Made by a program: the position numbers and the translations under genes. Positions 1-64,000 of a stretch of 64,000 nt of DNA are shown here, piece after piece. The notes under the pieces are model-generated. The model searched no databases and was not told the DNA's origin. It saw only the letters and a program-made list of their open reading frames with translations. How positions within the stretch are numbered: the stretch's first letter is position 1; each line of letters starts with the position of its first letter. The DNA lies in NCBI RefSeq assembly GCF_030062155.1, contig NZ_CP118267.1:1-64000 (forward strand). Direction: 5' to 3'. The DNA is from Pantoea sp. Lij88. Its GTDB lineage: Bacteria > Pseudomonadota > Gammaproteobacteria > Enterobacterales > Enterobacteriaceae.

Positions 1-942
1 ATGCGCCACTATCTGCTGCAACGCGCCAGCCTGGGCCTGCTGGTACTCTGGGCCGCGTTTACCCTGTCATTTGTGCTGTTGCAGGTGCTGCCCGGCGATG
101 CGGTACTGATCAAGTTTCAGAATCCGGATCTTGGCCTGAGCCCGCAGCAGATTGCTGAGATGCGTCAGATTTACGGCGCGGACAGCCCGCTGTGGCAGCA
201 ATATCTGCATACCCTTGTGGCGATCCTGCACGGCGACTTCGGCTATTCAGTACAGGCGGGCGTGCCGGTGAGTGAGCTGCTCACCAGCAACCTGCCCGGC
301 ACGCTCCGACTGGCCCTGTGCGGCTTCGTGCTGGCGACACTGCTGGCCTTTGTGCTGGCGACCCTCTCAAGACTGCCTGCCCTGCGCGTGCTGCGTAATC
401 TGCTGCAGTCGCTGCCCGCGCTGTTTATCTCGGTGCCGACCTTCTGGCTCGGCATCGCCCTGATTCAGCTCTTCTCGTTCCAGCTGCGCTGGATCCCGGT
501 AATCAATCCTTCGCCGTGGCAGGGATTGATCCTGCCCATCATTACGGTTTCAGTTCCGATCTCTGCCCCGCTGGCACAGATTCTGCTGCGCAGCATCGAT
601 GAAGTCTCAACCCGCCCGTTCGTGGCGGTGGCGCGCGCTAAAGGCGCCAGCGAACAATATGTGTTGTGGCGGCACATCCTGCGCAACGCCATGCTGCCGG
701 TGCTCACCGTGGCGGGCCTGCTGCTGGGGGAACTGATTGCCGGTGCACTGATTACCGAAACGGTCTTTGGCCTGGGCGGTCTGGGTCAGCTGACGCAGCA
801 GGCCGTGAACAATCAGGATGTGGCGGTATTACAGGCCGTGGTGATGATCTCCGCACTGGGTTTTGTGGTGATCAATCTGCTGGTGGATCTGTTAATGCCG
901 CTTTTTGATCCGCGCTTACAACTGTTACGGGGTGCATCATGA
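1..942 (+). CDS. ABC transporter permease, DppB/GsiC type
   Basis: Inner-membrane permease of a peptide/nickel-class ABC importer, 313 residues, the usual family length. It has an N-terminal membrane anchor (about residues 8-30), a periplasmic loop, then five further hydrophobic segments. The cytoplasmic coupling (EAA-type) loop is visible around residues 210-235 (ARAKGASEQY followed by HILRNAMLPV). It overlaps the next gene by 4 bases (ATGA). The start codon is base 1 of the window, so anything upstream, probably the substrate-binding protein, lies outside. The substrate is not evident; the linked amidohydrolase and monooxygenase suggest an N-acylated or otherwise modified small molecule. 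Confidence 0.9.
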   Translation: MRHYLLQRASLGLLVLWAAFTLSFVLLQVLPGDAVLIKFQNPDLGLSPQQIAEMRQIYGADSPLWQQYLHTLVAILHGDFGYSVQAGVPVSELLTSNLPGTLRLALCGFVLATLLAFVLATLSRLPALRVLRNLLQSLPALFISVPTFWLGIALIQLFSFQLRWIPVINPSPWQGLILPIITVSVPISAPLAQILLRSIDEVSTRPFVAVARAKGASEQYVLWRHILRNAMLPVLTVAGLLLGELIAGALITETVFGLGGLGQLTQQAVNNQDVAVLQAVVMISALGFVVINLLVDLLMPLFDPRLQLLRGAS

Positions 943-1790
943 GTCTGGTTGATTACGCTGCCGCGCGGCAATCCGTGGCAGCCAGACGGTATCACTTCCG
1001 TTTCGAGCCTGGCCTGTGGCTGGCTGTCCTGGTCATGCTGCTGGCCGTGCTGGCAGCCCTGTTCCCGACCCTCTTTACCTCAATCAACCCGATTGAGGGG
1101 ACCGCGGGCGCTCAGCGGCTGGCTCCGCAGGCCGGGCACTGGCTCGGTACCGATCAGCTTGGGCGCGATCTGTTTGCGCGTATTGTTTATGGCGCCTCAC
1201 ATTCGCTCTCTGCCGCCGTGATGGCGGTCACGATCGGACTGGTGGCAGGGACGGCGCTGGGCGTAATTGCCGGGGCGACTGGCGGCAAAACCGAATCCAT
1301 CGTGATGCGCGCCGTGGATGTACTGCTGGCCATTCCGGCGTTATTACTCTCTTTGAGCGTGCTGATTTTACTGGGCTTCGGCACCCTCAATGCTGCATTA
1401 GCGGTGGGCATCGCCTCCATCGCCAGCTTTGCCCGCCTGGCGCGTGCGGAGGTGGTGCGCATCCGTCACAGCGAGTATGTCGAAGCAGCGTACGGCAGCG
1501 GCGGCCGCTTTTTCAGCGTGCTGTGGCGTCACATTCTGCCCAACGCACTGACGCCGGTCATTGCCTACGCCGCCCTGCAGTTTGGACAGGCAATTCTGGC
1601 GTTATCGACGCTGAGCTTCCTCGGCTACGGCACGCCGCCGCCGGTGCCGGAATGGGGGCTGTTGATCGCTGAAGGGCGTAATTATCTGGCTACCGCCTGG
1701 TGGCTGACGACGTTTCCTGGTGTGGTGGTGGTCGCTGTGGTGCTCGCCGCTAACCGCATCAGCCAGCAACTTTCAGGAGGACGCCGATGA
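939..1790 (+). CDS. ABC transporter permease, DppC type
   Basis: Second permease of the importer, 283 residues. It has the N-terminal extension and first membrane span (about residues 28-50) typical of DppC/GsiD proteins, followed by the five-span permease domain. The coupling loop is at about residues 180-207 (VEAAYGSGGR, then HILPNALTPV). It overlaps both neighbours by 4 bases, so the three transporter genes are translationally coupled. It should form a heterodimer with the preceding permease. Substrate unknown. Confidence 0.9.
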   Translation: MSLVDYAAARQSVAARRYHFRFEPGLWLAVLVMLLAVLAALFPTLFTSINPIEGTAGAQRLAPQAGHWLGTDQLGRDLFARIVYGASHSLSAAVMAVTIGLVAGTALGVIAGATGGKTESIVMRAVDVLLAIPALLLSLSVLILLGFGTLNAALAVGIASIASFARLARAEVVRIRHSEYVEAAYGSGGRFFSVLWRHILPNALTPVIAYAALQFGQAILALSTLSFLGYGTPPPVPEWGLLIAEGRNYLATAWWLTTFPGVVVVAVVLAANRISQQLSGGRR

Positions 1791-3406
1791 GCGCTCAGCC
1801 CTTACTCGCGGTCAACAATCTGACGTTAAGCTATCGCAGCGGTAACCAGTGGCAGCCGGTGGTGCATAACGTCAGTTTCGAACTGCATCCCGGTGAGATG
1901 GTGGCACTGGTCGGCGAATCCGGCTCCGGTAAAACCACCACCGCACAGGCCATAATGGGCCTGATGGCGCAAAATGGCCGCCGCGACGCGGGTGAAATCC
2001 TGCTCAACGGCGAGGATATCAGTCAGTGGTCACAGAAGCGCTTCGACACCCTGCGCGGGGCGCGTATCAGTCTGGTGCCGCAGGATCCGGGCAACTCACT
2101 CAATCCGGTTAAAACCGTGGGTGAACAGGTCGAAGAGATCCTGCGACTGCATCTGCGATTAACGGCAGCGCAGCGTCAGCAACGGGTGATTGATCTGCTG
2201 ACCCGCGTGGGCCTCAGCCATCCGGAGCAGCGGGTTAAGCAATATCCGCATCAGCTGTCGGGCGGGATGAAACAGCGGGTGCTGATCGCCATTGCCCTTG
2301 CCCTGCAGCCGGAGATAATCATTGCCGATGAACCAACCAGCGCGCTGGATGTGACGGTGCAAAAGCGCATTCTCGATCTGCTGGACAACCTGCGGCACGA
2401 ATCCAGTACCGCCGTGCTGTTCGTCACTCACGACCTGGCACTGGCGGCGCAACGCGCAGATCGCATCATCGTGTTTCGCCACGGCGAGATTCAGGAATCA
2501 GGATGCACCGCCCAGGTTATCAGCGCCCCGGCTCATCCTTATACCCGCCAGTTACTGAATGATGCGGCACCACAGCGACCCGCCAGAGTTAAATCTGCGG
2601 CCACCCGTTTCTCCGCGCTCGCCATCCGCGCAACCGGCGTAATGAAAAGTTTTTCACTGGGCAAACAGCAGCGCTTACAGGCGCTGAACGCGGTGAGTTT
2701 TCAGGTAGCACGCGGCACTACACATGCCCTGGTGGGCGAATCCGGCTCAGGCAAAACCACGCTGTCGCGCATCGTGATGGGTTTTGAAACCGCCGACAGC
2801 GGTGAGGTGACGCTGGATGGCATTGTGGTTAACGGATTACGTGGTGAAGCGCTGCGTCAGCTGCGCCGCAGGATTCAGTTCGTCTATCAGAATCCATTCG
2901 CCTCGCTCGATCCCCGTCAGACACTCTTTTCGATTATTGAAGAACCCCTGCGTAATTTTGACCGGCTGAGCCGCAGCCAGCGCCGTGAGCGGGTGGAAGC
3001 GATTACCACGCGTGTGGCGCTGCCACTCTCCCTGCTATCACGTCAGCCGCATGAACTTTCCGGCGGTCAGCGGCAGCGTGTCGCCCTGGCGCGGGCGCTG
3101 ATCTGCGAGCCGGAGATTCTGGTGCTGGATGAGGCGACCTCGGCGCTGGATGTCACGGTGCAGGAGCAAATTCTGGATCTGCTACTGCAGCTTCAGGCTG
3201 AGCTGGGTCTGACCTATCTGTTTATCACGCACGATCTGGCCACGGTGCGGCAGATTGCCGACAGCGTCACGGTGTTAAAGGCGGGCGAAGCGGTGGAACA
3301 AGGTGACGTTGTCACGATATTCAGCGCTCCGCAGCACCCTTACACGCGCGAGTTAATTGACGCCATTCCTCCGCTCGTTCCGTTAACCCACAAGGAGTCA
3401 GCATGA
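1787..3406 (+). CDS. Dual ATP-binding protein of peptide-type ABC importer
   Basis: Two ABC ATPase domains fused in tandem (539 residues), equivalent to DppD plus DppF in one chain as in GsiA or YejF. Walker A motifs GESGSGKT lie near residues 43-50 and 317-324. Signature motifs LSGGMKQR (about 157) and LSGGQRQR (about 424) and Walker B motifs [11 protein letters not shown] and [12 protein letters not shown] are all intact, so both sites look catalytic. The oligopeptide-type C-terminal extension ([16 protein letters not shown]) follows each domain. It should energise the two permeases encoded just upstream. It overlaps the following flavin oxidoreductase gene by 4 bases. Confidence 0.93.
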
Positions 3407-4410
3407 GCCGACGTCTCGGATTTTTTACCCGGCTGCTGGATAAGGTCCCGGCAAAACAGCGCTATCAGCTGGCCACCGAGCAGATTCAGCATGCCGAACG
3501 CTGCGGCTTCGATAATGCGTGGATTGCGCAGCACCACTTTCATGAGGATGAGGGCGGGCTGCCGTCGCCACTGGTCTACCTGGCGCACGCCGCGGCGCAG
3601 ACCCGCACCATCCGGCTCGGCACCGCCATCATTACCCTGCCGATGGAGAATGCGCTACGGGTGGCGGAAGATGCCGCGGTACTGGATCTGCTGGCAGATG
3701 GCCGACTGGAGATCGGGCTGGGCTCGGGCGGCACGCCGGACTCGTTCCTCCCCTTTGGCCTGATGTTTGCCGAGCGCGGCGCGGCCTTTGCCGACAACCT
3801 GCATACGTTGCTCAGCGCCTGGCGCGGTGACTCGCTGGGTCATCCTGATAATCATCTTTATCCTGCCGCGCCGCAGCTGGCCGGACGGGTGTGGATCGCC
3901 ACCTTCTCCGTTGAGGGCGCAATCCGTGCCGCCCAGGGCGGGCATGGGCTGATGCTGTCACGCACCCAGCCGCGGCCTACGGGCCATGCTGAACTGCCGC
4001 TCGATGCGATCCAGAATCCGCTGATCGATGCCTATCTCGCGGCACTGCCAGCAGGGATAGCGCCGCGTATTCTCGCCTCACGCACCGCGTTCGTGGCGGA
4101 TTCAGACAGTTATGCCCGTCAGGTCGCTGAGCCGGGCATCCGGCAGCAGGCCGCGCAGTACCGTGGCGAAGTGCGCGGGGAGCGCTTTGATGACCTGCTG
4201 GCCCGGTTTGATGCCCATGTCGGCGGCATCGATCAGGTCGCACACTCGCTGGCGCAGGACAGCGTGCTGTCGCGCGTCACCGACATCTCATTCCAGGTGC
4301 ATTCAGTAGAGCCTTCGCATGCCGACACGCTGCGCTCGATTGAACTGATTGCCGGACATCTTGCGCCCGCGCTTCGTGCCGCTGGCGAATCTCACAGGAG
4401 AATTTCATGA
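3403..4410 (+). CDS. LLM-class flavin-dependent monooxygenase
   Basis: Luciferase-like (TIM-barrel) FMN-dependent oxidoreductase of 335 residues. The family features seen are the N-terminal barrel strand, the AERCGFDNAWIAQHHF segment (about residues 27-42), the RIRLGTAIITLP-like strand and the GRLEIGLGSGG phosphate-binding region. It most resembles the putative monooxygenase family typified by Klebsiella KPN_01858, which occurs in operons with peptide-type ABC transporters and carboxymuconolactone-decarboxylase-like proteins, exactly as here. The substrate is unknown. Such enzymes need reduced flavin from a partner reductase, and none is encoded in this operon. It overlaps both neighbours by 4 bases. 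Confidence 0.85.
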   Translation: MSRRLGFFTRLLDKVPAKQRYQLATEQIQHAERCGFDNAWIAQHHFHEDEGGLPSPLVYLAHAAAQTRTIRLGTAIITLPMENALRVAEDAAVLDLLADGRLEIGLGSGGTPDSFLPFGLMFAERGAAFADNLHTLLSAWRGDSLGHPDNHLYPAAPQLAGRVWIATFSVEGAIRAAQGGHGLMLSRTQPRPTGHAELPLDAIQNPLIDAYLAALPAGIAPRILASRTAFVADSDSYARQVAEPGIRQQAAQYRGEVRGERFDDLLARFDAHVGGIDQVAHSLAQDSVLSRVTDISFQVHSVEPSHADTLRSIELIAGHLAPALRAAGESHRRIS

Positions 4411-5498
4411 GTCAAACTGACGATTTGATCGCCACACTGGCGGATATCGATCCCGATTCCGGACTGGCCCACGCGCGCCAGACACGCCACGCCGCGACGC
4501 TTCATGCCCAGGGTAGCTACAACGTGTTATTTGAACAGGGCGATGACGATTTTCCCTTAGCTGAGCGTCGTCTGCTGGCCGCAAAGGTGGCTGGCTGGCA
4601 TGCTCAGCCCGGCCTGCAGGCACATTACCAGCCTCAGGAAACGTTGCCGCAAAGTGCGCGAATCGAGGCAGCACAAGCCTTTGCCCATCGCCTGACCTTT
4701 GATCCGGTTACCGCAGCACCCGAACATCTGGACGCCCTGAAGCAGACAGGCTGGAGCCCGCGCGGCATCGTCACGCTGGCGCAGCTGGTGGCGTTCGTCA
4801 GTTTTCAGAGCCGGTTACTGGCGGGCCTGCGTAGCCTGCAGGGCGATGACGCATCGGGCGAAGCTGCACCCGTCGTCGCCGGGCACTGGCACGAGGCATT
4901 AAAAACCGCCAGCGGCAAAACGGCGCTGACCGCCTTTACGCAACAGGAACTCGGCTGGGAGCCGTGGCTGCCTGCGAAACCCCTGGCGGAATTCAGCGAG
5001 AATGAGCAGGCGAAACTGGCAAAATTCGGCCACACCGATTCTGACTATTTCCGCCTGCTGGCGCGCAACCTGCCGCTGCTGGAGCAGCGTACCCTGACCG
5101 ATAAAGGCATTTTCTACACCGCTGGCGGGCTGCCACGCGCCGAGCGCGAACTGGCCGCCACCGTGGTGAGTAAGGTCAACGGCTGCATTTATTGCGCCTC
5201 GGTGCATGCCCGCAAAGCCAGCCAGCTTTCAAAGCAGGATGACGCAGTGCAGAAACTGCTGAATGTCGCGCCCGGCGCAGTGTTATCCCACGGACACAGC
5301 GCGCGCTGGCAGGCGATCATCGCCTTTTCAGCAGCGCTGTCACTGACCCCGGCTAAACCGACACCATTGCAGATCTCTGCACTCCGCGAGCAGGGCCTGG
5401 ATACGCTCGCCCTGCTCGACCTGATTCAGTCCACCGCCTTCTTTGCCTGGGCCAATCGCCTGATGCTGACGCTGGGCGAACCTTTTCTGCCGGAATAA
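4407..5498 (+). CDS. Fused CMD/AhpD-like peroxidase-family protein
   Basis: A 363-residue protein with two helical carboxymuconolactone-decarboxylase/AhpD-type halves. The C-terminal half has the AhpD redox motif GCIYCASVHARK, with cysteines near residues 260 and 263 and a following His. The N-terminal half lacks cysteines at the equivalent place. Related operons, as I recall, carry two separate CMD-family genes (Avi_7170-like and Avi_7169-like); here they appear as one chain. A role as a thiol peroxidase or in handling the product of the linked flavin monooxygenase is inferred, not shown. It overlaps the upstream gene by 4 bases; an 11-base gap precedes the amidohydrolase. Confidence 0.8.
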   Translation: MSQTDDLIATLADIDPDSGLAHARQTRHAATLHAQGSYNVLFEQGDDDFPLAERRLLAAKVAGWHAQPGLQAHYQPQETLPQSARIEAAQAFAHRLTFDPVTAAPEHLDALKQTGWSPRGIVTLAQLVAFVSFQSRLLAGLRSLQGDDASGEAAPVVAGHWHEALKTASGKTALTAFTQQELGWEPWLPAKPLAEFSENEQAKLAKFGHTDSDYFRLLARNLPLLEQRTLTDKGIFYTAGGLPRAERELAATVVSKVNGCIYCASVHARKASQLSKQDDAVQKLLNVAPGAVLSHGHSARWQAIIAFSAALSLTPAKPTPLQISALREQGLDTLALLDLIQSTAFFAWANRLMLTLGEPFLPE

Positions 5499-5509
5499 CA
5501 GGGATAAAC

Positions 5510-6649
5510 ATGACATTGCCTTTAACTGAACAACTGGTGCAGTGGCGTCGCGAACTGCATCAGCACCCCGAACTTTCGAATCATGAATTTGCTACCACTG
5601 AACGTATTACCCGCTGGCTGGAGCAGGCCGGGATCCGGCTGTTGCCGCTGGGGCTGAAAACCGGCGTAGTGGCAGAAATCGGTCATGGCGAATCGCTGAT
5701 CGCCCTGCGCGCCGACATCGATGCGTTACCGATTGATAAAATCACCGATCGCCCGTGGCGCTCACAGCAGCCGGGCGTGATGCACGCCTGTGGTCACGAC
5801 GTTCACAGTGCCGTGATGCTGGGCGTCGCCCTGCAGCTGAAACAGCAGGAAGCCACGCTGCCGGGCCGGGTGCGGATTCTGTTTCAGCCCGCTGAAGAGA
5901 CCTTTAACGGTGCGCGTCAACTGATTGATGCCGGTGCGCTCGAAGGAGTAAAGGCGATATTTGGCCTTCACAACGCACCCGATTTGCCGCTGGGCACGCT
6001 TCAAAGCCGTGCGGGCGCGTTCTATGCCAACGTCGATCGTTTTGTGATCCGCGTTGAAGGCAAAGGCGCGCACGCGGCGCGACCGCAGGAGGGCATCGAT
6101 TCGATCGTGATTGCCAGCCATATCGTGACCGCCCTGCAGACCCTGCCGAGTCGGGTCTTCAGCTCGCTGGAGACGGTGGTGCTTAGTGTGACGCGCTTCA
6201 CCGCCGGGAACACCTGGAACGTGCTGCCGCAAAGCGTTGAGCTGGAGGGCACCGTCCGCACCCACAACGGTGAGATCCGGGCGCAGATCCCGCATCGCAT
6301 CCGATCGCTGATTCAGGGTATCGCCGCCGGATTTGGCGCGACCGCTGAACTGGAGTGGACCGAGGGGCCGCCCGCCCTGATTAATACGCCAGGGTGGGTA
6401 GATGTGGCGCTGGAGGTTGCCCGACAGAGTGGCTACCTGGCGGAGCATGCTGCGTCACCGCAGATGGGTGGAGAAGATTTTGCCTTCTATCTGCAACAGG
6501 TGCCGGGCACGTTTGTCAGCATCGGCAGTGCCAGTGAATTTGGCCTGCATCATGCCGCCTTCGATCCGGATGAAGCGCTGATCGGCCCGGCGGTAGCGTA
6601 CTTCACGCAGCTGGTGCCGCGCGCGCTGCAGATTGTGGCGGCGCAATGA
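5510..6649 (+). CDS. M20-family amidohydrolase
   Basis: Zinc-dependent aminoacylase/carboxypeptidase of the M20D type, which hydrolyses N-acyl amino acids or related amides (hippurate hydrolase and IAA-amino-acid hydrolase relatives). Length is 379 residues. Metal ligands are seen in HACGHDVH (about residues 92-99), EETFNGA (catalytic Glu pair) and the dimerisation-domain motif GKGAHAARPQ; the late metal ligand is in GGEDFAFY. Start ATG 5510 follows a short spacer after the CMD gene. Being in the importer operon suggests that the transported compound is deacylated in the cytoplasm. Confidence 0.9.
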   Translation: MTLPLTEQLVQWRRELHQHPELSNHEFATTERITRWLEQAGIRLLPLGLKTGVVAEIGHGESLIALRADIDALPIDKITDRPWRSQQPGVMHACGHDVHSAVMLGVALQLKQQEATLPGRVRILFQPAEETFNGARQLIDAGALEGVKAIFGLHNAPDLPLGTLQSRAGAFYANVDRFVIRVEGKGAHAARPQEGIDSIVIASHIVTALQTLPSRVFSSLETVVLSVTRFTAGNTWNVLPQSVELEGTVRTHNGEIRAQIPHRIRSLIQGIAAGFGATAELEWTEGPPALINTPGWVDVALEVARQSGYLAEHAASPQMGGEDFAFYLQQVPGTFVSIGSASEFGLHHAAFDPDEALIGPAVAYFTQLVPRALQIVAAQ

Positions 6650-6669
6650 CGAAAAAGAGGAGTGCTGAT

Positions 6670-7536
6670 ATGTCTGTTCCGGTTCCGCAACCGATTCTGG
6701 ATCACGCGGTGATTAACGTGGCCGACCAGCTCGACAGCGCCAGCGCGCGTTTCCGGCGGCTCGGCTTTCAGCTCACTGAGCGGGGGCATCACTCGCTGGG
6801 GTCGAGTAATCACCTGGCGATCTTTGGTGAGAATTACCTTGAGCTGCTGGGCTATGAACCCGGCAAAGGCAGCCAGCGCGCCGATCTCTGGCAATCGCCG
6901 CTGGGATTGAGCGGGCTGGTATGGAAAAGCAGCGATGCGGAGAGTGCGTTTCAGCACCTGCAACGGCAGGATCTGGATGGCGATCCCCCCGCCGCTTTTC
7001 ATCGTCCTGTCACCCTGCCCGACGGTTCGGTCAGTGAAGCGCATTTTCGCACCGTGCGGCTGCGGCCTTCGCTGATACCCAATGGTCGCAGCTTTTTCTG
7101 CCAGCATCTGACGCCCGAAGCGGTATGGCAGCCTGCCTGGCAGCGTCATCCCAATGGCGTCAGGAACATCAGTGAGTTTGTGGTTGTGGCGCAGGATCCG
7201 GCGCTCTCCGCCCAGGTTTATAGCCGACTGTTTGGTGCCGCGAAAGTGCTTGCCTGTCCCGAAGGTGCCTTTGTCCTGCGCGCCGGTGCCGCCACGGTGC
7301 GCTTTGCTTCGGCAGAATATGCACAGCCGCGATTTGGCCCGCTACCCGAAGACTACGATGGCAGCGCCCGCATGGTCGCGCTGGGTTTTGAAACAGAGGA
7401 TCTCGCCCAGGTGAAGCGCGCGCTGCTGGCGGGAAATATTGCCTTTCAGGAGCAGGCTGAGGCGATCGTGGTGGAGGCGGCAGAGGGTTTTAACCTGGCG
7501 CTGCGTTTTACCGGAGTCGGGCGTGGAATATTGTGA
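6670..7536 (+). CDS. VOC-family (glyoxalase-like) protein
   Basis: A 288-residue protein of the glyoxalase-3-like domain group, beginning LDHAVINV, a beta strand with a metal-ligand His, as in other VOC proteins. A second VOC-type module starts around residue 165 (ISEFVVVAQDP). An in-frame ATG at 6646 overlaps the amidohydrolase stop, but ATG 6670 has the better ribosome site (AGAGGAG at 6657-6662, 7-8 bases upstream) and starts right before the conserved domain, so I chose 6670. Last gene of the operon; its stop lies inside the terminator stem. The reaction is unknown. Confidence 0.8.
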   Translation: MSVPVPQPILDHAVINVADQLDSASARFRRLGFQLTERGHHSLGSSNHLAIFGENYLELLGYEPGKGSQRADLWQSPLGLSGLVWKSSDAESAFQHLQRQDLDGDPPAAFHRPVTLPDGSVSEAHFRTVRLRPSLIPNGRSFFCQHLTPEAVWQPAWQRHPNGVRNISEFVVVAQDPALSAQVYSRLFGAAKVLACPEGAFVLRAGAATVRFASAEYAQPRFGPLPEDYDGSARMVALGFETEDLAQVKRALLAGNIAFQEQAEAIVVEAAEGFNLALRFTGVGRGIL

Positions 7537-7564
7537 AAAACGCCTCAACCGAGGCGTTTTTCAC
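7533..7564. terminator. Bidirectional intrinsic terminator
   Basis: Perfect 14-bp inverted repeat (GTGAAAAACGCCTC, loop AACC, then its complement). The outer arms give a T-run after the hairpin on both strands. It sits between the convergent VOC gene and fhuE and includes the VOC stop codon, so it should end both transcripts. Confidence 0.9.
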
Positions 7565-7588
7565 AGACTGCCTGATCAAAAGGATTAA

Positions 7589-9811
7589 TCAGAAAGTGTA
7601 GCTGGCGGTCACCGAGACGTTACGCGGTTCGCCGTAAACCACCGAGCTGGCCACGTTGGTGTCATACTCTTTATCGAACAGATTGTTCAGGTTGCCCTGC
7701 AGCGACAGATTTTTGTTCACCTGATAGCGGGCAAAGAGATCAACCAGCGCATAGCTGCCCTGACGGGCGCGCCAGGTGCCATTGCCTTCCGGCCCGCCGA
7801 CGTCGCTCCAGACGTGGGTCTGCCAGTTCACGCCGCCACCCAGCGTCAGTTGCTGTAGCGTCGGGAGGCGATAGCTGCTGAACAGGTTAAAGCTGGTCTG
7901 CGGCAGTTGCGGGTTAAAGGTGCTGCCATCGCGGTTTTCCGCAATATAGCGCGTGCCGCCAAAGGTCATCTGCCAGTTGTCGGTTAATGCGCCGTTAACT
8001 TCGAACTCCACGCCCCGGCTCACCACACCTTTACGGCCAATGTAGGCAACGTCGCCTGAACCCTGAATCGTCTGAGTGGTGGCTTCACCCACGTTATCCA
8101 GCTCGGTGCGGAATACGGAAACCGAGGCTGTCAGACGACTGTCCATCCAGTCCGATTTCAGGCCTGCCTCGTAGTTTTTGCCGATGACCGGCGACAGATA
8201 AGCGCCACTGGCATCGCGATAATCCTGTGGCTGGAACACCGAGGTATAGCTGGCGTAAGCCGACCAGTTTTCGGCGAAGTCATAAATCAGCCCGCCATAC
8301 GGGGTGATGTTGTTTTCTTCCGCTTCGCCCGTCAGGGTTTCGCGATTCCAGTTAGTGTAACGGGCGCCGAGAATCACGTGCAGCGGATCGGCGAGTGACA
8401 GGCGGGTCGCCATGTAGGTCGATTTCTGACGAACCAGCTGGGTGTCGCTCGCAGGCAGACGCGGTGTCCAGGCAGACTCCGGATACTGACCGTTGAAATC
8501 GTTGTAGTTACCCAGCGACGCTGATGAGATGTTCTCAAAGGTACTGAAGTACTTGTTATCCTGGCGGGTGTAATTGACGCCCACCATCAGCTCATGCTGC
8601 CGACCCAGCAGTTCATACGGGCCGCTGGCAAAGGCATCCACTGCATCCACTTTGCGTTTACCGGTGTTATAACCGGTTCCGCCCACCACCGGATAGTCAG
8701 CATAGGAAGAGACGCCCGCGCCGGTATTCCGATCGAAATAACCATCCAGATAGATCTGCTTACTGTCCAGACGCATCTCGTTGTGTGCACCATTCAGCGT
8801 GATGTTCCAGCCGTTATCGAAGTCCTGCTTTAGGTTCACAAAGAGTTTACGGTTCTCTTTATCGTTATAGGCCCAGTCCGGGGCCGTGTTGTAGCCGCGA
8901 CGGGTATGAATCTGCGTGCCATCGGTGTACCAGCGCGGTGCGCCGCCCCACATGGTGGAATCGGTATTGACCTGGCTGAACTCGTAGCCGACTGACAGCG
9001 TGGCAGAGTCAGTCAGGTCAGCGTCTACCACGCCGTAGATGAACTGTTTTTTTGCACCGTAGCGTTCGATGAAACTGTTGTTATCCTGCCAGCCTGCCAC
9101 CAGGCGGCCACGCACATTGCCGGACTCACTGAGCGGCGCAGAAAGATCGGCTACATAACGCTGTTTGTTCCAGCTGCCGTAGCTGGCGGAGACGGTGCCG
9201 CCAAATTCTTTGCTGTCTGCATGTTTGCGCACCATATTGATGGCGGCTGACGGATTGCCAGGGCCGGTCAACAGGCCGGTCGCCCCGCGCACCACTTCAA
9301 CGCGCTCATACAGGGCCATATCGGTCTGCGCATCACCCAGGTTCCAGCGCTGGGCAAAGGCGGTAGGAATACCATCGACCATGTAGTTGTCGATCATAAA
9401 GCCGCGCGCATAGTAGTTAGTGCGGTCCATGTCCCCACTGATGCCGCGGATGCCGGTGGTATTCGCCAGCACATCATTCAGCGACTGAAGTTGCTGATCG
9501 GCCATTCGCTGCTTGCTTACGATGCTGACTGACTGCGGCACATCCCGCACGGTGCCCAGCATTTTCGTGCCCGCACGGGTCACCGGCACACTGTAATCGG
9601 TCTCGGGTGACGTTGTCACGGAATCATCGGCTGAAGCCGTGACGGTCAGGGTCTGATCATCGCCCGGAGCAGGTGTCTGAGTCTCAGCGGCATGAGCAAC
9701 GTTATGCATGAGTGATGAGGCGACGAACATAGCCAGTAAGGAGAAGCGGAACGGACGCTGGAGAGCAGGCGTGCGATTAACCCTGGGGTACTGAAGATCG
9801 AAAGCGTTCAT
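7589..9811 (-). CDS. fhuE: FhuE-type TonB-dependent ferric siderophore receptor
   Basis: Outer-membrane receptor for ferric hydroxamate (coprogen/rhodotorulic acid type) siderophores, 740 residues against 729 in E. coli FhuE. It has a cleavable signal peptide (about residues 1-41, ending AHA), a TonB-box-like stretch (QTLTVTA), a plug domain (DVPQSVSIVSKQRM, RVEVVRGATGLLTGPGNPSAA) and a 22-strand barrel ending in an aromatic residue (SYTF). Many segments match E. coli FhuE as I recall it, for example IDNYMVDGIPT, NPSAAINMVRKHA and TPYGGLIYDF-like strands. It is alone, with no linked siderophore-uptake permease. The upstream region has a Fur-like site. Confidence 0.9.
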   Translation of the reverse strand: MNAFDLQYPRVNRTPALQRPFRFSLLAMFVASSLMHNVAHAAETQTPAPGDDQTLTVTASADDSVTTSPETDYSVPVTRAGTKMLGTVRDVPQSVSIVSKQRMADQQLQSLNDVLANTTGIRGISGDMDRTNYYARGFMIDNYMVDGIPTAFAQRWNLGDAQTDMALYERVEVVRGATGLLTGPGNPSAAINMVRKHADSKEFGGTVSASYGSWNKQRYVADLSAPLSESGNVRGRLVAGWQDNNSFIERYGAKKQFIYGVVDADLTDSATLSVGYEFSQVNTDSTMWGGAPRWYTDGTQIHTRRGYNTAPDWAYNDKENRKLFVNLKQDFDNGWNITLNGAHNEMRLDSKQIYLDGYFDRNTGAGVSSYADYPVVGGTGYNTGKRKVDAVDAFASGPYELLGRQHELMVGVNYTRQDNKYFSTFENISSASLGNYNDFNGQYPESAWTPRLPASDTQLVRQKSTYMATRLSLADPLHVILGARYTNWNRETLTGEAEENNITPYGGLIYDFAENWSAYASYTSVFQPQDYRDASGAYLSPVIGKNYEAGLKSDWMDSRLTASVSVFRTELDNVGEATTQTIQGSGDVAYIGRKGVVSRGVEFEVNGALTDNWQMTFGGTRYIAENRDGSTFNPQLPQTSFNLFSSYRLPTLQQLTLGGGVNWQTHVWSDVGGPEGNGTWRARQGSYALVDLFARYQVNKNLSLQGNLNNLFDKEYDTNVASSVVYGEPRNVSVTASYTF

Positions 9812-9968
9812 TAATTCCTCAATTATCTTTATGTTTTTATGCTGCCACTGTCACGACCCTGCGTCCTGCGAGCATCGCTGCCCTGCTTAAGGTTTGAGGA
9901 ATCAAAACCTTTCCGTGAGCGCCTTCGCGCGGGTGTGATTAACATTTAAAGCAAATGAGAAATATACG

Positions 9969-9987
9969 CATTGCGATTATCAATGCA
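9969..9987 (-). promoter_or_regulatory. Possible Fur box upstream of fhuE
   Basis: On the minus strand a 19-base window centred on GATAATC matches the Fur consensus (GATAATGATAATCATTATC) at 11 of 19 positions by my count, including an unbroken 7-base core. It also forms a palindrome with 6-bp arms, GCATTG/CAATGC. It lies about 160 bp upstream of fhuE, a gene type known to be Fur-repressed. A second small inverted repeat, AAGGTTT/AAACCTT (9889-9911), lies between it and the start codon. Confidence 0.45.
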
Positions 9988-10105
9988 AGATTTTGTTAAT
10001 GGTTAATACGAAATTTTTCAGGGAGAGGTCTGGCTGTAACAGCCCTCCGCAATGAAAGAGCGGGAAAGAGGCGAGTTTTAGGTCAGCGAGTCTGCTGACC
10101 GCTAG

Positions 10106-11212
10106 TTAGCGCGACATCGCCATGATAGAGAGCTCATCCAGGGCAAGCGTCTCACCATCATAGCGATGTCGAAGCAGATGATAACTGTCACATTCAATAA
10201 TCTGCTCAACCGCATCTGAAAAGGTGTTCATCGCGCTGCGCATCTGGCTCAGATAGTCATGGGTGTCATATACCCGGTCGATGCCTTCCAGCGCATGGTT
10301 CATGATCTTTCGGGCAACATCATTCGGCGTGTCGAGCGCAGAAAGCTTGGATCGCGCGGTACGGCGCAGGTCGCGCGGGGTAAAAGCCTCCAGCCCCAGC
10401 CCGCGCGGGGCGCGGATCATACGGCGCAATGCCTGATTCAGCGCACCTTTTGACAGCGGCAGTTGGGGATCGCGTGGTGCGGGCACCAGCCAGGGCGAAT
10501 CGGGATCGGCGGCGCGCAGCAACGCTTCGATACACTGACGCATCAGCGGCGAAATCGGCAGCACATGTTCCCGCTGCGATTTATTACGTGTGCCCTGCAT
10601 CCACAAGCCTAACTGCAGATCGAACTCGGCTTTCTGCGCCTGCACAATCTCATCCGGCCGCCGGGCGCTGACCAGGCATAAACGCAGCGCCCAGCGTGCC
10701 TGCTCCGATAGCGCCCAGTTATCCAGCCCGTGCCAGAAGACCCAGATTTCTGCATCGGTGAGTTGCCGGCTGCGCGGCGGCGTGGCGCGACCCGCGACAT
10801 CCCGTTTTTTCATTGAGGCGATGGGTGAATGATCGAGATAGCCCTGCATCTCCGCCCAGGCGAGGAACTGTTTAGTTAACGCGAATACCCGGCGTGCCTC
10901 CTCTTTTTTACCGTCGGCGATCAGGATGTTGTAGAGCCGGTTGAGGCGTAAACGGTTCAGCGTTTTGAGTGGCTGCGATCCGATGTTGGGCAGGACATGC
11001 TTCAATAAAGAAGAGATGGCGATCTCCGGACGCCGCCGGCTGATCAGCAACGACAGTTTTACCCAGACCTTCATCACCTGCTCTACCGTGCCTTCATCAC
11101 CAAAATTATCCAGCTCGCCAAGCGAGGCCGTTTTTACCTGCTCCAGCCAGATCAGTACATGGCGACCAACATGCGCTGAACGGTCGGCGGTCTGAGTCAA
11201 TGTTATCGTCAC
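10106..11212 (-). CDS. Tyrosine-type recombinase/integrase
   Basis: A 368-residue protein with a C-terminal tyrosine-recombinase domain related to P4-type integrases. The box I arginine is in LVSARRPDEI. Box II reads TPRDLRRTA, where the usual first His of H-x-x-R is Arg. The late His is in IMNHALEG and the tyrosine nucleophile is probably in RVYDTHDY. The N-terminal part is a SAM-like core-binding region without an obvious DUF4102 arm. Start is GTG 11212. No tRNA, excisionase or phage gene is nearby, so it may act in dimer resolution or be a leftover of an integrated element. A perfect inverted repeat (11266-11294) lies just upstream. Confidence 0.85.
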   Translation of the reverse strand: MTITLTQTADRSAHVGRHVLIWLEQVKTASLGELDNFGDEGTVEQVMKVWVKLSLLISRRRPEIAISSLLKHVLPNIGSQPLKTLNRLRLNRLYNILIADGKKEEARRVFALTKQFLAWAEMQGYLDHSPIASMKKRDVAGRATPPRSRQLTDAEIWVFWHGLDNWALSEQARWALRLCLVSARRPDEIVQAQKAEFDLQLGLWMQGTRNKSQREHVLPISPLMRQCIEALLRAADPDSPWLVPAPRDPQLPLSKGALNQALRRMIRAPRGLGLEAFTPRDLRRTARSKLSALDTPNDVARKIMNHALEGIDRVYDTHDYLSQMRSAMNTFSDAVEQIIECDSYHLLRHRYDGETLALDELSIMAMSR

Positions 11213-11265
11213 ATCGATACCTGTTTGTTACTGCAAAGCGGGCCATTCTAACCCCAGATTATCTG

Positions 11266-11294
11266 TGACTCCAGACCTAATAAGTCTGGAGTCA
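11266..11294. repeat. Perfect 11-bp inverted repeat upstream of the integrase
   Basis: Arms TGACTCCAGAC and GTCTGGAGTCA flank the 7-base spacer CTAATAA. There is no T-run on either side, so it is unlike a terminator. Its dimensions (11-bp arms, 7-bp centre) resemble a core site for a tyrosine recombinase, or an operator for the adjacent integrase gene. The function is inferred from position only. Confidence 0.7.
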
Positions 11295-11374
11295 TTAAGA
11301 CGCGTTTCAGGGAATTCTGAGGAGGTTTTCGATGAAGGATGCTGGTGCTTTTTGGGGGATTTTATTGAGGAATC

Positions 11375-11395
11375 GCCCGGGATTGCTTCCCGGGC
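11375..11395. terminator. GC-rich hairpin after the SDR gene
   Basis: Arms GCCCGGGA and TCCCGGGC with a 5-base loop, 12 bases past the end of the minus-strand SDR gene. The minus strand lacks a good T-run after it (GCGATTCC); the plus strand has only CTTTC. A weak terminator is likely. Confidence 0.45.
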
Positions 11396-11406
11396 TTTCA
11401 GACGGA

Positions 11407-12516
11407 CTACTTAAAATCAACGGCCATCAGTTCAGCAATGGTTGAATCACGCGTCGTCACTACACAGCGGTCCAGATAATCGGTGAACCGGGAAGGCTTG
11501 TTCATGCCAAGCTGCAGCAGTTTGGAGTTATCGAACACCACGTTCAGGTTTGAGAAATGTCCGTACAGGTTCATGGCGCGCAGCATGATCCGTTCGTTGC
11601 AGGGTCCGAAAAGATCCTTAAACGTTCTCCGGCTGTCAGAAAGTTGTTTGTACGAAACCTTCTGGTAATCAACACCCAGCGCCCTGCTTCCGGATGCTTT
11701 GGCCATCGCCTCATCAATTTCGGCGAACGTCACACTACTGTGTGTTCCGGCAGAAATGTGAATGACTTCATTGATCACGTCTTCTGCGTCGAGCAGCAGA
11801 ACCAGCGCATCGGCGCAGTAATCAACCGGAACCACATCAATACGATCATCCAGGTCGCAGGTGAATTTCCCTAATGCCAGCACCATGCGGAATACCCAGA
11901 AAATACTGGCTGATGGCAGACAACCCTGATCGGAGTGGCCCACTACGATCGACGGTCGGGCAATAACCAGTGGCAGCCCCGGCAGCTTTTCGGTCATCAG
12001 CTTTTCAATCGTTGCCTTACTCCAGGTGTATTCGACGACATGCTGATCACGACTGGAGTCCAGTCTGCCCTCCGTGACCAGTGAACCGGGTTCCGGCGCA
12101 CATGACATTGCGGTTCCCACGTGGATAAATTTCTTTAACCCTTCGACGCGGCTCATCCGTTCCGCGAACTGGAATGTGCCTTCGACGTTGACTTTCCAGA
12201 CCGTGGGATTGTTACCAAATGAGGCCACAGCGGCACAGTTAATGACGTGAGTCACATCATCAAGCCGTGAGTCATTAATAAAGTTTTCCGTTAACGCCAG
12301 ATCACCCAGAATAATATTCTCAGGTGCTATCGTGTTGATTGCAGACTCATTCAGGCCAAAGTTCCTCAGGTTTGCTTTAAGCCTGTTTAACCCTTCCTCA
12401 ACCGTTTCGCCTCTGACCAGCAGCAGCAGTCGATCCTTAACGCTGTTCTGTAATAAATTTGCTACGACAGCTCCGCCTAAAAAACCTGTAGAACCGGTAA
12501 TAAGGATTTTTTTCAT
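11407..12516 (-). CDS. SDR-family NAD(P)-dependent oxidoreductase (thioester-reductase-like)
   Basis: Extended short-chain dehydrogenase of 369 residues in the male-sterility/thioester-reductase group. The Rossmann motif GSTGFLGG is at residues 8-15. A catalytic-type Tyr-x3-Lys is in EYTWSKATIEK, and substrate-domain motifs ARPSIVVGHS and the VPVDYCADAL segment follow. It is a free-standing reductase with no carrier protein or adenylation domain. The substrate is unknown; acyl-thioester or nucleotide-sugar-type substrates are possible. A PmrA-type box lies about 105 bp upstream on the coding strand, and mig-14 and a PmrR-like peptide are neighbours, which hints at envelope modification. Codons are somewhat less GC-biased than in the first operon. 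Confidence 0.8.
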   Translation of the reverse strand: MKKILITGSTGFLGGAVVANLLQNSVKDRLLLLVRGETVEEGLNRLKANLRNFGLNESAINTIAPENIILGDLALTENFINDSRLDDVTHVINCAAVASFGNNPTVWKVNVEGTFQFAERMSRVEGLKKFIHVGTAMSCAPEPGSLVTEGRLDSSRDQHVVEYTWSKATIEKLMTEKLPGLPLVIARPSIVVGHSDQGCLPSASIFWVFRMVLALGKFTCDLDDRIDVVPVDYCADALVLLLDAEDVINEVIHISAGTHSSVTFAEIDEAMAKASGSRALGVDYQKVSYKQLSDSRRTFKDLFGPCNERIMLRAMNLYGHFSNLNVVFDNSKLLQLGMNKPSRFTDYLDRCVVTTRDSTIAELMAVDFK

Positions 12517-12620
12517 GATAGTGCCATTTAATCTGGTTGATCAAAGGAAAGCATTAACAGAACGCTTCCCGAACAGGAAAACAATTAAAAAGTTATTTTG
12601 GTTACATTATTTATGGTGAG

Positions 12621-12637
12621 CTTAAGGTTAAATTAAG
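12621..12637 (-). promoter_or_regulatory. PmrA (BasR)-type box
   Basis: On the minus strand the sequence reads CTTAAT, five bases (TTAAC), then CTTAAG. Both half-sites fit the published YTTAAK-N5-YTTAAK PmrA consensus. It is oriented toward the SDR gene and followed by an AT-rich stretch (ATAAATAATG) that could supply a -10 element. Identification is by pattern match only. Confidence 0.6.
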
Positions 12638-12675
12638 GTTTGAATATAAACCCTCGCTACTGACTTAATCACCTA

Positions 12676-12759
12676 TCAGGCCGTAAACCAGACCAGTATA
12701 AAGCTAATAACTATCGCCAGGCTCAACAACACTGCAGATTTTTCTTTAAACTTGTTCAT
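12676..12759 (-). CDS. Candidate 27-residue membrane peptide, PmrR-like
   Basis: ATG 12759 opens a 27-codon reading frame, MNKFKEKSAVLLSLAIVI followed by SFILVWFTA. It has a basic N-terminus and one transmembrane helix ending in a Trp-Phe anchor. From memory it resembles PmrR, the PmrA-activated peptide of about 30 residues that inhibits the lipid A phosphotransferase LpxT; both share a serine-rich helix and an SF-x3-WF end. The upstream Shine-Dalgarno is weak (ACAGAATCTAA before ATG). It lies between mig-14 and a PmrA-type box. Too short for automatic calling; expression is unproven. Confidence 0.5.
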   Translation of the reverse strand: MNKFKEKSAVLLSLAIVISFILVWFTA

Positions 12760-12985
12760 TTAGATTCTGTTTATATTCCATGCGCAAAGGACAATTCTTA
12801 AATATCCTTATGCCCTGCAAACTCCACGAGCTGATTTGAACAATTTTTGCCATTTGGGATCAAGCTTTATTTAAACTTTTTTTCATGAACTTATTATTAT
12901 TTTAATAAATGACGTTTTTCCTGCACTTATTTATGGAGAGTCAGTTCAGACTTTGTGTATAACATGTGTAGAAGCTAAACAAAGA

Positions 12986-13004
12986 GGATTTATAGTATAA
13001 ATCC
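12986..13004. promoter_or_regulatory. Perfect 19-bp palindrome upstream of mig-14
   Basis: Arms GGATTTATA and TATAAATCC flank a single central G. It lies 8 bases upstream of the PhoP box in the mig-14 promoter region. It has the size of a dimeric-repressor operator. I do not match it to a known regulator; it is not the SlyA consensus. Confidence 0.6.
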
Positions 13005-13011
13005 CTGCATT

Positions 13012-13028
13012 TGTTTACCCCTTGTTTA
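13012..13028 (+). promoter_or_regulatory. PhoP box of mig-14
   Basis: TGTTTA, five bases (CCCCT), TGTTTA: a perfect direct repeat matching the PhoP consensus (T/G)GTTTA-N5-(T/G)GTTTA. A transcript driven from a -10 element 10-12 bases downstream would start near 13045-13050. That supports ATG 13117 rather than the earlier in-frame codons as the mig-14 start. Mig-14 is PhoP-regulated in Salmonella. Confidence 0.75.
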
Positions 13029-13116
13029 ATATCCATCAATTACACCCTTGCCCGTCATGAAATATTTCCGCACAGATTCTCAGGCGGACTCTCGCGTTAC
13101 ACTTCAGGTGACAGGC

Positions 13117-14007
13117 ATGTTTACAACACATTTAAAACTTAAAAATACCGGCTGGGAAGCGTGTACGTCATCCGCATACGCTCAAATTTACGCTGCATTT
13201 GGGGGGAGTGTTTGCACCCATCCCCGCGTTCTCGCTTATCTTGCTCAGCGTGAAGGCGTCCGGATTCACTACTACATGAAAAGGCGGCATGGACAACCCA
13301 TTGCCGCCGTGTTTTCTATCAATGGCTCGCTGGAATATAAAAAATCCCATCTTCCCTTTGTTTTTGATGATCTTATCCTCCCGATTAAGGCGGGTGAAAA
13401 AGTCATTCTTCCATTTAAAACTAAGCGCTTATCGCCCCATTCTCAGGGCGTCATCTTTAACAGCATCCGTCACAACCTGTTTAAGAAGAAAATGGCTCAC
13501 ATCAAGTCTGACTTTTCCGTGAAAACCGCTAAGAAACGTGCCGGTGAGGTCCGGCGATTCAGAAAAGCGGGCGGAACAGTCGAAGATGTGACCTCTTTTT
13601 CTCCTGCTGAACTTTCCGCTATCTATCAGCACCTGTTCGATTTGCGTTGGCAAAACAGCCTTAAGTGTACTGACACCGCCATCCTGACTGAGACGTTCAC
13701 CACGTTCAGAGACATGATTTTCGGCAAAGTCTTATTCATCAATGACTCACCCTGCGCGTTTGATCTCAATTATAAAGTTGAGTGCCCAACATGGTATTAC
13801 TTCGAAGACTTTAATGGCGGGATAGATCCCCGGTTTAAATCGATGGGGGTTGGCTCTGTTTTGCTCTGGGAGAATATCCAGCACGCCAGAGGGTTAGCTG
13901 CGTCATCAGATAAAAAATTTATTTTTTCTCTGGGGGCCTACAACCCAGGCTGGCATTACAAAAAACAGTGGTGCGATATTATGCCCTCAGGCCGTACGCT
14001 GTTCTGA
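13117..14007 (+). CDS. mig-14: Mig-14-family antimicrobial peptide resistance protein
   Basis: A 296-residue protein that I recognise as Mig-14. It has an opening GW-x2-C segment, then GGSVCTHPRVLAYL (about residues 30-43), and a GNAT/FemAB-like C-terminal part with FNGGIDPRFKSMGVGSVL. In Salmonella, Mig-14 is a PhoP-dependent inner-membrane-associated factor for resistance to cathelicidin-type peptides and polymyxin; its enzymatic activity is not established. I chose ATG 13117 because AGGTG lies 6 bases upstream and the predicted PhoP-dependent transcript would start near 13050. In-frame TTG 13048 and ATG 13057 are alternatives. No clear signal peptide. It is divergent from the small peptide and the SDR gene. 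Confidence 0.8.
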   Translation: MFTTHLKLKNTGWEACTSSAYAQIYAAFGGSVCTHPRVLAYLAQREGVRIHYYMKRRHGQPIAAVFSINGSLEYKKSHLPFVFDDLILPIKAGEKVILPFKTKRLSPHSQGVIFNSIRHNLFKKKMAHIKSDFSVKTAKKRAGEVRRFRKAGGTVEDVTSFSPAELSAIYQHLFDLRWQNSLKCTDTAILTETFTTFRDMIFGKVLFINDSPCAFDLNYKVECPTWYYFEDFNGGIDPRFKSMGVGSVLLWENIQHARGLAASSDKKFIFSLGAYNPGWHYKKQWCDIMPSGRTLF

Positions 14008-14031
14008 AAGTGAATACGGTCAGATTTTTGG

Positions 14032-14058
14032 ATTGCCAGCCCTTTTTTCGCTGGCAAT
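14032..14058 (+). terminator. Hairpin after mig-14
   Basis: Arms ATTGCCAGC and GCTGGCAAT with a T-rich 9-base loop, 24 bases past the mig-14 stop. The tail (ACAATAAAG) is not U-rich, so termination efficiency is uncertain. Confidence 0.5.
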
Positions 14059-14167
14059 ACAATAAAGTAAATAAATTTCGCTTCTACACACAATCTCAAC
14101 ACACCCTCAACGGCGAATAAACGCGTGTCCGATAACATGGGTCATCACTCTTTGAGACGAGAAACCC

Positions 14168-15328
14168 ATGTTGTCCCTCAAACACTTTTCGCTGCCTTTA
14201 TTTTTGGTTGCCCTGATTGCCGCGCTGACGGGCTGCGATGAGAAAGCCATTAAGGAAGCCGAAGCCCCTGCTCCTCAGGTTGCCATTGCGGTGATCCAGC
14301 CACAGGTTTTATCGGTCAACGAGACGCTTCCGGGTCGCGTTAATGCGCTGCACACAGCAGAAATACGGCCGCAGGTCAGCGGTATTATTCAGCGCCGTTT
14401 GTTTGAACAGGGCGCAGAAATTAAAAAGGGAATGCCACTTTTCCAGATTAATGCGGCCCCCTTTGAAGCGGAAGTGGCCAGTGCCCAGGCCGGTTTATTG
14501 CGTGCCAGGGCCGCCAATGACAAGGCTCAGCAGCAGGCGGCGCGTCTGCGGCCACTCATGAAAACAGGTGCAGTGAGCCGTCAAAGTTTTGATGAGGCCA
14601 TCGCGAATGCCCGCCAGGCGGCGGCAGATGTCGCGCAGGCCAGCGCCGCGCTCAGGCGCAAAGAGCTTGATCTGAGTTTTGCCACCGTAGAGGCACCGAT
14701 ATCCGGACGCATTGATCAGGCTCTGGTTTCTGAAGGCGCTTATGTCACAGCCAGCGACAGCACGCCTCTGGCTCGTATTTACCAGACAGACCCCATTTAT
14801 GTGGACGTCCACCAGCCCGCTGAGGTTTACCACCAGCTTCGCCAGCAGGCGGCGATTCATCAGGACGCCGCTGCAGGCGTGCCGGTCAACGTTTTGTTAC
14901 CCGGAGGCGCTGTCCATCCGCAGCCGGGCCGGATTCTTTTTTCCGGCATGAGCGTGGATACCGCGACGGGCGACGTGATGGTGCGCATCCAGGTGAGTAA
15001 TCCTAATCGTGAACTCCTGCCCGGCATGTTTGTGCGGGTTGAGATCCCGCGTCGGCATTATGAGGATGCGCTGCTGGTTCCCCAGCTGGCGGTCTCGCAT
15101 CAGCAAGGAAACGCCGTGCTTTGGGTGGTTGACGACCAGCAACAGGCTCGCCAGATCAAGGTCCGTGTCGGGGAATTAACCCATGGCGCCTACCGCATTG
15201 CCGAAGGCTTACCTGCCGGCAGCCGTGTTGTTGTCCAGGGCATGGATAAGCTGGGCAACGGCATGAAAGTCGCGGCAGTGATTTCAACTGCCACACCTGC
15301 CAATCTCACCATGAAGGCCGGAGAGTAA
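14168..15328 (+). CDS. RND efflux periplasmic adaptor (AcrA/MexA type)
   Basis: Membrane-fusion lipoprotein of 386 residues. The signal peptide ends in the lipobox LTGC (Cys near residue 23), so it is anchored to the inner membrane. Biotinyl-lipoyl halves (about 60-95, RPQVSGIIQRRLFEQGAEI, and about 175-205, VEAPISGRIDQALVSEG) flank an alpha-hairpin (about 100-170). Beta-barrel and membrane-proximal domains follow. It bridges the adjacent AcrB-type pump to an outer-membrane channel. No channel gene is present, so TolC or another distant factor is presumably used. It is separated from the pump gene by one base. Confidence 0.93.
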   Translation: MLSLKHFSLPLFLVALIAALTGCDEKAIKEAEAPAPQVAIAVIQPQVLSVNETLPGRVNALHTAEIRPQVSGIIQRRLFEQGAEIKKGMPLFQINAAPFEAEVASAQAGLLRARAANDKAQQQAARLRPLMKTGAVSRQSFDEAIANARQAAADVAQASAALRRKELDLSFATVEAPISGRIDQALVSEGAYVTASDSTPLARIYQTDPIYVDVHQPAEVYHQLRQQAAIHQDAAAGVPVNVLLPGGAVHPQPGRILFSGMSVDTATGDVMVRIQVSNPNRELLPGMFVRVEIPRRHYEDALLVPQLAVSHQQGNAVLWVVDDQQQARQIKVRVGELTHGAYRIAEGLPAGSRVVVQGMDKLGNGMKVAAVISTATPANLTMKAGE

Positions 15329-15329
15329 A

Positions 15330-18300
15330 ATGGCTCAGTTTTTCATCATGCGCCCGGTTTTCGCCTGGGTTGTCGCCTTGTTCATTATACTGTTCGGGAT
15401 CATTGCGATCCCCAAACTGCCGGTGGCCCGTTATCCTTCAGTGGCACCGCCGAATGTCACCATCACTGCGACATGGGCAGGCGCGTCGCCGCAGACGATG
15501 AACGACACGGTTGTCAGCCTGATTGAGCGCGAACTCTCCAGCGTTAAAAATCTGCTCTATTTTGAATCATCCACTGACACCTCGGGTCAGGCGACCATTA
15601 CGGTCACGTTTAAACCGGGCACAAATGCTGAACTGGCGCAGGTTGATGTTCAGAATCGTATTAAGACGGTGGAATCCCGCCTGCCTCAGACGGTACGGCA
15701 GAATGGACTTCAGGTTGAATCTGCCGACACCGGCTTCCTGATGATTATCAGTCTGACCTCTAAAGCCGGGAAAACAGACAGCGAAGCGTTAAGTGACTAC
15801 ATGGCCAGAAACGTGGTTGAAGAATTGCGCAGGCTGCCTGGCGTAGGACGCGTTCAGCTGTTCGGCGCGGAAAGTGCCCTGCGCATCTGGGTTGATCCGG
15901 CCAGACTGCTTTCACTGAATCTGACGATGAGTGATATTTCTGCCGCCATCACCCAACAGAATGCGCAAATCGCCCCGGGACGGGTCGGTGACGAGCCCGC
16001 GTTGCCCGGTCAGATGGTTACCCTTCCCTTAACGGTGGAGGGTCAGTTAACCACGCCGGAAGCGTTCGGCCGCATTGTGCTGCGCGCGAATCAGGATGGC
16101 TCCAGCGTCAAACTCTCTGACGTGGCAAAAGTGGAGGCCGGCTCCCAGAGCTACAGCATGCTGATGCGTGAAAATGGTCAGAACTCAACCGGTGCAGCGA
16201 TTATGCTGGCGCCCGGTGCCAACGCGGTAAAGACCGCAGCAGCGGTCACGTCCCGGATGCAGGAACTGAGTTTGTCGATGCCGGAGGACATCCGATACGC
16301 GATCCCTTTCAATACGGCGCCCTTCGTAAAGCTCTCAATCGGGAAGGTGATCCACACCCTTCTCGAAGCGATGGTGCTGGTGTTCGTGGTGATGTATCTG
16401 TTCTTACAGAACATCCGCTATACCTTCATACCCGCCATTGTCGCGCCGATTGCCTTATTGGGCACGCTATCCGTCATGCTGCTCGCTGGCTTCTCCGTCA
16501 ATGTTCTCACAATGTCTGGACTGGTGCTCGCCATCGGCATCATCGTTGATGATGCAATTGTCGTGGTTGAAAACGTTGAGCGCATCATGCGTGAGGAAAA
16601 CCTCGGGCCACGCGAGGCAACGTCTAAAGCGATGCGCGAAATAACGGGTGCCATCACCGGCATTACGCTGGTTCTCACGGCAGTCTTTATCCCCATGGGT
16701 TTCGCCAGCGGTTCAGTCGGCATCATCTACCGGCAGTTTGCCTTCTCAATGGCGACCGCGATTCTGTTCTCCGCGTTGCTGGCCCTGACCCTGACGCCCG
16801 CACTGTGCGCGACGCTGCTTAAAATGCCTTCCGATCATGCCCGGCGCGGTTTTTTCGGCCTGTTCAACCGCGGCGTTGATCGACTGACAAACCGCTATTC
16901 GGGCTGGACAGGCGTGACTCTCAAGCGCTCTGGCCGGATGATGCTGTTATTTATTGCCCTGTGCGCAGGCACCGGGCTGGCATTCAGTCAGCTCTCCTCC
17001 GCTTTTCTGCCAGAAGAAGATCAGGGCTATTTCATGACGGCGTTTCAGCTACCGGCAGAGGCCACTCAGCAGCGGACACTGGCGGTGGTAAAAAAATATG
17101 AGGAAGCTCTGAATTCGCGTTCCGCCATCGCTACCAATCAATCCATCATTGGCTTTGGCTTCTCCGGTGCCGGGGCGAACACCGCACTGGCTTTCACCGT
17201 ACTGAAAGAGGGTAAAGAACGCGGCAATAACACGACCCGGGGTGAAGTTGAATTTGTCGGGCAGGCCATGCGCGACTCGCCGGAAGGCACCATCATGACG
17301 ATGATGCCCCCAGCCATCGAGGAGCTGGGAAACACATCGGGCTTTACGCTGAGACTTGAAGATCGTGCGAATCAGGGTTATGCGGCGCTGGAAGCCGCAC
17401 AGAATACGCTTTTACAGCTTGCCGCGAAAAGCAACAAAGTCACCCAGGTGTATCCGGACGGTTTGCCGCCGGGGACGACGGTCCGGCTGAATATTGATCG
17501 TGAAAAGGCCAATGCCATGGGCGTTTCGTTCGCCAGCATCAGCGACACGCTCTCCGCCGCCATGGGGTCACTCTACGTCAACGATTACCCGAATAAAGGC
17601 CGGATGCAGCAGGTGATTATTCAGGCAGAGGCGAACGATCGTATGCAGATTGATGACATCCTCAATTTGTATGTCCGAAGCAGTGAAAACCGGATGGTGG
17701 CGCTGAAGACCTTTGTAACGCCGGTCTGGTCGTCAGCCCCACTCCAGCAGGTCCGCTATCAGGGCTATCCCGTGATGAGGCTCTCCGGTAGTGCTGCGCC
17801 GGGTGTGTCAAGTGGTGATGCCATGAAGGAGATGGAAGCGCTGGCCAGACAGCTGCCGCCGGGATTCGCAGTTGAATGGACCGGCCAGTCGTTGCAGGAG
17901 CAGCTGTCTGCTGCACAGGCACCTATGCTGATGGCGCTCTCTGTCCTGGTGATCTTCCTGGTGTTAGCCGCGTTATATGAGAGCTGGGCCATTCCGCTCT
18001 CCGTATTGATGGTGATTCCGTTGGGGATCGCGGGCGCTGTCGCCGCCGTGATGATTCGCGGATTGTCTGATGACGTGTTCTTTAAAGTGGGGTTGATTAC
18101 GGTGATTGGGCTATCAGCTAAGAACGCCGTGCTGATTGTCGAGTTTGCCAGACAGTTACACCAGGAGGGCAAGAGCCTGCGTGAAGCGGCAATCACTGCG
18201 GCCAGAATGCGTCTGCGGCCGATTATCATGACCTCGCTGGCTTTCGGATTGGGCGTCGTCCCGATGATCATGGCTTCAGGACCCGCCAGCGAAACCCAGC

Positions 18301-18425
18301 ATGCCATCGGCACCGGCGTTTTCGGGGGGATCATCAGCGCTACGGTTCTGGCCGTTATTTTTGTTCCGCTGTTTTTTGTCACCGTGATGACACTGCGCAA
18401 CAGGCTGAGTGCGCATGAAAAATGA
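15330..18425 (+). CDS. RND multidrug efflux pump (AcrB/MexB/AdeB family)
   Basis: Proton-driven drug exporter of the HAE-1 family, 1031 residues. The first membrane helix (MAQFFIMRPVFAWVVALFII) is typical of the family. The helix-4 proton-relay pair is seen in GIIVDDAIVVVENVERIM (two Asp). The TM10 Lys is in GLSAKNAVLIVEFA. Two large periplasmic loops are present. It should form a trimer in the inner membrane with the upstream adaptor. Together with the following response regulator and kinase, the layout resembles AdeAB-AdeRS of Acinetobacter or SmeAB-SmeRS of Stenotrophomonas, though in a single direction. Confidence 0.95.
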   Translation: MAQFFIMRPVFAWVVALFIILFGIIAIPKLPVARYPSVAPPNVTITATWAGASPQTMNDTVVSLIERELSSVKNLLYFESSTDTSGQATITVTFKPGTNAELAQVDVQNRIKTVESRLPQTVRQNGLQVESADTGFLMIISLTSKAGKTDSEALSDYMARNVVEELRRLPGVGRVQLFGAESALRIWVDPARLLSLNLTMSDISAAITQQNAQIAPGRVGDEPALPGQMVTLPLTVEGQLTTPEAFGRIVLRANQDGSSVKLSDVAKVEAGSQSYSMLMRENGQNSTGAAIMLAPGANAVKTAAAVTSRMQELSLSMPEDIRYAIPFNTAPFVKLSIGKVIHTLLEAMVLVFVVMYLFLQNIRYTFIPAIVAPIALLGTLSVMLLAGFSVNVLTMSGLVLAIGIIVDDAIVVVENVERIMREENLGPREATSKAMREITGAITGITLVLTAVFIPMGFASGSVGIIYRQFAFSMATAILFSALLALTLTPALCATLLKMPSDHARRGFFGLFNRGVDRLTNRYSGWTGVTLKRSGRMMLLFIALCAGTGLAFSQLSSAFLPEEDQGYFMTAFQLPAEATQQRTLAVVKKYEEALNSRSAIATNQSIIGFGFSGAGANTALAFTVLKEGKERGNNTTRGEVEFVGQAMRDSPEGTIMTMMPPAIEELGNTSGFTLRLEDRANQGYAALEAAQNTLLQLAAKSNKVTQVYPDGLPPGTTVRLNIDREKANAMGVSFASISDTLSAAMGSLYVNDYPNKGRMQQVIIQAEANDRMQIDDILNLYVRSSENRMVALKTFVTPVWSSAPLQQVRYQGYPVMRLSGSAAPGVSSGDAMKEMEALARQLPPGFAVEWTGQSLQEQLSAAQAPMLMALSVLVIFLVLAALYESWAIPLSVLMVIPLGIAGAVAAVMIRGLSDDVFFKVGLITVIGLSAKNAVLIVEFARQLHQEGKSLREAAITAARMRLRPIIMTSLAFGLGVVPMIMASGPASETQHAIGTGVFGGIISATVLAVIFVPLFFVTVMTLRNRLSAHEK

Positions 18426-18613
18426 TATGCAAACTGCGCGCCCAGCGCGTATCTCGTCTGATTTATTGTTTCACGGACCTGATATCATCATGACAACGTC
18501 CCTGAAGCCATGGCGACGTTAACACTCTTTTAGTACGAGCCCGGCGGCGGTCTTTCAGAATCAGATCTGCACCGTCGCCGTCCGGGTCGATACAGATCGA
18601 AGACAGGATAAGG

Positions 18614-19309
18614 ATGAACAGCAGCGTGATTTTAATCGTCGAAGATGATGTTGAAATAGCCGCAATATTAACCGCCTATCTGCAGAATGCCGGTTACACG
18701 GTAAGTCATGCGGAAAACGGAGCGTTAGCCCTGGCGTTTTGTGCGACATCCTCACCTGAGCTGATCATACTGGATGTCCGCATGCCGGTGATGGATGGCT
18801 GGCAGGTACTGGCCGAAGTGCGTCGGCGCGGAAATACCCCGGTCATTATGCTTACGGCCAACGACGATGATGTGGATAAACTTTCCGCACTCCGTATTGG
18901 GGCCGATGATTATGTCGTTAAGCCGTTTAATCCTGCTGAGGTGGTGGCACGGGTTCAGGCCGTATTGAGACGTACCCAGGTTATCACGCGTTCGCAAGAT
19001 ATTTACTCTACCCGATCGCTTTCCATTAACCTGCAGCAGCACAGCGTGGTGGTTAAACCTGACGGGACGGATATCGCCCCCCGCCTGACCACAACCGAGT
19101 TCAGATTGATCACCCATTTTGTGCGCGAACCTAACCGGGTTTTCAGCCGGGATGAACTGCTGGACGCGTGTTTTCCGGAAGGTGACACGTTACCGCGAAC
19201 CGTTGACAGCCATATCAGTAAATTACGCAGGAAACTCGATGACGCGGGGGTATCAGGACTGCTGCAAAATGTGAGGGGCTTCGGATATCGCCTGGGAGAG
19301 AGTAAATGA
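18614..19309 (+). CDS. OmpR-family response regulator (AdeR/SmeR/BaeR-like)
   Basis: A 231-residue two-component regulator. The receiver domain has the acidic pair EDD at 10-12, phospho-acceptor Asp54 in IILDVRMPVMDGW, and a Lys in DYVVKPF. A winged-helix DNA-binding domain is at about 135-230 (TTTEFRLI, VDSHISKLRRKL, VRGFGYRL). It lies 188 bp downstream of the pump gene and overlaps the kinase gene by 4 bases. It probably controls the adjacent pump operon; I did not identify its binding site. Confidence 0.93.
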   Translation: MNSSVILIVEDDVEIAAILTAYLQNAGYTVSHAENGALALAFCATSSPELIILDVRMPVMDGWQVLAEVRRRGNTPVIMLTANDDDVDKLSALRIGADDYVVKPFNPAEVVARVQAVLRRTQVITRSQDIYSTRSLSINLQQHSVVVKPDGTDIAPRLTTTEFRLITHFVREPNRVFSRDELLDACFPEGDTLPRTVDSHISKLRRKLDDAGVSGLLQNVRGFGYRLGESK

Positions 19310-20382
19310 AGCAGCGTGGTCTAAGCGGGCAGCTGAACTGGCTCATCGTCAAAGTTACGATCTATTCCTTCCTGACCTCGTTTGCCACCTACTCACTTTA
19401 TCCGACCGTTATTGGATTATTTTCAGGTCAGCTTGTTCCGCTCGATCTCGACCAGGGGACAGCCAGCGACTGGATTACCCTGCTGGTGACTACGCTGTTG
19501 ACGATAGCCGTTTCGGTGTTTTTTTCTGCACGGTTTGCGCGGCAGATGATCGTTCCTCTGGAGTCGCTGACTCACAGTGCAAAACGCGTCGCGGAAGGTG
19601 ATTTGAGTGCACGAGCCAGTGAAGGCGTAATAAAAATCGGTGAGATTAATGCGCTGGTCAAAGACTTCAACCGCATGGCGGAAACCCTTGAAACCCTGTC
19701 AAACGATAGCCGGACCTGGAACGCTGCTATCGCACATGAATTAAGAACCCCGGTGACGATATTACGCGGGAGACTTCAGGGTTTAGCTGACGGCATATTT
19801 GCGCCCGATCATAAGCTCTTCGTTAATCTGATTCATCAGACCGATGGCCTGACGCGGTTAATTGAAGATCTCCGCACGCTGAGTCTGGCCCAGTCGGGAC
19901 ATCTGCCTATTCACTATGAGCGCGTGAATATCAAAAGTGAGATTGAATCGTTAGCTGAACTGGTGAAAGAGGACTTCAAAGCCAGTCACCACTCACTCGT
20001 GCTGAAAGTTAATCCCGCCATCATTGAATGCGATACTTTACGCTTCAGGCAGGTGCTGCTGGCCTTTCTGGAAAATGCCCGTCGTTATTCAATCCCGGGT
20101 GTCGTCATGATCTCCTGTGAGCAGGATGCAGAAGGCGTCGCGGTGCATATAGACGATGAGGGACCGGGAATCGATCAGGCTTTTGCCAGGACGATATGGG
20201 ATGCGTTTGTGCGCACCGATGATTCTCGTTCCCGCCTGAGTGGCGGGACAGGTTTAGGTCTGGCGGTTGTCAAAGCGATAGTGCTGGCCCATGGTGGAAA
20301 AGTCTCCTGTGAAAAAAACGAACTTAATGGCACCCGATTTTCTTTCTGGCTTCCGCAGGCTAAAGTCAGCCAGCCTGGCTGA
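19306..20382 (+). CDS. Sensor histidine kinase (AdeS/SmeS-like)
   Basis: A 358-residue inner-membrane kinase. Two membrane spans (about residues 12-45 and 60-82) enclose a very short periplasmic segment. A HAMP region (PLESLTHSAKRVAEGDLSAR) and H-box IAHELRTPVTIL with His near residue 144 follow. The ATPase domain has N (FLENARRYS), G1 (DDEGPGID) and G2 (GGTGLGLAVVKAIV) boxes. Pairs with the overlapping response regulator. The short sensor loop suggests detection of membrane-embedded or membrane-perturbing compounds. Confidence 0.93.
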   Translation: MKQRGLSGQLNWLIVKVTIYSFLTSFATYSLYPTVIGLFSGQLVPLDLDQGTASDWITLLVTTLLTIAVSVFFSARFARQMIVPLESLTHSAKRVAEGDLSARASEGVIKIGEINALVKDFNRMAETLETLSNDSRTWNAAIAHELRTPVTILRGRLQGLADGIFAPDHKLFVNLIHQTDGLTRLIEDLRTLSLAQSGHLPIHYERVNIKSEIESLAELVKEDFKASHHSLVLKVNPAIIECDTLRFRQVLLAFLENARRYSIPGVVMISCEQDAEGVAVHIDDEGPGIDQAFARTIWDAFVRTDDSRSRLSGGTGLGLAVVKAIVLAHGGKVSCEKNELNGTRFSFWLPQAKVSQPG

Positions 20383-20592
20383 AGAGTAATAAATGCTGCC
20401 TGAATGCGTTCTTAAATGATTTCGGATTAACATCTGATTAAAAACGCGCCAACTGTTCTGCTTATTACGCGAAAAGCGTAACCACTGGTAACTAACATCG
20501 TGATTCCTGTATCCCGGCAAGTTAAATGCCCAAAAGAGTGGCTATGCTCTGATGAGTTCAACGTGCAACTATGACTACCAGGATATTAAGTG

Positions 20593-20823
20593 ATGAAAAA
20601 ATTATCAGTTATCGTTATTGCTACCGGCCTGTTTCTGTCAGTAAATTTACAGGCTAATGCCGAAGGATGTCTGAAAGGAGCTGCAGTAGGCGGCGTGGCA
20701 GGTCATGTTGCTCATCATGGTGTCGCCGGAGCGGCAGCGGGCTGTGCAGTCGGTCACCATATGGCGAAGAAGAAACATAAAGAAGCTGAGAAAAACCAGC
20801 AGGCTCAGCCAGCACAGAACTAA
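20593..20823 (+). CDS. Small exported glycine-rich protein
   Basis: A 76-residue protein with a signal peptide (about 1-23, ending ANA), then a glycine-zipper-like stretch rich in Gly, Ala and His (GAAVGGVAGHVAHHGVAG), two cysteines and a lysine-rich tail. No specific function recognised. I chose ATG 20593 over GTG 20590 because the Shine-Dalgarno AGGA at about 20580 fits better. Monocistronic, followed by a strong terminator. The His-rich segment could bind metal. Confidence 0.75.
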   Translation: MKKLSVIVIATGLFLSVNLQANAEGCLKGAAVGGVAGHVAHHGVAGAAAGCAVGHHMAKKKHKEAEKNQQAQPAQN

Positions 20824-20868
20824 GCTGCACGGTAGTGCCGATAGTAGTGCCGATATAAAATACCCGAC

Positions 20869-20897
20869 TACCGGACAATGTATTTGTCCGGTATTTT
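20869..20897 (+). terminator. Intrinsic terminator
   Basis: Arms TACCGGACAA and TTGTCCGGTA, loop TGTAT, then TTTTA. It ends the glycine-rich small protein gene. Confidence 0.85.
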
Positions 20898-21011
20898 ATG
20901 CGTGCTGACCGTTAATTAACGATGCTATTCCGATTTAATAACTGAACTATTCAGGCAAGACCATTAGCTGAAAATTCAGATTATCGCGTTATAAAATCAC
21001 CCCCTGATTCT

Positions 21012-21308
21012 TTACGCGTCATGGCTGTTACGCCACTCCTCGACCATTTCCTTTGAAACTTCTTTTTTATAACAGATCGGTGCATAACCACCCTGCTTGC
21101 TCCATGCGCTTCGGCCGCCACAGCTGCTGCCATTACGGGCAGCGTTAAAAGGACAGGCACACACGCCAGGATAGGCTGCGATTGAGTCTTCGATGATAAG
21201 CTGACGGATTTGGTCATCGGATTGCTTCGCTGTTTTAGCTTCGGTAGCGCCAGCCCAAAGAAGCGTCATGGCCATAGCCAGAGAAACGACAATTTTGCTG
21301 TTATTCAT
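21012..21308 (-). CDS. Small exported cysteine-containing protein
   Basis: A 98-residue protein with a signal peptide (about 1-24, ending TEA). The mature part has the pattern PGVCACPFNAARNGSSCGGRSAW followed by a later Cys (APICYKK), giving four cysteines likely to form disulphides in the periplasm. I recall similar short proteins in many proteobacteria, but no function is established. A Shine-Dalgarno (GGAGGG on the coding strand) precedes ATG 21308. Convergent with the glycine-rich gene. Confidence 0.75.
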   Translation of the reverse strand: MNNSKIVVSLAMAMTLLWAGATEAKTAKQSDDQIRQLIIEDSIAAYPGVCACPFNAARNGSSCGGRSAWSKQGGYAPICYKKEVSKEMVEEWRNSHDA

Positions 21309-21470
21309 GATTCCCTCCAGAATTGAGGAGGATAAGTTAACGCAGGGCGATCGGGAGCAATGCTCTGAATAAGGGGCTACAAAGTGTCAATTCTGACGGT
21401 TGTTTTTTGCTCAGAGCAGAAGTGACTGTTTTTAATGAACCCGTCAACAAAACAGACCAGCATGACACTT

Positions 21471-21653
21471 TTACATCAGGGCCCAGAAGCTTAAACAGGG
21501 CACGCAGATGTGTAATTCAGCCAGATTAAAACGTCTTTTGAAAAAACGGCCTTTATCGATCCAGCCGCATAAGACCCTGCCATCTTCATATTCAAGCACA
21601 GTCATGGTTCTTCTTCTTTTCCGGCGACGAACGATGGTGCCCACCTCGATCAT
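21471..21653 (-). CDS. YodC-like (DUF2158-type) small protein
   Basis: A 60-residue protein with the pattern VGTIVRRR, MTVLEYEDGRVLCGWID, RRFNLAEL. This fits the beta-strand plan of YodC/DUF2158 proteins, which also have about 60 residues. Its ATG overlaps the stop of the upstream TetR gene (ATGA), so the two are translationally coupled. The C-terminal CVPCLSFW tail is unusual. Function unknown. Confidence 0.6.
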   Translation of the reverse strand: MIEVGTIVRRRKRRRTMTVLEYEDGRVLCGWIDKGRFFKRRFNLAELHICVPCLSFWALM

Positions 21654-22288
21654 GCGGATGCCTTAACCGCAGTATTCCCGGCTCCGCTATGCGTAATGCC
21701 CCGTACCGACCTGACAATAAAGTCATTACTTTTTCTGAGATCGTCTATATCTGGCTGAAGTTTGCCATATATCCTCATGCCTTCCAGCATCATGAAAATG
21801 CTTAATGCCATTACCCTCGCATCTTCCTCCTGACGAAAGATCTGCTGTTGCTGCCCTCTTATTAAGATGCTCTCTAATTCGTTGATAATATGATTGAATT
21901 TTGAGGATACTTTCGCTCTGACCGCTTCGTCACCCGGCAAAAGTTCACTGGCTGCCGCGATAGTAAAGCAACCTCTCTCTCCAGCAGGCGCAGATGAAAG
22001 CTGAGCCACAAATTCCAGCATTTCCCGCAGTGCAGCTTCTGGTGACATTTCTGCACTTCGCTTCACTGTTCTTGAAATACCTTCATCCATGTAGCGCTGC
22101 AAAGCCGCGAGGTAAATAGCGCGCTTATCCGAATAAAGTTTATAGATGCTGGCACTTGCCAGACCCGATGCTTTTTTAAGGTCTGCCATGGAAGTGGCCT
22201 GGTATCCGTTTTGCCAGAAACAATCGAGTGCTGTATCGAGGAACGCCTCGGGATCGAACTCTCTGGGTCTGCCTGCTGCTGCTTTCAT
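21650..22288 (-). CDS. TetR/AcrR-family transcriptional regulator
   Basis: A 212-residue repressor. The N-terminal helix-turn-helix is at about residues 10-55 (TALDCFWQNGYQATSMADL, then ASIYKLYSDK). The ligand domain resembles that of AcrR/YcdC-type regulators with GERGCFTIAAA. A perfect palindrome (22313-22336) sits just upstream of its start and is probably its own operator. The only co-transcribed gene is the YodC-like one, so the main target may be that pair or a distant gene. Confidence 0.9.
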   Translation of the reverse strand: MKAAAGRPREFDPEAFLDTALDCFWQNGYQATSMADLKKASGLASASIYKLYSDKRAIYLAALQRYMDEGISRTVKRSAEMSPEAALREMLEFVAQLSSAPAGERGCFTIAAASELLPGDEAVRAKVSSKFNHIINELESILIRGQQQQIFRQEEDARVMALSIFMMLEGMRIYGKLQPDIDDLRKSNDFIVRSVRGITHSGAGNTAVKASA

Positions 22289-22312
22289 GAGATTCTCCTG
22301 TGCTGAAAATTG

Positions 22313-22336
22313 ATTGTAGATCGATCAATCTACAAT
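22313..22336. promoter_or_regulatory. Palindromic operator upstream of the TetR gene
   Basis: Perfect 9-bp arms ATTGTAGAT and ATCTACAAT around the 6-base centre CGATCA, 25 bp upstream of the regulator start codon. Size and position fit autoregulation by a TetR-family dimer. Confidence 0.75.
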
Positions 22337-22448
22337 TGAAAGCATTCTTGAGAACCCTGCGTTAAACGGCATGATCTTTTACTCAGGTGTTTCTGTTCAG
22401 CGGGCGGCCAGATGATTAATAGCCGCCCTCTTGCGGCGGCGGGAAAAA

Positions 22449-22760
22449 CTACAGGGGCGTTACAGTCTGAACGTTATGCTGAAAAACGTAAGGATCAGAT
22501 AGCAGCTCAAATTGCTCGTCGTCCGGATAGGTCACGGCAATCTGATACTGTTCACCTGCAAACGCTTTTACTGCCTCCAAATCTTCCCAGTAGGTCGCCA
22601 GGAAAAAATGCTCCCATTCCCCCTGCGTTTCTCTGCGTACAAAAGCGCCCAGATTTCCTGGCGTCCCTTGTGAATGTTCTGTTCCCGTCTTCTGCAGATG
22701 ATTTGCAAAGCCTTCTGCATGCCTGACCGGTACGCATCCGTGCCATGTTCTGACAATCAT
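22449..22760 (-). CDS. Antibiotic-biosynthesis-monooxygenase (ABM) domain protein
   Basis: A 103-residue dimeric alpha-beta-barrel protein of the ABM type: MIVRTWHGCVP at the start, then FFLATYWEDLEAVKAFAG. Relatives are small cofactor-free oxygenases or stress proteins. ATG 22760 follows a good GAGGAT Shine-Dalgarno. The frame stays open upstream to 22847, but that extension has no conserved features. Monocistronic. Confidence 0.8.
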   Translation of the reverse strand: MIVRTWHGCVPVRHAEGFANHLQKTGTEHSQGTPGNLGAFVRRETQGEWEHFFLATYWEDLEAVKAFAGEQYQIAVTYPDDEQFELLSDPYVFQHNVQTVTPL

Positions 22761-23003
22761 TTCGCTATCCTCACGTTGTGGAAGGATTTTAACCTTAACA
22801 TGACATTGCGGTATAAAGGATTCGTCATCGGGCTTCCGGTTCGTCATATAACGCCCACTGGACGATTAAAAGAGGATGGCCTTTGTCTGTAGAAAGTCCG
22901 GCGTGATAATCTTCCGCCTGATATATCCTTTACCGGGACACCTGCCGGTTGAGGGATTATTCCACGCCATGTCCTTAATATTGACTCAGGGAGAGAGTTA
23001 CTG

Positions 23004-23507
23004 ATGAAAAGCTATTCGACAGCGCTGATAATCATCGCTGCGCTGGGCTGCATATTGATTTTTTTTGTGTGGTGCAATGAAATCGATCGCAATACCTTTC
23101 TGACTGAACCTGTGCTCGACGCATTATGGTTTGCCGTCCTGCCGCTGGGACTGGCTCTTTTTATGATCATAAAAAAATGGGGCAAGGGAGAGTCTGTCAA
23201 CGGCATCAAGGACAACGCTAAATTGCTCGGAGGGTCCGTTCTGATCATGACCTTTTTTAGCTATATGCTGCTGACCACGGTTATCTGGTTACTTCCCGGC
23301 ACCCTCAGCACGTATACCGCTTATAGCGAGTTTTCGGGCGGCGGGCGTAACGACTGTTCGGGTGTTGAGGTTAACGACCCGGACCTGCAAAGACGGATAA
23401 AGGTCTGTGAACCCGTGGGCAATTATTTTGCTGGCGGAACAGTTCGCGTGACTAAACGAAGCAATGCGGCAGGTATGAGCATTGTTAACGCCATAATTAA
23501 AGACTAA
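23004..23507 (+). CDS. Predicted inner-membrane protein, unknown function
   Basis: 167 residues with three hydrophobic segments (about 5-25, 40-58 and 74-98), then a roughly 70-residue C-terminal domain that should be periplasmic. That domain carries two cysteines (NDCSGVEV and IKVCEPVG) that could form a disulphide. No family recognised. ATG 23004 follows GGGAGAGAG. It stands alone and is convergent with the ABC transporter operon; an imperfect hairpin without a T-run (23527-23546) lies between. Confidence 0.7.
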   Translation: MKSYSTALIIIAALGCILIFFVWCNEIDRNTFLTEPVLDALWFAVLPLGLALFMIIKKWGKGESVNGIKDNAKLLGGSVLIMTFFSYMLLTTVIWLLPGTLSTYTAYSEFSGGGRNDCSGVEVNDPDLQRRIKVCEPVGNYFAGGTVRVTKRSNAAGMSIVNAIIKD

Positions 23508-23589
23508 ACGTCATTACGCTGCTCGTGGCCTGAGTCCCTTCAGGCCCACATGTATACTGCATGAACAGCCGTCACTGTTCCGTTAAAAC

Positions 23590-24927
23590 TCAGAACTCCA
23601 CATCCTCCAGGCTGAAGATCTCAGTCTGGTCATTGTAGGAAAATATCTCAGCGTAGCGTCCCCAGTTAATCACGCTGTTCAGCGTCTCTTCAGCTGCACT
23701 GTCAGAGAGGAAATCTTCAAGCTCCTGTTCAAAGCGCAAACGTGGCGCACGATGTCCGGGACGTTCATCCAGGACATTTTTTATCAGCGCCGCCAGGGGA
23801 ACGTAGCGCAACAGGTGAGAGGCGAACATCACTTTTCGCGGTTGGGTATCTGATCCGGCAAAGATCCGCGCAGGCGGAGTCAGGACGATATCCCCTTCGC
23901 TGACATCGGCAAATCCTAACGCCTGAAGCACCTCCGCAATCGGGAATAATTCATCCACTTCGAGATGCAGTGAACGGGCCACATCCGGCATGTCCGCCCT
24001 GCCGTGATAAGGTGCTGCCGCAAGCGTTTCGATCAGACCGGCGATGATGTTGGTCGATACCTGAGGCAGGCGGGTGCCTAACGTCAGGCTCTTTTTCACA
24101 GGATCATTAACCGATTTGGCCGTCATCCGGGTATAGACTTCATCGACCAGACGGCGGAATGCCGGATCCAGTCGATTTCGCGGATGCTTAAACGGCACCT
24201 GGATTTCGGCCATCACCCGTCCAGGGTTCGAGGACAACACCAGAATCCGGTCACACATAAAGACGGCTTCTTCAATATTATGCGTGACGATGAGCACCGA
24301 CTTCATCGGCATCTGCCCTTCGTTCCACAAATCGAGTAAGTCAGTACGCAGCGTTTCAGCGGTCAGTACATCGAGCGCGGAGAAAGGCTCATCCATCAGC
24401 AACAGCACCGGGTCAACCACCAGCGCGCGCGCAAATCCCACGCGCTGACGCATGCCGCCGGACAACTCCCGTGGGTAGGCGTTTTCATAACCATCCAGAC
24501 CGATGAGATCGATGGCAGCCAGGGCGCGCGTTCTGCGGTCCGACGCGTTAACACCCAGCGCCTCCAGTCCCGCCTCCACATTCTGTAAGACGGTCAGCCA
24601 GGGAAACAACGCAAAGGTCTGGAATACCATTGCCACCCCTTTGGCCGGACCGTTCAGCGGCTTGCCGAGATAATCAACCGAACCTGCACCGGGGCTGATC
24701 AGACCCGAGATAATGCGCAGTAAGGTGGATTTGCCGGAGCCCGAGCGCCCGAGCAACCCCACGATCTCCCCTTCCTTCAGGGTGAGATTGACGTCATCGA
24801 GAATAAGCATCTCTTCATGATTCGTCGCATAGCCGTGTTTAATTCCCTTCACAGAGAGGACCGCTGCGCTATCTTCTGCTTTTATTTTTTGTACGTCTGC
24901 GTTCTGCAACGCCTGGCTGTTTGTCAT
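23590..24927 (-). CDS. NitT/TauT-type ABC ATPase with AAA-associated C-terminal domain
   Basis: A 445-residue ATP-binding protein. The ABC domain (about residues 20-260) has Walker A GRSGSGKST, signature LSGGMRQRVGFARAL and Walker B LLLMDEPFSALD. The C-terminal region (about 290-445) matches the AAA-associated domain found in some nitrate/sulphonate-class importers. ATG 24927 follows AGGGGA and lies 10 bases after the permease stop; the frame stays open upstream without a better start. No substrate-binding protein is encoded nearby. Substrate unknown. Confidence 0.88.
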   Translation of the reverse strand: MTNSQALQNADVQKIKAEDSAAVLSVKGIKHGYATNHEEMLILDDVNLTLKEGEIVGLLGRSGSGKSTLLRIISGLISPGAGSVDYLGKPLNGPAKGVAMVFQTFALFPWLTVLQNVEAGLEALGVNASDRRTRALAAIDLIGLDGYENAYPRELSGGMRQRVGFARALVVDPVLLLMDEPFSALDVLTAETLRTDLLDLWNEGQMPMKSVLIVTHNIEEAVFMCDRILVLSSNPGRVMAEIQVPFKHPRNRLDPAFRRLVDEVYTRMTAKSVNDPVKKSLTLGTRLPQVSTNIIAGLIETLAAAPYHGRADMPDVARSLHLEVDELFPIAEVLQALGFADVSEGDIVLTPPARIFAGSDTQPRKVMFASHLLRYVPLAALIKNVLDERPGHRAPRLRFEQELEDFLSDSAAEETLNSVINWGRYAEIFSYNDQTEIFSLEDVEF

Positions 24928-24937
24928 CAGAAATCCC

Positions 24938-26674
24938 CTAGTTCGCGCGATATTTTGATTCAGCAAATTTGTATAAAGGTCGCCACAGCAGACGGTTGAA
25001 CAGCGTGACAAACAGCGACATGACGGCTATGCCCAGGATGATTTTTGGAAAATCCCCGGCGACCGTCATCTGCGCAATATAGGCGCCCAGGCCGTGAGCT
25101 TTAACCTGGGTGCTTCCCCACTGCACAAATTCCGACACGATACTGGCGTTCCACGCCCCGCCCGACGCGGTGATAGCGCCTGTGATGTAGTAAGGGAAAA
25201 TGGCCGGCAGCATCACCTGACGCCACCATTGCCAGCCACGGATATGGAAATTCGCCGCCGCTTCTTTGTAGTCGTTGGGAAAAGCCGTGGTGCCCGCGAT
25301 GACGTTAAACAGGATGTACCATTGCGTGCCCAGTATGATCAGCGGTGAAAGCCAGATGTCCGGATTAAGATCGAAATGGACAATCACTATCACGAAGACC
25401 GGGAACATCAGATTTGCCGGGAAGGCAGCCAGGAACTGGGCAACAGGCTGGATTTTTGCGGCCAGCGCAGGCCGCAGGCCGATCATCACCCCTAAAGGCA
25501 CCCATACCAGAGATGAAATGATAATCAGCAGGGTCACGCGTAATAGTGTAATCAGGCCCGCAGTAAAGACATGTCTGACATCGTCCAGGGTGATCTGGCC
25601 CTGCATATAGGCGATTACCCGGTAGCCGACATAGAGTGTGACGGCAATGACCAGCGCCCCCCAGCAAAAGTCAGCCAGGCGTGAGGTATTTTTGCTGTTA
25701 TTTTCCGGCGACAACGGCCTGCTGACAGGCAAACGCCAGTTGATACGCGCAACCGAGGAAAACAGCAGACGGATCGGTTTCATAAACTGCTGAATCAGCC
25801 AAGTTCGGCGGATCAGGTCGCGTACCCAGGAGGTCGGCGCGCGTTCGGAACGGGTATTTTCCATGCGGAATCTGTCAGCCCACGCCACAAGCGGTCTGAA
25901 CAGCAGCTGATCATAAGCCAGAATCACAATTACCATCGTGAGCAACACCCAGCCGACGGCGTAAATATCTTTATGCAGGATAGCCTGAGCCAGATAGCCC
26001 CCTACGCCGGGCAGCGTATAGGCATTATTACCTACGGTGATCGCTTCGGAGGCCACGATAAAGAACCAGCCACCTGACATCGACATCATCATGTTCCAGA
26101 CCAACCCCGGAACCGCGAAAGGCACGTCCAGTTTCCAGAAGCGCTGCCAGGCTGTCAGATGGAAACTGCGGGAAACTTCGGCCAAATCTTCAGGTACGGT
26201 GCGTAACGATTGATAGAAGCTAAACGTCATGTTCCAGGCCTGGCTGGTGAACAGAGCGAAGATCGCCGCCAGCTCGACGCCCAGCACCTGCCCCGGAAAC
26301 AGTGCAATAAAGAAGGTCACGGTAAAAGAGATATAGCCCAGCACCGGAACGGATTGCAGGATATCGAGAATGGGTACCAGTATTTTTTCAGCACGACGAC
26401 TTTTGGCGGCCAGCGTGCCGTAGATCAAACTAAATACCAGTGAGGCCAGCATAGCCACCAGCATGCGCAACGTGGTTCGCAGCGCGTAATCGGGTAAATT
26501 TTCAGGGTTAAGCGAAATAACCTGGGTTTTTAAACTTTCAATCGGCAACAACGTTTGATCAAAACCCACCGCCGCCATCGCTATCAGGCCGATGATGAGC
26601 GGGAATGCCACAACATCCCAGGCGTTGGGCATTAAACGCCTGTTGGCAGCAAGCATTGTAAACCTGAAGTTCAT
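24938..26674 (-). CDS. Double-domain ABC permease (NitT/TauT type)
   Basis: A 578-residue permease with two BPD-type transmembrane domains in one chain, about residues 20-270 and 335-575. Each has the coupling loop: SFHLTAWQRFWKLDVPFAVPG in the first, FHIRGWQWWRQVMLPAIFPY in the second. Single-chain permeases of this sort pair with the AAA-associated ATPase encoded just downstream. I chose ATG 26674, preceded by AGAGAGAG, over the upstream in-frame codon at 26719. First gene of a two-gene operon. Confidence 0.88.
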   Translation of the reverse strand: MNFRFTMLAANRRLMPNAWDVVAFPLIIGLIAMAAVGFDQTLLPIESLKTQVISLNPENLPDYALRTTLRMLVAMLASLVFSLIYGTLAAKSRRAEKILVPILDILQSVPVLGYISFTVTFFIALFPGQVLGVELAAIFALFTSQAWNMTFSFYQSLRTVPEDLAEVSRSFHLTAWQRFWKLDVPFAVPGLVWNMMMSMSGGWFFIVASEAITVGNNAYTLPGVGGYLAQAILHKDIYAVGWVLLTMVIVILAYDQLLFRPLVAWADRFRMENTRSERAPTSWVRDLIRRTWLIQQFMKPIRLLFSSVARINWRLPVSRPLSPENNSKNTSRLADFCWGALVIAVTLYVGYRVIAYMQGQITLDDVRHVFTAGLITLLRVTLLIIISSLVWVPLGVMIGLRPALAAKIQPVAQFLAAFPANLMFPVFVIVIVHFDLNPDIWLSPLIILGTQWYILFNVIAGTTAFPNDYKEAAANFHIRGWQWWRQVMLPAIFPYYITGAITASGGAWNASIVSEFVQWGSTQVKAHGLGAYIAQMTVAGDFPKIILGIAVMSLFVTLFNRLLWRPLYKFAESKYRAN

Positions 26675-26850
26675 AGGCTCTCTCTTTAACCGATCGCTGG
26701 AGTGCAAAAATAGATACAAGGCTGGGATTATCAGGCAGGCAGATTAAACGCATCGTTGACCAAAACGCTTTTTAGATTAATTTTTTGTTACAACAGGTTA
26801 GGGCCGGTTTTTTTGAGAGAGGGAAAACAGGATGGGTGAAAATAAAATTA

Positions 26851-26881
26851 AAATGCCGATCATCTGAAGTGATCGGCATTT
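26851..26881 (-). terminator. Intrinsic terminator of the DUF1471 gene
   Basis: Perfect 12-bp arms AAATGCCGATCA and TGATCGGCATTT with a 7-base loop. On the minus strand it is followed by TTAATTTTATTTTC, a fair U-rich tail. Confidence 0.85.
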
Positions 26882-26927
26882 GCGTTGCCATCTTTTTTTA
26901 GTGAAGCTTCCATCGGACGCGACAATT

Positions 26928-27143
26928 TTATTTGTAAAGCTCAGCCGTCATGTGCACGCGGTTATTGGTGCTGGCTTCCAGAATTTTATATTGCTCATTC
27001 TGAGCATGGGCCTGAGCGGCAATTTTTGCCTGCGCGCCGTCCATGGTTAATGAGGTGACAGAAATCGTCTGAGCCAGGCTGCTAAAGGAGATCATAGACA
27101 GTGCAGCGACAGCAGCAAATGACAGTTTTTTTACAGTTTTCAT
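26928..27143 (-). CDS. DUF1471 (YhcN/BhsA-type) periplasmic stress protein
   Basis: A 71-residue exported protein. The signal peptide (about 1-24, ending SLA) precedes a compact DUF1471 domain ending NNRVHMTAELYK, close to the usual N-x-TAEIYK ending. Family members are periplasmic proteins linked to stress, biofilm and copper or acid response. ATG 27143 is chosen because AAGGA lies 8 bases upstream. Monocistronic with its own terminator. Confidence 0.88.
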   Translation of the reverse strand: MKTVKKLSFAAVAALSMISFSSLAQTISVTSLTMDGAQAKIAAQAHAQNEQYKILEASTNNRVHMTAELYK

Positions 27144-27545
27144 GATCATCATCCTTCACATAGGGGGTTAGAAAAAATATTACCTGCGACGAGAAAATAA
27201 TAATCAAGCTCATTATGACCCTGTAAACGAAATGTGCTGCGCTTGCTGCCGACCGTAAATCTTTTGTGTGCATGAAATAAAATAAGTAATACTATCAATA
27301 CTTTACCCTGAGTCCAGGATGCAAAGGCAGTTATTCCGGGATATCAGGATCATCGCTGTACCGCGCGAAAGCATTCTGAACCGGTGAAAACGGTCACCCG
27401 CAATACCGATATGGACTCGCGAAAAATTAGCGGTTCATTAACTGTAATGAAACATCAATTATTTTTACATCCTTACAGGTGTTATTAAAATAATAACGTG
27501 GTATGAATCTGTTCCACTCATGTCATTACTGATTGCAGGCTCATC
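27144..27545. other. Intergenic region between divergent small genes
   Basis: AT-rich stretch of about 400 bases that must hold the promoters of the DUF1471 gene and of the 68-residue gene. I see no credible reading frame, RNA gene or strong inverted repeat in it. Confidence 0.5.
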
Positions 27546-27752
27546 ATGAAAACAGTGAAGGCTTATACCCTGAATGATGCACGTCTTAAGTTAACCAGCG
27601 GGAATTATAAAGGCATACTTATTGATTTTGATATCAGCGCCGATGAGTTCTTTGTGCTGTTTAACGAGTGGAAAGGCAAGAACGCGATAATAGAAAAGGT
27701 CGGCAGCCGTTTTCTGATAAAAAATACGACCCCGAATGAAACATTTATATAG
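27546..27752 (+). CDS. Small protein of unknown function
   Basis: A 68-residue soluble, slightly basic protein (MKTVKAYTLNDARLKLTSG at the start) without signal peptide or cysteines. Its pattern of alternating strands and one acidic helix (SADEFFVLFNEWKGK) suggests a folded small domain. No family recognised. Followed by a terminator, so probably a separate transcript. Confidence 0.65.
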   Translation: MKTVKAYTLNDARLKLTSGNYKGILIDFDISADEFFVLFNEWKGKNAIIEKVGSRFLIKNTTPNETFI

Positions 27753-27789
27753 TTGCTAAATTAATTTTTTCTTACGTAATGCTATTATC

Positions 27790-27815
27790 AGTCGTTCTGG
27801 ACTGACGACTTTTTG
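27790..27815 (+). terminator. Probable intrinsic terminator
   Basis: Arms AGTCGT and ACGACT around a 9-base loop, followed by TTTTT; it lies 38 bases after the small gene. Confidence 0.7.
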
Positions 27816-27961
27816 CTGGCTAAGGCGAGGATGTTAAACACGTTCAGCAGTCACACCCTCTCCGTTAAGTTCACCATCGCCCCTGTTCGATGCTGTTGAT
27901 TTCCATTTCTGACTTGTCCTTTTTACGGGCTATCTCGTCTGTAACTCTGTCAATTAAAGTC

Positions 27962-28741
27962 TCAGTCCACCTTATTATCCGCCATTTTCAGCTGCGCCCT
28001 GCCATTATAAAACCGGCGGTAGGACAGGTAGACCGCGATGATCGTTGACAGGCTGGCGGTCCCGATCAGCATAAACGTCACCATAATCTGATACTTAATC
28101 GCCTTGAGCGGATCGATTCCTGCGAAGATCAGTCCGGACATCATCCCCGGCAGGCTGACCAGCCCGACAGTTTTGGCGGCATCCACAGTGGGAATCATTG
28201 CGGTGCGGATACTGTCAGCGATAATGCGTCCCGACGACAGCTTCACCGATGCGCCCAGGCTGAGCATCTCCATGATTCTCTGGTGATTGTCACTGAAACG
28301 CTGGTTCAGATTGCTGTAACAGAGCCCTACCGCGACCATGGCATTACCGGCGATCATGCCTGAGATGGGAATAACCTGCATCGGCACAAATGCTATGGCG
28401 CCGCTCAGCACCAGAATAGTCAGCGTGATGACGGTACCACTGAAGATAGCGACAAAGGATATCGCAAAGGCATTGTCGATATTCCGGCCGCGCTTGCGTG
28501 CGTTGAGCGCAGCATTCACGCAGATAAACAGCACCATCAACACGGTCAGCCAGCTGTTATTGATGTCGAAAATCGACTTCAGCACAAAGCCGACAATAAT
28601 CAGTTGAATAATCGCCCGGCAGACACTCCAGATAATATCCTTGCCCATACCGAGTTCTTCTTTCTGGCTGATAAGCAGCGCGATAACGACCAGCGTCAGC
28701 GACAGCATCAGAGAGGTGTCACTGATATTATGCTGATTCAC
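27962..28741 (-). CDS. fetB: FetB iron-export ABC permease
   Basis: Integral-membrane permease of the FetAB (YbbLM) system, which exports iron and protects against oxidative stress. I chose GTG 28741 because AAGGAG lies 7 bases upstream; ATG 28747 is only one base from it. GTG gives 259 residues, exactly the E. coli FetB length. Typical UPF0014 features are SLGASVKLSSGRIIADSIRTAMIPTVDAAKTVG (cytoplasmic helices) and GLVSLPGMMSGLIFAG. It overlaps the end of fetA by 14 bases. Confidence 0.92.
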   Translation of the reverse strand: MNQHNISDTSLMLSLTLVVIALLISQKEELGMGKDIIWSVCRAIIQLIIVGFVLKSIFDINNSWLTVLMVLFICVNAALNARKRGRNIDNAFAISFVAIFSGTVITLTILVLSGAIAFVPMQVIPISGMIAGNAMVAVGLCYSNLNQRFSDNHQRIMEMLSLGASVKLSSGRIIADSIRTAMIPTVDAAKTVGLVSLPGMMSGLIFAGIDPLKAIKYQIMVTFMLIGTASLSTIIAVYLSYRRFYNGRAQLKMADNKVD

Positions 28742-29396
28742 GTGCATTCTCCTTTTCGGGTGGCTCAAGGCGAAGCACCTGCTCAGCCTGCTGAATATCG
28801 TTAACGTCATGGCTGATCCGCACCACGGCCACCTTCTCTTCCGCTGAGATCCGGTGAATCAATGAAAGCACGGCCAGTCTGTTCTCTTCATCAAGGGCGC
28901 TGGTGACTTCATCCAGTAACAATACCTGAGGCATAAACTGCAGATTTCGGAGCAGCCCGACGCGTTGTTTTTCTCCCCCAGACAGTTGTTCAACCGGTGT
29001 ATTCAGCATGTCCGGTGAGAGGTTTACGCTTTCCAGCGCAGCGACCATTTTGTTCTGCTGAGGTTTCAGGCGGCGAATCTGCCAGGGCAGCACCAGATTG
29101 TCATAAACCGTCTGACCGAACAGTTGCGGCGTCTGAAAACAGTACGACACCTGCTGGCGATACTCTTCGGCTTTCAGCGTGACGATGTCACTGCTCCTGA
29201 AGAGAATTCGCCCGGAAATCGGCGTGATGAGGGAAGCAAGGATTTTCAGGAAGGTGCTTTTTCCGCTGCCGGATGGACCGGTGAGTAACACGCTATCGCC
29301 CTGATGTAACTGCAGGGATACCGGGCGCAGTAGCTGACGGTCCCCGACTGAAAAAGCGACGTCCTGCACATCCAGCAGGGGTAATACATTGTCCAT
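28728..29396 (-). CDS. fetA: FetA iron-export ABC ATPase
   Basis: ATP-binding partner of FetB, 222 residues (about 225 in E. coli). Walker A GPSGSGKST is at about residues 39-47, signature LSGGEKQRVGLLR is at about 138, and Walker B is VLLLDEVTSALDEE. First gene of the fetAB operon. I did not recognise a binding site for a redox or iron regulator in its short upstream region. Confidence 0.92.
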   Translation of the reverse strand: MDNVLPLLDVQDVAFSVGDRQLLRPVSLQLHQGDSVLLTGPSGSGKSTFLKILASLITPISGRILFRSSDIVTLKAEEYRQQVSYCFQTPQLFGQTVYDNLVLPWQIRRLKPQQNKMVAALESVNLSPDMLNTPVEQLSGGEKQRVGLLRNLQFMPQVLLLDEVTSALDEENRLAVLSLIHRISAEEKVAVVRISHDVNDIQQAEQVLRLEPPEKENARESA

Positions 29397-29545
29397 ATTT
29401 ACGCCTCAGGACCTTTAAAGAGTGATTGGGGTTTTGTATCTGGCAGCACCAGGCACTGCGAGACATAAGATAAGGTATTCCGGTGTCCTGGTTAACTTCT
29501 GAGTCAGAAAATGACTGGGTTAGCCCTGCGCGAAAAGCGGAGTAG

Positions 29546-29576
29546 TTAAAACAGGGTGGCAGACCCGCTGCCACCC
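29546..29576 (-). terminator. Intrinsic terminator
   Basis: On the minus strand, arms GGGTGGCAG and CTGCCACCC with a 5-base loop are followed by TGTTTTAAC. It lies just after the stop of the 162-residue exported protein gene. Confidence 0.8.
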
Positions 29577-29581
29577 GATCA

Positions 29582-30070
29582 TTATTTGTTTTTCCAGCTT
29601 GTGGAAACAGGGTTCGTGACGGTGTTCTTTTCCTGCGTATAGGTGCCGTTCTGCTGCGCGATGGCCTCGCCGGTGTCCACAATCGCATTCTGAATAAAGA
29701 CGTTCTGCCTGTCACTTTTGATAAAGGTTAACTGGTGAAAGGCGGTTTTATTGCCCCAGTCAGCAGAAGGCAGGGAAATAAAACGCACGGTGAAGGTTTC
29801 ATCATCAAACTTACCCTGCATGACGTAAACGCCGTAGTGGTTTTCGCCCTGAGAAATGATCTTATAGGTGCCGTTATCGTAGTAATAAATCTCAGCATCG
29901 GGGAACGGCTTTTTGTCATACATTTTACGGTAGTGCAGCACCTGTTTAATGGTGGGCTGGCCGAAACTGACGTTGAGATTTTTACCATCTGCCGATGTCG
30001 TCAGACCTTCAGCATGAACACTGCTCATCAGCATTAACAGGCTGGTCGTGACCATTGCGGTTGCTTTCAC
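29582..30070 (-). CDS. Exported protein of unknown function
   Basis: 162 residues with a signal peptide (about 1-20, ending VHA) and a beta-rich mature domain lacking cysteines (AEIYYYDNGTYKIISQGEN, GVYVMQGKFDDETFTVRF). I chose GTG 30070 because AAGGAG lies 7 bases upstream; the frame stays open further upstream but with a poorer start. Family not recognised. Monocistronic with its own terminator. Confidence 0.72.
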   Translation of the reverse strand: MKATAMVTTSLLMLMSSVHAEGLTTSADGKNLNVSFGQPTIKQVLHYRKMYDKKPFPDAEIYYYDNGTYKIISQGENHYGVYVMQGKFDDETFTVRFISLPSADWGNKTAFHQLTFIKSDRQNVFIQNAIVDTGEAIAQQNGTYTQEKNTVTNPVSTSWKNK

Positions 30071-30217
30071 TCTCTTTCTCCTTATCGGATTACGGGATAA
30101 CAAGCGTAAGACACTCAGGAACTTACACGGCAGCGAGTGTCTGTTGAAGAGGCAGTTAACACCTTATTACACATTGTTATAATCACGATAAGTGACCATA
30201 GGGTTACAGCCTGGCAT

Positions 30218-30238
30218 GCCGGGTTAAACAAACCCGGC
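30218..30238 (-). terminator. Hairpin after the DUF1345 gene
   Basis: Arms GCCGGGTT and AACCCGGC with a 5-base loop, 23 bases past the DUF1345 stop. No clear T-run follows, so it may be a weak terminator or an RNA-stabilising stem. Confidence 0.4.
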
Positions 30239-30260
30239 TATGGGTTTATGACAAAACAGC

Positions 30261-30920
30261 TTAATTCAGCAATCCTGCCCCGACATTCACCGACAGACCC
30301 AGAATAGCCAGATTAAAAATAAAAGAGATTACAGACTGCAGCAGTGCCAGTTTACGCATCTCTGTCGTACCGGTGGCGACATCCGCCGTTTGCGAGGCGA
30401 CGGCGATCGTGAATGAAAAGTAGAGGAAGTCCCAGTAACCGGGATTTTTTGTTTTGTCCGGGAAGATCAGCGGACTCACATCGTTATTCCGATAAAGATA
30501 ATGCTGATGGGCATAATGCATCGCAAACGCGCTGGGCAGCATGGCCCACGAGGCAATCAACGTCATTGCTGTCAGCAACAGATGCAGCAGTCGCGGGGTG
30601 TCGGAGAGCCCTTTCAGCGTGGGTAGTTCGCTCAGGATAGCCACAATGCTGACCATACAGGCGACGATCACCATCCCCAGTACCAGCGCGGCACTCTGGT
30701 CCTGTTGCTGGGCAATCCGCTTGATCCCAGCTGCATCGGTGCGCAGCATGCGAAACCAGAGAATACCGAGATAGAGCCAGGCCCAGACGTTCCAGCTAAT
30801 CAACAAACGCTGCATCTGCCCAAGCTTATCAGAGATCAAAAAATAGCAAATCAGTCCGGCTGTGATAGAGAGCAGCAGACGCAGGCGCGCATAAAGCGTC
30901 GAAGTTAAAGATGTCGGCAT
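30261..30920 (-). CDS. DUF1345 membrane protein
   Basis: A 219-residue inner-membrane protein with about five or six hydrophobic segments and the DUF1345 hallmark YWDFLYFSFTIAVASQTADVA near residue 165, which resembles a pore-helix/filter region of small channels. Function not established. Divergent from the DinB gene. Confidence 0.85.
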   Translation of the reverse strand: MPTSLTSTLYARLRLLLSITAGLICYFLISDKLGQMQRLLISWNVWAWLYLGILWFRMLRTDAAGIKRIAQQQDQSAALVLGMVIVACMVSIVAILSELPTLKGLSDTPRLLHLLLTAMTLIASWAMLPSAFAMHYAHQHYLYRNNDVSPLIFPDKTKNPGYWDFLYFSFTIAVASQTADVATGTTEMRKLALLQSVISFIFNLAILGLSVNVGAGLLN

Positions 30921-30981
30921 CGTAAAACCATTGTGGTTTAATCGGAGTGATGTCTACTGTAGCTAAAATCAGGTGCAAATC

Positions 30982-31470
30982 ATGGACAAAGAATCAATTC
31001 TTACACTTTTAAAGTACAAACGATGGATCGATGCCGAAACGCTGAAAAGTATCAAAGAGGTCAGCGCAACGGCTTATGCAGAAAAACGTCACCTGATGCT
31101 GAGATTAATGAATCATATCTTTGTCACCGACACGATTTTCAAAGCGAATATTACGGGACAATCGCACGGGTACACTGCGCTCAATACGCCCGAAACGCCG
31201 ACGGTTCAGGAGCTGGAGGCCAGAATGGACGAATGCACCCACTGGTATATTAACCACCTGACTTCCATGACGCCGGCCGATTTAGCAGAAACGATTACGT
31301 TCCGTTTTGTCGATGGGGGTGACGGGAGAATGAGTGCCTCAGATATGCTGAATCATGTGCTTCTTCATGGTACTTACCATCGTGGGGCGGTCGGCTGGCT
31401 ACTCTCGGAATGCGGCAGTGTTCCGCCGAAAGATGTGCTGACCGTTTTTCTGCGGGATCATAATCACTGA
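30982..31470 (+). CDS. DinB-family putative metal-dependent protein
   Basis: A 162-residue four-helix-bundle protein of the DinB/YfiT type. The expected metal-binding histidines are visible: RLMNHIFVTD (about residue 43) and LLHGTYHRGAVGWLL (about 130-145). Some relatives are thiol transferases or hydrolases; the substrate here is unknown. I chose ATG 30982, before DKESILTLL, which follows a CAGGTG-type ribosome site. Monocistronic. Confidence 0.85.
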   Translation: MDKESILTLLKYKRWIDAETLKSIKEVSATAYAEKRHLMLRLMNHIFVTDTIFKANITGQSHGYTALNTPETPTVQELEARMDECTHWYINHLTSMTPADLAETITFRFVDGGDGRMSASDMLNHVLLHGTYHRGAVGWLLSECGSVPPKDVLTVFLRDHNH

Positions 31471-31547
31471 GTCGCACGTTCTCAGGATCATCATTTCACC
31501 TCTGCCTAAAGCGTTTCGGGGCGTCATCAGGGGCACTGACTGCTGAA

Positions 31548-31898
31548 CTACATCAGCATGATGCCAAAGCGTTTCAGAAGCAGCGCCCAGAGCGCGAAGA
31601 GAACGACAGTAATCGCACAGGCGATTAGCAGTGTCAGCCAGAAGCCGGCGCGCTGATAGAGGAAGGGAAACAGAATAAACATCGGCAGCGTCGGGATCAC
31701 ATACCAGAAGGTGTACCAGGCATGCGCACTGATTTTTTCCTGAGTCTGCCCTTCCAGCTTCATCCAGATCAGTACCAGCACGGTGACCATAGGCAAGGCG
31801 GCGAGCAGGCCGCCCAGACGATCGCTGCGCTTAGCGACTTCTGATATCAGTACAACCATAAAAGCCGTGATGGCGTATTTCGATAGTAACCAGAGCAT
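31548..31898 (-). CDS. DUF3147 membrane protein
   Basis: A 116-residue protein with four hydrophobic helices, matching DUF3147: SKYAITAFMVVLISEVAKRSDRLGGLLAALP at the N-terminus. It is a small inner-membrane protein of unknown function. It lies 82 bases downstream of the cytochrome b561 gene on the same strand and may be co-transcribed. Confidence 0.82.
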   Translation of the reverse strand: MLWLLSKYAITAFMVVLISEVAKRSDRLGGLLAALPMVTVLVLIWMKLEGQTQEKISAHAWYTFWYVIPTLPMFILFPFLYQRAGFWLTLLIACAITVVLFALWALLLKRFGIMLM

Positions 31899-31980
31899 GA
31901 TTTTCCCTTAATTCCTGTTTATCCGACAGACGGGTACCGGAACATTAACGATTACCCGCTCTGGTTTCTGAATCACCCGG

Positions 31981-32505
31981 TTACGGCATCATCCTGCGCA
32001 GCGTGTCATCTTTCATAAAATAGTGATGGAATAACGCCGCTACCGCGTGCAGACCAATTAACCAGTATCCTAACGGGGCCAGAGTTTCGTGCCAGTCAAT
32101 CAGCATACTGGCCGTGGCGGGATCCGGAATCGTCGCAACCGGCATGTTTATCCCGAACAGCGCCCAGTCCTTGCCACGCAGGTAACGCGAGCTCAGCCCA
32201 AGAATCGGTAAGACGACAAAAAGTGCATAAAGCAGTGTATGCACCAGGTGCGAAATCCCCGTCTGCCAGCGCGCAACAGGTGGTGTGATCGGCGGAGTTT
32301 TTGTCCGGGTGCGCAGAAAAAGACGAGCCATCATTAACATCATCACGCAGAAGCCTGCGGAGAAGTGCGTGATCATCACCACATTGCGCTGCCAGGTTCC
32401 CTTGTCTGCCATCCAGCGCAGCTCAATCGTGGCGTAGGCCACAATGATCAGCAAAACCGTCAGCCAGTGAAAAAGGATTTGCGAACCTCTGTATTTCTTC
32501 AGCAT
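31981..32505 (-). CDS. cybB: Cytochrome b561
   Basis: A 174-residue four-helix inner-membrane dihaem cytochrome of the CybB type (176 residues in E. coli). It is thought to oxidise superoxide or shuttle electrons to ubiquinone. Haem-ligand histidines occur in ILFHWLTVLL, MITHFSAGF, SHLVHTLLYAL and GLHAVAALFHHYF. I chose ATG 32505 because GGGAG lies 7 bases upstream; the in-frame ATG at 32538 adds 11 non-conserved residues. Confidence 0.88.
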   Translation of the reverse strand: MLKKYRGSQILFHWLTVLLIIVAYATIELRWMADKGTWQRNVVMITHFSAGFCVMMLMMARLFLRTRTKTPPITPPVARWQTGISHLVHTLLYALFVVLPILGLSSRYLRGKDWALFGINMPVATIPDPATASMLIDWHETLAPLGYWLIGLHAVAALFHHYFMKDDTLRRMMP

Positions 32506-32667
32506 AGATAAACTCCCGTCACTATTTTTTTGCGTCACTATACCAGCAAATTATTAGATGATTATTAGGCGTTTACTTTTTATTCATGACAGGTCTGGTT
32601 ACGTAATCATTCTGGTTAATCTGAACCACAATACCAGACTAAAATTCCACAACTTCAGGAATCAGAC

Positions 32668-33174
32668 GTGAACACATTTACGATACGCCGCCTTAACGAA
32701 AGTGATGTGGACGATTTCAGAAGAGTCAGACTGGAAGCGTTGCGTCTTCATCCTGAAGCGTTCGGAGCTTCCTGGGAAGAGTGGAGCCTGAAGCCCGATC
32801 AATTCTTCGCTGAACGTTTGCGAAACAATGTTGTGTTTGGGGGATTCGACCTGAATAACACCCTGCTGGGCATAATGGGTTTACAGTTTAATACCGCCCC
32901 CAAACTGAGTCATGTTGCCACACTATGGGGAATGTATGTGCGGGCGGAGATGAGAGGTTCCGGGCTGGCATCAGGGCTTATAGCGGCAGCACTTGAGGCT
33001 GGAAAAGAGGTCAGAACCCTGCAGCTATCGGTGGTTACCACAAATCAGGCTGCCTGTGCGCTTTATCGTTCTGCCGGTTTCACCGAATGGGCGACCGATA
33101 CCGGAGCGCTCTGTGTTAATGGGGTGTTTTATGACGAGTTTCTGATGAGGCGGGACTCGGTAACATGCAGGTAA
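32668..33174 (+). CDS. GNAT-family N-acetyltransferase
   Basis: A 168-residue protein with the GNAT fold: N-terminal RRLNESDVDDFRRVRLEAL, acetyl-CoA-binding MYVRAEMRGSGLASGLI (about residues 89-105) and the C-terminal QAACALYRSAGFTEW. Substrate unknown. Divergent from cybB. Confidence 0.88.
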   Translation: MNTFTIRRLNESDVDDFRRVRLEALRLHPEAFGASWEEWSLKPDQFFAERLRNNVVFGGFDLNNTLLGIMGLQFNTAPKLSHVATLWGMYVRAEMRGSGLASGLIAAALEAGKEVRTLQLSVVTTNQAACALYRSAGFTEWATDTGALCVNGVFYDEFLMRRDSVTCR

Positions 33175-33629
33175 ACAAGCCCTGATGCTGAAGATCCGAT
33201 AAGTGTTTTATCCCACCGACTCTGACGCAAATCAGGCTCTTTACACACTGGCTTCCTGAGCCGCCAGCACTATCCGTGTCAGAGAGGGGTTATTTCAGAC
33301 AGCGATAAATCCTAATCTTAACCTAATGTTCATTCTGTAAAATGTCGAAAGCACGCTGCTAAGGCGCTGCATGCTTGTGTAAATACATTCCTCGCTGGAA
33401 CGATTAGTCTGCCTTATGCTGGACTTTATTTAAGTCAAATCCACGGCCTGTCGCCAGGACTCACACACGCTTCGCTTATAAATAGTGCCACCCTAAACTG
33501 GAGTTAAGATAACGCGCGTTATCGTAACCTTAGAGATCTACATTTCTCATTCAAAAACAGTAACTTCTCCTCTGATTAGAGTTCGCCTATGCTGGCTGCT
33601 CACTACGTTTTGCGTCAGAGGGATTTGCT
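33175..33629. other. Intergenic region with a palindrome
   Basis: About 455 bases without a credible gene. It contains the 16-bp palindrome at 33508-33523 and AT-rich stretches likely to hold the promoter of the next gene. Confidence 0.5.
33508..33523. promoter_or_regulatory. 16-bp palindrome, possible operator
   Basis: GATAACGC and GCGTTATC form a perfect palindrome. With one mismatch per side it extends to TTA/TAA, giving a 24-bp imperfect palindrome. It lies 107 bp upstream of the 115-residue gene. Confidence 0.55.
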
Positions 33630-33977
33630 ATGTTAAATGTGCCCGCAACCTACAGTGCAGAAGCTGTTGAGTGCCTTTATGAAGTCATCGACATTCTTAA
33701 CCTGAATGGCGCACGCTGCCACGTTATCTTTGACAGTCAGGCATCCCGCGCCGCGGTCATTGAAGCGGATACGACAGAGGAACTCGGCGAAATGCGCCAC
33801 CCTGTGCTGGCGGTGCTGGAGATGGAGCGCGTGACCAGCATTAACACCATACTTCGCATTAAATCGTTCTGGACCGATTCGGATGGCGCTCACCGGGAGG
33901 TGGAATCTGGCAGCCTGGCGAAAGCGTTGTATAAAGCACTGACGATTAAGAAGCAGATTACGCTGGTGGGATTGTAA
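33630..33977 (+). CDS. Conserved-type small protein, unknown function
   Basis: A 115-residue soluble protein (NVPATYSAEAVECLYEVIDIL at the start) with a plausible alpha/beta pattern, no signal peptide and no membrane segment. The GC-rich third positions and a clear following terminator support a real gene. No family recognised. Confidence 0.72.
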   Translation: MLNVPATYSAEAVECLYEVIDILNLNGARCHVIFDSQASRAAVIEADTTEELGEMRHPVLAVLEMERVTSINTILRIKSFWTDSDGAHREVESGSLAKALYKALTIKKQITLVGL

Positions 33978-33989
33978 GGCGTTCTGAAT

Positions 33990-34011
33990 GCCCGCGCCGT
34001 GCGGGCTTTTT
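33990..34011 (+). terminator. Intrinsic terminator
   Basis: Arms GCCCGC and GCGGGC with a 5-base loop, followed by TTTTT. Confidence 0.9.
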
Positions 34012-34130
34012 CTGACGTGTAAACCTTCCCTTCTTTTCCGAGCCCTTTTGGTTCAGATAACGCATTTACCAGCAGGGTGACCCCCTCTGACAGGCACATA
34101 CTCCCCATTGAACCTGCCCGTCACTCTCTT

Positions 34131-34751
34131 TTAATCAACACCGCTCAGCGCATGAGCATCCCAGGCTTTCATTGCAGATGATACCGCCGCATTGAGTTCA
34201 TCACCCGTTGCCCCGTCCCGTGCTTCCGTTGACAGGCCGATCTCAAAGCTATGGAGAGTTACCGCCAGCGCCCGCACGTCTGTCCCGGAAGCCAGATGTC
34301 CCCGTTCTTTTGCTCTCGTCACACATCGTAAAAAGCCTGACCGGGTACGATCGCGTTGCGCTGTCAGTATCTTACGGATGTGCTCGTTCGCAGGCGAACA
34401 GGTGTTTACGGATAGCGCAATCAGGCAACCGCTGGGATGCCCCTGCTCTGTCTGCATTCTGGCGGAAGCACGCAGTGCCCGTTCAATTGCATCACGGGGT
34501 GCAAGCGTGTCGTCCCACAGGCAATCATTAACCTGGCCGTAAGTCGCCATATAGCATTCAACCACCTCTTCAAACAGCGCATCTTTCGAACCAAACGCGG
34601 CATAAAAACTCGGTGCGGTGATGCCGTTACCGAGGTTCGACTTGAGCATGGCAAGCGAGGTTGACTCGTAGCCGTGCTGCCAGAAAAGCGCCATCGCCTG
34701 GCGAATTGCCTCATCCCTGTCAAATGTCCGTGGACGTCCCATCTGTGCCAT
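34131..34751 (-). CDS. TetR/AcrR-family regulator
   Basis: A 206-residue repressor. The N-terminal HTH (about 10-55) has AMALFWQHGYESTSLAML and PSFYAAFGSK. The ligand domain has GHPSGCLIALSVNTCSPAN, typical of regulators next to MFS exporters. I chose ATG 34751 because AGGAG lies 6-7 bases upstream. Divergent from the MFS gene, with a long palindrome between them, so it probably represses that exporter and itself. Confidence 0.9.
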   Translation of the reverse strand: MAQMGRPRTFDRDEAIRQAMALFWQHGYESTSLAMLKSNLGNGITAPSFYAAFGSKDALFEEVVECYMATYGQVNDCLWDDTLAPRDAIERALRASARMQTEQGHPSGCLIALSVNTCSPANEHIRKILTAQRDRTRSGFLRCVTRAKERGHLASGTDVRALAVTLHSFEIGLSTEARDGATGDELNAAVSSAMKAWDAHALSGVD

Positions 34752-34838
34752 ATCCGCTCCTGTTTTCGCTGACCGGATATAAATACTAATCGATACATAT
34801 GTGCTTGACAAGCCGCAGGACGGCCTATAGTTTCGAAT

Positions 34839-34860
34839 ATATATATCGATCGATATATAT
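34839..34860. promoter_or_regulatory. 22-bp palindromic operator
   Basis: Perfect palindrome built on CGATCG with alternating AT flanks (ATATATATCGA and its complement). A TTGACA (34805-34810) and a TATAGT (34826-34831) lie just upstream and could be the MFS promoter, although the 15-bp spacing is short. A related half-site, ATCGATACATAT, occurs near 34788. Confidence 0.65.
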
Positions 34861-34928
34861 CAGGCAGCCCGTTATCAGACGGGTCTTCGCAAATATTTAA
34901 ACGCTACAAAACTTAAAAAGGTTCCAAC

Positions 34929-36140
34929 GTGCACGCCAATACCGCATTCAGTGAAACCACAACTCAACGGGGTCTGCCCCTGGCTTCCCTGCTGGCCTTT
35001 GCCATGACAGGCTTTATCGCCATCCTGACGGAGACCCTTCCGGCGGGTCTGCTTCCGCAAATCGGCGCGGGTCTTGGCGTTTCTCAGGTGATGGCAGGTC
35101 AGCTGGTCAGCATTTATGCGCTGGGATCGCTGCTCGCGGCGATCCCTTTGACGGTGCTGACCAGTGGGTGGCGACGTAAAAAAGTGCTGCTGCTTGCCGT
35201 CGGGACCTTCCTGATTTTCAACACCATTACCACCCTTTCGTCCAGCTACTGGCTGACGATGGCGGCCCGATTCATGTCGGGTGTAGCGGCAGGACTTGCA
35301 TGGGGAATTCTGGCGGGGTATGCGCGCCGCCTGGTTCCGGCTGAATTGCAGGGCCGCGCTCTGGCGATTGCGATGGTCGGGATACCGGTTGCTCTGTCGC
35401 TAGGAACCCCGGCAGGCGCATGGCTGGGCAGCATGATGGGATGGAGAGTGCCATTTGGGATCATGGCAGCTCTGGCCGTGATTCTCTTTATCTGGGCATG
35501 GATTGCAGTTCCTGATCTGCCGGGACAGCAGGCTGACCGACGCCTGCCGGTATGGCAGGTTTTCCGGATGCCCGGCGTCAGGCCTGTACTCGCGGTTATC
35601 TTTTTATGGATGACGGCGCACAACATTCTTTATACGTTCATCGGACCATTCCTGCAGTTGTCGGGGCTGGCCGCAAGCGTCGGGCTTATCCTGCTGATTT
35701 TTGGTCTTGCGGCACTGGCCGGCATCTGGATTACCGGCATGCTGGTGGATCGCCATCTGCGCTCTCTGGTTCTGCTAAGCCTTGCGGCACTGGCGGCGGT
35801 TTCTGTGGCGCTGACAGCGGACATGCGGGAACAGGTTGTGGTGTTTGTGGCCGTCATTGTATGGGGATGGTCGTTTGGTGGTGCATCAACTCAGATGCAG
35901 ACGGCCGCCGCCGATTCGGCAGGCAACTATGTCGATGTCGTTCAGGCGATGGTGACCACGGCATGGAATCTGGCCATCGCCAGCGGCGGCGTCATTGGCG
36001 GTCTGCTTCTTAATAACGCCGGTGCAGGATCCTTTCCCTGGGTGCTGCTGGCCTTTATGACTTTTGCGTTCATCATCGCCTGGAGTGCCAAACAACAGGC
36101 CTTCAGGCCCGGCGCCAGAGGCAGCTCAGTAAAAGAGTGA
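34929..36140 (+). CDS. MFS drug/metabolite exporter (DHA1, AraJ/YdhP-like)
   Basis: A 403-residue transporter with 12 predicted membrane helices. It shows the DHA1 motif A-like loop LTSGWRRKKVLLLAVGTF (about 75-92), motif B-type RFMSGVAAGLAWGILAGYARRLVP and a proline-glycine motif C-like GIPVALSLGTPAGAWLG. The start is GTG 34929 with AAAGG 7 bases upstream. Under the divergent TetR regulator; the substrate is probably a drug or metabolite, unknown. Confidence 0.9.
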   Translation: MHANTAFSETTTQRGLPLASLLAFAMTGFIAILTETLPAGLLPQIGAGLGVSQVMAGQLVSIYALGSLLAAIPLTVLTSGWRRKKVLLLAVGTFLIFNTITTLSSSYWLTMAARFMSGVAAGLAWGILAGYARRLVPAELQGRALAIAMVGIPVALSLGTPAGAWLGSMMGWRVPFGIMAALAVILFIWAWIAVPDLPGQQADRRLPVWQVFRMPGVRPVLAVIFLWMTAHNILYTFIGPFLQLSGLAASVGLILLIFGLAALAGIWITGMLVDRHLRSLVLLSLAALAAVSVALTADMREQVVVFVAVIVWGWSFGGASTQMQTAAADSAGNYVDVVQAMVTTAWNLAIASGGVIGGLLLNNAGAGSFPWVLLAFMTFAFIIAWSAKQQAFRPGARGSSVKE

Positions 36141-36244
36141 ATGTGAGGGCATCCGGAATGGATACCCCGTTTATGGCATAAGCCGCTTCAGCTGAGTTTC
36201 GCCAAAGAAACCTCAATTATTTAAACCGCCACTATGGACGCTCT

Positions 36245-37486
36245 TTAAAATGAACTGTCTGATTCGCCTCTTTCTGAAATATCCTTTGGTATTTTATCTC
36301 GAAGACAAGCCATCGAGATAATGCCGGTTAGTACAATGAGTGAACTCATGCCTGCAAAAGCCACCATCAGACTCGCAGCGGCGGCCAGCCCGGATAGGAG
36401 ACCAGAAAGCGCTTCAGCGGTATTAGCCAGAGTAGAAAACGTGCCAAATATCTTGCCAGTGTTCTCAGAAACAGACCAGGACTGTATGACTGTCACAAGA
36501 GAGATATCAACGAATGCACCGCTGATACCCAGAACGAAAGCTATCGGCAGAAGAGATTCAGACGAATAGCGGGCGGCAAATGACATCAACACCAGTAAGA
36601 TTCCGTAAAAGAACCTATTGCGCATGACTTTAATAGGTGAAACCGTGCCAGACAACCGACTATAGAGCAGACCGCCAGTAATCGTGCCTGCTGCCATAAG
36701 AGAAAAAATCCAGCTTGTAAAAACCTCCCCACGACCCTGACTGACAGTTACAGCAGGAATGATGAAACGAAGTATTGATCCGGTAAAGAGAATGCAGACA
36801 GAGGAACCTAAAATAGTAATAAATAAACCGCGGGCTTCCTGAAACAAACTTTTTATGCAGGAAAGATTCTCCTTGTATACTTGTTTAAATCTGAACGCCG
36901 ACGTTTTAATCCCTCGATTATCTGAATAAGTAGACAGTATTACAATTGAAATTGCATACGTTAATGTATTGAACATCAGCACCCAGGGCTTGTCTGCTAG
37001 TGAAATTATGACTGAACAAATAAGAGGACCTGCCACAGACGCAGTTTCTTCAGCTATCTGCGAGATGCCATTGGCACTGCCCAGCTTTTCAGAGGGTACT
37101 GTTCCGGGCACTGCAGTCTGAAAGCTGGGCTGGAAAATAGCGCGACCAATAGTTGTTGAAACAGACGCAATGATGAGGATGACAATATTTATTAGATCAT
37201 AAAGACTGCATATGAAAAGTAGTAATGTCACCGTCAGGCGAAGCCATTCACTAATAAGAAGGTTATTTTTGATACGCCAGTTATCTGCCATCCAGCCCCC
37301 AACCGGGCCAAAAAAAAGAAAAGGAATAAAACGAAAAAAATAGACGCAGCCCGTCAGAAGATAATTGTTATGCGTGTTTTCGAGCACAATAAATACGAAA
37401 ACGACCTCATATGCATAATCGCCCAATTTCGAGATGAAAAGAGAGGCAAGTAGTATGCGGAAATTTTTAATTTTCAGCGAGTTCAT
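36245..37486 (-). CDS. MFS transporter, AT-rich gene
   Basis: A 413-residue 12-helix transporter of the MFS_3/enterobactin-exporter-like group. N-terminal RILLASLFISKLGDYAYEVV and loop FFGPVGGWMADNWRIKNNL (motif A position) are visible. The gene is clearly richer in A and T than its neighbours and its Shine-Dalgarno is weak (GGA about 10 bases upstream). It has no obvious regulator. Base composition suggests acquisition by transfer. Substrate unknown. Confidence 0.82.
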   Translation of the reverse strand: MNSLKIKNFRILLASLFISKLGDYAYEVVFVFIVLENTHNNYLLTGCVYFFRFIPFLFFGPVGGWMADNWRIKNNLLISEWLRLTVTLLLFICSLYDLINIVILIIASVSTTIGRAIFQPSFQTAVPGTVPSEKLGSANGISQIAEETASVAGPLICSVIISLADKPWVLMFNTLTYAISIVILSTYSDNRGIKTSAFRFKQVYKENLSCIKSLFQEARGLFITILGSSVCILFTGSILRFIIPAVTVSQGRGEVFTSWIFSLMAAGTITGGLLYSRLSGTVSPIKVMRNRFFYGILLVLMSFAARYSSESLLPIAFVLGISGAFVDISLVTVIQSWSVSENTGKIFGTFSTLANTAEALSGLLSGLAAAASLMVAFAGMSSLIVLTGIISMACLRDKIPKDISERGESDSSF

Positions 37487-37766
37487 TGAAGTCTATTCCA
37501 ATATTGAAATCTGAAGCACCCAGCGCAGACACACCCTCAGCAAATTCAATTATGCTAACGTCCTGGTCGTGTAATGTGCGCTTGTGCGCAATAAACGACA
37601 AAGCAATGCTGAACGCATGTGCCCATGCCAAAGCAGTGCAGCAAAAACGAACGTTCTTAACCACCGCTTCCCTACATTAGCTGCATTCTTTTCCGTATTA
37701 AAGAGAGAACCTGACCATAGCGAAGCGACAACAATATGGCTTTCCGCCCACTGCTTAGCTTAAAAC

Positions 37767-38720
37767 CTACTTCCCCAGCTGCGCACTGTAATTAGCGGGC
37801 ACCCAGCGATAGGCGTTACCCTCATGCTGAACATGGCCCAGGCCAGGGAAAGCGATATGCGCGGCAGCCACCCAGTAGCCCTGGTCGGCAGCCTGTTGCA
37901 GTACCCTCTCACGTGTAGCGATAGCCTGCTTCTGATTAACATCAAAGTGGATAGCCACTTCAGGATCGGGCATTTGTACTGCTTTGGCATGGACGATATC
38001 GCCCCAGAGCACCAGTGTCTGTCCTTCACTCTCTACGCGATAAAGTACGCTGCCCGGCGTGTGGCCGGCTGTCGACTCTGCACGAATCCCTGTCGGTAAG
38101 GTGGCTGGCGCGATAAACGTTTTGAGCAGCCCGGCGTTGATAACCGGGCGAAGCGTCCGTTCAGATTCTGCAAAAGTATGTGCCTGGCTGGCCTCCACCC
38201 GGCTGGCGTTAGCCGGATTAAGCCAGAAATCGACATCCCGTTTATCCACGTAAACTTCAGCGTTTGGAAAAGCAGGCTTGCCCGCACGCATCACACCGCC
38301 AGAGTGATCGGCATGGATGTGGGTCAGAAGTACAGCATCGATCGACGCTGCCGGATAGCCCGCTGCGGCAAGGTTAGTCAGCAGATGTCCGCCATTGTGG
38401 CCGAAAAGCTCACCCGCTCCGGTATCGACTAAGATGCGCTTTTTGCCATCATCGATAACGAAGGCATTGATGGAGGTTTCGGCCTGCGGCGTCATCGCAT
38501 CTCTGGCCATCGCTTTGCTGAGTTTGTCCGGCGAAATGTTGGTCAGTAATGAATTGAGGGGCACCGTGACCGTGCCGTCGGAAACGGCGGTTATACGCAG
38601 TTTGCCCAGCTTCATGCGGTAATAACCCGGCGCCTGCTGATCCAGTGCAGACGGCTGAACGGCCGCATGGACCGGACTGAATGCGATAAGTGAAGCGACC
38701 AGCATCAGTAAAATTTTCAT
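37767..38720 (-). CDS. Exported MBL-fold metallo-hydrolase
   Basis: A 317-residue metallo-beta-lactamase-fold protein with a signal peptide (about 1-19, ending VHA). The zinc motif is THIHADHSGG (near residue 130), with the further ligand His in TAGHTPGS and Asp in LWGDIVHA. The spacing resembles AHL-lactonase- or aryl-sulphatase-like MBL hydrolases rather than true B1-B3 beta-lactamases. Second ATG 38720 fits the GAGGA ribosome site better than 38723. Divergent from a LysR gene that probably controls it. Confidence 0.85.
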   Translation of the reverse strand: MKILLMLVASLIAFSPVHAAVQPSALDQQAPGYYRMKLGKLRITAVSDGTVTVPLNSLLTNISPDKLSKAMARDAMTPQAETSINAFVIDDGKKRILVDTGAGELFGHNGGHLLTNLAAAGYPAASIDAVLLTHIHADHSGGVMRAGKPAFPNAEVYVDKRDVDFWLNPANASRVEASQAHTFAESERTLRPVINAGLLKTFIAPATLPTGIRAESTAGHTPGSVLYRVESEGQTLVLWGDIVHAKAVQMPDPEVAIHFDVNQKQAIATRERVLQQAADQGYWVAAAHIAFPGLGHVQHEGNAYRWVPANYSAQLGK

Positions 38721-38801
38721 CATTTCCTCTTCCTAAAGTTTCATCACAACGTGGGTGGCAGTATCCTGACGCAACTTGTATCACTCAAATTGATTAAACT
38801 G

Positions 38802-39728
38802 ATGCTCACTATCAGAGAAAATGATTTTCATCGTATAGACCTGAACCTGCTGACGGTGCTGCTGGTTCTCAGGCGGGAAGGCAGCGTATCGCGTGCAGCA
38901 GAAAAGCTGCATCTGGGGCAACCTGCGGTGAGTAATGCTCTGGCCCGGTTACGGATCATGTTCAGCGATCCACTCTTCGTGCGCACGGCGAAGGGCATGG
39001 AGCCGACCCCGCGAGCGGAAGCGCTGATCGCGGAGCTGGGCCCTTTAATGGCGCAGATGCAGAATGTACTTTTTCAGCCCGCCTCCTTCACGCCCTCGGA
39101 GGCGACGCATGTTTTTCGGCTGGGAATGAGCGACTGGGTTGAACGCTGGCTCATGCCAGAACTGTATGCGCACATTACGCGCACCGCACCGGGCATAACA
39201 CTTCAGATTACGGCCAGCGATCCCTTCCGGGATGCGGAGCTGGTCGCACGTGGCGAGATTGATCTCGCCATTTCAGTGGGCGACAGCACGCCCGCCACGC
39301 TGCAACGTGAGAAGATCGTGTCACATAACTTTTGTACGTTGTGGCACCCGCAACAACTTTCGTTGCCTGCGCCGCTGACGGTGGAGGATTACGTAGCACA
39401 CGATCATCTGCTGGTCTCTTATCGTGGGGCGATATGGAGCGCTATCGATGACGCGCTTGCGGCTTCAGGAAAAGCACGTTCGATTCGCTACGTCACGCCG
39501 CATTTTTCCTCTCTGCCGCCACTGCTGGCGCGCACGCCCGCGTTAGCCACAGTTCCCGCCGGGCTGGCGGATGACTGGATCGCCCATTACGGTTTATGTT
39601 GCAGTCCTGTGCCGGTGGCAACACCGGAGATCGCCCTTTCGCTGCTCTGGCATAAACGTTTTGATAACGATATGGCGCTTCGCTGGCTCAGAGAGGAGCT
39701 GCGAAGCGTGATGACAGATCGGACCTGA
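38802..39728 (+). CDS. LysR-family transcriptional regulator
   Basis: A 308-residue regulator. The N-terminal winged HTH includes DLNLLTVLLVLRREGSVSRAAEKLHLGQPAVSNALARLR, and a PBP-like effector domain follows (about 95-300). It is of the NodD/PcpR-like kind with DPLFVRTAKGMEPT. ATG 38802 is the first good start; GTG 38751 would extend into the divergent promoter region. Pairs with the MBL hydrolase gene. Ends 5 bases from the convergent AmpR-like gene. Confidence 0.9.
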   Translation: MLTIRENDFHRIDLNLLTVLLVLRREGSVSRAAEKLHLGQPAVSNALARLRIMFSDPLFVRTAKGMEPTPRAEALIAELGPLMAQMQNVLFQPASFTPSEATHVFRLGMSDWVERWLMPELYAHITRTAPGITLQITASDPFRDAELVARGEIDLAISVGDSTPATLQREKIVSHNFCTLWHPQQLSLPAPLTVEDYVAHDHLLVSYRGAIWSAIDDALAASGKARSIRYVTPHFSSLPPLLARTPALATVPAGLADDWIAHYGLCCSPVPVATPEIALSLLWHKRFDNDMALRWLREELRSVMTDRT

Positions 39729-39733
39729 GTCAA

Positions 39734-40603
39734 CTACGGGGTCATTATTTGCTGACTAATCCATTCGCGGAATATGTGCATCGAATGGGTCATTTTTCTG
39801 GCTCTCTGCCACGTTAACCAGTACCCATCCTGACCGGCGTAAATATCAAAAGGTCTGGCGAGCAAGCCTTGTTTTATTTCCGGTTGAAACATGACATCCG
39901 GAGCCAGTGCTACGCCACCGGTAATCATGACGGCATCAATAATAAGGCGTGAAGAATCGAAAACAGGTCCATTAATTCTGAACGGAGGGATACCTGCTGC
40001 AGCAAACCAGTTATCCCACTCTTCAATACGATAAGAACGTAATAAAGTCTCGCCAGAAATATCGCCAGGTTTGAGTAGTCTCTTTGCGGTCTCAGGCCGA
40101 CACAACAGGGTAAGCGGCGCATCCAGAAGAAGTGCGTTATGCGATGAAGTCCAGTTGCCAGAACCGTATCTTATAGCAAAATCGACACCCTCTCCGGCAA
40201 GGCTTACAACGTTATTATTTGTCTGGATACTCAGTTCGATAGCAGGGTGTCTCTGCTGGAAGTCTTCAATTTTCGGTAAAAGCCAGCCCAGCGCAAACGT
40301 GCCTACACAGGAAATCGACAGTGCTTCCCTGACCTTTCCTCCTTCGAACTGACGGTACGCCTTTTCAATACGATGAAATTCTTCAGAAATTTTTGAGAAA
40401 AGTAGCCGGGCCTCGTCGGTCAGCTCAAGGCCCCGGGGAAGCCTTTTGAACAAAACCACCCCTAATCGTTCTTCAAGCAGCCTGACCTGCTGACTGACCG
40501 CCGCCTGAGAGACGAAAAGCTCCATGCCAGCCCTCGTGAAATTGAGGTGGCGGGCAGAAGCCTCAAAAGCTCGCAGCGCATTGAGCGGGATATCACTTTT
40601 CAC
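39734..40603 (-). CDS. ampR: AmpR-like LysR regulator of the beta-lactamase
   Basis: A 289-residue LysR-type activator/repressor of the AmpR/CumR/NmcR kind: start LNALRAFEASARHLNFTRAG, LFVSQAAVSQQVRLLEERLGVVLFKRLPRGLELT, and the effector domain with SCVGTFALGWLLPKI. AmpR proteins respond to cell-wall muropeptides and induce an adjacent beta-lactamase. It is divergent from the class A gene with a 164-bp shared promoter region, the classic arrangement, so inducible expression is expected. Confidence 0.88.
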   Translation of the reverse strand: MKSDIPLNALRAFEASARHLNFTRAGMELFVSQAAVSQQVRLLEERLGVVLFKRLPRGLELTDEARLLFSKISEEFHRIEKAYRQFEGGKVREALSISCVGTFALGWLLPKIEDFQQRHPAIELSIQTNNNVVSLAGEGVDFAIRYGSGNWTSSHNALLLDAPLTLLCRPETAKRLLKPGDISGETLLRSYRIEEWDNWFAAAGIPPFRINGPVFDSSRLIIDAVMITGGVALAPDVMFQPEIKQGLLARPFDIYAGQDGYWLTWQRARKMTHSMHIFREWISQQIMTP

Positions 40604-40767
40604 ATCAGACCCCAGAAATTCTTATGACTGTCATCAATTTATACCGTTTTTTCTTAAAGCGAAATTCATTTATTTTGGAGCACGTAATTTAAGGGGTGCG
40701 AAGTTATTCCCGCGAATTTTAATTTACCCCCATGATGTTTTTTTATTTCAGAATAAGGTGGTTCATG

Positions 40768-41646
40768 ATGATAAATTTTAAAGCAAGCCTGACCAGTATG
40801 TTACTGCTCGCCGCAACAGGTTGTTCATTATCAGCCTATGCTGCTTTTGACCAGCAGACGTTAAAAAGCCAGTTTGAGACACTGGAAAATAAATCAGGTG
40901 GACGACTCGGCGTAACGGTCATTGACACCTCCGATGGTTCAACATATTCATGGCGTGGCAATGAAAGATTCCCACTGTGCAGTACAAGTAAAGTAATGGC
41001 GGTTGCAGCGATATTAAAGAAAAATGAAAGTGATCCTGCTTTGCTTGATAAAAAAATTCATATAAACAAAAGTGACATGGTTAATTACAACCCCATCACC
41101 CAGAAGCATATCGGCTCATCCATGACCGTTGCTGAGTTGAGTGCTGCGGCGCTGCAATACAGTGACAACGCCGCGATGAATAAATTACTCGCCTATCTGG
41201 GTGGCCCGCAGCAGGCAACCCAATTTGCCCGAACAGCAGGCGATAAGGCTTTCCGTCTGGACAGAAAAGAACCGGAGCTTAATACGGCCATGCCGGGTGA
41301 TGCGCGTGATACCACGACCCCTTTAGCGATGGCTGACACGCTTCGCAAACTTGTTCTGGGATCCGCTCTTAAAGAAGAGCAGCGAACCCGGCTGTCAGAA
41401 TGGATGAAGGGCAATACTACAGGTGTAAACAGTATTAAAGCGGGCCTGCCGGCTGACTGGATAGTGGCAGATAAAACAGGCAGTGGTGACTATGGCACAA
41501 CGAATGACATTGCCGTCATCTGGCCAAAGCATCACGCCCCCATCGTTCTCACAACTTACTTCACCCAACCTGTTAAAGACGCAACCGCGCGCAAAGATGT
41601 TCTGGCCAGCGCGGCAAAACTGGTCACAGATGCCATCAGTAAATAA
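40768..41646 (+). CDS. Class A beta-lactamase, CTX-M/FONA/SFO-like
   Basis: Periplasmic serine beta-lactamase of 292 residues with an N-terminal signal peptide (about 1-26). All catalytic motifs are present: CSTSK (nucleophile Ser72, Lys75), SDN (133-135), omega-loop EPELN (general base Glu169) and KTGSGDYG (near 236). The Cys before the nucleophile, RDTTTP and the KTGS motif with Ser place it near CTX-M, KLUC, SFO and FONA enzymes, which hydrolyse penicillins and many cephalosporins; the exact spectrum cannot be read from sequence. Second ATG 40768 has the better spacing from AAGGTG. Followed by a strong terminator. Confidence 0.92.
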
Positions 41647-41657
41647 CGCGTCTTCCG

Positions 41658-41695
41658 CAGATAATCGGCTCAGCGTGAGCCGATTATCTGGCTTT
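41658..41695 (+). terminator. Terminator of the beta-lactamase gene
   Basis: Perfect 15-bp stem (arm CAGATAATCGGCTCA) with a GCG loop, followed by GCTTTCGCC. Confidence 0.8.
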
Positions 41696-41822
41696 CGCCT
41701 CCTGAGCCGTGAACGCTTCATCCGGACAACTTCACCTGGCGTATTTCCTGCCAGACATGTCAGGCAACATGGATGACGAAATATCCAGACGCGCCTTTGC
41801 CGGGTGGCTTAAGCAGCTTTGC

Positions 41823-42221
41823 TTAGCGATTAAATCTTTCAATCGCGCTGTCAGTGACAGGCGTAAACAGTGACACGAGCGTGCCTTCCGGGTCGCGAAA
41901 TTGCAGTGTCCGGTTTCCCCAGGGCATGACCTTGGGTTCGTGAACAAATTCAATACCCTGCACTCGTAACCTGTTGAAATGATGGTCTACATCGGTAACG
42001 TAAAATTCGATTATGGCGGTTTCATTAGAGGCCGCCTTTGCACATCCCGCCCTGAAAAGCGGGACGGTCTCTTCGCTTCCAATAGCGATTGCAGCACCTG
42101 GCATGACAATCTCAGCAAAAACAGGGGCAAGCCACTGGGCGCGGCATTCAGTGATAAATTCGTAGAATTCAACGACCCTGGCCATGTCTTTTACAATCAG
42201 TCTTACTGAAGCTAATTTCAT
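41823..42221 (-). CDS. VOC-family protein (glyoxalase/dioxygenase superfamily)
   Basis: A 132-residue single-domain VOC protein. Opening strand KLASVRLIVKDMARVVEFYEF, second module IEFYVTDVDHHFNRLRVQGI, and metal-ligand pattern ending TLQFRDPEGTLVSLFTPV. Relatives include fosfomycin- and bleomycin-resistance-like proteins and glyoxalases; none can be assigned. Divergent from the WYL-type regulator, which probably controls it. Confidence 0.85.
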   Translation of the reverse strand: MKLASVRLIVKDMARVVEFYEFITECRAQWLAPVFAEIVMPGAAIAIGSEETVPLFRAGCAKAASNETAIIEFYVTDVDHHFNRLRVQGIEFVHEPKVMPWGNRTLQFRDPEGTLVSLFTPVTDSAIERFNR

Positions 42222-42308
42222 TGCTTACTCTCCGAACGATGGCATAAATGATGTCAGTAGCTATCATCGTTCAACCCTACTGACACCGTTATGGCAACAG
42301 GAAAAAAA

Positions 42309-43010
42309 ATGAGGCGCGCAGACAGACTTTTCCAGATAATTCAGATACTTCGCAGAAATCACTTTCCCGTTACAGCGGCTAAGTTAGCAGAGGAGCTTGA
42401 GGTATCTAAGCGTACTGTCTACAGAGATATGGCGGATTTGGCTGGGCAACGCATTCCTGTGGCGGGAGAGGCGGGAACAGGCTATGTGCTGAGTTCAGAT
42501 TATGATATGCCACCCTTGATGTTTACTGCGGAAGAGCTTGAGGCTGTCTTTTTAGGCATTGAACTCGTTAAACAACTGCCTGATGCCACCCTTGCTCATA
42601 ATGCGAATGATGTATTAGCTAAAATCACATCGGTCATTCCGAAAAAACTTATGGATTTACTGACTGAGTCAACGGTTGCTATTAAACCTGATAACCGGGA
42701 AATCAGTAAATCTGACACACGTGAAATCCGCGCGGCAATACGCAATGAACGTAAAATTTTTATAAAATATCGCGCTGCAGATGGAAATATTTCTGAAAGA
42801 GTTATCTGGCCCATCGTCCTCGGATACGACTTTTCACATAGCTTGCTTATAGCCTGGTGCGAAAATAAGAAGGATTTCAGGCATTTCCGTATAAGCCAAA
42901 TAGTGAAAATTATTGTCATGAATGACAGCATCCGCACAGACAGGAAAAGCCTGAAACTTCAATGGCAAAGATGGCGATCCACCCAGACCTCACAGCCCGA
43001 CATCCTGTAG
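42309..43010 (+). CDS. HTH/WYL-domain regulator (YafY/DeoR-like)
   Basis: A 233-residue regulator. The N-terminal HTH_11 (RRADRLFQIIQILRRNHFPV, then EELEVSKRTVYRDMADL) precedes a WYL effector-binding domain at about 135-215 (IFIKYRAADGN, RVIWPIVLGY, FRHFRISQIVKI). The WYL-site residues are partly divergent. I chose ATG 42309 because AGGA lies 6 bases upstream; ATG 42291 is an alternative. Divergent from the VOC gene. Confidence 0.87.
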   Translation: MRRADRLFQIIQILRRNHFPVTAAKLAEELEVSKRTVYRDMADLAGQRIPVAGEAGTGYVLSSDYDMPPLMFTAEELEAVFLGIELVKQLPDATLAHNANDVLAKITSVIPKKLMDLLTESTVAIKPDNREISKSDTREIRAAIRNERKIFIKYRAADGNISERVIWPIVLGYDFSHSLLIAWCENKKDFRHFRISQIVKIIVMNDSIRTDRKSLKLQWQRWRSTQTSQPDIL

Positions 43011-43160
43011 AAAACCGATTTAACGTCTGACGCTTTCAATATTAATTGTCTTAAATTTAAGCGGAAAAATAGTTTAACAGGAAGTGGCTTTCACACCGGG
43101 AAATGAAAAAAACCACCCCTGTCTATGTTGAGGAATTTCTGATGCTTATTTAATGCCCTT

Positions 43161-43721
43161 TTATTCAGAAATAATTCCACTCAATATCAGTTCAAGACCT
43201 CGTTCATACATATGTTCTTTATCGGCTATAAAGAACTGACTACGCCTGTTCAATTCCGTCAGCGAGCCTTCCTGTTGTTCTTCAAGGACAAAACCAACCG
43301 TGAATTTTGATGCTGTCATCAACGCGAGTTTCGCATCATTTTCATCGATCCCCTGCCCCACCAGAAAGCTTATCTTCTGTTCAAGCCGTCCGCTGTCGTC
43401 ACCAGGCACATGAAAAGCATGGAGGCGGGCACCATCACGGTAGAGAAGCAAAGTATGACGAAATGACTTCAGATTGTTTATAAGCCATGTTTTTACGTCC
43501 TGACCCTCTTCAGGCAAGGGAAAATTCCAGTGAGTTTGCATGGCGGCTTCGGCCATGGCTTGCAGTAGCCTGTCTTTATTTTTGAAATGCCAGTACAGAG
43601 CCGGCTGCTCTACGCCCAGCTGCTTCGCAATTTTTCTCGTACTGATGCCATCAATTCCTGCTTCATTCAGCAACATCAATGCTTCCGTAACGATTTGGTC
43701 AGCGCTCAAAATTTTTTTCAT
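43161..43721 (-). CDS. Tet-repressor homologue (TetR class proper)
   Basis: A 186-residue protein close to the tetracycline repressors, not merely the broad TetR family: LLNEAGIDGISTRKIAKQLGVEQPALYWHFKNK matches the Tn10 TetR DNA-binding domain nearly residue for residue as I recall it. The effector domain keeps the equivalents of Asn82, Phe86, the Mg2+ ligand His100, Pro105 and Glu147. The positions of His64 (Trp), Thr103 (His), Arg104 (Val) and His139 (Lys) differ. DNA recognition should thus be tetO-like, while the ligand may not be tetracycline. Divergent from a flavin monooxygenase across two tetO-like operators. Confidence 0.88.
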   Translation of the reverse strand: MKKILSADQIVTEALMLLNEAGIDGISTRKIAKQLGVEQPALYWHFKNKDRLLQAMAEAAMQTHWNFPLPEEGQDVKTWLINNLKSFRHTLLLYRDGARLHAFHVPGDDSGRLEQKISFLVGQGIDENDAKLALMTASKFTVGFVLEEQQEGSLTELNRRSQFFIADKEHMYERGLELILSGIISE

Positions 43722-43732
43722 AGATCTCCCAG

Positions 43733-43747
43733 CTTATCAGTGATAAG
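43733..43747. promoter_or_regulatory. tetO-like operator 1
   Basis: CTTATCAGTGATAAG, a perfect palindrome around a central base. The core TATCAGTGATA is the same as in tet operator O2 of Tn10; only the next pair outward differs (T/A instead of C/G). It lies 12 bp from the repressor start codon. Confidence 0.85.
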
Positions 43748-43754
43748 TTCTAAT

Positions 43755-43767
43755 TTATCAGTGATAA
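43755..43767. promoter_or_regulatory. tetO-like operator 2
   Basis: TTATCAGTGATAA, a second copy of the same palindrome. The centres are 21 bp apart (43740 and 43761), two helical turns, so two dimers would sit on the same face of the DNA. Confidence 0.85.
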
Positions 43768-43811
43768 GCTTACCATGTTTTGTTATCCCGGACTCAAAAA
43801 CGGAGGGTATT

Positions 43812-45287
43812 ATGTCAAATGAGCATCTGAATGAAACAGGGGTTTTAATCACTGGAGGGGGCATTGTGGGACTTTCTGCGGCCCTCTTTCTGCACCAGAA
43901 CAATGTGCCATTCATCCTGATTGAAAAAAATCCAACGCTGTCGATGCTGCCTCGTGCGAGAGGGTTTTCAGCCAGGACGATGGAGTTGTATCGCAGTGTG
44001 GGACTGCAGCAAGCCATCGAAAAACAGGCACTGAAGGCATGGAAGCAAGGCACATTTGGGGGAGCAAGGAGCGGCAAATCAATGCTGGATTCACTGTCGC
44101 TCAGTGAAGCTGACGTTCAGCGCTTACACTCTGAAGCGGATCCGTCACCCTGCATGTTAACCGCCTGTCCTCAGACGCTGATTGAGCCAGTGCTCTATGA
44201 AGCGTTGCTGGACAGAGAACAAAATATACATTTTGGCTGGGAACTCATCGAAATTAGCCAGCATAAGAGCGGAGTCACCGCCAGAGTCAGGGATTCTGAG
44301 GGGGCATTGCATCAAATCAATGCCAGCTTTCTGTTTGCCGCAGACGGCGCGCGAAGTTCAATCCGAAGCGCATCAGGTATTCAGCGAAAAGGTATTGAAG
44401 CCAGCAGACACTACCTGAACATTTTTTTTGAAGCAGACCTGACTGATGATGTATGCGGTAAAACATTCAGCCAGTGCGAAGTAAGCAATGACACTGTTAA
44501 GGGTCTGTTCCTGTCGATGAATAATACGACGCGCTGGTCTTTTCATCTGGATTATGATCCTGATAAATGTCATCCGGAACAATGGGATGACAACGCACTG
44601 ATATCCGCTCTGCGCAGCGCTATCGGTAAAGATTGTGAAATTAAAGTATTAGCTCGCTCCCCCTGGAATACGCGTGTCAAAGTGGCTAATGTCTACCGCA
44701 GAGATCGAATTTTTCTGATGGGAGACGCAGCGCATGTCATGCCACCCTGGGGGGGATTTAACGCCAATACGGGCATTGCCGATGCCCATAACCTGTGCTG
44801 GAAAATCGCGCATGTTTTAGCAGGGAAAGATGATGAATCCCTGCTTGAGACCTATGAAACGGAAAGGCTGCCGGTGGCGGAAAGAAACGGCAAACAGGCC
44901 TGGCTCAGAACGGATTTTGATGCGCGTTTCCAGATAAAATCCCCGGGCAACGCCGGTTATTTCAATGACATTATTGATTGTAATGAACTTCACATGCGTT
45001 ATGAGTATGCCCGAAACAGGACAGTTGAAAAATTACTCTGTCAGCCAGGCACCAGATTTCCGCATCTGTGGGTTATTTACTGCGGTAAAACTATTTCCAC
45101 TCTCGATTTATTCGACACTGAGTACGTCAGATTAGGTGGACCAGACTCTTATGCTCTCGGTCAGGAGTGCTTTTACAGATTTGGTCATGAGTTATTCCCG
45201 TGTGAAGAATCATCATCATGGCGTTCGCTGACAGGCTTAGCTGATAATCAAACTATTCTGGTCAGACCCGACGGCTTTATAGTCTGA
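43812..45287 (+). CDS. FAD-dependent aromatic-type monooxygenase
   Basis: A 491-residue class A flavin monooxygenase (FAD_binding_3). Dinucleotide-binding GGGIVGLSAALFL is at about 14-26, the DG motif FAADGARSSIRS at about 175, and the GD motif FLMGDAAHVMPPWGGFNANTGIADAHNLCWKIAHVL at about 300. Relatives hydroxylate phenols, aromatic polyketides or rifamycins. The real start is ATG 43812 with GGAGG upstream; the frame stays open upstream across the operators. The chain stops at RPDGFIV, where relatives continue with a Trp-Arg and a short tail. Controlled by the divergent Tet-repressor homologue. Confidence 0.85.
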   Translation: MSNEHLNETGVLITGGGIVGLSAALFLHQNNVPFILIEKNPTLSMLPRARGFSARTMELYRSVGLQQAIEKQALKAWKQGTFGGARSGKSMLDSLSLSEADVQRLHSEADPSPCMLTACPQTLIEPVLYEALLDREQNIHFGWELIEISQHKSGVTARVRDSEGALHQINASFLFAADGARSSIRSASGIQRKGIEASRHYLNIFFEADLTDDVCGKTFSQCEVSNDTVKGLFLSMNNTTRWSFHLDYDPDKCHPEQWDDNALISALRSAIGKDCEIKVLARSPWNTRVKVANVYRRDRIFLMGDAAHVMPPWGGFNANTGIADAHNLCWKIAHVLAGKDDESLLETYETERLPVAERNGKQAWLRTDFDARFQIKSPGNAGYFNDIIDCNELHMRYEYARNRTVEKLLCQPGTRFPHLWVIYCGKTISTLDLFDTEYVRLGGPDSYALGQECFYRFGHELFPCEESSSWRSLTGLADNQTILVRPDGFIV

Positions 45288-45411
45288 AGACCAAAAGATT
45301 TCCGGCCAGGATACTCCCCTTTTTGCTTCGGCAGCAGAGATAAGCACTGAAAGTGTCTTATAAATTAATGCGGTTGCGTATTTCCTGAATAAATGATCAA
45401 TCCAGGAACAA

Positions 45412-45744
45412 ATGTCTATGAAGCTTATTCAGAATTCAGGATTACTTAAATTAGAGAAGACGATAGTGGGGGTTTTCTCCGCCTGGTTTACTCTCTACTC
45501 TGCTGCCGCGCTTGAAACGCGTAGTGATCCACACGTTCATAATATCGATATTTATCGTAGCAAAACACGATGCCCGCAAAGGATCGCAAACGGTCTGAGC
45601 CCTGCAAGGCTTACATTGCATAATTTGTACAGTGGGGAAGATGAAAAAGGGAAACTCAACCCAGAATGGAGATGTCCCGGTTGCCAGGTATCTTTATGGC
45701 AGGAGGATTGTCATATTCTCAGGCCCGCATCCGGAAGCGGATGA
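45412..45744 (+). CDS. Possible small protein, uncertain
   Basis: An open frame of 110 codons (45412 or ATG 45418) with a hydrophobic segment (TIVGVFSAWFTLYSAAAL) and a C-terminal CPGC-x8-C pattern. Nothing recognisable and no good ribosome site. It may be non-coding or a remnant. The 45288-45891 stretch otherwise holds nothing I can identify. Confidence 0.3.
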   Translation: MSMKLIQNSGLLKLEKTIVGVFSAWFTLYSAAALETRSDPHVHNIDIYRSKTRCPQRIANGLSPARLTLHNLYSGEDEKGKLNPEWRCPGCQVSLWQEDCHILRPASGSG

Positions 45745-45891
45745 GACCTGAAGTGATAATTCAAATCTGACCGCTCTTCAGCAGGAAGTCAGTTGTTTCG
45801 TATTAAGAATGACGTCGCTACAGGCAGTCACTGAAATTTGTAACCGGAACACCAGAAACTGGCCGCTATTTCATATCTTAATTTTTTCAGG

Positions 45892-46971
45892 CTACTCTTT
45901 TTCGCAGAACCAGTCCTGAAAACCGGATAGTGCGGCAGGCATTATGTCGCGGGCGCGTTCCATGATGAGGGTTTCCGCATAGCGTAAACCGTTTAGCGGG
46001 TGCGACGCCTCGCATAAAGCCAGTGCCATGTCAGAAGCATCAAGCATTGCCAGGTTAACGCCTGTGCCAACAGGTGGCATCAGGTGAGCCGCATCTCCGA
46101 TTAACGTAATGCCCGGACGCGGCACCCAGCAAAAATCCACGGGCAGGCTATAGATCGGACGCCTGACATAGTCGCCGGTCGCGTTGATGACTGCCTGCAG
46201 GGAAGAATCCCAGCCGTTGTAACTGTTGCGCACATAGGCGGTTATGTCCTGCCGCAGGACAATCTGATCGATCATATCAGCATCACGCTTCATGGCCGCA
46301 TAAACGCAAATCCGTCCTCCTCCATTACGTTGTGTCACCAGCGCCTCCGTGCCGCCAAAGCTGAAAGCCGTTCCTTTTCCTGCAATGCGATTGATATGGC
46401 CGGAGGGTTCATTTATCCAGCCCTCAAAGAACGTTATGCCGGTATAACGTGGGCGTTCCGGCGTCAGATAAGATCTGACCCGCGACCAGGCCCCATCGGC
46501 ACCAATGACAATGTCCGCTTCATAGCGCCTGCCGTTTCTGAACATCAGCCCATGATTTTTTTCCAGGCCGTAGTCCACATAATGAAGCTTATGACCCCAT
46601 TGGAGGGTTTCTGGGGTGAGTGCGTTTCGTAGAAGCGTTTTTAGCTCGCCGCGGTCAATTTCAGGTTTATCCATTTCACCTTCCGGCCCAGGCATGTCGC
46701 CCTCGATTTCTCCGGTACGGTAGTTCAGCATCCGGCTTTTCTGATCCTCATGCCTCGCTACATTTCTGAACTGCTGGAGAAGTCCCGCCCGGCGCAGCGC
46801 CTCCTGCCCGCTGTCAGCATGCAAATCCAGTGATCCACCCTGACTCCGCTCAGAATCGCCAGACTCTTCATCAAACAGAGTGACGTCAAAGCCATTTCTC
46901 TGAAGTATGACTGCCGCAGTGAGGCCTGCAGGGCCTCCGCCAACGATGGCAATAGTGAGTCTGTCCGACAT
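45892..46971 (-). CDS. Tet(X)-like FAD-dependent monooxygenase
   Basis: A 359-residue flavoprotein. FAD motif AIVGGGPAGLTAAVILQ is at the N-terminus. The segments GGSLDLHADSGQEALRRAGLLQ and KPEIDRGELKTLLRNAL run parallel to the Tet(X) tetracycline-inactivating enzymes as I remember them. The DG motif is VIGADGAWSRVRSYL and the GD motif is GDAAHLMPPVGTGVNLAMLDA, where Tet(X) has PPFAGQG. Whether it accepts tetracyclines is unknown. I chose ATG 46971 with GAGAG upstream. Divergent from a MarR gene across a small palindrome. Confidence 0.85.
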   Translation of the reverse strand: MSDRLTIAIVGGGPAGLTAAVILQRNGFDVTLFDEESGDSERSQGGSLDLHADSGQEALRRAGLLQQFRNVARHEDQKSRMLNYRTGEIEGDMPGPEGEMDKPEIDRGELKTLLRNALTPETLQWGHKLHYVDYGLEKNHGLMFRNGRRYEADIVIGADGAWSRVRSYLTPERPRYTGITFFEGWINEPSGHINRIAGKGTAFSFGGTEALVTQRNGGGRICVYAAMKRDADMIDQIVLRQDITAYVRNSYNGWDSSLQAVINATGDYVRRPIYSLPVDFCWVPRPGITLIGDAAHLMPPVGTGVNLAMLDASDMALALCEASHPLNGLRYAETLIMERARDIMPAALSGFQDWFCEKE

Positions 46972-47015
46972 GGTTTTTCTCTCAGGCGTTAAAGCGTATA
47001 CTCTATAACCACAAA

Positions 47016-47029
47016 GTTGACATATCAAC
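47016..47029. promoter_or_regulatory. MarR-type operator candidate
   Basis: GTTGA, four bases (CATA), TCAAC, lying in the 76-bp space between the Tet(X)-like gene and the MarR gene. The size fits a MarR-family site. Confidence 0.5.
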
Positions 47030-47047
47030 CTCGGAGTCGAGTAAATA

Positions 47048-47503
47048 ATGCATACCACGGAAATTTCAGACGAAGAGTGGCTGGCATGGCGTGGATACCG
47101 CCGGCTGGCCGCACTTATCACGGGGCGGATCGCCAGGGATATCAGTGAAGCCACCGGACTGTCCGATCAGGATTTCATGATCCTGATGGAGCTGAGCAAG
47201 AGTCCGCATGCAGAACTGCTTCAGCGTGAACTGCAGGAATATATCGAATGGGATAAGTCGCGGCTTTCACATCAGCTTTCACGTATGTCATCACGGGGGC
47301 TTGTGCAGCGAAACCGCAAAAGTTCGTCAGGTATTTCGGTAGGCATTACTGACGCAGGTCGCCTGCTCCTCGACAAAGCCCGACCGGTGCATGCTGCAAG
47401 CGTGCGACGACATTTTCTCGACTTACTCACGCCGGATGACCTCCCTGAACTGATCGCTATCAACGAGCGATTGCGACAGTCAGGGGGGAATTTTAAAGCG
47501 TGA
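47048..47503 (+). CDS. MarR-family transcriptional regulator
   Basis: A 151-residue winged-helix regulator. The DNA-binding part is at about 55-105 (LLQRELQEYIEWDKSRLSHQLSRM then SRGLVQR) with the wing following. It is divergent from the Tet(X)-like monooxygenase and probably represses it in response to a small molecule. Confidence 0.9.
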   Translation: MHTTEISDEEWLAWRGYRRLAALITGRIARDISEATGLSDQDFMILMELSKSPHAELLQRELQEYIEWDKSRLSHQLSRMSSRGLVQRNRKSSSGISVGITDAGRLLLDKARPVHAASVRRHFLDLLTPDDLPELIAINERLRQSGGNFKA

Positions 47504-47564
47504 TGCGGTGAGCTTTATCTTCTGCAAACCCGCTTTCTGAACGGCTCGTGGTACTGACGGAAAC

Positions 47565-48989
47565 TCAGTACCTCGCCCGGCTACTACTCAGTCGCGGAAA
47601 AAACACCGGCGGCGGCAGGACTTCCGGAACAACCGCCTCAGCTTTCAGCATGCGCAAAAATGACTCCGCCCAGTGATGGCTGTTGTGCATATGCAGGCCT
47701 TTCATCAGACGGGCATGCAGACACCGCCGTTCGTGTAACGGCATCTGCAGGGCGCGATGCACCGCACTGGCCATAGCGTCAGGATCGTAAGGATTCACGA
47801 TGATGGCACCCTCCATCTGCTCGGCGGCACCGGCGAACTGCGAGAGGATAAGCACGCCGGGATTTTTCGGATCCTGCAGGGCGACATACATTTTCGCCAT
47901 CAGGCTCATGCCCGCCATTAACGGCGTCACCAGCGCAACACGCGACGCACGGTAGATACCCGCCTGCTCCTCCCGGCTGTAGGCGTGCGTCAGATAGTTC
48001 ACCGGATACCAGTTCATTGTGCCATGCACGCCATTCAGCTCACCACAGAGTGCTTCCAGTTCATGGCCGAGTTCAGACGCATCGTGTGCGTGCCCGGCGG
48101 CCGGCGGCGCAAGCTGCAACAGCGTGATATTTTTCTGGTAGCAATCATGTCTGCGCAGCAGTACTTCCAGGGTGCTGATGCGGTAAGGCAGACCTGAACT
48201 CTCATCAAGATGGCCACCGCTGAGTACGGTATTTTCTGGCAGACTGTCGCGGCACTGCATCTCCATATATGCACAGCTGTTGCTCTCGCGCAGGCACTGC
48301 ACATCGTCAAGATCAATCCCGACCGGAAACACACCCACCCGGATAACCCGTCCATGAATGCGGAAGCTCTGGGCGTCCAGATGCTCCAGACGGAATTCGC
48401 TCTCCAGCCAGACAAGGAAGTTGTTCATATCCTGCACGGTCTGGAAGCCAATCAGGTCACAACACAGTAATGAGTCAGTGAACCAGCGCCATTCGGGAAT
48501 GGTTTCAAACATTCTGCCAGCCGGGAATGGCTGATGCAGAAAAATACCTACTGAGTTGGTCAGCCCTTCTTCACGAATATAAGAAGCACAGCCAAGCAGG
48601 TGATAGTCCTGAATCCAGATAGTATCGTCAGGCGTCGCATTTTCGCAGATGGCGCGCGCATAGGCCTTATTGATGTTTTTATATTCCTGATAGCCACTGG
48701 TGGAAAAACGGGCCATGTCAGGACGCTGATGAAAAACAGGCCAGAGCCCTTTGTGAATATAGTTGTGGTAACCCTCATTCAGTTCGCCTGGCGTATACGG
48801 GAAGGTCACGGTTTCATACTGGCCTGCCTGCTGCACGGCGTAAGGTCTTGACGCATCCTGAGGTATCACGTTGCTTTCACCATCCCAGCTAATCCACACG
48901 CCTCCCTGACGGGAAAGGATGCCTTCATAAACGGCAGTAAGCGTCGATCGTTGACATTGATTATGAGAAACAAGGATAAGGCCTGACAT
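47565..48989 (-). CDS. OtsA-like (GT20) protein with a degenerate donor site
   Basis: 474 residues, the same length as E. coli trehalose-6-phosphate synthase, and alignable end to end (WIQDYHLLGCA, FLHQPFPAGRMFETIPEW, DPKNPGVLILSQFAGAAEQ). Acceptor-side residues Trp40, Tyr76, Trp85, Asp130 and His154 (E. coli numbers) appear kept. The UDP-glucose side is not: Arg9 is lost from the N-terminal loop, Arg262 and Lys267 are replaced in HLDESSGL, and Asp361 and Glu369 are Ala and Met in AGMSLMAKMY. It may be inactive or use another donor. ATG 48989 follows AAGGA. A GNAT gene lies upstream on the same strand. Confidence 0.85.
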   Translation of the reverse strand: MSGLILVSHNQCQRSTLTAVYEGILSRQGGVWISWDGESNVIPQDASRPYAVQQAGQYETVTFPYTPGELNEGYHNYIHKGLWPVFHQRPDMARFSTSGYQEYKNINKAYARAICENATPDDTIWIQDYHLLGCASYIREEGLTNSVGIFLHQPFPAGRMFETIPEWRWFTDSLLCCDLIGFQTVQDMNNFLVWLESEFRLEHLDAQSFRIHGRVIRVGVFPVGIDLDDVQCLRESNSCAYMEMQCRDSLPENTVLSGGHLDESSGLPYRISTLEVLLRRHDCYQKNITLLQLAPPAAGHAHDASELGHELEALCGELNGVHGTMNWYPVNYLTHAYSREEQAGIYRASRVALVTPLMAGMSLMAKMYVALQDPKNPGVLILSQFAGAAEQMEGAIIVNPYDPDAMASAVHRALQMPLHERRCLHARLMKGLHMHNSHHWAESFLRMLKAEAVVPEVLPPPVFFPRLSSSRARY

Positions 48990-49104
48990 GGTGTGTTCCT
49001 TAAGAGCCCGCTGCGGAGAGGCAACATTGCCAGGCAGCGAGCCGCTATTCATCGGAGGTCGGATAATAAACTGGAGAAAACCGCTCATAAGCGTGCACCC
49101 GGGC

Positions 49105-49653
49105 TTAATGCCTGCTCGCGCTTTTGGCACAAACCGGGTCGTAAACCCCTTCGTGCAACGTCGTCACGTAGACGCCAGGCAGTGCGGGAAAAGCCATAAA
49201 TCCGTTGCGTTCGAAGAAATCCGGCACGGGCTCACCCATCGCAATGATGCTCCGGCAGCCCCTGGCACCAGGGTGAGACAGACAACAGTGCAGCAGCCAT
49301 GAGCCGAGGCCGATAAAACGATATTCTGGCGAGATGAACAGATTCCGGATTACCCAGGTCTCTGCCATATCGGTCACGACGCGGGCAAAACCGATTTGCC
49401 GGCCATTACGGTAAAGTCCAAAACAGAGACTATTGTTCAGCGCCAGAGTCAGAGAGCGGGTATCCGGTATAGATTCGCTCAGCCACTGGGAAATCAGCCG
49501 ATAGTTGAGCAGTGCCGGATCGGTGCTGGCCTCAATGGCATCTCTGAACCATTTGCGGGGCGAAATAAGGCGAAGGCGTTGCTGCTCAGCAAGATCAGCT
49601 ACTGCAGCATCGCTGCATCCCGGTATGGAATGGGGCTTGTTAATGCATTTCAT
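49105..49653 (-). CDS. GNAT-like acetyltransferase
   Basis: A 182-residue protein whose C-terminal half has a GNAT fold: ETWVIRNLFISPEYRFIGLGSWLLHCCLSH (acetyl-CoA loop with R-x2-G-x-G-like spacing) and PVPDFFERNGFMAF. The N-terminal half is helical and unassigned. ATG 49653 follows GGGAAG at 6 bases. It lies 115 bases upstream of the OtsA-like gene, same strand, and could be co-transcribed. Substrate unknown. Confidence 0.78.
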   Translation of the reverse strand: MKCINKPHSIPGCSDAAVADLAEQQRLRLISPRKWFRDAIEASTDPALLNYRLISQWLSESIPDTRSLTLALNNSLCFGLYRNGRQIGFARVVTDMAETWVIRNLFISPEYRFIGLGSWLLHCCLSHPGARGCRSIIAMGEPVPDFFERNGFMAFPALPGVYVTTLHEGVYDPVCAKSASRH

Positions 49654-49955
49654 CCACGGCTTCCCTGAAGATAGGTGCATCAGCACCCGATGCCCTCAAT
49701 TAAACCGATCGGCCTGTAAAAAAGGCGTAAAAAGAGGCAGATGTAATGTAAAAACGCTGCAAAGCATCCGCCCCTGTAGCATTACCAAGCGGGGATGACG
49801 CGAAAAGTCAGCGAGTTGAATACCGGAAATGCACGCGGTGATAAGTGAAGAGGAGTGACGGGCCCAGGTGCACCTGCCCCCGGAGTGGGTTTGAAAGATG
49901 CGTGGCCGGGCCGTTGTAGTGCAGCAAATGAGAACGTAAAAATCTCTTCTTTAAT
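49654..49955. other. Intergenic region
   Basis: About 300 bases between two GNAT genes. It has only a 12-bp palindrome, CAGGTGCACCTG (49865-49876), and no credible reading frame. Confidence 0.4.
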
Positions 49956-50396
49956 TCAGCGTTGAGCAATCATTGTCTGGGATGATACGCCGTTGAAAAA
50001 TTTAACCTCCCCGACTTTCTTGAATCCCTTTTTCTCATAAAAAGGGACGGCAAAGAGTGAGGACCGTACACTGATTTCTGAACGCAGCGCGGGCGTCACC
50101 CGTTGCCAGAGCGCCCGCGCTACACCTTTACGCTGAAATTTCGGCTGCACAAAAAGGTATTTTACTAAATTGCCTTCGAAAACGGTGAGTACACCTGTAA
50201 TCTCACCTCTTTCCACGGCAATCAGCCAGAGATAGTCATCTGCAACGATAAAGGGTTTAAGCGCATCGGGTTTTATGCTCTCGATAAACCATTGCGGGCA
50301 CGGCTCAAATTCTGAAAAGTTACACTGCATCGACACCCTGTATATCAGCTCACTGATGCCTGCCGCATCAGACGCATTTGCTTCCCGGATTTCCAT
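49956..50396 (-). CDS. GNAT-family N-acetyltransferase
   Basis: A 146-residue GNAT protein (IREANASDAAGISELIYR; YLFVQPKFQRKGVARALWQ; VPFYEKKGFKKVGEVKF), complete with the Q-x2-G-x-A acetyl-CoA motif. Substrate unknown. An imperfect GC-rich hairpin (50405-50437) lies just upstream of its start. Confidence 0.88.
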   Translation of the reverse strand: MEIREANASDAAGISELIYRVSMQCNFSEFEPCPQWFIESIKPDALKPFIVADDYLWLIAVERGEITGVLTVFEGNLVKYLFVQPKFQRKGVARALWQRVTPALRSEISVRSSLFAVPFYEKKGFKKVGEVKFFNGVSSQTMIAQR

Positions 50397-50511
50397 TCTT
50401 TTTTCATTCCCCCTGTTTGAGTGAAGGCAGGGGAATGGCGGCTTGCCCTGTGAAAAGCGCCCACTCCCCTTTCCCGCTGAATTCAGCCCCCTGAACCGGC
50501 ACCATTGACGA

Positions 50512-51189
50512 TCAGAGCAGAGTGACTTTGCCCTGGAAAATCACCGGCCCGGATGGTCCGCTGAGCTTCGAACCCCCCACTGGCTCCAGACTTACCGCCA
50601 GCACCGTCTGATTATTCAACTCGCCCGGCGGTAAACGGAAAGCGTTACTGTCGGTGTGATCGATCAGTCCCAGTGATTGTGGCGCAGCACTGCCCCGAAT
50701 CAGCCAGAGCTGCAGGGCTTTATTCTCTGGCAGCGTGATGTTCAGCGCGGAGACCTGAATGAGTGACGCTGACTTATCCAGACTCACCACAAACTGTGCA
50801 TTCGGCTGTGCGCCACTGAGCACGGCAATCGGCTGCAGGGAATGCGGGGCATCCGGCTTAATCACCTGGTTGTAAATGAGGACGCCAGCCATTGCTGCCG
50901 CCAGACCCCAGCCAAGCCAGAAGCCGGGTTGCCTGCGGATTGATGTCGGGCCAGAGGCGGCAGCGTTCCGTTTAAGGTTCTGCTCAATCCGTGGCCAGAC
51001 CGCCGCAGGCGGGATCACGGCGTGGGTGAGCAGATCAATGCCGCTGAACGCTTTCTGCCAGTGCAGCACTTCCGCAGCAAATGCTGAGTCGTCATTGAGG
51101 CGTTTATCCAGCCGGTGGCGGGTCACATCGTCGGTGAGACCCAGCACATATTCCGCCGCAGTAAGATCATGGTGTTCCTGAGCAGTCAT
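50512..51189 (-). CDS. RskA-type anti-sigma factor
   Basis: A 225-residue single-pass membrane protein. The cytoplasmic N-terminal domain (AQEHHDLTAAEYVLGLTDDV) would bind the sigma factor, one transmembrane helix lies at about 93-112 (FWLGWGLAAAMAGVLIYNQV), and the periplasmic RskA domain ends VGGSKLSGPSGPVIFQG. The ATG overlaps the sigma stop (ATGA), so the pair is translationally coupled. It should hold the adjacent ECF sigma factor inactive until periplasmic proteolysis or another signal. Confidence 0.9.
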   Translation of the reverse strand: MTAQEHHDLTAAEYVLGLTDDVTRHRLDKRLNDDSAFAAEVLHWQKAFSGIDLLTHAVIPPAAVWPRIEQNLKRNAAASGPTSIRRQPGFWLGWGLAAAMAGVLIYNQVIKPDAPHSLQPIAVLSGAQPNAQFVVSLDKSASLIQVSALNITLPENKALQLWLIRGSAAPQSLGLIDHTDSNAFRLPPGELNNQTVLAVSLEPVGGSKLSGPSGPVIFQGKVTLL

Positions 51190-51734
51190 AGGCCTATGCA
51201 CTCCCGAAGATGGATTAACGCGCGACGGATCCAGCTTTTCACCGTACCTTCAGGCTGGCTCATGGAGAGCGCAATCTCACTCTGCGAGAGGCCGCGATAA
51301 TAGGCGAGCGAGAGGCTCTGTCGCTGTTCTGAAGGTAAGTGCGCCATACAGTGCTGAAGGCGGCGCGCCTCCGCATGACTTTCATCAGAAACGAGAGGCA
51401 TCTGGAATCCTGCTTCCGCTTCGCTGATTTCATCTACCGAACAGCAACGGTTCTCATGTTTTCTCAGGAAATCAATCGCCCGGTTTCTGGCGATGTGGCT
51501 GAGCCAGATATGCGGTTCACTGCGCTTATCGTCGTAATAGTTTGCCGACTGCCAGATATGGATGAAGGTGTCGTGCAGGATCTCTTCCGCCCAGTCCCGG
51601 CGTCTGACCATCCGCAGGATGATCCCATAAAGTCGGGGCGACAGGACGCGATAAAGCTGCTCAAGAGCAGCTTTATCACCACAGGCTATCTGGTTCATTA
51701 AGTCGGCCTGAATGTGAGGCACATTTTTTGTCAT
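51186..51734 (-). CDS. ECF sigma factor (SigK-like)
   Basis: A 182-residue group 4 sigma factor. Region 2 has WAEEILHDTFIHIWQSANYY and HIWLSHIARNRAIDFLRKH; region 4 has LPSEQRQSLSLAYYRGLSQSEIALSM and EGTVKSWIRRALIHLR. It lies between the fasciclin gene and its anti-sigma factor. ATG 51734 follows AGGGAA. It probably transcribes the fasciclin promoter (52409-52436) and hence its own gene. Confidence 0.92.
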   Translation of the reverse strand: MTKNVPHIQADLMNQIACGDKAALEQLYRVLSPRLYGIILRMVRRRDWAEEILHDTFIHIWQSANYYDDKRSEPHIWLSHIARNRAIDFLRKHENRCCSVDEISEAEAGFQMPLVSDESHAEARRLQHCMAHLPSEQRQSLSLAYYRGLSQSEIALSMSQPEGTVKSWIRRALIHLRECIGL

Positions 51735-51751
51735 CGGCTTCCCTGTAAATG

Positions 51752-51778
51752 GTGTAGCCACGTAGTCTGTGGCCACAC
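51752..51778 (-). other. Hairpin between fasciclin and sigma genes
   Basis: Arms GTGTAGCCAC and GTGGCCACAC (9 of 10 paired) with a 7-base loop, in the 61-base gap between the two genes and without a U-run. It could protect or process the upstream mRNA and so set unequal expression of the two genes. Confidence 0.5.
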
Positions 51779-51795
51779 TCAGTATAGGTAACGCT

Positions 51796-52362
51796 TTATG
51801 GCATCAGTACGGTATCAATGACGTCAATCACACCGTTGCTCTGGTTCACATCATAGGTTGTGATACTGGCAACATTGCCCTGGGCATCTTTAAGCTGAAT
51901 GTTGTGCGGGCCGTTCGCCATCACCCACAGCGATTCGCCATTGACCGTTTTGAGCTCAGCTTTGCCGCCACCGGCTTTGATTTTTTTCTCCAGCGCCTTC
52001 ATATCCAGTTTTCCTGCGACCACGTGATAGGTCAGGACGCTGGTGAGTTTTTGTTTGTTCTCTGGCTTAAGCAGGGAGTCGACCGTGCCCTGAGGCAGCT
52101 TTTCAAACGCGGCATTGGTTGGTGCAAAAACCGTGAACGGTCCCTTACCTTCCAGTGTCGGGACCAGACCAGCGGCTTTAACGGCGGCCACCAGCGTGGT
52201 GTGGTCTTTGGAGTTAACAGCATTCTCAACAATATTTTTCGACGGGTACATGGCAGCACCACCGACCATCACCGTGTCGCTGTTCATGCTGGCCGCGTAA
52301 GAGGCGCCGCTGAAGACTAATGCTGAAAAAATCAGAGTTGGCAGGAATGGTTTCATTTTCAC
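51796..52362 (-). CDS. Exported fasciclin-domain protein
   Basis: A 188-residue exported protein with a signal peptide (about 1-23, ending SYA) and one FAS1 domain. H1 box is GPFTVFAPTNAAFEKLP, the YHVVAGKLDM segment is the H2 region, and NGVIDVIDTVLMP is the usual FAS1 ending. FAS1 proteins act in adhesion or at the cell surface. It heads the operon with the ECF sigma and anti-sigma genes, as MPT70/83 fasciclin proteins are linked to SigK/RskA in mycobacteria. Confidence 0.93.
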   Translation of the reverse strand: MKMKPFLPTLIFSALVFSGASYAASMNSDTVMVGGAAMYPSKNIVENAVNSKDHTTLVAAVKAAGLVPTLEGKGPFTVFAPTNAAFEKLPQGTVDSLLKPENKQKLTSVLTYHVVAGKLDMKALEKKIKAGGGKAELKTVNGESLWVMANGPHNIQLKDAQGNVASITTYDVNQSNGVIDVIDTVLMP

Positions 52363-52408
52363 TTCCCCTATTGAGTTAACGGACAGGGCCAGAGTGCCCT
52401 TATCTGTT

Positions 52409-52436
52409 AATACGAATGAGGAGGCAAAACGGATGC
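52409..52436 (-). promoter_or_regulatory. Candidate ECF-sigma promoter of the fasciclin operon
   Basis: On the minus strand GCATCC (-35), 16 bases, CGTATT (-10), resembling the SigK consensus I recall from mycobacteria (CCATCC-N16/17-CCGAAT). Immediately upstream (52437-52455) is an A/T palindrome, AAAAAATTT/AAATTTTTT, that could serve as an UP element. Confidence 0.5.
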
Positions 52437-52719
52437 AAAAAATTTTAAATTTTTTTAGCGGGGGATTTAAGGCTTACCGATATGTCATGAGCGCCACCGG
52501 GCAAAATGCACCATAACCAGGTATTTAAATACTGATTCACGTAAAGGTGTGCCGGGCTGACAGCGATGCCACCATGCTGGCAGCCTCTCCCTGACGAAGC
52601 GTTAAGGTCGTCGTCAGATTACCAGCAGCTCCGGCAGGTTAAGGCCATTAACAAGGCCTTTATCAACGCGGAGAAAGGCTATATTGAAATAGCCGATTAC
52701 TGGAAAACTGGACTTAACT

Positions 52720-53238
52720 ATGCGGACAATCGCTGTGGTGCCATACGATGAAAAATGGTCAGAAGCCTTCTGCGCTGAGAGTTTGCTGTTAAAAGATGTG
52801 CTCGGTGAAGTCGCGGTGACTGTTCATCACATTGGCAGTACAGCAGTGCATGGCCTGTCGGCAAAACCCGTGATCGACATACTGCTGGAGGTCTCAACTA
52901 TTGGCGAACTGGATAAGTATCACTCAGCCATGAGCAGCGCCGGATACGTTGCTCGCGGTGAGAACGGCATACCGGGGCGCAGGTATTTCATTAAGGGAAG
53001 CGATCGCCGCAGTCATCATGTTCATGCCTTTGCCTCTGGCGATGAACAGTTAGTCAGGCATTTAGCCTTTCGTGATTATCTCAGGAAAAACAGTGATATT
53101 GCAGCCGCGTATGCGGAGGTAAAACACGCCGCAGCACTGCTCTGTAACAACGATGCGCAAGGCTACAGCGCGCTAAAAGCAAAGTTTATCGAACGTCACC
53201 TGCAGCTCGCACTCACTGAAGGGCATGACAGGAACTAA
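52720..53238 (+). CDS. GrpB/UPF0157 family protein
   Basis: A 172-residue protein of the GrpB group (nucleotidyltransferase-like fold): VVPYDEKWSEAF, HHIGSTAVHGLSAKPVIDILLEV (the G-S-T and D-x-D-type motif), then HVHAFASGDEQLVRHLAFRDYL. Relatives often stand alone or are fused to dephospho-CoA kinases; function is not known. Monocistronic. The 52456-52719 stretch upstream has no gene I can support. Confidence 0.88.
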   Translation: MRTIAVVPYDEKWSEAFCAESLLLKDVLGEVAVTVHHIGSTAVHGLSAKPVIDILLEVSTIGELDKYHSAMSSAGYVARGENGIPGRRYFIKGSDRRSHHVHAFASGDEQLVRHLAFRDYLRKNSDIAAAYAEVKHAAALLCNNDAQGYSALKAKFIERHLQLALTEGHDRN

Positions 53239-53260
53239 GTGGCGCGCCGTGTGGCATAAC

Positions 53261-53782
53261 TTATTTCCGGGCAAAACCCTCAAGCGTTCGCAGCAAATCT
53301 GCCAGGCGCTGGTCCAGTTCTTTGAGTGCACTGGGTGAAATCCCTGAGAGTATCTGTTTCTCATTAGCCACATGCTTTTCGACGGCGCGGTTAATGAGTG
53401 CCAGTCCTTCCGGCGTTAACTGAACCAGCATGCTACGGGCATCATTCGCATTCACCTGCCTGCTGATCAGACTTCTGGACTCCAGCCGTTTGAGACGATG
53501 TGTCATGGTGCCCGACGTCACCATGAGCGCCGAAAACAGCTCTGTCGGACTCAGGCTGAAGGGTTCTCCAGACCGTCGCAGTGTCGCCAGCATATCGAAC
53601 TCCCACATGCTTAATCCCGACTCTGCAAAGCTCGCTTCCAGCTGCTGCTCAATCAGAGCAGTGCAACGTTTAAGCCTTCCCAGCGGACCCATCGGGCTGC
53701 AATCCAGATCGGGACGCTCCTGCAGCCACTGCGCAAGGATGACGTCAACGGCATCACGGGGGGATTCAGTAAAATCGCGCAT
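53261..53782 (-). CDS. MarR-family regulator
   Basis: A 173-residue winged-helix regulator with MWEFDMLATLRRSGEPFSLSPTELFSALMVTSGTMTHRLKRLESRSLI (HTH) and ANDARSMLVQLTPEGLALI (wing). It is divergent from an EamA exporter gene, with two palindromic sites between, so it most likely represses that exporter and itself. Confidence 0.92.
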   Translation of the reverse strand: MRDFTESPRDAVDVILAQWLQERPDLDCSPMGPLGRLKRCTALIEQQLEASFAESGLSMWEFDMLATLRRSGEPFSLSPTELFSALMVTSGTMTHRLKRLESRSLISRQVNANDARSMLVQLTPEGLALINRAVEKHVANEKQILSGISPSALKELDQRLADLLRTLEGFARK

Positions 53783-53786
53783 TTAT

Positions 53787-53798
53787 CTTGATTTCAAG
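53787..53798. promoter_or_regulatory. MarR operator candidate 1
   Basis: CTTGA, TT, TCAAG, just upstream of the MarR start codon; the left half (ATCTTGA) is shared with the second site. Confidence 0.55.
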
Positions 53799-53820
53799 TT
53801 AATTGATCGGCAGGATAATT

Positions 53821-53840
53821 TTATCTTGAATTGAAGATAA
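53821..53840. promoter_or_regulatory. MarR operator candidate 2
   Basis: TTATCTT, GAATTG, AAGATAA: a near-perfect 20-bp palindrome immediately before the ribosome site of the EamA gene, where binding would block transcription. Confidence 0.65.
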
Positions 53841-53847
53841 AGGCAAA

Positions 53848-54720
53848 ATGATGGATTCCTCACTGTCGATTTCCTACTGGCGTGACGTATTGCTGACCTC
53901 TCTGGCCCCTGCTATCTGGGGCTCTACGTATATTGTGGCCACAGAGTTTCTGCCGCCAGATCGGCCCTTTACGGCGGCACTCATCCGGGTACTCCCTGCC
54001 GGCATCCTGCTATTGCTGCTGACACGTCGTCTGCCCGCCTTCCGTGAAACAGGGCGACTGGTCATAATCAGTGCCCTCAATATCGGCTTGTTTCAGTCAC
54101 TGCTGTTCGTGGCAGCCGAGCGTCTGCCCGGTGGCCTGGCCGCAGTGCTGGGGGCTGTTCAGCCGCTTCTGGTGATGGGACTTAACTGGGCGATAGACCG
54201 TCGTGCGCCAGCAAAAGTCACGTTATGGGCTGCGCTTGCGGGCGTGGCAGGGATGACCGTTTTACTGATCTCACCGAAAACAGTGTTTGATCCCGTGGGG
54301 ATTGCGGCGGCTCTGCTGGGTGCCGGATCTATGGCCTCCGGGGTGTGGCTTACCCGTCGCTGGCAGATTAATTTACCCGTCATGGCGCTGACAGGCTGGC
54401 AACTTATTCTGGGCGGGATCATGCTGGCACCTGCAGCATGGCTGATTGATACTCCACTGCCGGTTCTGACATCTTCGCAGTACGCTGCTTACACCTGGCT
54501 GAGCATGGCAGGCGCGTTTATTGCCTATGGTTTATGGTTTCGTGGCATCACGCGTCTTCCAGGTGTAGCAGTCGCTTCTTTAGGATTACTCAGCCCGCTG
54601 GTCGCCGTGCTGCTGGGCTGGATCATCCTTTCGCAGGCATTCAGCGGCACGGCATTTTGTGGATTAATTATCGTGCTGACCAGCGTACTCATCGTGCAGC
54701 GCACATCTGCCTCTTCATGA
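53848..54720 (+). CDS. EamA/DMT-family exporter
   Basis: A 290-residue transporter with ten predicted helices in two EamA repeats, about residues 12-140 and 152-288. Motif PAIWGSTYIVATEFLPPDRP near the N-terminus is typical of these metabolite exporters. ATG 53851 is an equally good start. The divergent MarR regulator suggests induction by its substrate, which is unknown. Confidence 0.9.
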   Translation: MMDSSLSISYWRDVLLTSLAPAIWGSTYIVATEFLPPDRPFTAALIRVLPAGILLLLLTRRLPAFRETGRLVIISALNIGLFQSLLFVAAERLPGGLAAVLGAVQPLLVMGLNWAIDRRAPAKVTLWAALAGVAGMTVLLISPKTVFDPVGIAAALLGAGSMASGVWLTRRWQINLPVMALTGWQLILGGIMLAPAAWLIDTPLPVLTSSQYAAYTWLSMAGAFIAYGLWFRGITRLPGVAVASLGLLSPLVAVLLGWIILSQAFSGTAFCGLIIVLTSVLIVQRTSASS

Positions 54721-54847
54721 GTGCTCTTTAGTGTCCGGCTCTGCACAGGGTGACGGTCGTTTTTCTCTTTAAACCAACCTCACCCGTAAACCAGGCGAAG
54801 TGCTCAAACCTTTTCCAGACAAGGAGTGCCAGCATAAAGACGGACGT

Positions 54848-55375
54848 TTATTGCACTGGTCTGTTCCAGGGCATTTTTTGCAGCAGAGTCGCCATCCCGC
54901 AAAAACCGGTGACGCCGGAGAAAACTAACCCTGCGCCGATAAAACCTGAGAGCAAAAATAGCCGGCTATCCACGGCATAACCCAGGATCACCCCCAGGAG
55001 AATAAGCATGCCTGCGGTGATATGAACCTGTCTGATGACGGGGAGTGGCTGTTTTTTATCTTCAGTCGTCGGGAGTGCGGCACCCTTCCACGCATTAATG
55101 CCGCCTGACATCAGGAACACTTTCCCGGAACTGACAGCCTTCATGAGTTCGTCAGCATGATGAGTGGTTCGCATCCCGGCCTGACAATGAAAAATTACCG
55201 ACTGCTGGCCTGAACCTTCGACAGTTTTACCTTTGGTGATTTCTGTCAGCGGCAGAGAGATCGCTTGCGGAATGTGTTCCCTCAGATAATCCGTACGATC
55301 GCGGATATCAATCAGCAATGCTCCCTGTTCGAGAAGCTGACTGGCTTGCAGTGGCGATAAGGTTTCAGGCTTCAT
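54848..55375 (-). CDS. ygaP: YgaP-like membrane rhodanese
   Basis: A 175-residue protein. The N-terminal rhodanese domain (about 1-108) has catalytic Cys in CQAGMRT, and two C-terminal transmembrane helices (about 118-162) follow, the same plan and length as E. coli YgaP (174 residues), an inner-membrane sulphurtransferase. Its start overlaps the ygaV stop by 4 bases. Confidence 0.9.
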   Translation of the reverse strand: MKPETLSPLQASQLLEQGALLIDIRDRTDYLREHIPQAISLPLTEITKGKTVEGSGQQSVIFHCQAGMRTTHHADELMKAVSSGKVFLMSGGINAWKGAALPTTEDKKQPLPVIRQVHITAGMLILLGVILGYAVDSRLFLLSGFIGAGLVFSGVTGFCGMATLLQKMPWNRPVQ

Positions 55376-55689
55376 TTAAAATCCTCCGGGCAGTAAATCT
55401 CTTTTAACGTGGACACCACTTTTTTGACCGCGTCGTCTTTGATGAAATAGTTCACCCTTTGCGCCACCCTCGAAGACTCAATCAGACCGTCCTCTTTCAT
55501 TTTCGCCAGATGCTGAGACGTGGCAGAAGGCGTCAGACCGCTCTGCCGGGCCAGCTCCCCTGACGATGTGCCGGGTTTTTCGATAAGGATGCAGAGGATT
55601 AACAGTCGATGGCTGTTACTCATCGACTTTAGCAACGTAGTTGCCAGCGACGCGCTTTCCTGCAACCGAACAAGCTGACTGTTTTTCAT
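55372..55689 (-). CDS. ygaV: YgaV-like ArsR-family regulator
   Basis: A 105-residue ArsR/SmtB-type repressor: LLKSMSNSHRLLILCILIEKPGTSSGELARQSGLTPSATSQHLAKMKEDGLIES. This is close to E. coli YgaV (99 residues), which regulates ygaVP and senses tributyltin or sulphide. One Cys lies in the HTH-preceding helix (ILCIL) and one near the C-terminus (YCPED), the positions used for sulphur sensing in relatives. Operon with ygaP. Confidence 0.9.
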   Translation of the reverse strand: MKNSQLVRLQESASLATTLLKSMSNSHRLLILCILIEKPGTSSGELARQSGLTPSATSQHLAKMKEDGLIESSRVAQRVNYFIKDDAVKKVVSTLKEIYCPEDFK

Positions 55690-55704
55690 TTCATCACTTT
55701 AGCA

Positions 55705-55722
55705 TTATCTAAATTAAGATAA
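55705..55722. promoter_or_regulatory. Probable YgaV operator
   Basis: TTATCT, AAATTA, AGATAA: a 6-6-6 palindrome 16 bp upstream of ygaV, fitting ArsR-family autoregulation. Confidence 0.6.
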
Positions 55723-55870
55723 CCCTAAAATAAGCAGAGGCCGGATGCAATAACTGTTTTTGCAGGTCGTATGGGCTGCTAAACAGGCAGCGTGCATTCA
55801 CTGCTTAATTTCCCGATTTGCTTCCCCTGCCTTTTCGCGGAACCGGATGTTGCCGAACTGTGAGTCACAT

Positions 55871-55891
55871 CTTGTTTACATAACAAACAAG
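55871..55891. promoter_or_regulatory. Inverted repeat upstream of the SMP-30/MFS operon
   Basis: CTTGTTT, 7 bases (ACATAAC), AAACAAG, about 137 bp upstream of the SMP-30 gene. Candidate operator; no regulator gene is adjacent. Confidence 0.5.
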
Positions 55892-56027
55892 CTCGCAACA
55901 CTAGCGTCATCGTGAATATCGTGGATATAGTAATTTCATTATGTACAACCCTGTTTCACTCTGTAAAACAAGCTGCGAGATACGCTATGTCTGTTTTTGA
56001 AAAAACCACCCAGAAGGAACGCATTTC

Positions 56028-56960
56028 ATGATGTATCTGACACAGGCAGATGTCAGGCAGACGTCGATTTTCTCCCGCCTGCCTGACCGTTTCCGCTTAC
56101 CCGATAGCAATAATGCCTGGGCGGTCGCAAATCGCGGGGGGCAACTGACCGACTCGTTCCTGGAAGGGCCGGTCTGGCATCCATCAGGTTGTCTCTATCT
56201 GACCGATATACCCTATGGCCGTATATTCCGTGTCGATATGACGGGCAACTGGGAGCTCATTGTGCAATACGACGGCGAACCCAACGGCATGAAACTCGTC
56301 GATCCGGATACGCTTTTAATTACGGATTATCGTCACGGGATAATGAAACTTTGCCTCAAAACGCAAACCGTGACGCCATGGCTGGCTCGTCGTAATAGCG
56401 AGAGTTTTCGTGGTGTTAATGATTTAACGACCGATAGCCACGGCAATCTCTATTTCACCGATCAGGGACAAACGGGACTCCATGATCCAACCGGACGTGT
56501 TTACCGGCTCAGCCAGGACGGAAGACTGGATATGCTGCTGGCCAACTGCCCCAGCCCGAACGGACTGGTTCTGTCGCCAGATGAAAAAGCGCTCTATGTC
56601 GCGATGACGCGTGGCAATTCAGTCTGGCGTGTGCCGCTGCAGCGCGATGGTTCGGTCAGCAAAGTCAGTCAGTATTTTACTTCACACGGTCCCAGCGGTC
56701 CTGATGGGCTGGCTATCAACGCGAACGGTGAGTTGCTGATTGCAAACCCAGGTCTGGGCCGCGTCTGGCTGCTTAACGATCTGGCTGAGCCCGCAGAAAT
56801 TCTCACCAGCCCTGTCGGACGCTCCAGCACCAACCTCTGTTTTGGCGGTGAAAATTTGCAGCAGCTTTTTATTACCGAATCGGTCAGCGGCAGCATTCTC
56901 ACCTGCTCAATGAAAACACCAGGCCACCCACTGCCCTTTATTTCCACTGATTTTCTCTAA
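56028..56960 (+). CDS. SMP-30/gluconolactonase-like hydrolase
   Basis: A 310-residue six-bladed beta-propeller of the SMP-30/LRE family. Typical motifs are LEGPVWHPSGCLYLTDIPYGRIFRVD (metal-ligand Glu), GVNDLTTDSHGNLYFTDQGQ, NCPSPNGLVLSPDEKALYVAMT (Asn ligand) and GPDGLAINANGELLIANPG (Asp ligand). Such enzymes hydrolyse sugar or other lactones. It lies 38 bases upstream of an ACS-family MFS transporter, which suggests import and lactone hydrolysis of a sugar acid or aromatic compound. Confidence 0.9.
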   Translation: MMYLTQADVRQTSIFSRLPDRFRLPDSNNAWAVANRGGQLTDSFLEGPVWHPSGCLYLTDIPYGRIFRVDMTGNWELIVQYDGEPNGMKLVDPDTLLITDYRHGIMKLCLKTQTVTPWLARRNSESFRGVNDLTTDSHGNLYFTDQGQTGLHDPTGRVYRLSQDGRLDMLLANCPSPNGLVLSPDEKALYVAMTRGNSVWRVPLQRDGSVSKVSQYFTSHGPSGPDGLAINANGELLIANPGLGRVWLLNDLAEPAEILTSPVGRSSTNLCFGGENLQQLFITESVSGSILTCSMKTPGHPLPFISTDFL

Positions 56961-56998
56961 GAATAACTCTGCGTTTTCTGAACGCAGCGGAGGCACCC

Positions 56999-58354
56999 AT
57001 GAATCTGCATTCTGTAAGCGCGGGCTCACCTGCTGAGCCGGAGGCTGTGTCCGGCCCCCGTGAAGAAATGAGTCAAACGGATTATGAACAAAGCGAACTG
57101 GCGGCAGGTAAAGCGTTTCGCCGTATCCTGCCGTTTATCTTCATCTGTTACGTCGTCAGTTATCTGGACCGCACTAACGTCAGTTTCGCTGCACTGGGCA
57201 TGAATGCCGATCTGGGCATCACGGCTGAGCAGTTCGGCTTCGGGGCAGGCATGTTTTTTATCGGCTATTTCCTGTTTGAGGTGCCCAGCAATCTGATCAT
57301 GCAAAAAGTCGGCGCCCGTATCTGGATCGCCCGCATCATGATCTCATGGGGAATCATCTCCATGGCGACGGCCTTCGTCACCGGTCCCGCCAGCTTTGCC
57401 TTTGCCCGTTTCTGTCTGGGCGTCGCGGAAGCAGGATTCACACCCGGTATTTACCTGTTCTTCACTTACTGGTTTCCCGGAACCTGGCGCGCAAAAATTA
57501 CGGCGGCATTTTTAGTCGGCATCCCCGTGGCGAATATCATCGGTGCCCCTTTATCCGGGATGCTGATGCAAATCACCGGGCATGAACATATCCGAAACTG
57601 GCAGTGGTTACTGATGCTGGAAGGTTTCCCGGCGGTTATCCTGGGCATCATCTGCCTGTTCTTCCTGAACGATCATCCGGCGAAAGCTAACTGGTTAACC
57701 GACACGGAAAAAACATTGCTGAGCAGGCGGCTGGAAAATGAACAGCAGAAGATTGAAAAGGCGCACGGTTCCAGCATGCGTGATGCGCTGCGAAATCCCC
57801 TGCTCTATCTGCTTGCGTTCATTAACTTCTGCGGCATTGTCGGTTCTATTGGTGTGGGCCTCTGGATGCCGCAGATCATTAAACAGATGGGCGTCAGTCA
57901 TACCGCCACCGGCTTTCTGACGGCGTTACCTTATATCTGTGGCGCAGTCGGGATGCTGTTCTGGGCACAGCGGGCCAATGCATCCGGAAACCGCATTCGC
58001 TGGATTAGCGCAGCGCTGGTTATCGCCGCGCTTGCACTGGCTTCGAGTGCCGTCGTGGATCAACCCGTCATGAAGATGATTGCGCTCTGTTTCACCGTGA
58101 GCGGCATCCTGGCCTTTCAGGCTTCATTCTGGGCTCTGCCTTCCGGTTTTCTGACAGGAAGCGCAGCCGCAGGCGGATTAGCGATGATTGTCTCTGTCGG
58201 CAACCTGGGCGGATTTGTCGGCCCTTCCCTGATTGGTTATATCCGCCAGACGAGCGGTGAGTTTATGTGGGCGCTGCTGGCAGTTTCCGCCGTGTTGCTG
58301 GTGGGCGCACTTGCCGTGGCACTGGTCAAAGACCCTTATGGCAAAGGCGTGTGA
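56999..58354 (+). CDS. ACS-family MFS transporter (anion:cation symporter)
   Basis: A 451-residue 12-helix transporter of the phthalate/galactonate permease type: ILPFIFICYVVSYLDRTNVSFAALGMN, FEVPSNLIMQKVGARIWIARIMISWG and FCLGVAEAGFTPGIYLFFTYWFP are typical. It carries an N-terminal tail of about 40 residues. It probably imports an organic anion processed by the upstream SMP-30-like hydrolase. Followed by a terminator. Confidence 0.92.
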   Translation: MNLHSVSAGSPAEPEAVSGPREEMSQTDYEQSELAAGKAFRRILPFIFICYVVSYLDRTNVSFAALGMNADLGITAEQFGFGAGMFFIGYFLFEVPSNLIMQKVGARIWIARIMISWGIISMATAFVTGPASFAFARFCLGVAEAGFTPGIYLFFTYWFPGTWRAKITAAFLVGIPVANIIGAPLSGMLMQITGHEHIRNWQWLLMLEGFPAVILGIICLFFLNDHPAKANWLTDTEKTLLSRRLENEQQKIEKAHGSSMRDALRNPLLYLLAFINFCGIVGSIGVGLWMPQIIKQMGVSHTATGFLTALPYICGAVGMLFWAQRANASGNRIRWISAALVIAALALASSAVVDQPVMKMIALCFTVSGILAFQASFWALPSGFLTGSAAAGGLAMIVSVGNLGGFVGPSLIGYIRQTSGEFMWALLAVSAVLLVGALAVALVKDPYGKGV

Positions 58355-58365
58355 CAGCAGAGGTG

Positions 58366-58387
58366 AAAGGCGCCCCGGCGCCTTTTT
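58366..58387 (+). terminator. Intrinsic terminator
   Basis: AAAGGCGCC paired with GGCGCCTTT, followed by further Ts (TTTTT in all). Confidence 0.88.
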
Positions 58388-58544
58388 GCTTTCGCCGGCA
58401 GCATTGCGGGCTGCTATCCGGCCCGCCCGGAAGCGAAGATCAGAGACTCTTAATATCACTGCATTCCATCAGTAAATCAGCTTCAGGATAAGCCGCGTCA
58501 GGGCAATGAAGAGTGTGAGATTTTGAGGCGTTTTTTTAGACGAT

Positions 58545-59228
58545 TTATACCGCCCTGACGACAGCCATCACGAATCCATCCCACCCTTTTTCACCCACGG
58601 TCTGAATCGCTGTGGCATCCAGCCGCGTGTCTTCAGAAATCATCTGAATAAATTTTCGCAGGCCTGTGACGTTGGGATTACGACTTTCATCATCGATCAC
58701 GCTGCCGCCGCGCACCGTGTTATCACCGACGATGACAGTACCTGGCTGCGATAATCTGATTGCCCATTCCAGATAATGCGGATTATTCACTTTATCGGCA
58801 TCGATAAAAATCAGGTCAAAGGGACCTTTCAGAGTGGGTAAGACGTCCAGCGCAGCGCCGATGTGCAGACTGACGCGTTCACTCAGCCCGGCATTGCTTA
58901 TATTCTGGCGAGCCACCTCAGCATGATGTTTATTGAACTCAATGGTCGTTACGCTTCCCTTTGGCGGCAGAGCTTTGGCCATCCATAGAGTGCTGTAACC
59001 GCCAAGCGTGCCTATTTCAAGAACGTGGGCAGCACGTGACATTTGAATAAACAGGGACAGCATTTTTCCCTGTAAAGCGGAGACATCGTGCGTGGGTAAT
59101 CCCTGCTGTGCGTTGTTATTAAGCGCATTAATCAACTCGGGATCCTGTGGCGCGAGTTTCTCAGAAAACCAGGCATCGACCTGTGCCCATTTATCTGAAT
59201 CCTGCGCGGGATAAGCAGGGGTTCTCAT
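58545..59228 (-). CDS. Class I SAM-dependent O-methyltransferase
   Basis: A 227-residue catechol-OMT-like methyltransferase (Methyltransf_3). SAM motif I is VLEIGTLGGYSTLWMAKAL (about 68-86), the acidic residue in VTTIEFNKHHA binds the ribose, and FDLIFIDADKVNNPHYLEWA holds the metal-binding Asp. Substrate unknown; relatives methylate catechols or flavonoids. Monocistronic, with a long inverted repeat 48 bases upstream. Confidence 0.9.
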   Translation of the reverse strand: MRTPAYPAQDSDKWAQVDAWFSEKLAPQDPELINALNNNAQQGLPTHDVSALQGKMLSLFIQMSRAAHVLEIGTLGGYSTLWMAKALPPKGSVTTIEFNKHHAEVARQNISNAGLSERVSLHIGAALDVLPTLKGPFDLIFIDADKVNNPHYLEWAIRLSQPGTVIVGDNTVRGGSVIDDESRNPNVTGLRKFIQMISEDTRLDATAIQTVGEKGWDGFVMAVVRAV

Positions 59229-59275
59229 TTGCTTTTATTCTCCATAAAGGCTCTGAAAGAGCTTATACGCCTTTT

Positions 59276-59314
59276 GTTGCAGGTGCCTGACAGCCAGACT
59301 CAGGCACCTGCAAC
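59276..59314. repeat. 15-bp perfect inverted repeat
   Basis: Arm GTTGCAGGTGCCTGA with its exact complement across a 9-base loop, between two minus-strand genes. No T-run on either strand, so not a typical intrinsic terminator. Confidence 0.75.
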
Positions 59315-59364
59315 GCCGTTATTGGGCTGAAAGCATTAACTTAAGAGTGTGTAATCCTGGCAAT

Positions 59365-60315
59365 TCAGATCACATGTGACCTATCGCCATTAAAGTAACG
59401 CACAACATTATCAAACGCCGTTCTGAAATAGAGTTCATAGCTGGCCTTCTCGACATATCCCAGATGCGGCGTACAAAGCACATTCGGCATCTGCAGGTAA
59501 GGATGCTGCGTGTTGTAAATCGGTTCTTCTTCATAAACGTCCAGTGCCGCAAATCCGGGCCGTCCCTCTTTCAGGGCGTTCAGCAACGCGCCTTCAGCAA
59601 CAAGCTCAGCACGGCTGGTATTCACGAATAACGCCTCCGTTTTCATCAACGCGAGATCGGCAGGCGTGATATTGCCTTCGGTTGCTGCCACCAGCCTTTG
59701 GTGTACGGTTAACACATCACTGGTGGCGAAAAATTGCTCGCGACTTTCAGGAACCCGCCATCCGTCAGCACGCGCCTCTTCCTGTGCTCGCAGACTTCCC
59801 CATATCTGCACCTGCATGCCAAAAACGGCTGCAAAAGACGCGATACGTTTACCTATTTTCCCATAGCCCAGAATGCCGATGACCTGATTGTGAACCGCCG
59901 AGCCGATTTCTGTTTGCCAGTGTCCCTGAGCCATTGCATTCACCGACGAGACTAATTTCCTGCGGGAGGCCATGATCAACAGCCAGGTCAACTCAGCAGG
60001 CGCAACAGGAGATCCCGTCCCTTCCACAATGGCAACACCTGCCCGCGTGCAGGCATCAATATCGACATTTCTGGCTAACTTTCCCGTCTGGCTGATTAAT
60101 TTAAGTTCTGGCGTGCGTCGCAGAAAGGCCTCATCAATCACGGTTCTTTCCCGGATAAGAATTAATGCCTTTGCAGAGGATAAATGATGATCAGCCATCG
60201 AATCCTTGCTGAGGTCTCCTAATGCTGAACACTGGAAGTTTTCATCCTGCTGCAGGAAATCCAGCTGCTGAGTTGCAAGCTGATAATCATCGGGGATCAC
60301 AATATGAATGGCCAT
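59365..60315 (-). CDS. D-2-hydroxyacid dehydrogenase family protein
   Basis: A 316-residue NAD-dependent dehydrogenase. Rossmann motif GILGYGKIGKRIA is at about 147-159. Catalytic Arg is in NTSRAELV, Glu in DVYEEEPI and His in CTPHLGYV, the standard triad. It is related to phosphoglycerate dehydrogenase-like enzymes of broad specificity. I chose ATG 60315, preceded by GAGGG; upstream in-frame ATGs add unconserved residues. Monocistronic. Confidence 0.9.
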   Translation of the reverse strand: MAIHIVIPDDYQLATQQLDFLQQDENFQCSALGDLSKDSMADHHLSSAKALILIRERTVIDEAFLRRTPELKLISQTGKLARNVDIDACTRAGVAIVEGTGSPVAPAELTWLLIMASRRKLVSSVNAMAQGHWQTEIGSAVHNQVIGILGYGKIGKRIASFAAVFGMQVQIWGSLRAQEEARADGWRVPESREQFFATSDVLTVHQRLVAATEGNITPADLALMKTEALFVNTSRAELVAEGALLNALKEGRPGFAALDVYEEEPIYNTQHPYLQMPNVLCTPHLGYVEKASYELYFRTAFDNVVRYFNGDRSHVI

Positions 60316-60921
60316 CAAAACCCTCATTAACGGTAACTTACGCAAACGCTTAATTTTCAGTCAAGTTGTACCACGCCAACGACGCCAGAACTCGCTCTCG
60401 TTCACGATATTTTACAACATGATATGAATGCCCTCGTGCGTGAGCTTCAACCCGCTTTACCATCCTGGCTGACGGCCCCTGATACTCCCCCGTAATCGCC
60501 ACAGGTTGCCAGCATCGAATCGGATATCACATCAACGTTTTGTACGGGGCTAACTGCACACCCACACTGAGATTCTTTTTCCCGAATTTACCCCAATGTC
60601 AGAATGTGTTGGGATGCTCAATTAAACGTCCTGCGATTACGATGTAATGAAAAGTGAGCCTTAGCCGATAACGATAATTAACATGAAACGGCATTCCGGG
60701 TCAGACGCTATAATTTGACATTAATGACATTACAATATTACTGAATCGGCAATGTTAAATAAGTCTTAATATATTCAGCTCCTGAAGCAATAACGCGCTA
60801 AATAGTCGGGTTATCACTTTAAAAAAGTCATTCTCTGAAAATGTTGCTGAATATTACCATTCGTAAGCCCTGCAGAATCTTTCTGTTAACCGGCTGAATA
60901 TCAGGTCTTTCCAGGAATAAA
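60316..60921. other. Long intergenic region
   Basis: About 600 bases between divergent genes, AT-rich toward the EAL gene. I found no credible reading frame, RNA gene or strong inverted repeat; it presumably carries the promoters of both genes. Confidence 0.5.
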
Positions 60922-62088
60922 ATGATACATGGCGTGAAGAATGACGAGCCGCGCGAACGTTTGCTGCAGCGAATTATAAGAGGAGAATTTCATCCGTTTT
61001 TCCAGCCGATAGTTTCTCTGGAAGATCAGCGTGTGATGGGATTTGAAATGCTTGCGCGGCACATTTCGCCGGAAGGGACGATCACGCCTCCGGCAGACTT
61101 CATTCCGGCCATGGAGCAAACCGGCCTGCTGGACGAACTGATGCTCAGCCTTATGGTTCAGGGTTTCAGAGCCGCTGCTGCGTGGCCTGAACAACAATTT
61201 TTGTCGATGAATGTTTCCCCGTCGCAGCTTAATGGCAGGTATCTCACGGAAACCATCCGAAACACTGCCCTTCAGGCCCGGTTTGATCTGTGCAGGTTAA
61301 AGATTGAGATCACTGAAACGGCCCTGCTGAATGACATCCACACCGCCCGGACGGAGATTGAAGCCTTGTCAGAAATGGGCTGTACGATCGCGATGGATGA
61401 CTTTGGCACAGGCTATTCCAGCCTTGCCTGGCTGATCCAGTTACCTGTAAACACACTCAAAATTGATAGCAGCTTTATCCGATCCATGCTGGACAAAAAG
61501 GACAGCCGGAAAATCATTTCCAGCGTGGTCGGGCTGGGCCGCAGCCTGGATATGGATGTCATTGCCGAAGGTGTAGAAACGGATGAGCAGGCTGAAATGT
61601 TACGGGGCATTGGCTGCTTATATGCGCAGGGCTATCTGTTCGGGCGTCCGATTTCAGCTGCCGAAAGCGGATTAATGCTCACCACAGCCACTGACAAGGG
61701 GTTTGTCCGGCGGGTTGCGCGGCTGTCTCTCGATCAGCGAGCCCATCAGATATCATCCATGTATGCGGTTCCCGGCACATCCATTTGCTTTCTTGATCCA
61801 GAGCTGGTGATTGTTGACGCAAGTGACACGTTTGCCGAAAGGGTCGGCTGGACCCCGCATGACCTTATTCATAAATATATTTATGAAGTGATCCCGTCTC
61901 AGGCTGACAAGTTACTCTGGTTGCAGGAGTTCCGTAAAAAAGGACTTCCGTATCCTCCTTATGAAGTGGTACTGCCTGACGGTTCATCGGATCTTGTTAT
62001 GGTGACGCGAGTGGAAGATGAGGCAAAAGAGTTACTGGGTTTCTGCGTCTTTGGTGTCAAACTGAGCAGCCGTGATGGCAATAACTAA
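60922..62088 (+). CDS. EAL-domain protein with C-terminal PAS domain
   Basis: A 388-residue putative cyclic-di-GMP phosphodiesterase. The EAL domain spans about residues 10-250, with the signature as EML (GFEMLAR), MNVSPSQL, KIEITET, DDFGTGYSSLAWL, LKIDSSFI, AEGVET and QGYLFGRP. Metal- and substrate-binding residues appear intact. A PAS-like domain follows (about 278-380: FLDPELVIVDASDTFAERVGW). No signal or membrane segment, so it is cytoplasmic. The EAL-then-PAS order is the reverse of the usual one. Confidence 0.88.
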   Translation: MIHGVKNDEPRERLLQRIIRGEFHPFFQPIVSLEDQRVMGFEMLARHISPEGTITPPADFIPAMEQTGLLDELMLSLMVQGFRAAAAWPEQQFLSMNVSPSQLNGRYLTETIRNTALQARFDLCRLKIEITETALLNDIHTARTEIEALSEMGCTIAMDDFGTGYSSLAWLIQLPVNTLKIDSSFIRSMLDKKDSRKIISSVVGLGRSLDMDVIAEGVETDEQAEMLRGIGCLYAQGYLFGRPISAAESGLMLTTATDKGFVRRVARLSLDQRAHQISSMYAVPGTSICFLDPELVIVDASDTFAERVGWTPHDLIHKYIYEVIPSQADKLLWLQEFRKKGLPYPPYEVVLPDGSSDLVMVTRVEDEAKELLGFCVFGVKLSSRDGNN

Positions 62089-62104
62089 CGTTGATACAGC
62101 CGCC

Positions 62105-62641
62105 TCACCCAGTTTTCTGATGCCATTCATCATGGCTCAGCGTAAACAGCATGCTTGCCGGGGCATTTTCCACATCATGAATATCCTGAACATGCCGGAG
62201 TCCGGCTTTGATCAGAACGTTTTGTGAAGCCAGGTGATTCGCTCTCACGACGGCAGATATCTCTGGCAGTTTTAACGCATCAAATCCGTAACTGACGGCA
62301 TAGTTTGCAAACTCCGTCGCCAGCCCTTTTCCCCAGGCTTCAGTAGAAAACCGATAACCCAGATTGTTGATTGTGATATCGGCAAAATGTCTGATGCTCA
62401 ACCCGCCAAAACCGATGACTCTGTCAGGATTTTCCCGGAGCGAGATAGCCCAGGTGCCGAAACCATGGGATTTCCAGTGGCTGAGCGCGCGTGACAGAAC
62501 AGCCTGAGAATGGTGAATATCCGGATGCGGACCGGCGGGATTGAACGTATTCGTCGCAGGATCGCCATAGATTCTGAAAAGATCATCGGCATCTGATGGC
62601 GTGACCGGGCGTATAAACAACCGCAGAGTGTCTGGCTGCAA
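62105..62641 (-). CDS. GNAT acetyltransferase (RimJ/RimL type)
   Basis: A 178-residue protein starting LRLFIRPVTPSDADDLFRIYGDP, with GFGGLSIRHFADITINNLGYRF and the acetyl-CoA loop EAWGKGLATEFANYAVSYGF, then SQNVLIKAGLRHV. Typical of ribosomal-protein or small-molecule N-acetyltransferases. Substrate unknown. Convergent with the EAL gene. Confidence 0.9.
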   Translation of the reverse strand: MQPDTLRLFIRPVTPSDADDLFRIYGDPATNTFNPAGPHPDIHHSQAVLSRALSHWKSHGFGTWAISLRENPDRVIGFGGLSIRHFADITINNLGYRFSTEAWGKGLATEFANYAVSYGFDALKLPEISAVVRANHLASQNVLIKAGLRHVQDIHDVENAPASMLFTLSHDEWHQKTG

Positions 62642-62964
62642 AGGAAGCTCCTGAATTTGATTTAATATTCCAACCCGGATGTTTTATCGCGTTAACCGAC
62701 GCACGTCACGACATTAATTTCTCGCCTGACCAGCCTGTTGGCAACGCGACATCCATAATTTCATCGGACTTCAGACCCGGTAAGTCAAATTAATCGACAC
62801 TCCTGCTGTTCTGCAATAATAGTCCTTACACCGCCCCGCAACACCTGAAGACAGCCTGCCCATAATGACTTAAGTCAATCTGAAAAATATTGCCTATCCG
62901 GCTGAAGATATCGTGATTTTTGTCGAAAATATGACGAGAGAATAAGAATAAAACGGAAGCAGTA
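62642..62964. other. Intergenic region
   Basis: About 320 bases with promoters for the flanking genes presumably; nothing else identified. Confidence 0.4.
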
Positions 62965-63156
62965 ATGAAAGGAATTCTACCCTGCCTGTCAGGACAACAT
63001 CAATTTATTAAGGGGCCTTGCGGCACTGGAACCACTATGAATCGCACTATTTCAGAAATAAGTCACTTCCGGGATTTGCCTTACCGCATCACGGGGAGGC
63101 CGCATGTTGATATTCTCCTGCCGGCGTGGACTTTCAACAACAAGGTAAATGGCTAA
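62965..63156 (+). CDS. Possible small upstream gene, uncertain
   Basis: A 63-codon frame with a GGAAG ribosome site. Its TAA overlaps the ATG of the next gene (TAATG). That overlap and the ribosome site favour translation, but the protein has no recognisable feature; it could be a leader or chance. Confidence 0.3.
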   Translation: MKGILPCLSGQHQFIKGPCGTGTTMNRTISEISHFRDLPYRITGRPHVDILLPAWTFNNKVNG

Positions 63157-63404
63157 TGAGCATCGTTTATATCCCTGCCCTTATCCCACTGCTTATGAAA
63201 AAAGAGAACGAGAAAGGAAGCCCGCTAACAGAGGATGAAGTCAGCCGCATCCGGGATAATGCCACCTGTATCGAAGTGCCACGTGATGTTGCCTTCACAA
63301 TGGCCGAATGCCGGGGTTATTTTGATATCAATCCTGAACGTTGCTGGCCGGAATGGAGCGCCTACCGGAGTAAGAATTTGCTGTCTGCTGCGGACAACGC
63401 ATAA
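63156..63404 (+). CDS. Small conserved-type protein of unknown function
   Basis: An 82-residue soluble protein: SIVYIPALIPLLMKKENEKGSPLT, EVSRIRDNATCIEVPRDVA, then RGYFDINPERCWPEWSAYR. I recall similar short hypothetical proteins in other proteobacteria with the same D-I-P-E-x-C-W-x-EW ending. Starts at ATG 63156. Function unknown. Confidence 0.7.
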   Translation: MSIVYIPALIPLLMKKENEKGSPLTEDEVSRIRDNATCIEVPRDVAFTMAECRGYFDINPERCWPEWSAYRSKNLLSAADNA

Positions 63405-63563
63405 CGGCTTCGCTCAGAAGCTCTGCACCTTACGCTTCAGCAGCCGGTCTCAGTTCAGGGAATGCCATGCTATGGCGTCACGCCTGGCCGGATCGGATCT
63501 GCGACGTATAGCCATGCAGCGCAAAAGGCGGTAAAGTAATATTTTTATATTGTGAGTATTATC

Positions 63564-64000
63564 ATGAACCGTAGTGAAGAGATCCTTGAAGCAGCAGAAT
63601 ATTGCATGCGACAGAAAGGCTTTAATCAGACCTCGGTTCAGAGTATTGCACGACAGGCAAATGTCAGCGTTGGCCTTATTTACAAATATTATAAAAATAA
63701 AGAAGCGATTATCGAAGCACTGGTAAAAGACGTTGTGCAACGAATGATTAATTTACTGAAAGATGATCTCGACAATCTTGCTCATACCGGGAAAGTGACA
63801 CATTCTGCGCACGACGTTGTGTCAATCGAAGTTGAACAAAGTATTGTACTGCTCATTGATATCTCTGCAGAAGCCACACGTAATGAAGGTATTCGGCAGA
63901 TTATTTATGATGCCTGGCAGGCACTGAAAGAGAATTTCATTACTCAGGAACAGGCGCTGAATCCAGCACTGAATGCTGAGATCATTCAGACGCGCCTCTA
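63564..64000 (+). CDS. TetR-family regulator, truncated by the window end
   Basis: The first 145 codons of a TetR-family repressor. The HTH is EILEAAEYCMRQKGFNQTSVQSIARQANVSVGLIYKYYKNKEAI. The frame is open to base 64000 (last partial codon TA), so the C-terminus lies outside. Target unknown. Confidence 0.88.
   Translation, partial: MNRSEEILEAAEYCMRQKGFNQTSVQSIARQANVSVGLIYKYYKNKEAIIEALVKDVVQRMINLLKDDLDNLAHTGKVTHSAHDVVSIEVEQSIVLLIDISAEATRNEGIRQIIYDAWQALKENFITQEQALNPALNAEIIQTRL

Follow-up and report, generated by a model that had tools for sequence, protein, structure and literature searches.

A Tet-type repressor divergent from a flavin monooxygenase in Pantoea points to an enzyme-linked branch of the Tet repressors

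Few bacterial switches are used as widely as TetR/tetO, which in nature is known for guarding a tetracycline pump. The tet(A)/tet(B)-type switch of Tn10 and its relatives resembles the Pantoea locus described here in repressor family, divergent layout, and the class A operator 13-mer; there, however, the partner is a TetA pump, whereas the Pantoea locus carries a flavin monooxygenase and its repressor has four of eight ligand contacts changed, a short pocket lid, and a score below the cut-off of the tetracycline repressor model. The type 2 destructases Tet(50), Tet(51), Tet(55), and Tet(56) are flavin monooxygenases too. RdmE and DnrF are aklavinone hydroxylases and, like GrhO5 and RubL, biosynthetic enzymes; GrhO5, RubL, RdmE, Tet(56), and Tet(51) all act on polycyclic polyketides. 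On the repressor side, one study (PMC8326586) lists His64, Asn82, Phe86, His100, Thr103, Arg104, Gln116, and Glu147 as the conserved tetracycline contacts (TetR(B) numbering is used throughout), ranks His64, Asn82, and Phe86 highest in importance, and describes helix alpha9 and its preceding loop as closing the pocket and residue 63 as able to swing into the His64 position.

We analyzed a 64,000-nucleotide stretch (the window) from Pantoea sp. Lij88, carried on a 634,148-base contig of a three-contig, 4.74-Mb genome. Judging from its matches to Pantoea plasmid records, this contig would be a large Pantoea plasmid. A preliminary description had placed a TetR homolog at 43161 to 43721 on the minus strand and a flavin adenine dinucleotide (FAD) monooxygenase ending at 45287 on the plus strand, and both coordinates are right. 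The features of the locus are as follows.

43161 to 43721, minus strand: Tet-type repressor of 186 amino acids, with PF00440 and PF02909 domains and 180.6 bits against NF010319 (cut-off 265); a member of the enzyme-linked clade described below.
43722 to 43811, no strand: divergent intergenic region of 90 bp, holding both operators, with GGAGGG shortly before the monooxygenase ATG.
43734 to 43746, no strand: tet-type operator 1, TTATCAGTGATAA, 12 bp from the repressor start codon.
43755 to 43767, no strand: tet-type operator 2, TTATCAGTGATAA, 44 bp before the monooxygenase start.
43812 to 45287, plus strand: FAD-dependent monooxygenase of 491 amino acids (PF01494; RdmE/GrhO5/MbnF-like), with GGGIVG, DGARS, and GDAAHVMP motifs.

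A longer monooxygenase frame is also open from an upstream ATG; the 491 amino acids are counted from the ATG at 43812. Both genes have a lower GC content (repressor, 45.3%; monooxygenase, 48.3%) than the window (52.5%). No consensus sigma-70 promoter was recognized in the 90-bp divergent gap. For divergent TetR-family pairs less than 200 bp apart, regulation of the neighbor is described as most likely in PMC3511530, and the 90-bp gap therefore supports a regulatory pairing. Among the ten neighbors scanned, a class A beta-lactamase comes with a PenR-like regulator, and a Tet(X)-like monooxygenase comes with a MarR regulator.

The repressor contains a TetR_N domain (PF00440, 54.1 bits) and a TetR_C_1 domain (PF02909, 47.5 bits). 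The preliminary description had taken it for a Tet repressor homolog, and it is indeed a genuine Tet-type repressor that aligns better with Tet repressors than with the TetR family at large: it scores 180.6 bits against the tetracycline repressor model NF010319, versus 37.5 bits for the next NCBIfam model. This score lies below the curated cut-off of NF010319 (265 bits). The locus shares with that type of system the two tet operators in the divergent gap; TetA is absent, and an FAD monooxygenase stands in its place. A PDB search with the repressor gave 3fiw first (172.5 bits), followed by TetR(A) (135.3 bits) and further Tet repressors, the lowest at about 120 bits, and, at lower ranks, by engineered Tet repressors (98 to 103 bits), 8oo2 (93 bits), and other TetR-family chains at no more than 58 bits. 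Over aligned columns, identity is 44.4% to TetR(A), 40.5% to TetR(B), and 47.8% to a repressor from Embleya. The recognition helix had been described as close to that of Tn10 TetR; its stretch EQPALYWHF is indeed two residues off TetR(B) and one off TetR(A). A generic TetR-family protein with look-alike sites was considered and is ruled out by the score gap together with the agreement between operators and residue 40 given below. The leading structure, 3fiw, which we take to be SCO0253 of Streptomyces coelicolor, is nearly identical to the S. coelicoflavus member of the clade described below (L165, 389.8 bits), so the enzyme-linked branch has a solved structure; no paper under the locus name SCO0253 or under 3FIW was found among the matches listed for open-licence PMC. 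The predicted structure of the window repressor alone had a mean pLDDT of 43.7 and was unusable.

The core TATCAGTGATA occurs twice in the window, at 43735 to 43745 and 43756 to 43766. This agrees with the earlier claim of two operators with an exact core 21 bp apart; 0.01 occurrences are expected in the window, and none of 100 shuffled windows contained two. With one flanking base added at either end, both cores become the 13-mer TTATCAGTGATAA, which is identical to the class A tet operator sites. A Tn10-type operator is ruled out by the outer base pair, which is T:A as in class A and not C:G as in Tn10. TTATCRNYGATAA is found at just these two places in the entire 4.74-Mb genome, and the shorter TATCANTGATA at five further places, all on another contig. 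Across 38 loci, repressors with Ala40 go with an outer T:A in 39 of 40 sites, and those with Ser40 or Thr40 go with an outer C:G in 26 of 26 sites; the lone exception is one Burkholderia site, where the recognition helix also differs at positions 38 and 39. Because only about two to three independent changes underlie this pattern (two starred pairs), it is not significant as independent events, and the agreement is a consistency check rather than a statistic. We regard the sequence case for the DNA side of the system, that is, a Tet-type repressor lineage with tet operators, as strong.

The same arrangement is found on plasmid pPAG02 of Pantoea agglomerans pv. gypsophilae, with a repressor 91.9% and an enzyme 94.3% identical to those of the window; one operator is unchanged there, and the counterpart of the second reads TTATCGGTGATAA. 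All that a P. dispersa plasmid carries is a repressor relative in broken form (residues 21 to 184 matched, annotated CDS of 137 amino acids); the monooxygenase is absent from the 12.4 kb around it. The latter plasmid is what would speak for a decayed module without function, which, like a chance resemblance, we find hardly credible for the window: the operators and their arrangement are conserved in P. agglomerans, 0.01 operators are expected in the window, and the enzyme has its flavin motifs.

The divergent gene encodes an intact-looking FAD monooxygenase, as judged from its sequence, with PF01494 (FAD_binding_3, 267.4 bits), a weak match to Rng_hyd_C, and the GxGxxG, DG, and GD motifs of flavin enzymes. 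An FAD monooxygenase in place of a TetA pump is also what the preliminary description had named as the target. The leading NCBIfam model is RdmE (NF046069), at 285.3 bits versus a cut-off of 700, followed by PRK06126, DnrF, and MbnF, and no model reached its cut-off among the best 25 of 56. The closest solved structures are GrhO5 (246 bits) and RubL (227.8 bits), with RdmE also among the leaders and TetX2 at about 30 bits; neither the tetracycline destructase model (NF033476) nor the Tet(X) model (NF033111) is among the best 25 of 56. These scores rule out Tet(X) or a type 2 destructase as the identity of the window enzyme. RdmE, DnrF, MbnF, and GrhO5 are named for biosynthesis, which would suit a tailoring enzyme under pathway-specific control, yet we found no biosynthetic cluster among the ten neighbors scanned or the 21 features of the pPAG02 locus, and we judge such a role very improbable. 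The window enzyme further differs from RdmE in lying under a tet-type repressor.

The preliminary description had overlooked a wider clade of such repressors. Searching plasmids by tblastn with the Embleya repressor (E 1e-45) yielded 955 records, 17 of which outrank the tetR(A) records (Streptomyces, 14; Embleya, Frondihabitans, and Burkholderia, 1 each). Fourteen loci were compared: the window, pPAG02, Embleya, Frondihabitans, Burkholderia, 7 of the 14 Streptomyces, and loci in the genomes G534, from another class of the phylum of Pantoea (L136), and G863, from an actinobacterial class (L154). The open reading frame divergent from the repressor is an FAD monooxygenase at all 14. At L164 and L166 it is shorter and unannotated (354 and 395 amino acids), and these two frames may be damaged.

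The partner enzymes fall into two types. Type one comprises the enzymes of the window, pPAG02, and Burkholderia (47% identity between window and Burkholderia). Type two accounts for the other 11 loci, with 64 to 95% identity among themselves and about 21 to 26% to type one. PRK07588 (generic FAD-binding; 217 to 262 bits, cut-off 454) is the top NCBIfam model for each of the nine type-two enzymes scanned, out of 11, and the destructase model comes second or third (182 to 220 bits, cut-off 550); no cut-off was reached. The best solved relatives of the Embleya enzyme are Tet(56) and Tet(51), at 191 to 193 bits, with 6-hydroxynicotinate 3-monooxygenase close behind at 190.7 bits. Type-two enzymes thus appear distantly related to the soil tetracycline destructases, although they fit PRK07588 better, and the window enzyme is nearer to RdmE and GrhO5.

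Within the clade, the Streptomyces loci (L160 to L165 and L167, with 3fiw) share with the window a divergent FAD monooxygenase, tet-like operators, His63, Lys116, and a mostly short lid; they differ in having a type-two enzyme (about 22% identical to that of the window), an outer C:G, and Ser40, and each has one complete site and a second site with a damaged arm. The remaining seven enzyme-linked loci have two complete tet-like sites. Burkholderia arboris pla_2 (L128) resembles the window in its divergent Tet-type repressor, its own two tet-like sites, and its enzyme of the same type, but its repressor keeps His64, has Ser38 and Ala39 in the recognition helix, and has a full-length lid, and one of its operators has an outer C:G.

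Two trees were built from rows selected for resembling the repressors of the window and of Embleya, and each side is therefore a sample: one of 31 rows (14 enzyme-linked, 13 pump-linked, and 4 outside) and one of 39 rows (14, 23, and 2). Left out of the larger tree were the truncated pump-side repressors L142 and L187 and the duplicates L170, L090, L091, L093, and L094. In both trees, the 14 enzyme-linked repressors form one side of a branch (support, 100/99). Each of the 23 pump-linked repressors diverges from a TetA-like neighbor. When an outgroup is included, the best tree does not unite the pump-linked rows in a single clade; their monophyly is nevertheless not rejected (AU P = 0.268), and hence a pump-first and an enzyme-first history both stand. 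The preliminary suggestion that the locus may lie near the setting in which tet regulation began is therefore not supported, the pump-linked repressors being conceivable as a sister clade or as the stem. A clade uniting the window, pPAG02, and Burkholderia, which have a common enzyme type, is likewise not rejected (AU P = 0.115).

At the ligand site, the window repressor keeps four of the eight contacts (Asn82, Phe86, His100, and Glu147) and has Trp64, His103, Val104, and Lys116 at the others. The site had been called half kept, with changes at positions 64, 103, 104, and 139. The four kept residues and the first three changes (His64 to Trp, Thr103 to His, and Arg104 to Val) stand; position 139 lies outside the eight contacts and varies among pump-linked repressors (Arg in 11, His in 7, and Tyr in 5 of 23), and the change of Gln116, one of the eight, to Lys had been missed. 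Asn82, Phe86, His100, Glu147, and His63 are present in all 14 enzyme-linked repressors; His63 occurs in 4 of the 23 pump-linked ones. Lys116 is also invariant in the 14, versus Gln in 17 and Lys in 3 of the 23, whereas His64 and Thr103 each occur in 1 of 14 enzyme-linked and 21 of 23 pump-linked repressors. The pocket lid (positions 151 to 178) has 14 residues in the window repressor versus 28 in TetR(B). It measures 13 to 15 residues in 11 of the 14 enzyme-linked repressors, the exceptions being Burkholderia (27), Embleya (24), and L163 (39), and 21 to 36 residues in the 23 pump-linked ones. We infer from this pattern that the site would fit a metal-chelating ligand differing from tetracycline at the ring A end.

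The same residues bear on whether a classical tetracycline could be the inducer and the enzyme a new kind of tetracycline-inactivating monooxygenase. A Tet-type repressor retaining His100, Glu147, Asn82, and Phe86 would suit such a function, and most sister repressors adjoin enzymes distantly related to destructases. Moreover, His64Ala, Phe86Ala, and Gln116Ala variants are, according to PMC8326586, still stabilized by tetracyclines to a certain extent, so a changed site need not exclude these drugs. We nevertheless consider a tetracycline inducer decidedly unlikely: half of the contacts are altered, His64 being among the most important, and minocycline was inferred in that study not to bind the His64Ala variant; most of the pocket-closing loop and helix alpha9 is absent; and the enzyme scores 246 bits to GrhO5 and about 30 bits to TetX2.

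Genome surveys used the repressor or an alignment of the 14 as the query; their samples overlap, their thresholds differ, and the genome of the window was counted where sampled. Within the genus, 1 of 61 genomes has a repressor match (E 1e-15), and the benefit of the module is thus not general. In the order of Pantoea, there are seven places in 6 of 295 genomes (E 1e-30 or better, among the matches listed), and in the phylum, 8 of 398 genomes match (E 1e-15). Further counts are 3 of 394 (E 1e-30) and 2 of 345 (E 1e-45) for the actinobacterial class, 10 of 219 for the order of G534 (E 1e-30), and 3 of 260 for that of G1280, the Oxalobacter genome of L072 (E 1e-30). The enzyme-linked type appeared in these surveys only in the genome of the window, G534, and G863. 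The other matches examined adjoin TetA-like pumps, except for L156 in G927, next to another MFS gene, and L183, a distant match in G534 that resembled neither reference; G534 holds both enzyme-linked and pump-linked kinds. A scan of genome contigs with the single repressor returned mostly partial matches to actinobacterial TetR-family proteins.

The stretch from 43000 to 45300 matches 3 of 72,556 plasmid records, and only pPAG02 over most of its length. All 54 plasmid records matching the 12.7-kb surroundings come from Pantoea, and one of them, pPAG02, covers at least 80%; the other 24 of the best 25 have a trehalose-6-phosphate synthase, and the remaining flanking genes vary. Six of 50,697 phage records match the repressor, the best being a tetR record (42%), and the E. 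coli genomes gave no match to 43722 to 45287. These comparisons suggest that Pantoea acquired the module horizontally, as an accessory unit. No description of such a module was found in titles and abstracts of open-licence PMC among the matches listed. In pPAG02, an alcohol dehydrogenase with a LysR regulator lies near the monooxygenase.

An alternative is a catabolic or plant-interaction module that responds to and acts on aromatic compounds of plants or fungi (flavonoids, quinones, or phenolics) rather than on antibiotics. The plasmid relatives are from Pantoea, many of them plant derived, the enzyme belongs to the fold family of aromatic-ring hydroxylases (PF01494 and weak Rng_hyd_C), and the pPAG02 neighbors just mentioned would fit. 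Against it, the beta-lactamase/PenR-like and Tet(X)-like/MarR neighbors make a setting that resembles drug defense, there is no clear catabolic operon among the ten neighbors or the 21 features of the pPAG02 locus, and the TetR metal-site residues are retained in all 14 repressors. We consider this alternative unlikely.

Starting from the repressor lineage, operators, enzyme class, conserved divergent pairing, and altered ligand site read from these sequences, we think that the locus is probably an inducible switch for sensing and modifying a metal-chelating polycyclic aromatic polyketide outside the classical tetracyclines. The repressor dimer would sit on both operators and repress its own gene as well as the monooxygenase gene. 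The inducer, most likely a metal-chelated polycyclic aromatic polyketide, would enter the pocket, with His100 and Glu147 engaging the metal and Asn82 and Phe86 contributing, and the repressor would leave the DNA. The monooxygenase then produced would oxygenate the inducer or a close relative, removing the signal and presumably detoxifying the compound. The preliminary description had likewise raised a related polyketide as the inducer and a detoxifying enzyme, and both are plausible. A common substrate class for both enzyme types is a guess, because the types share only about 21 to 26% identity.

For the clade as a whole, we tentatively raise the possibility that a second natural branch of Tet repressors serves enzymes and not efflux. 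In Actinomycetota and Pseudomonadota, such repressors would share the same operator code and use a changed pocket, mostly with a shortened lid, to sense polycyclic polyketides other than tetracyclines, and they would switch on flavin enzymes that modify these compounds; the partner seems to have been swapped at least once between two distant flavin monooxygenase types while the sensor was kept. Such a branch would offer a handle on the origin of tet regulation. With a sister branch beside flavin enzymes, two matters become testable: which ligands the changed pockets recognize, and whether enzymes or pumps were the setting in which tet regulation arose. Should anthracycline-like or other polyketides prove to be the inducers, the clade would be a source of natural sensors with recognizable operators and would also supply new modifying enzymes from plant-associated and soil bacteria.

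The module of Tet-type repressor, paired operators and divergent FAD monooxygenase lies among the following window features:
39734-41646, class A beta-lactamase and divergent PenR-like LysR regulator (NCBIfam models)
41823-43010, glyoxalase-fold gene and WYL-domain regulator
45412-45744 (+), 110-amino-acid ORF 3′ of the module monooxygenase
45892-46971 (-), Tet(X)-like flavin monooxygenase (NF033111 and PDB matches)
47048-47503 (+), MarR regulator divergent to the Tet(X)-like gene

The nearest matches of the beta-lactamase include the families CTX-M, SED, and FONA, to which it scores 419-426 bits; this exceeds the general class A cut-off but does not reach those of the three families, and its LysR partner scores 408 bits. 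On plasmid pPAG02 of P. agglomerans pv. gypsophilae, which carries the same module, the position of the glyoxalase-fold and WYL-domain genes instead holds an alcohol dehydrogenase gene together with one for a LysR regulator. Pfam and NCBIfam scans of the 110-amino-acid ORF returned no match. The Tet(X)-like/MarR pair, 0.6 kb from the module, gives the window another flavin enzyme accompanied by a regulator of its own; this enzyme scores 144 bits against NF033111 (cut-off, 750) and 434 bits in its match to PDB 8aq8.

A Pantoea dispersa plasmid retains one relative of the window repressor:
L002 5986-6513, broken repressor gene (61% over residues 21-184)

An ABC transporter adjoins this remnant, and the monooxygenase is absent from the 12.4 kb examined around it.

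Elsewhere, the Tet-type repressor at L156 (genome G927) falls outside both the enzyme-linked and pump-linked groups. It has two tet-like sites and an adjoining MFS gene, for which comparison with TetA references gave no match; this gene is perhaps a third kind of target for Tet-type repressors. Genome G534 holds an enzyme-linked and a pump-linked repressor together (L136 and L137, respectively). Because their outer operator base pairs differ (C:G at L136 versus T:A at L137), the two circuits could stay apart within one genome.
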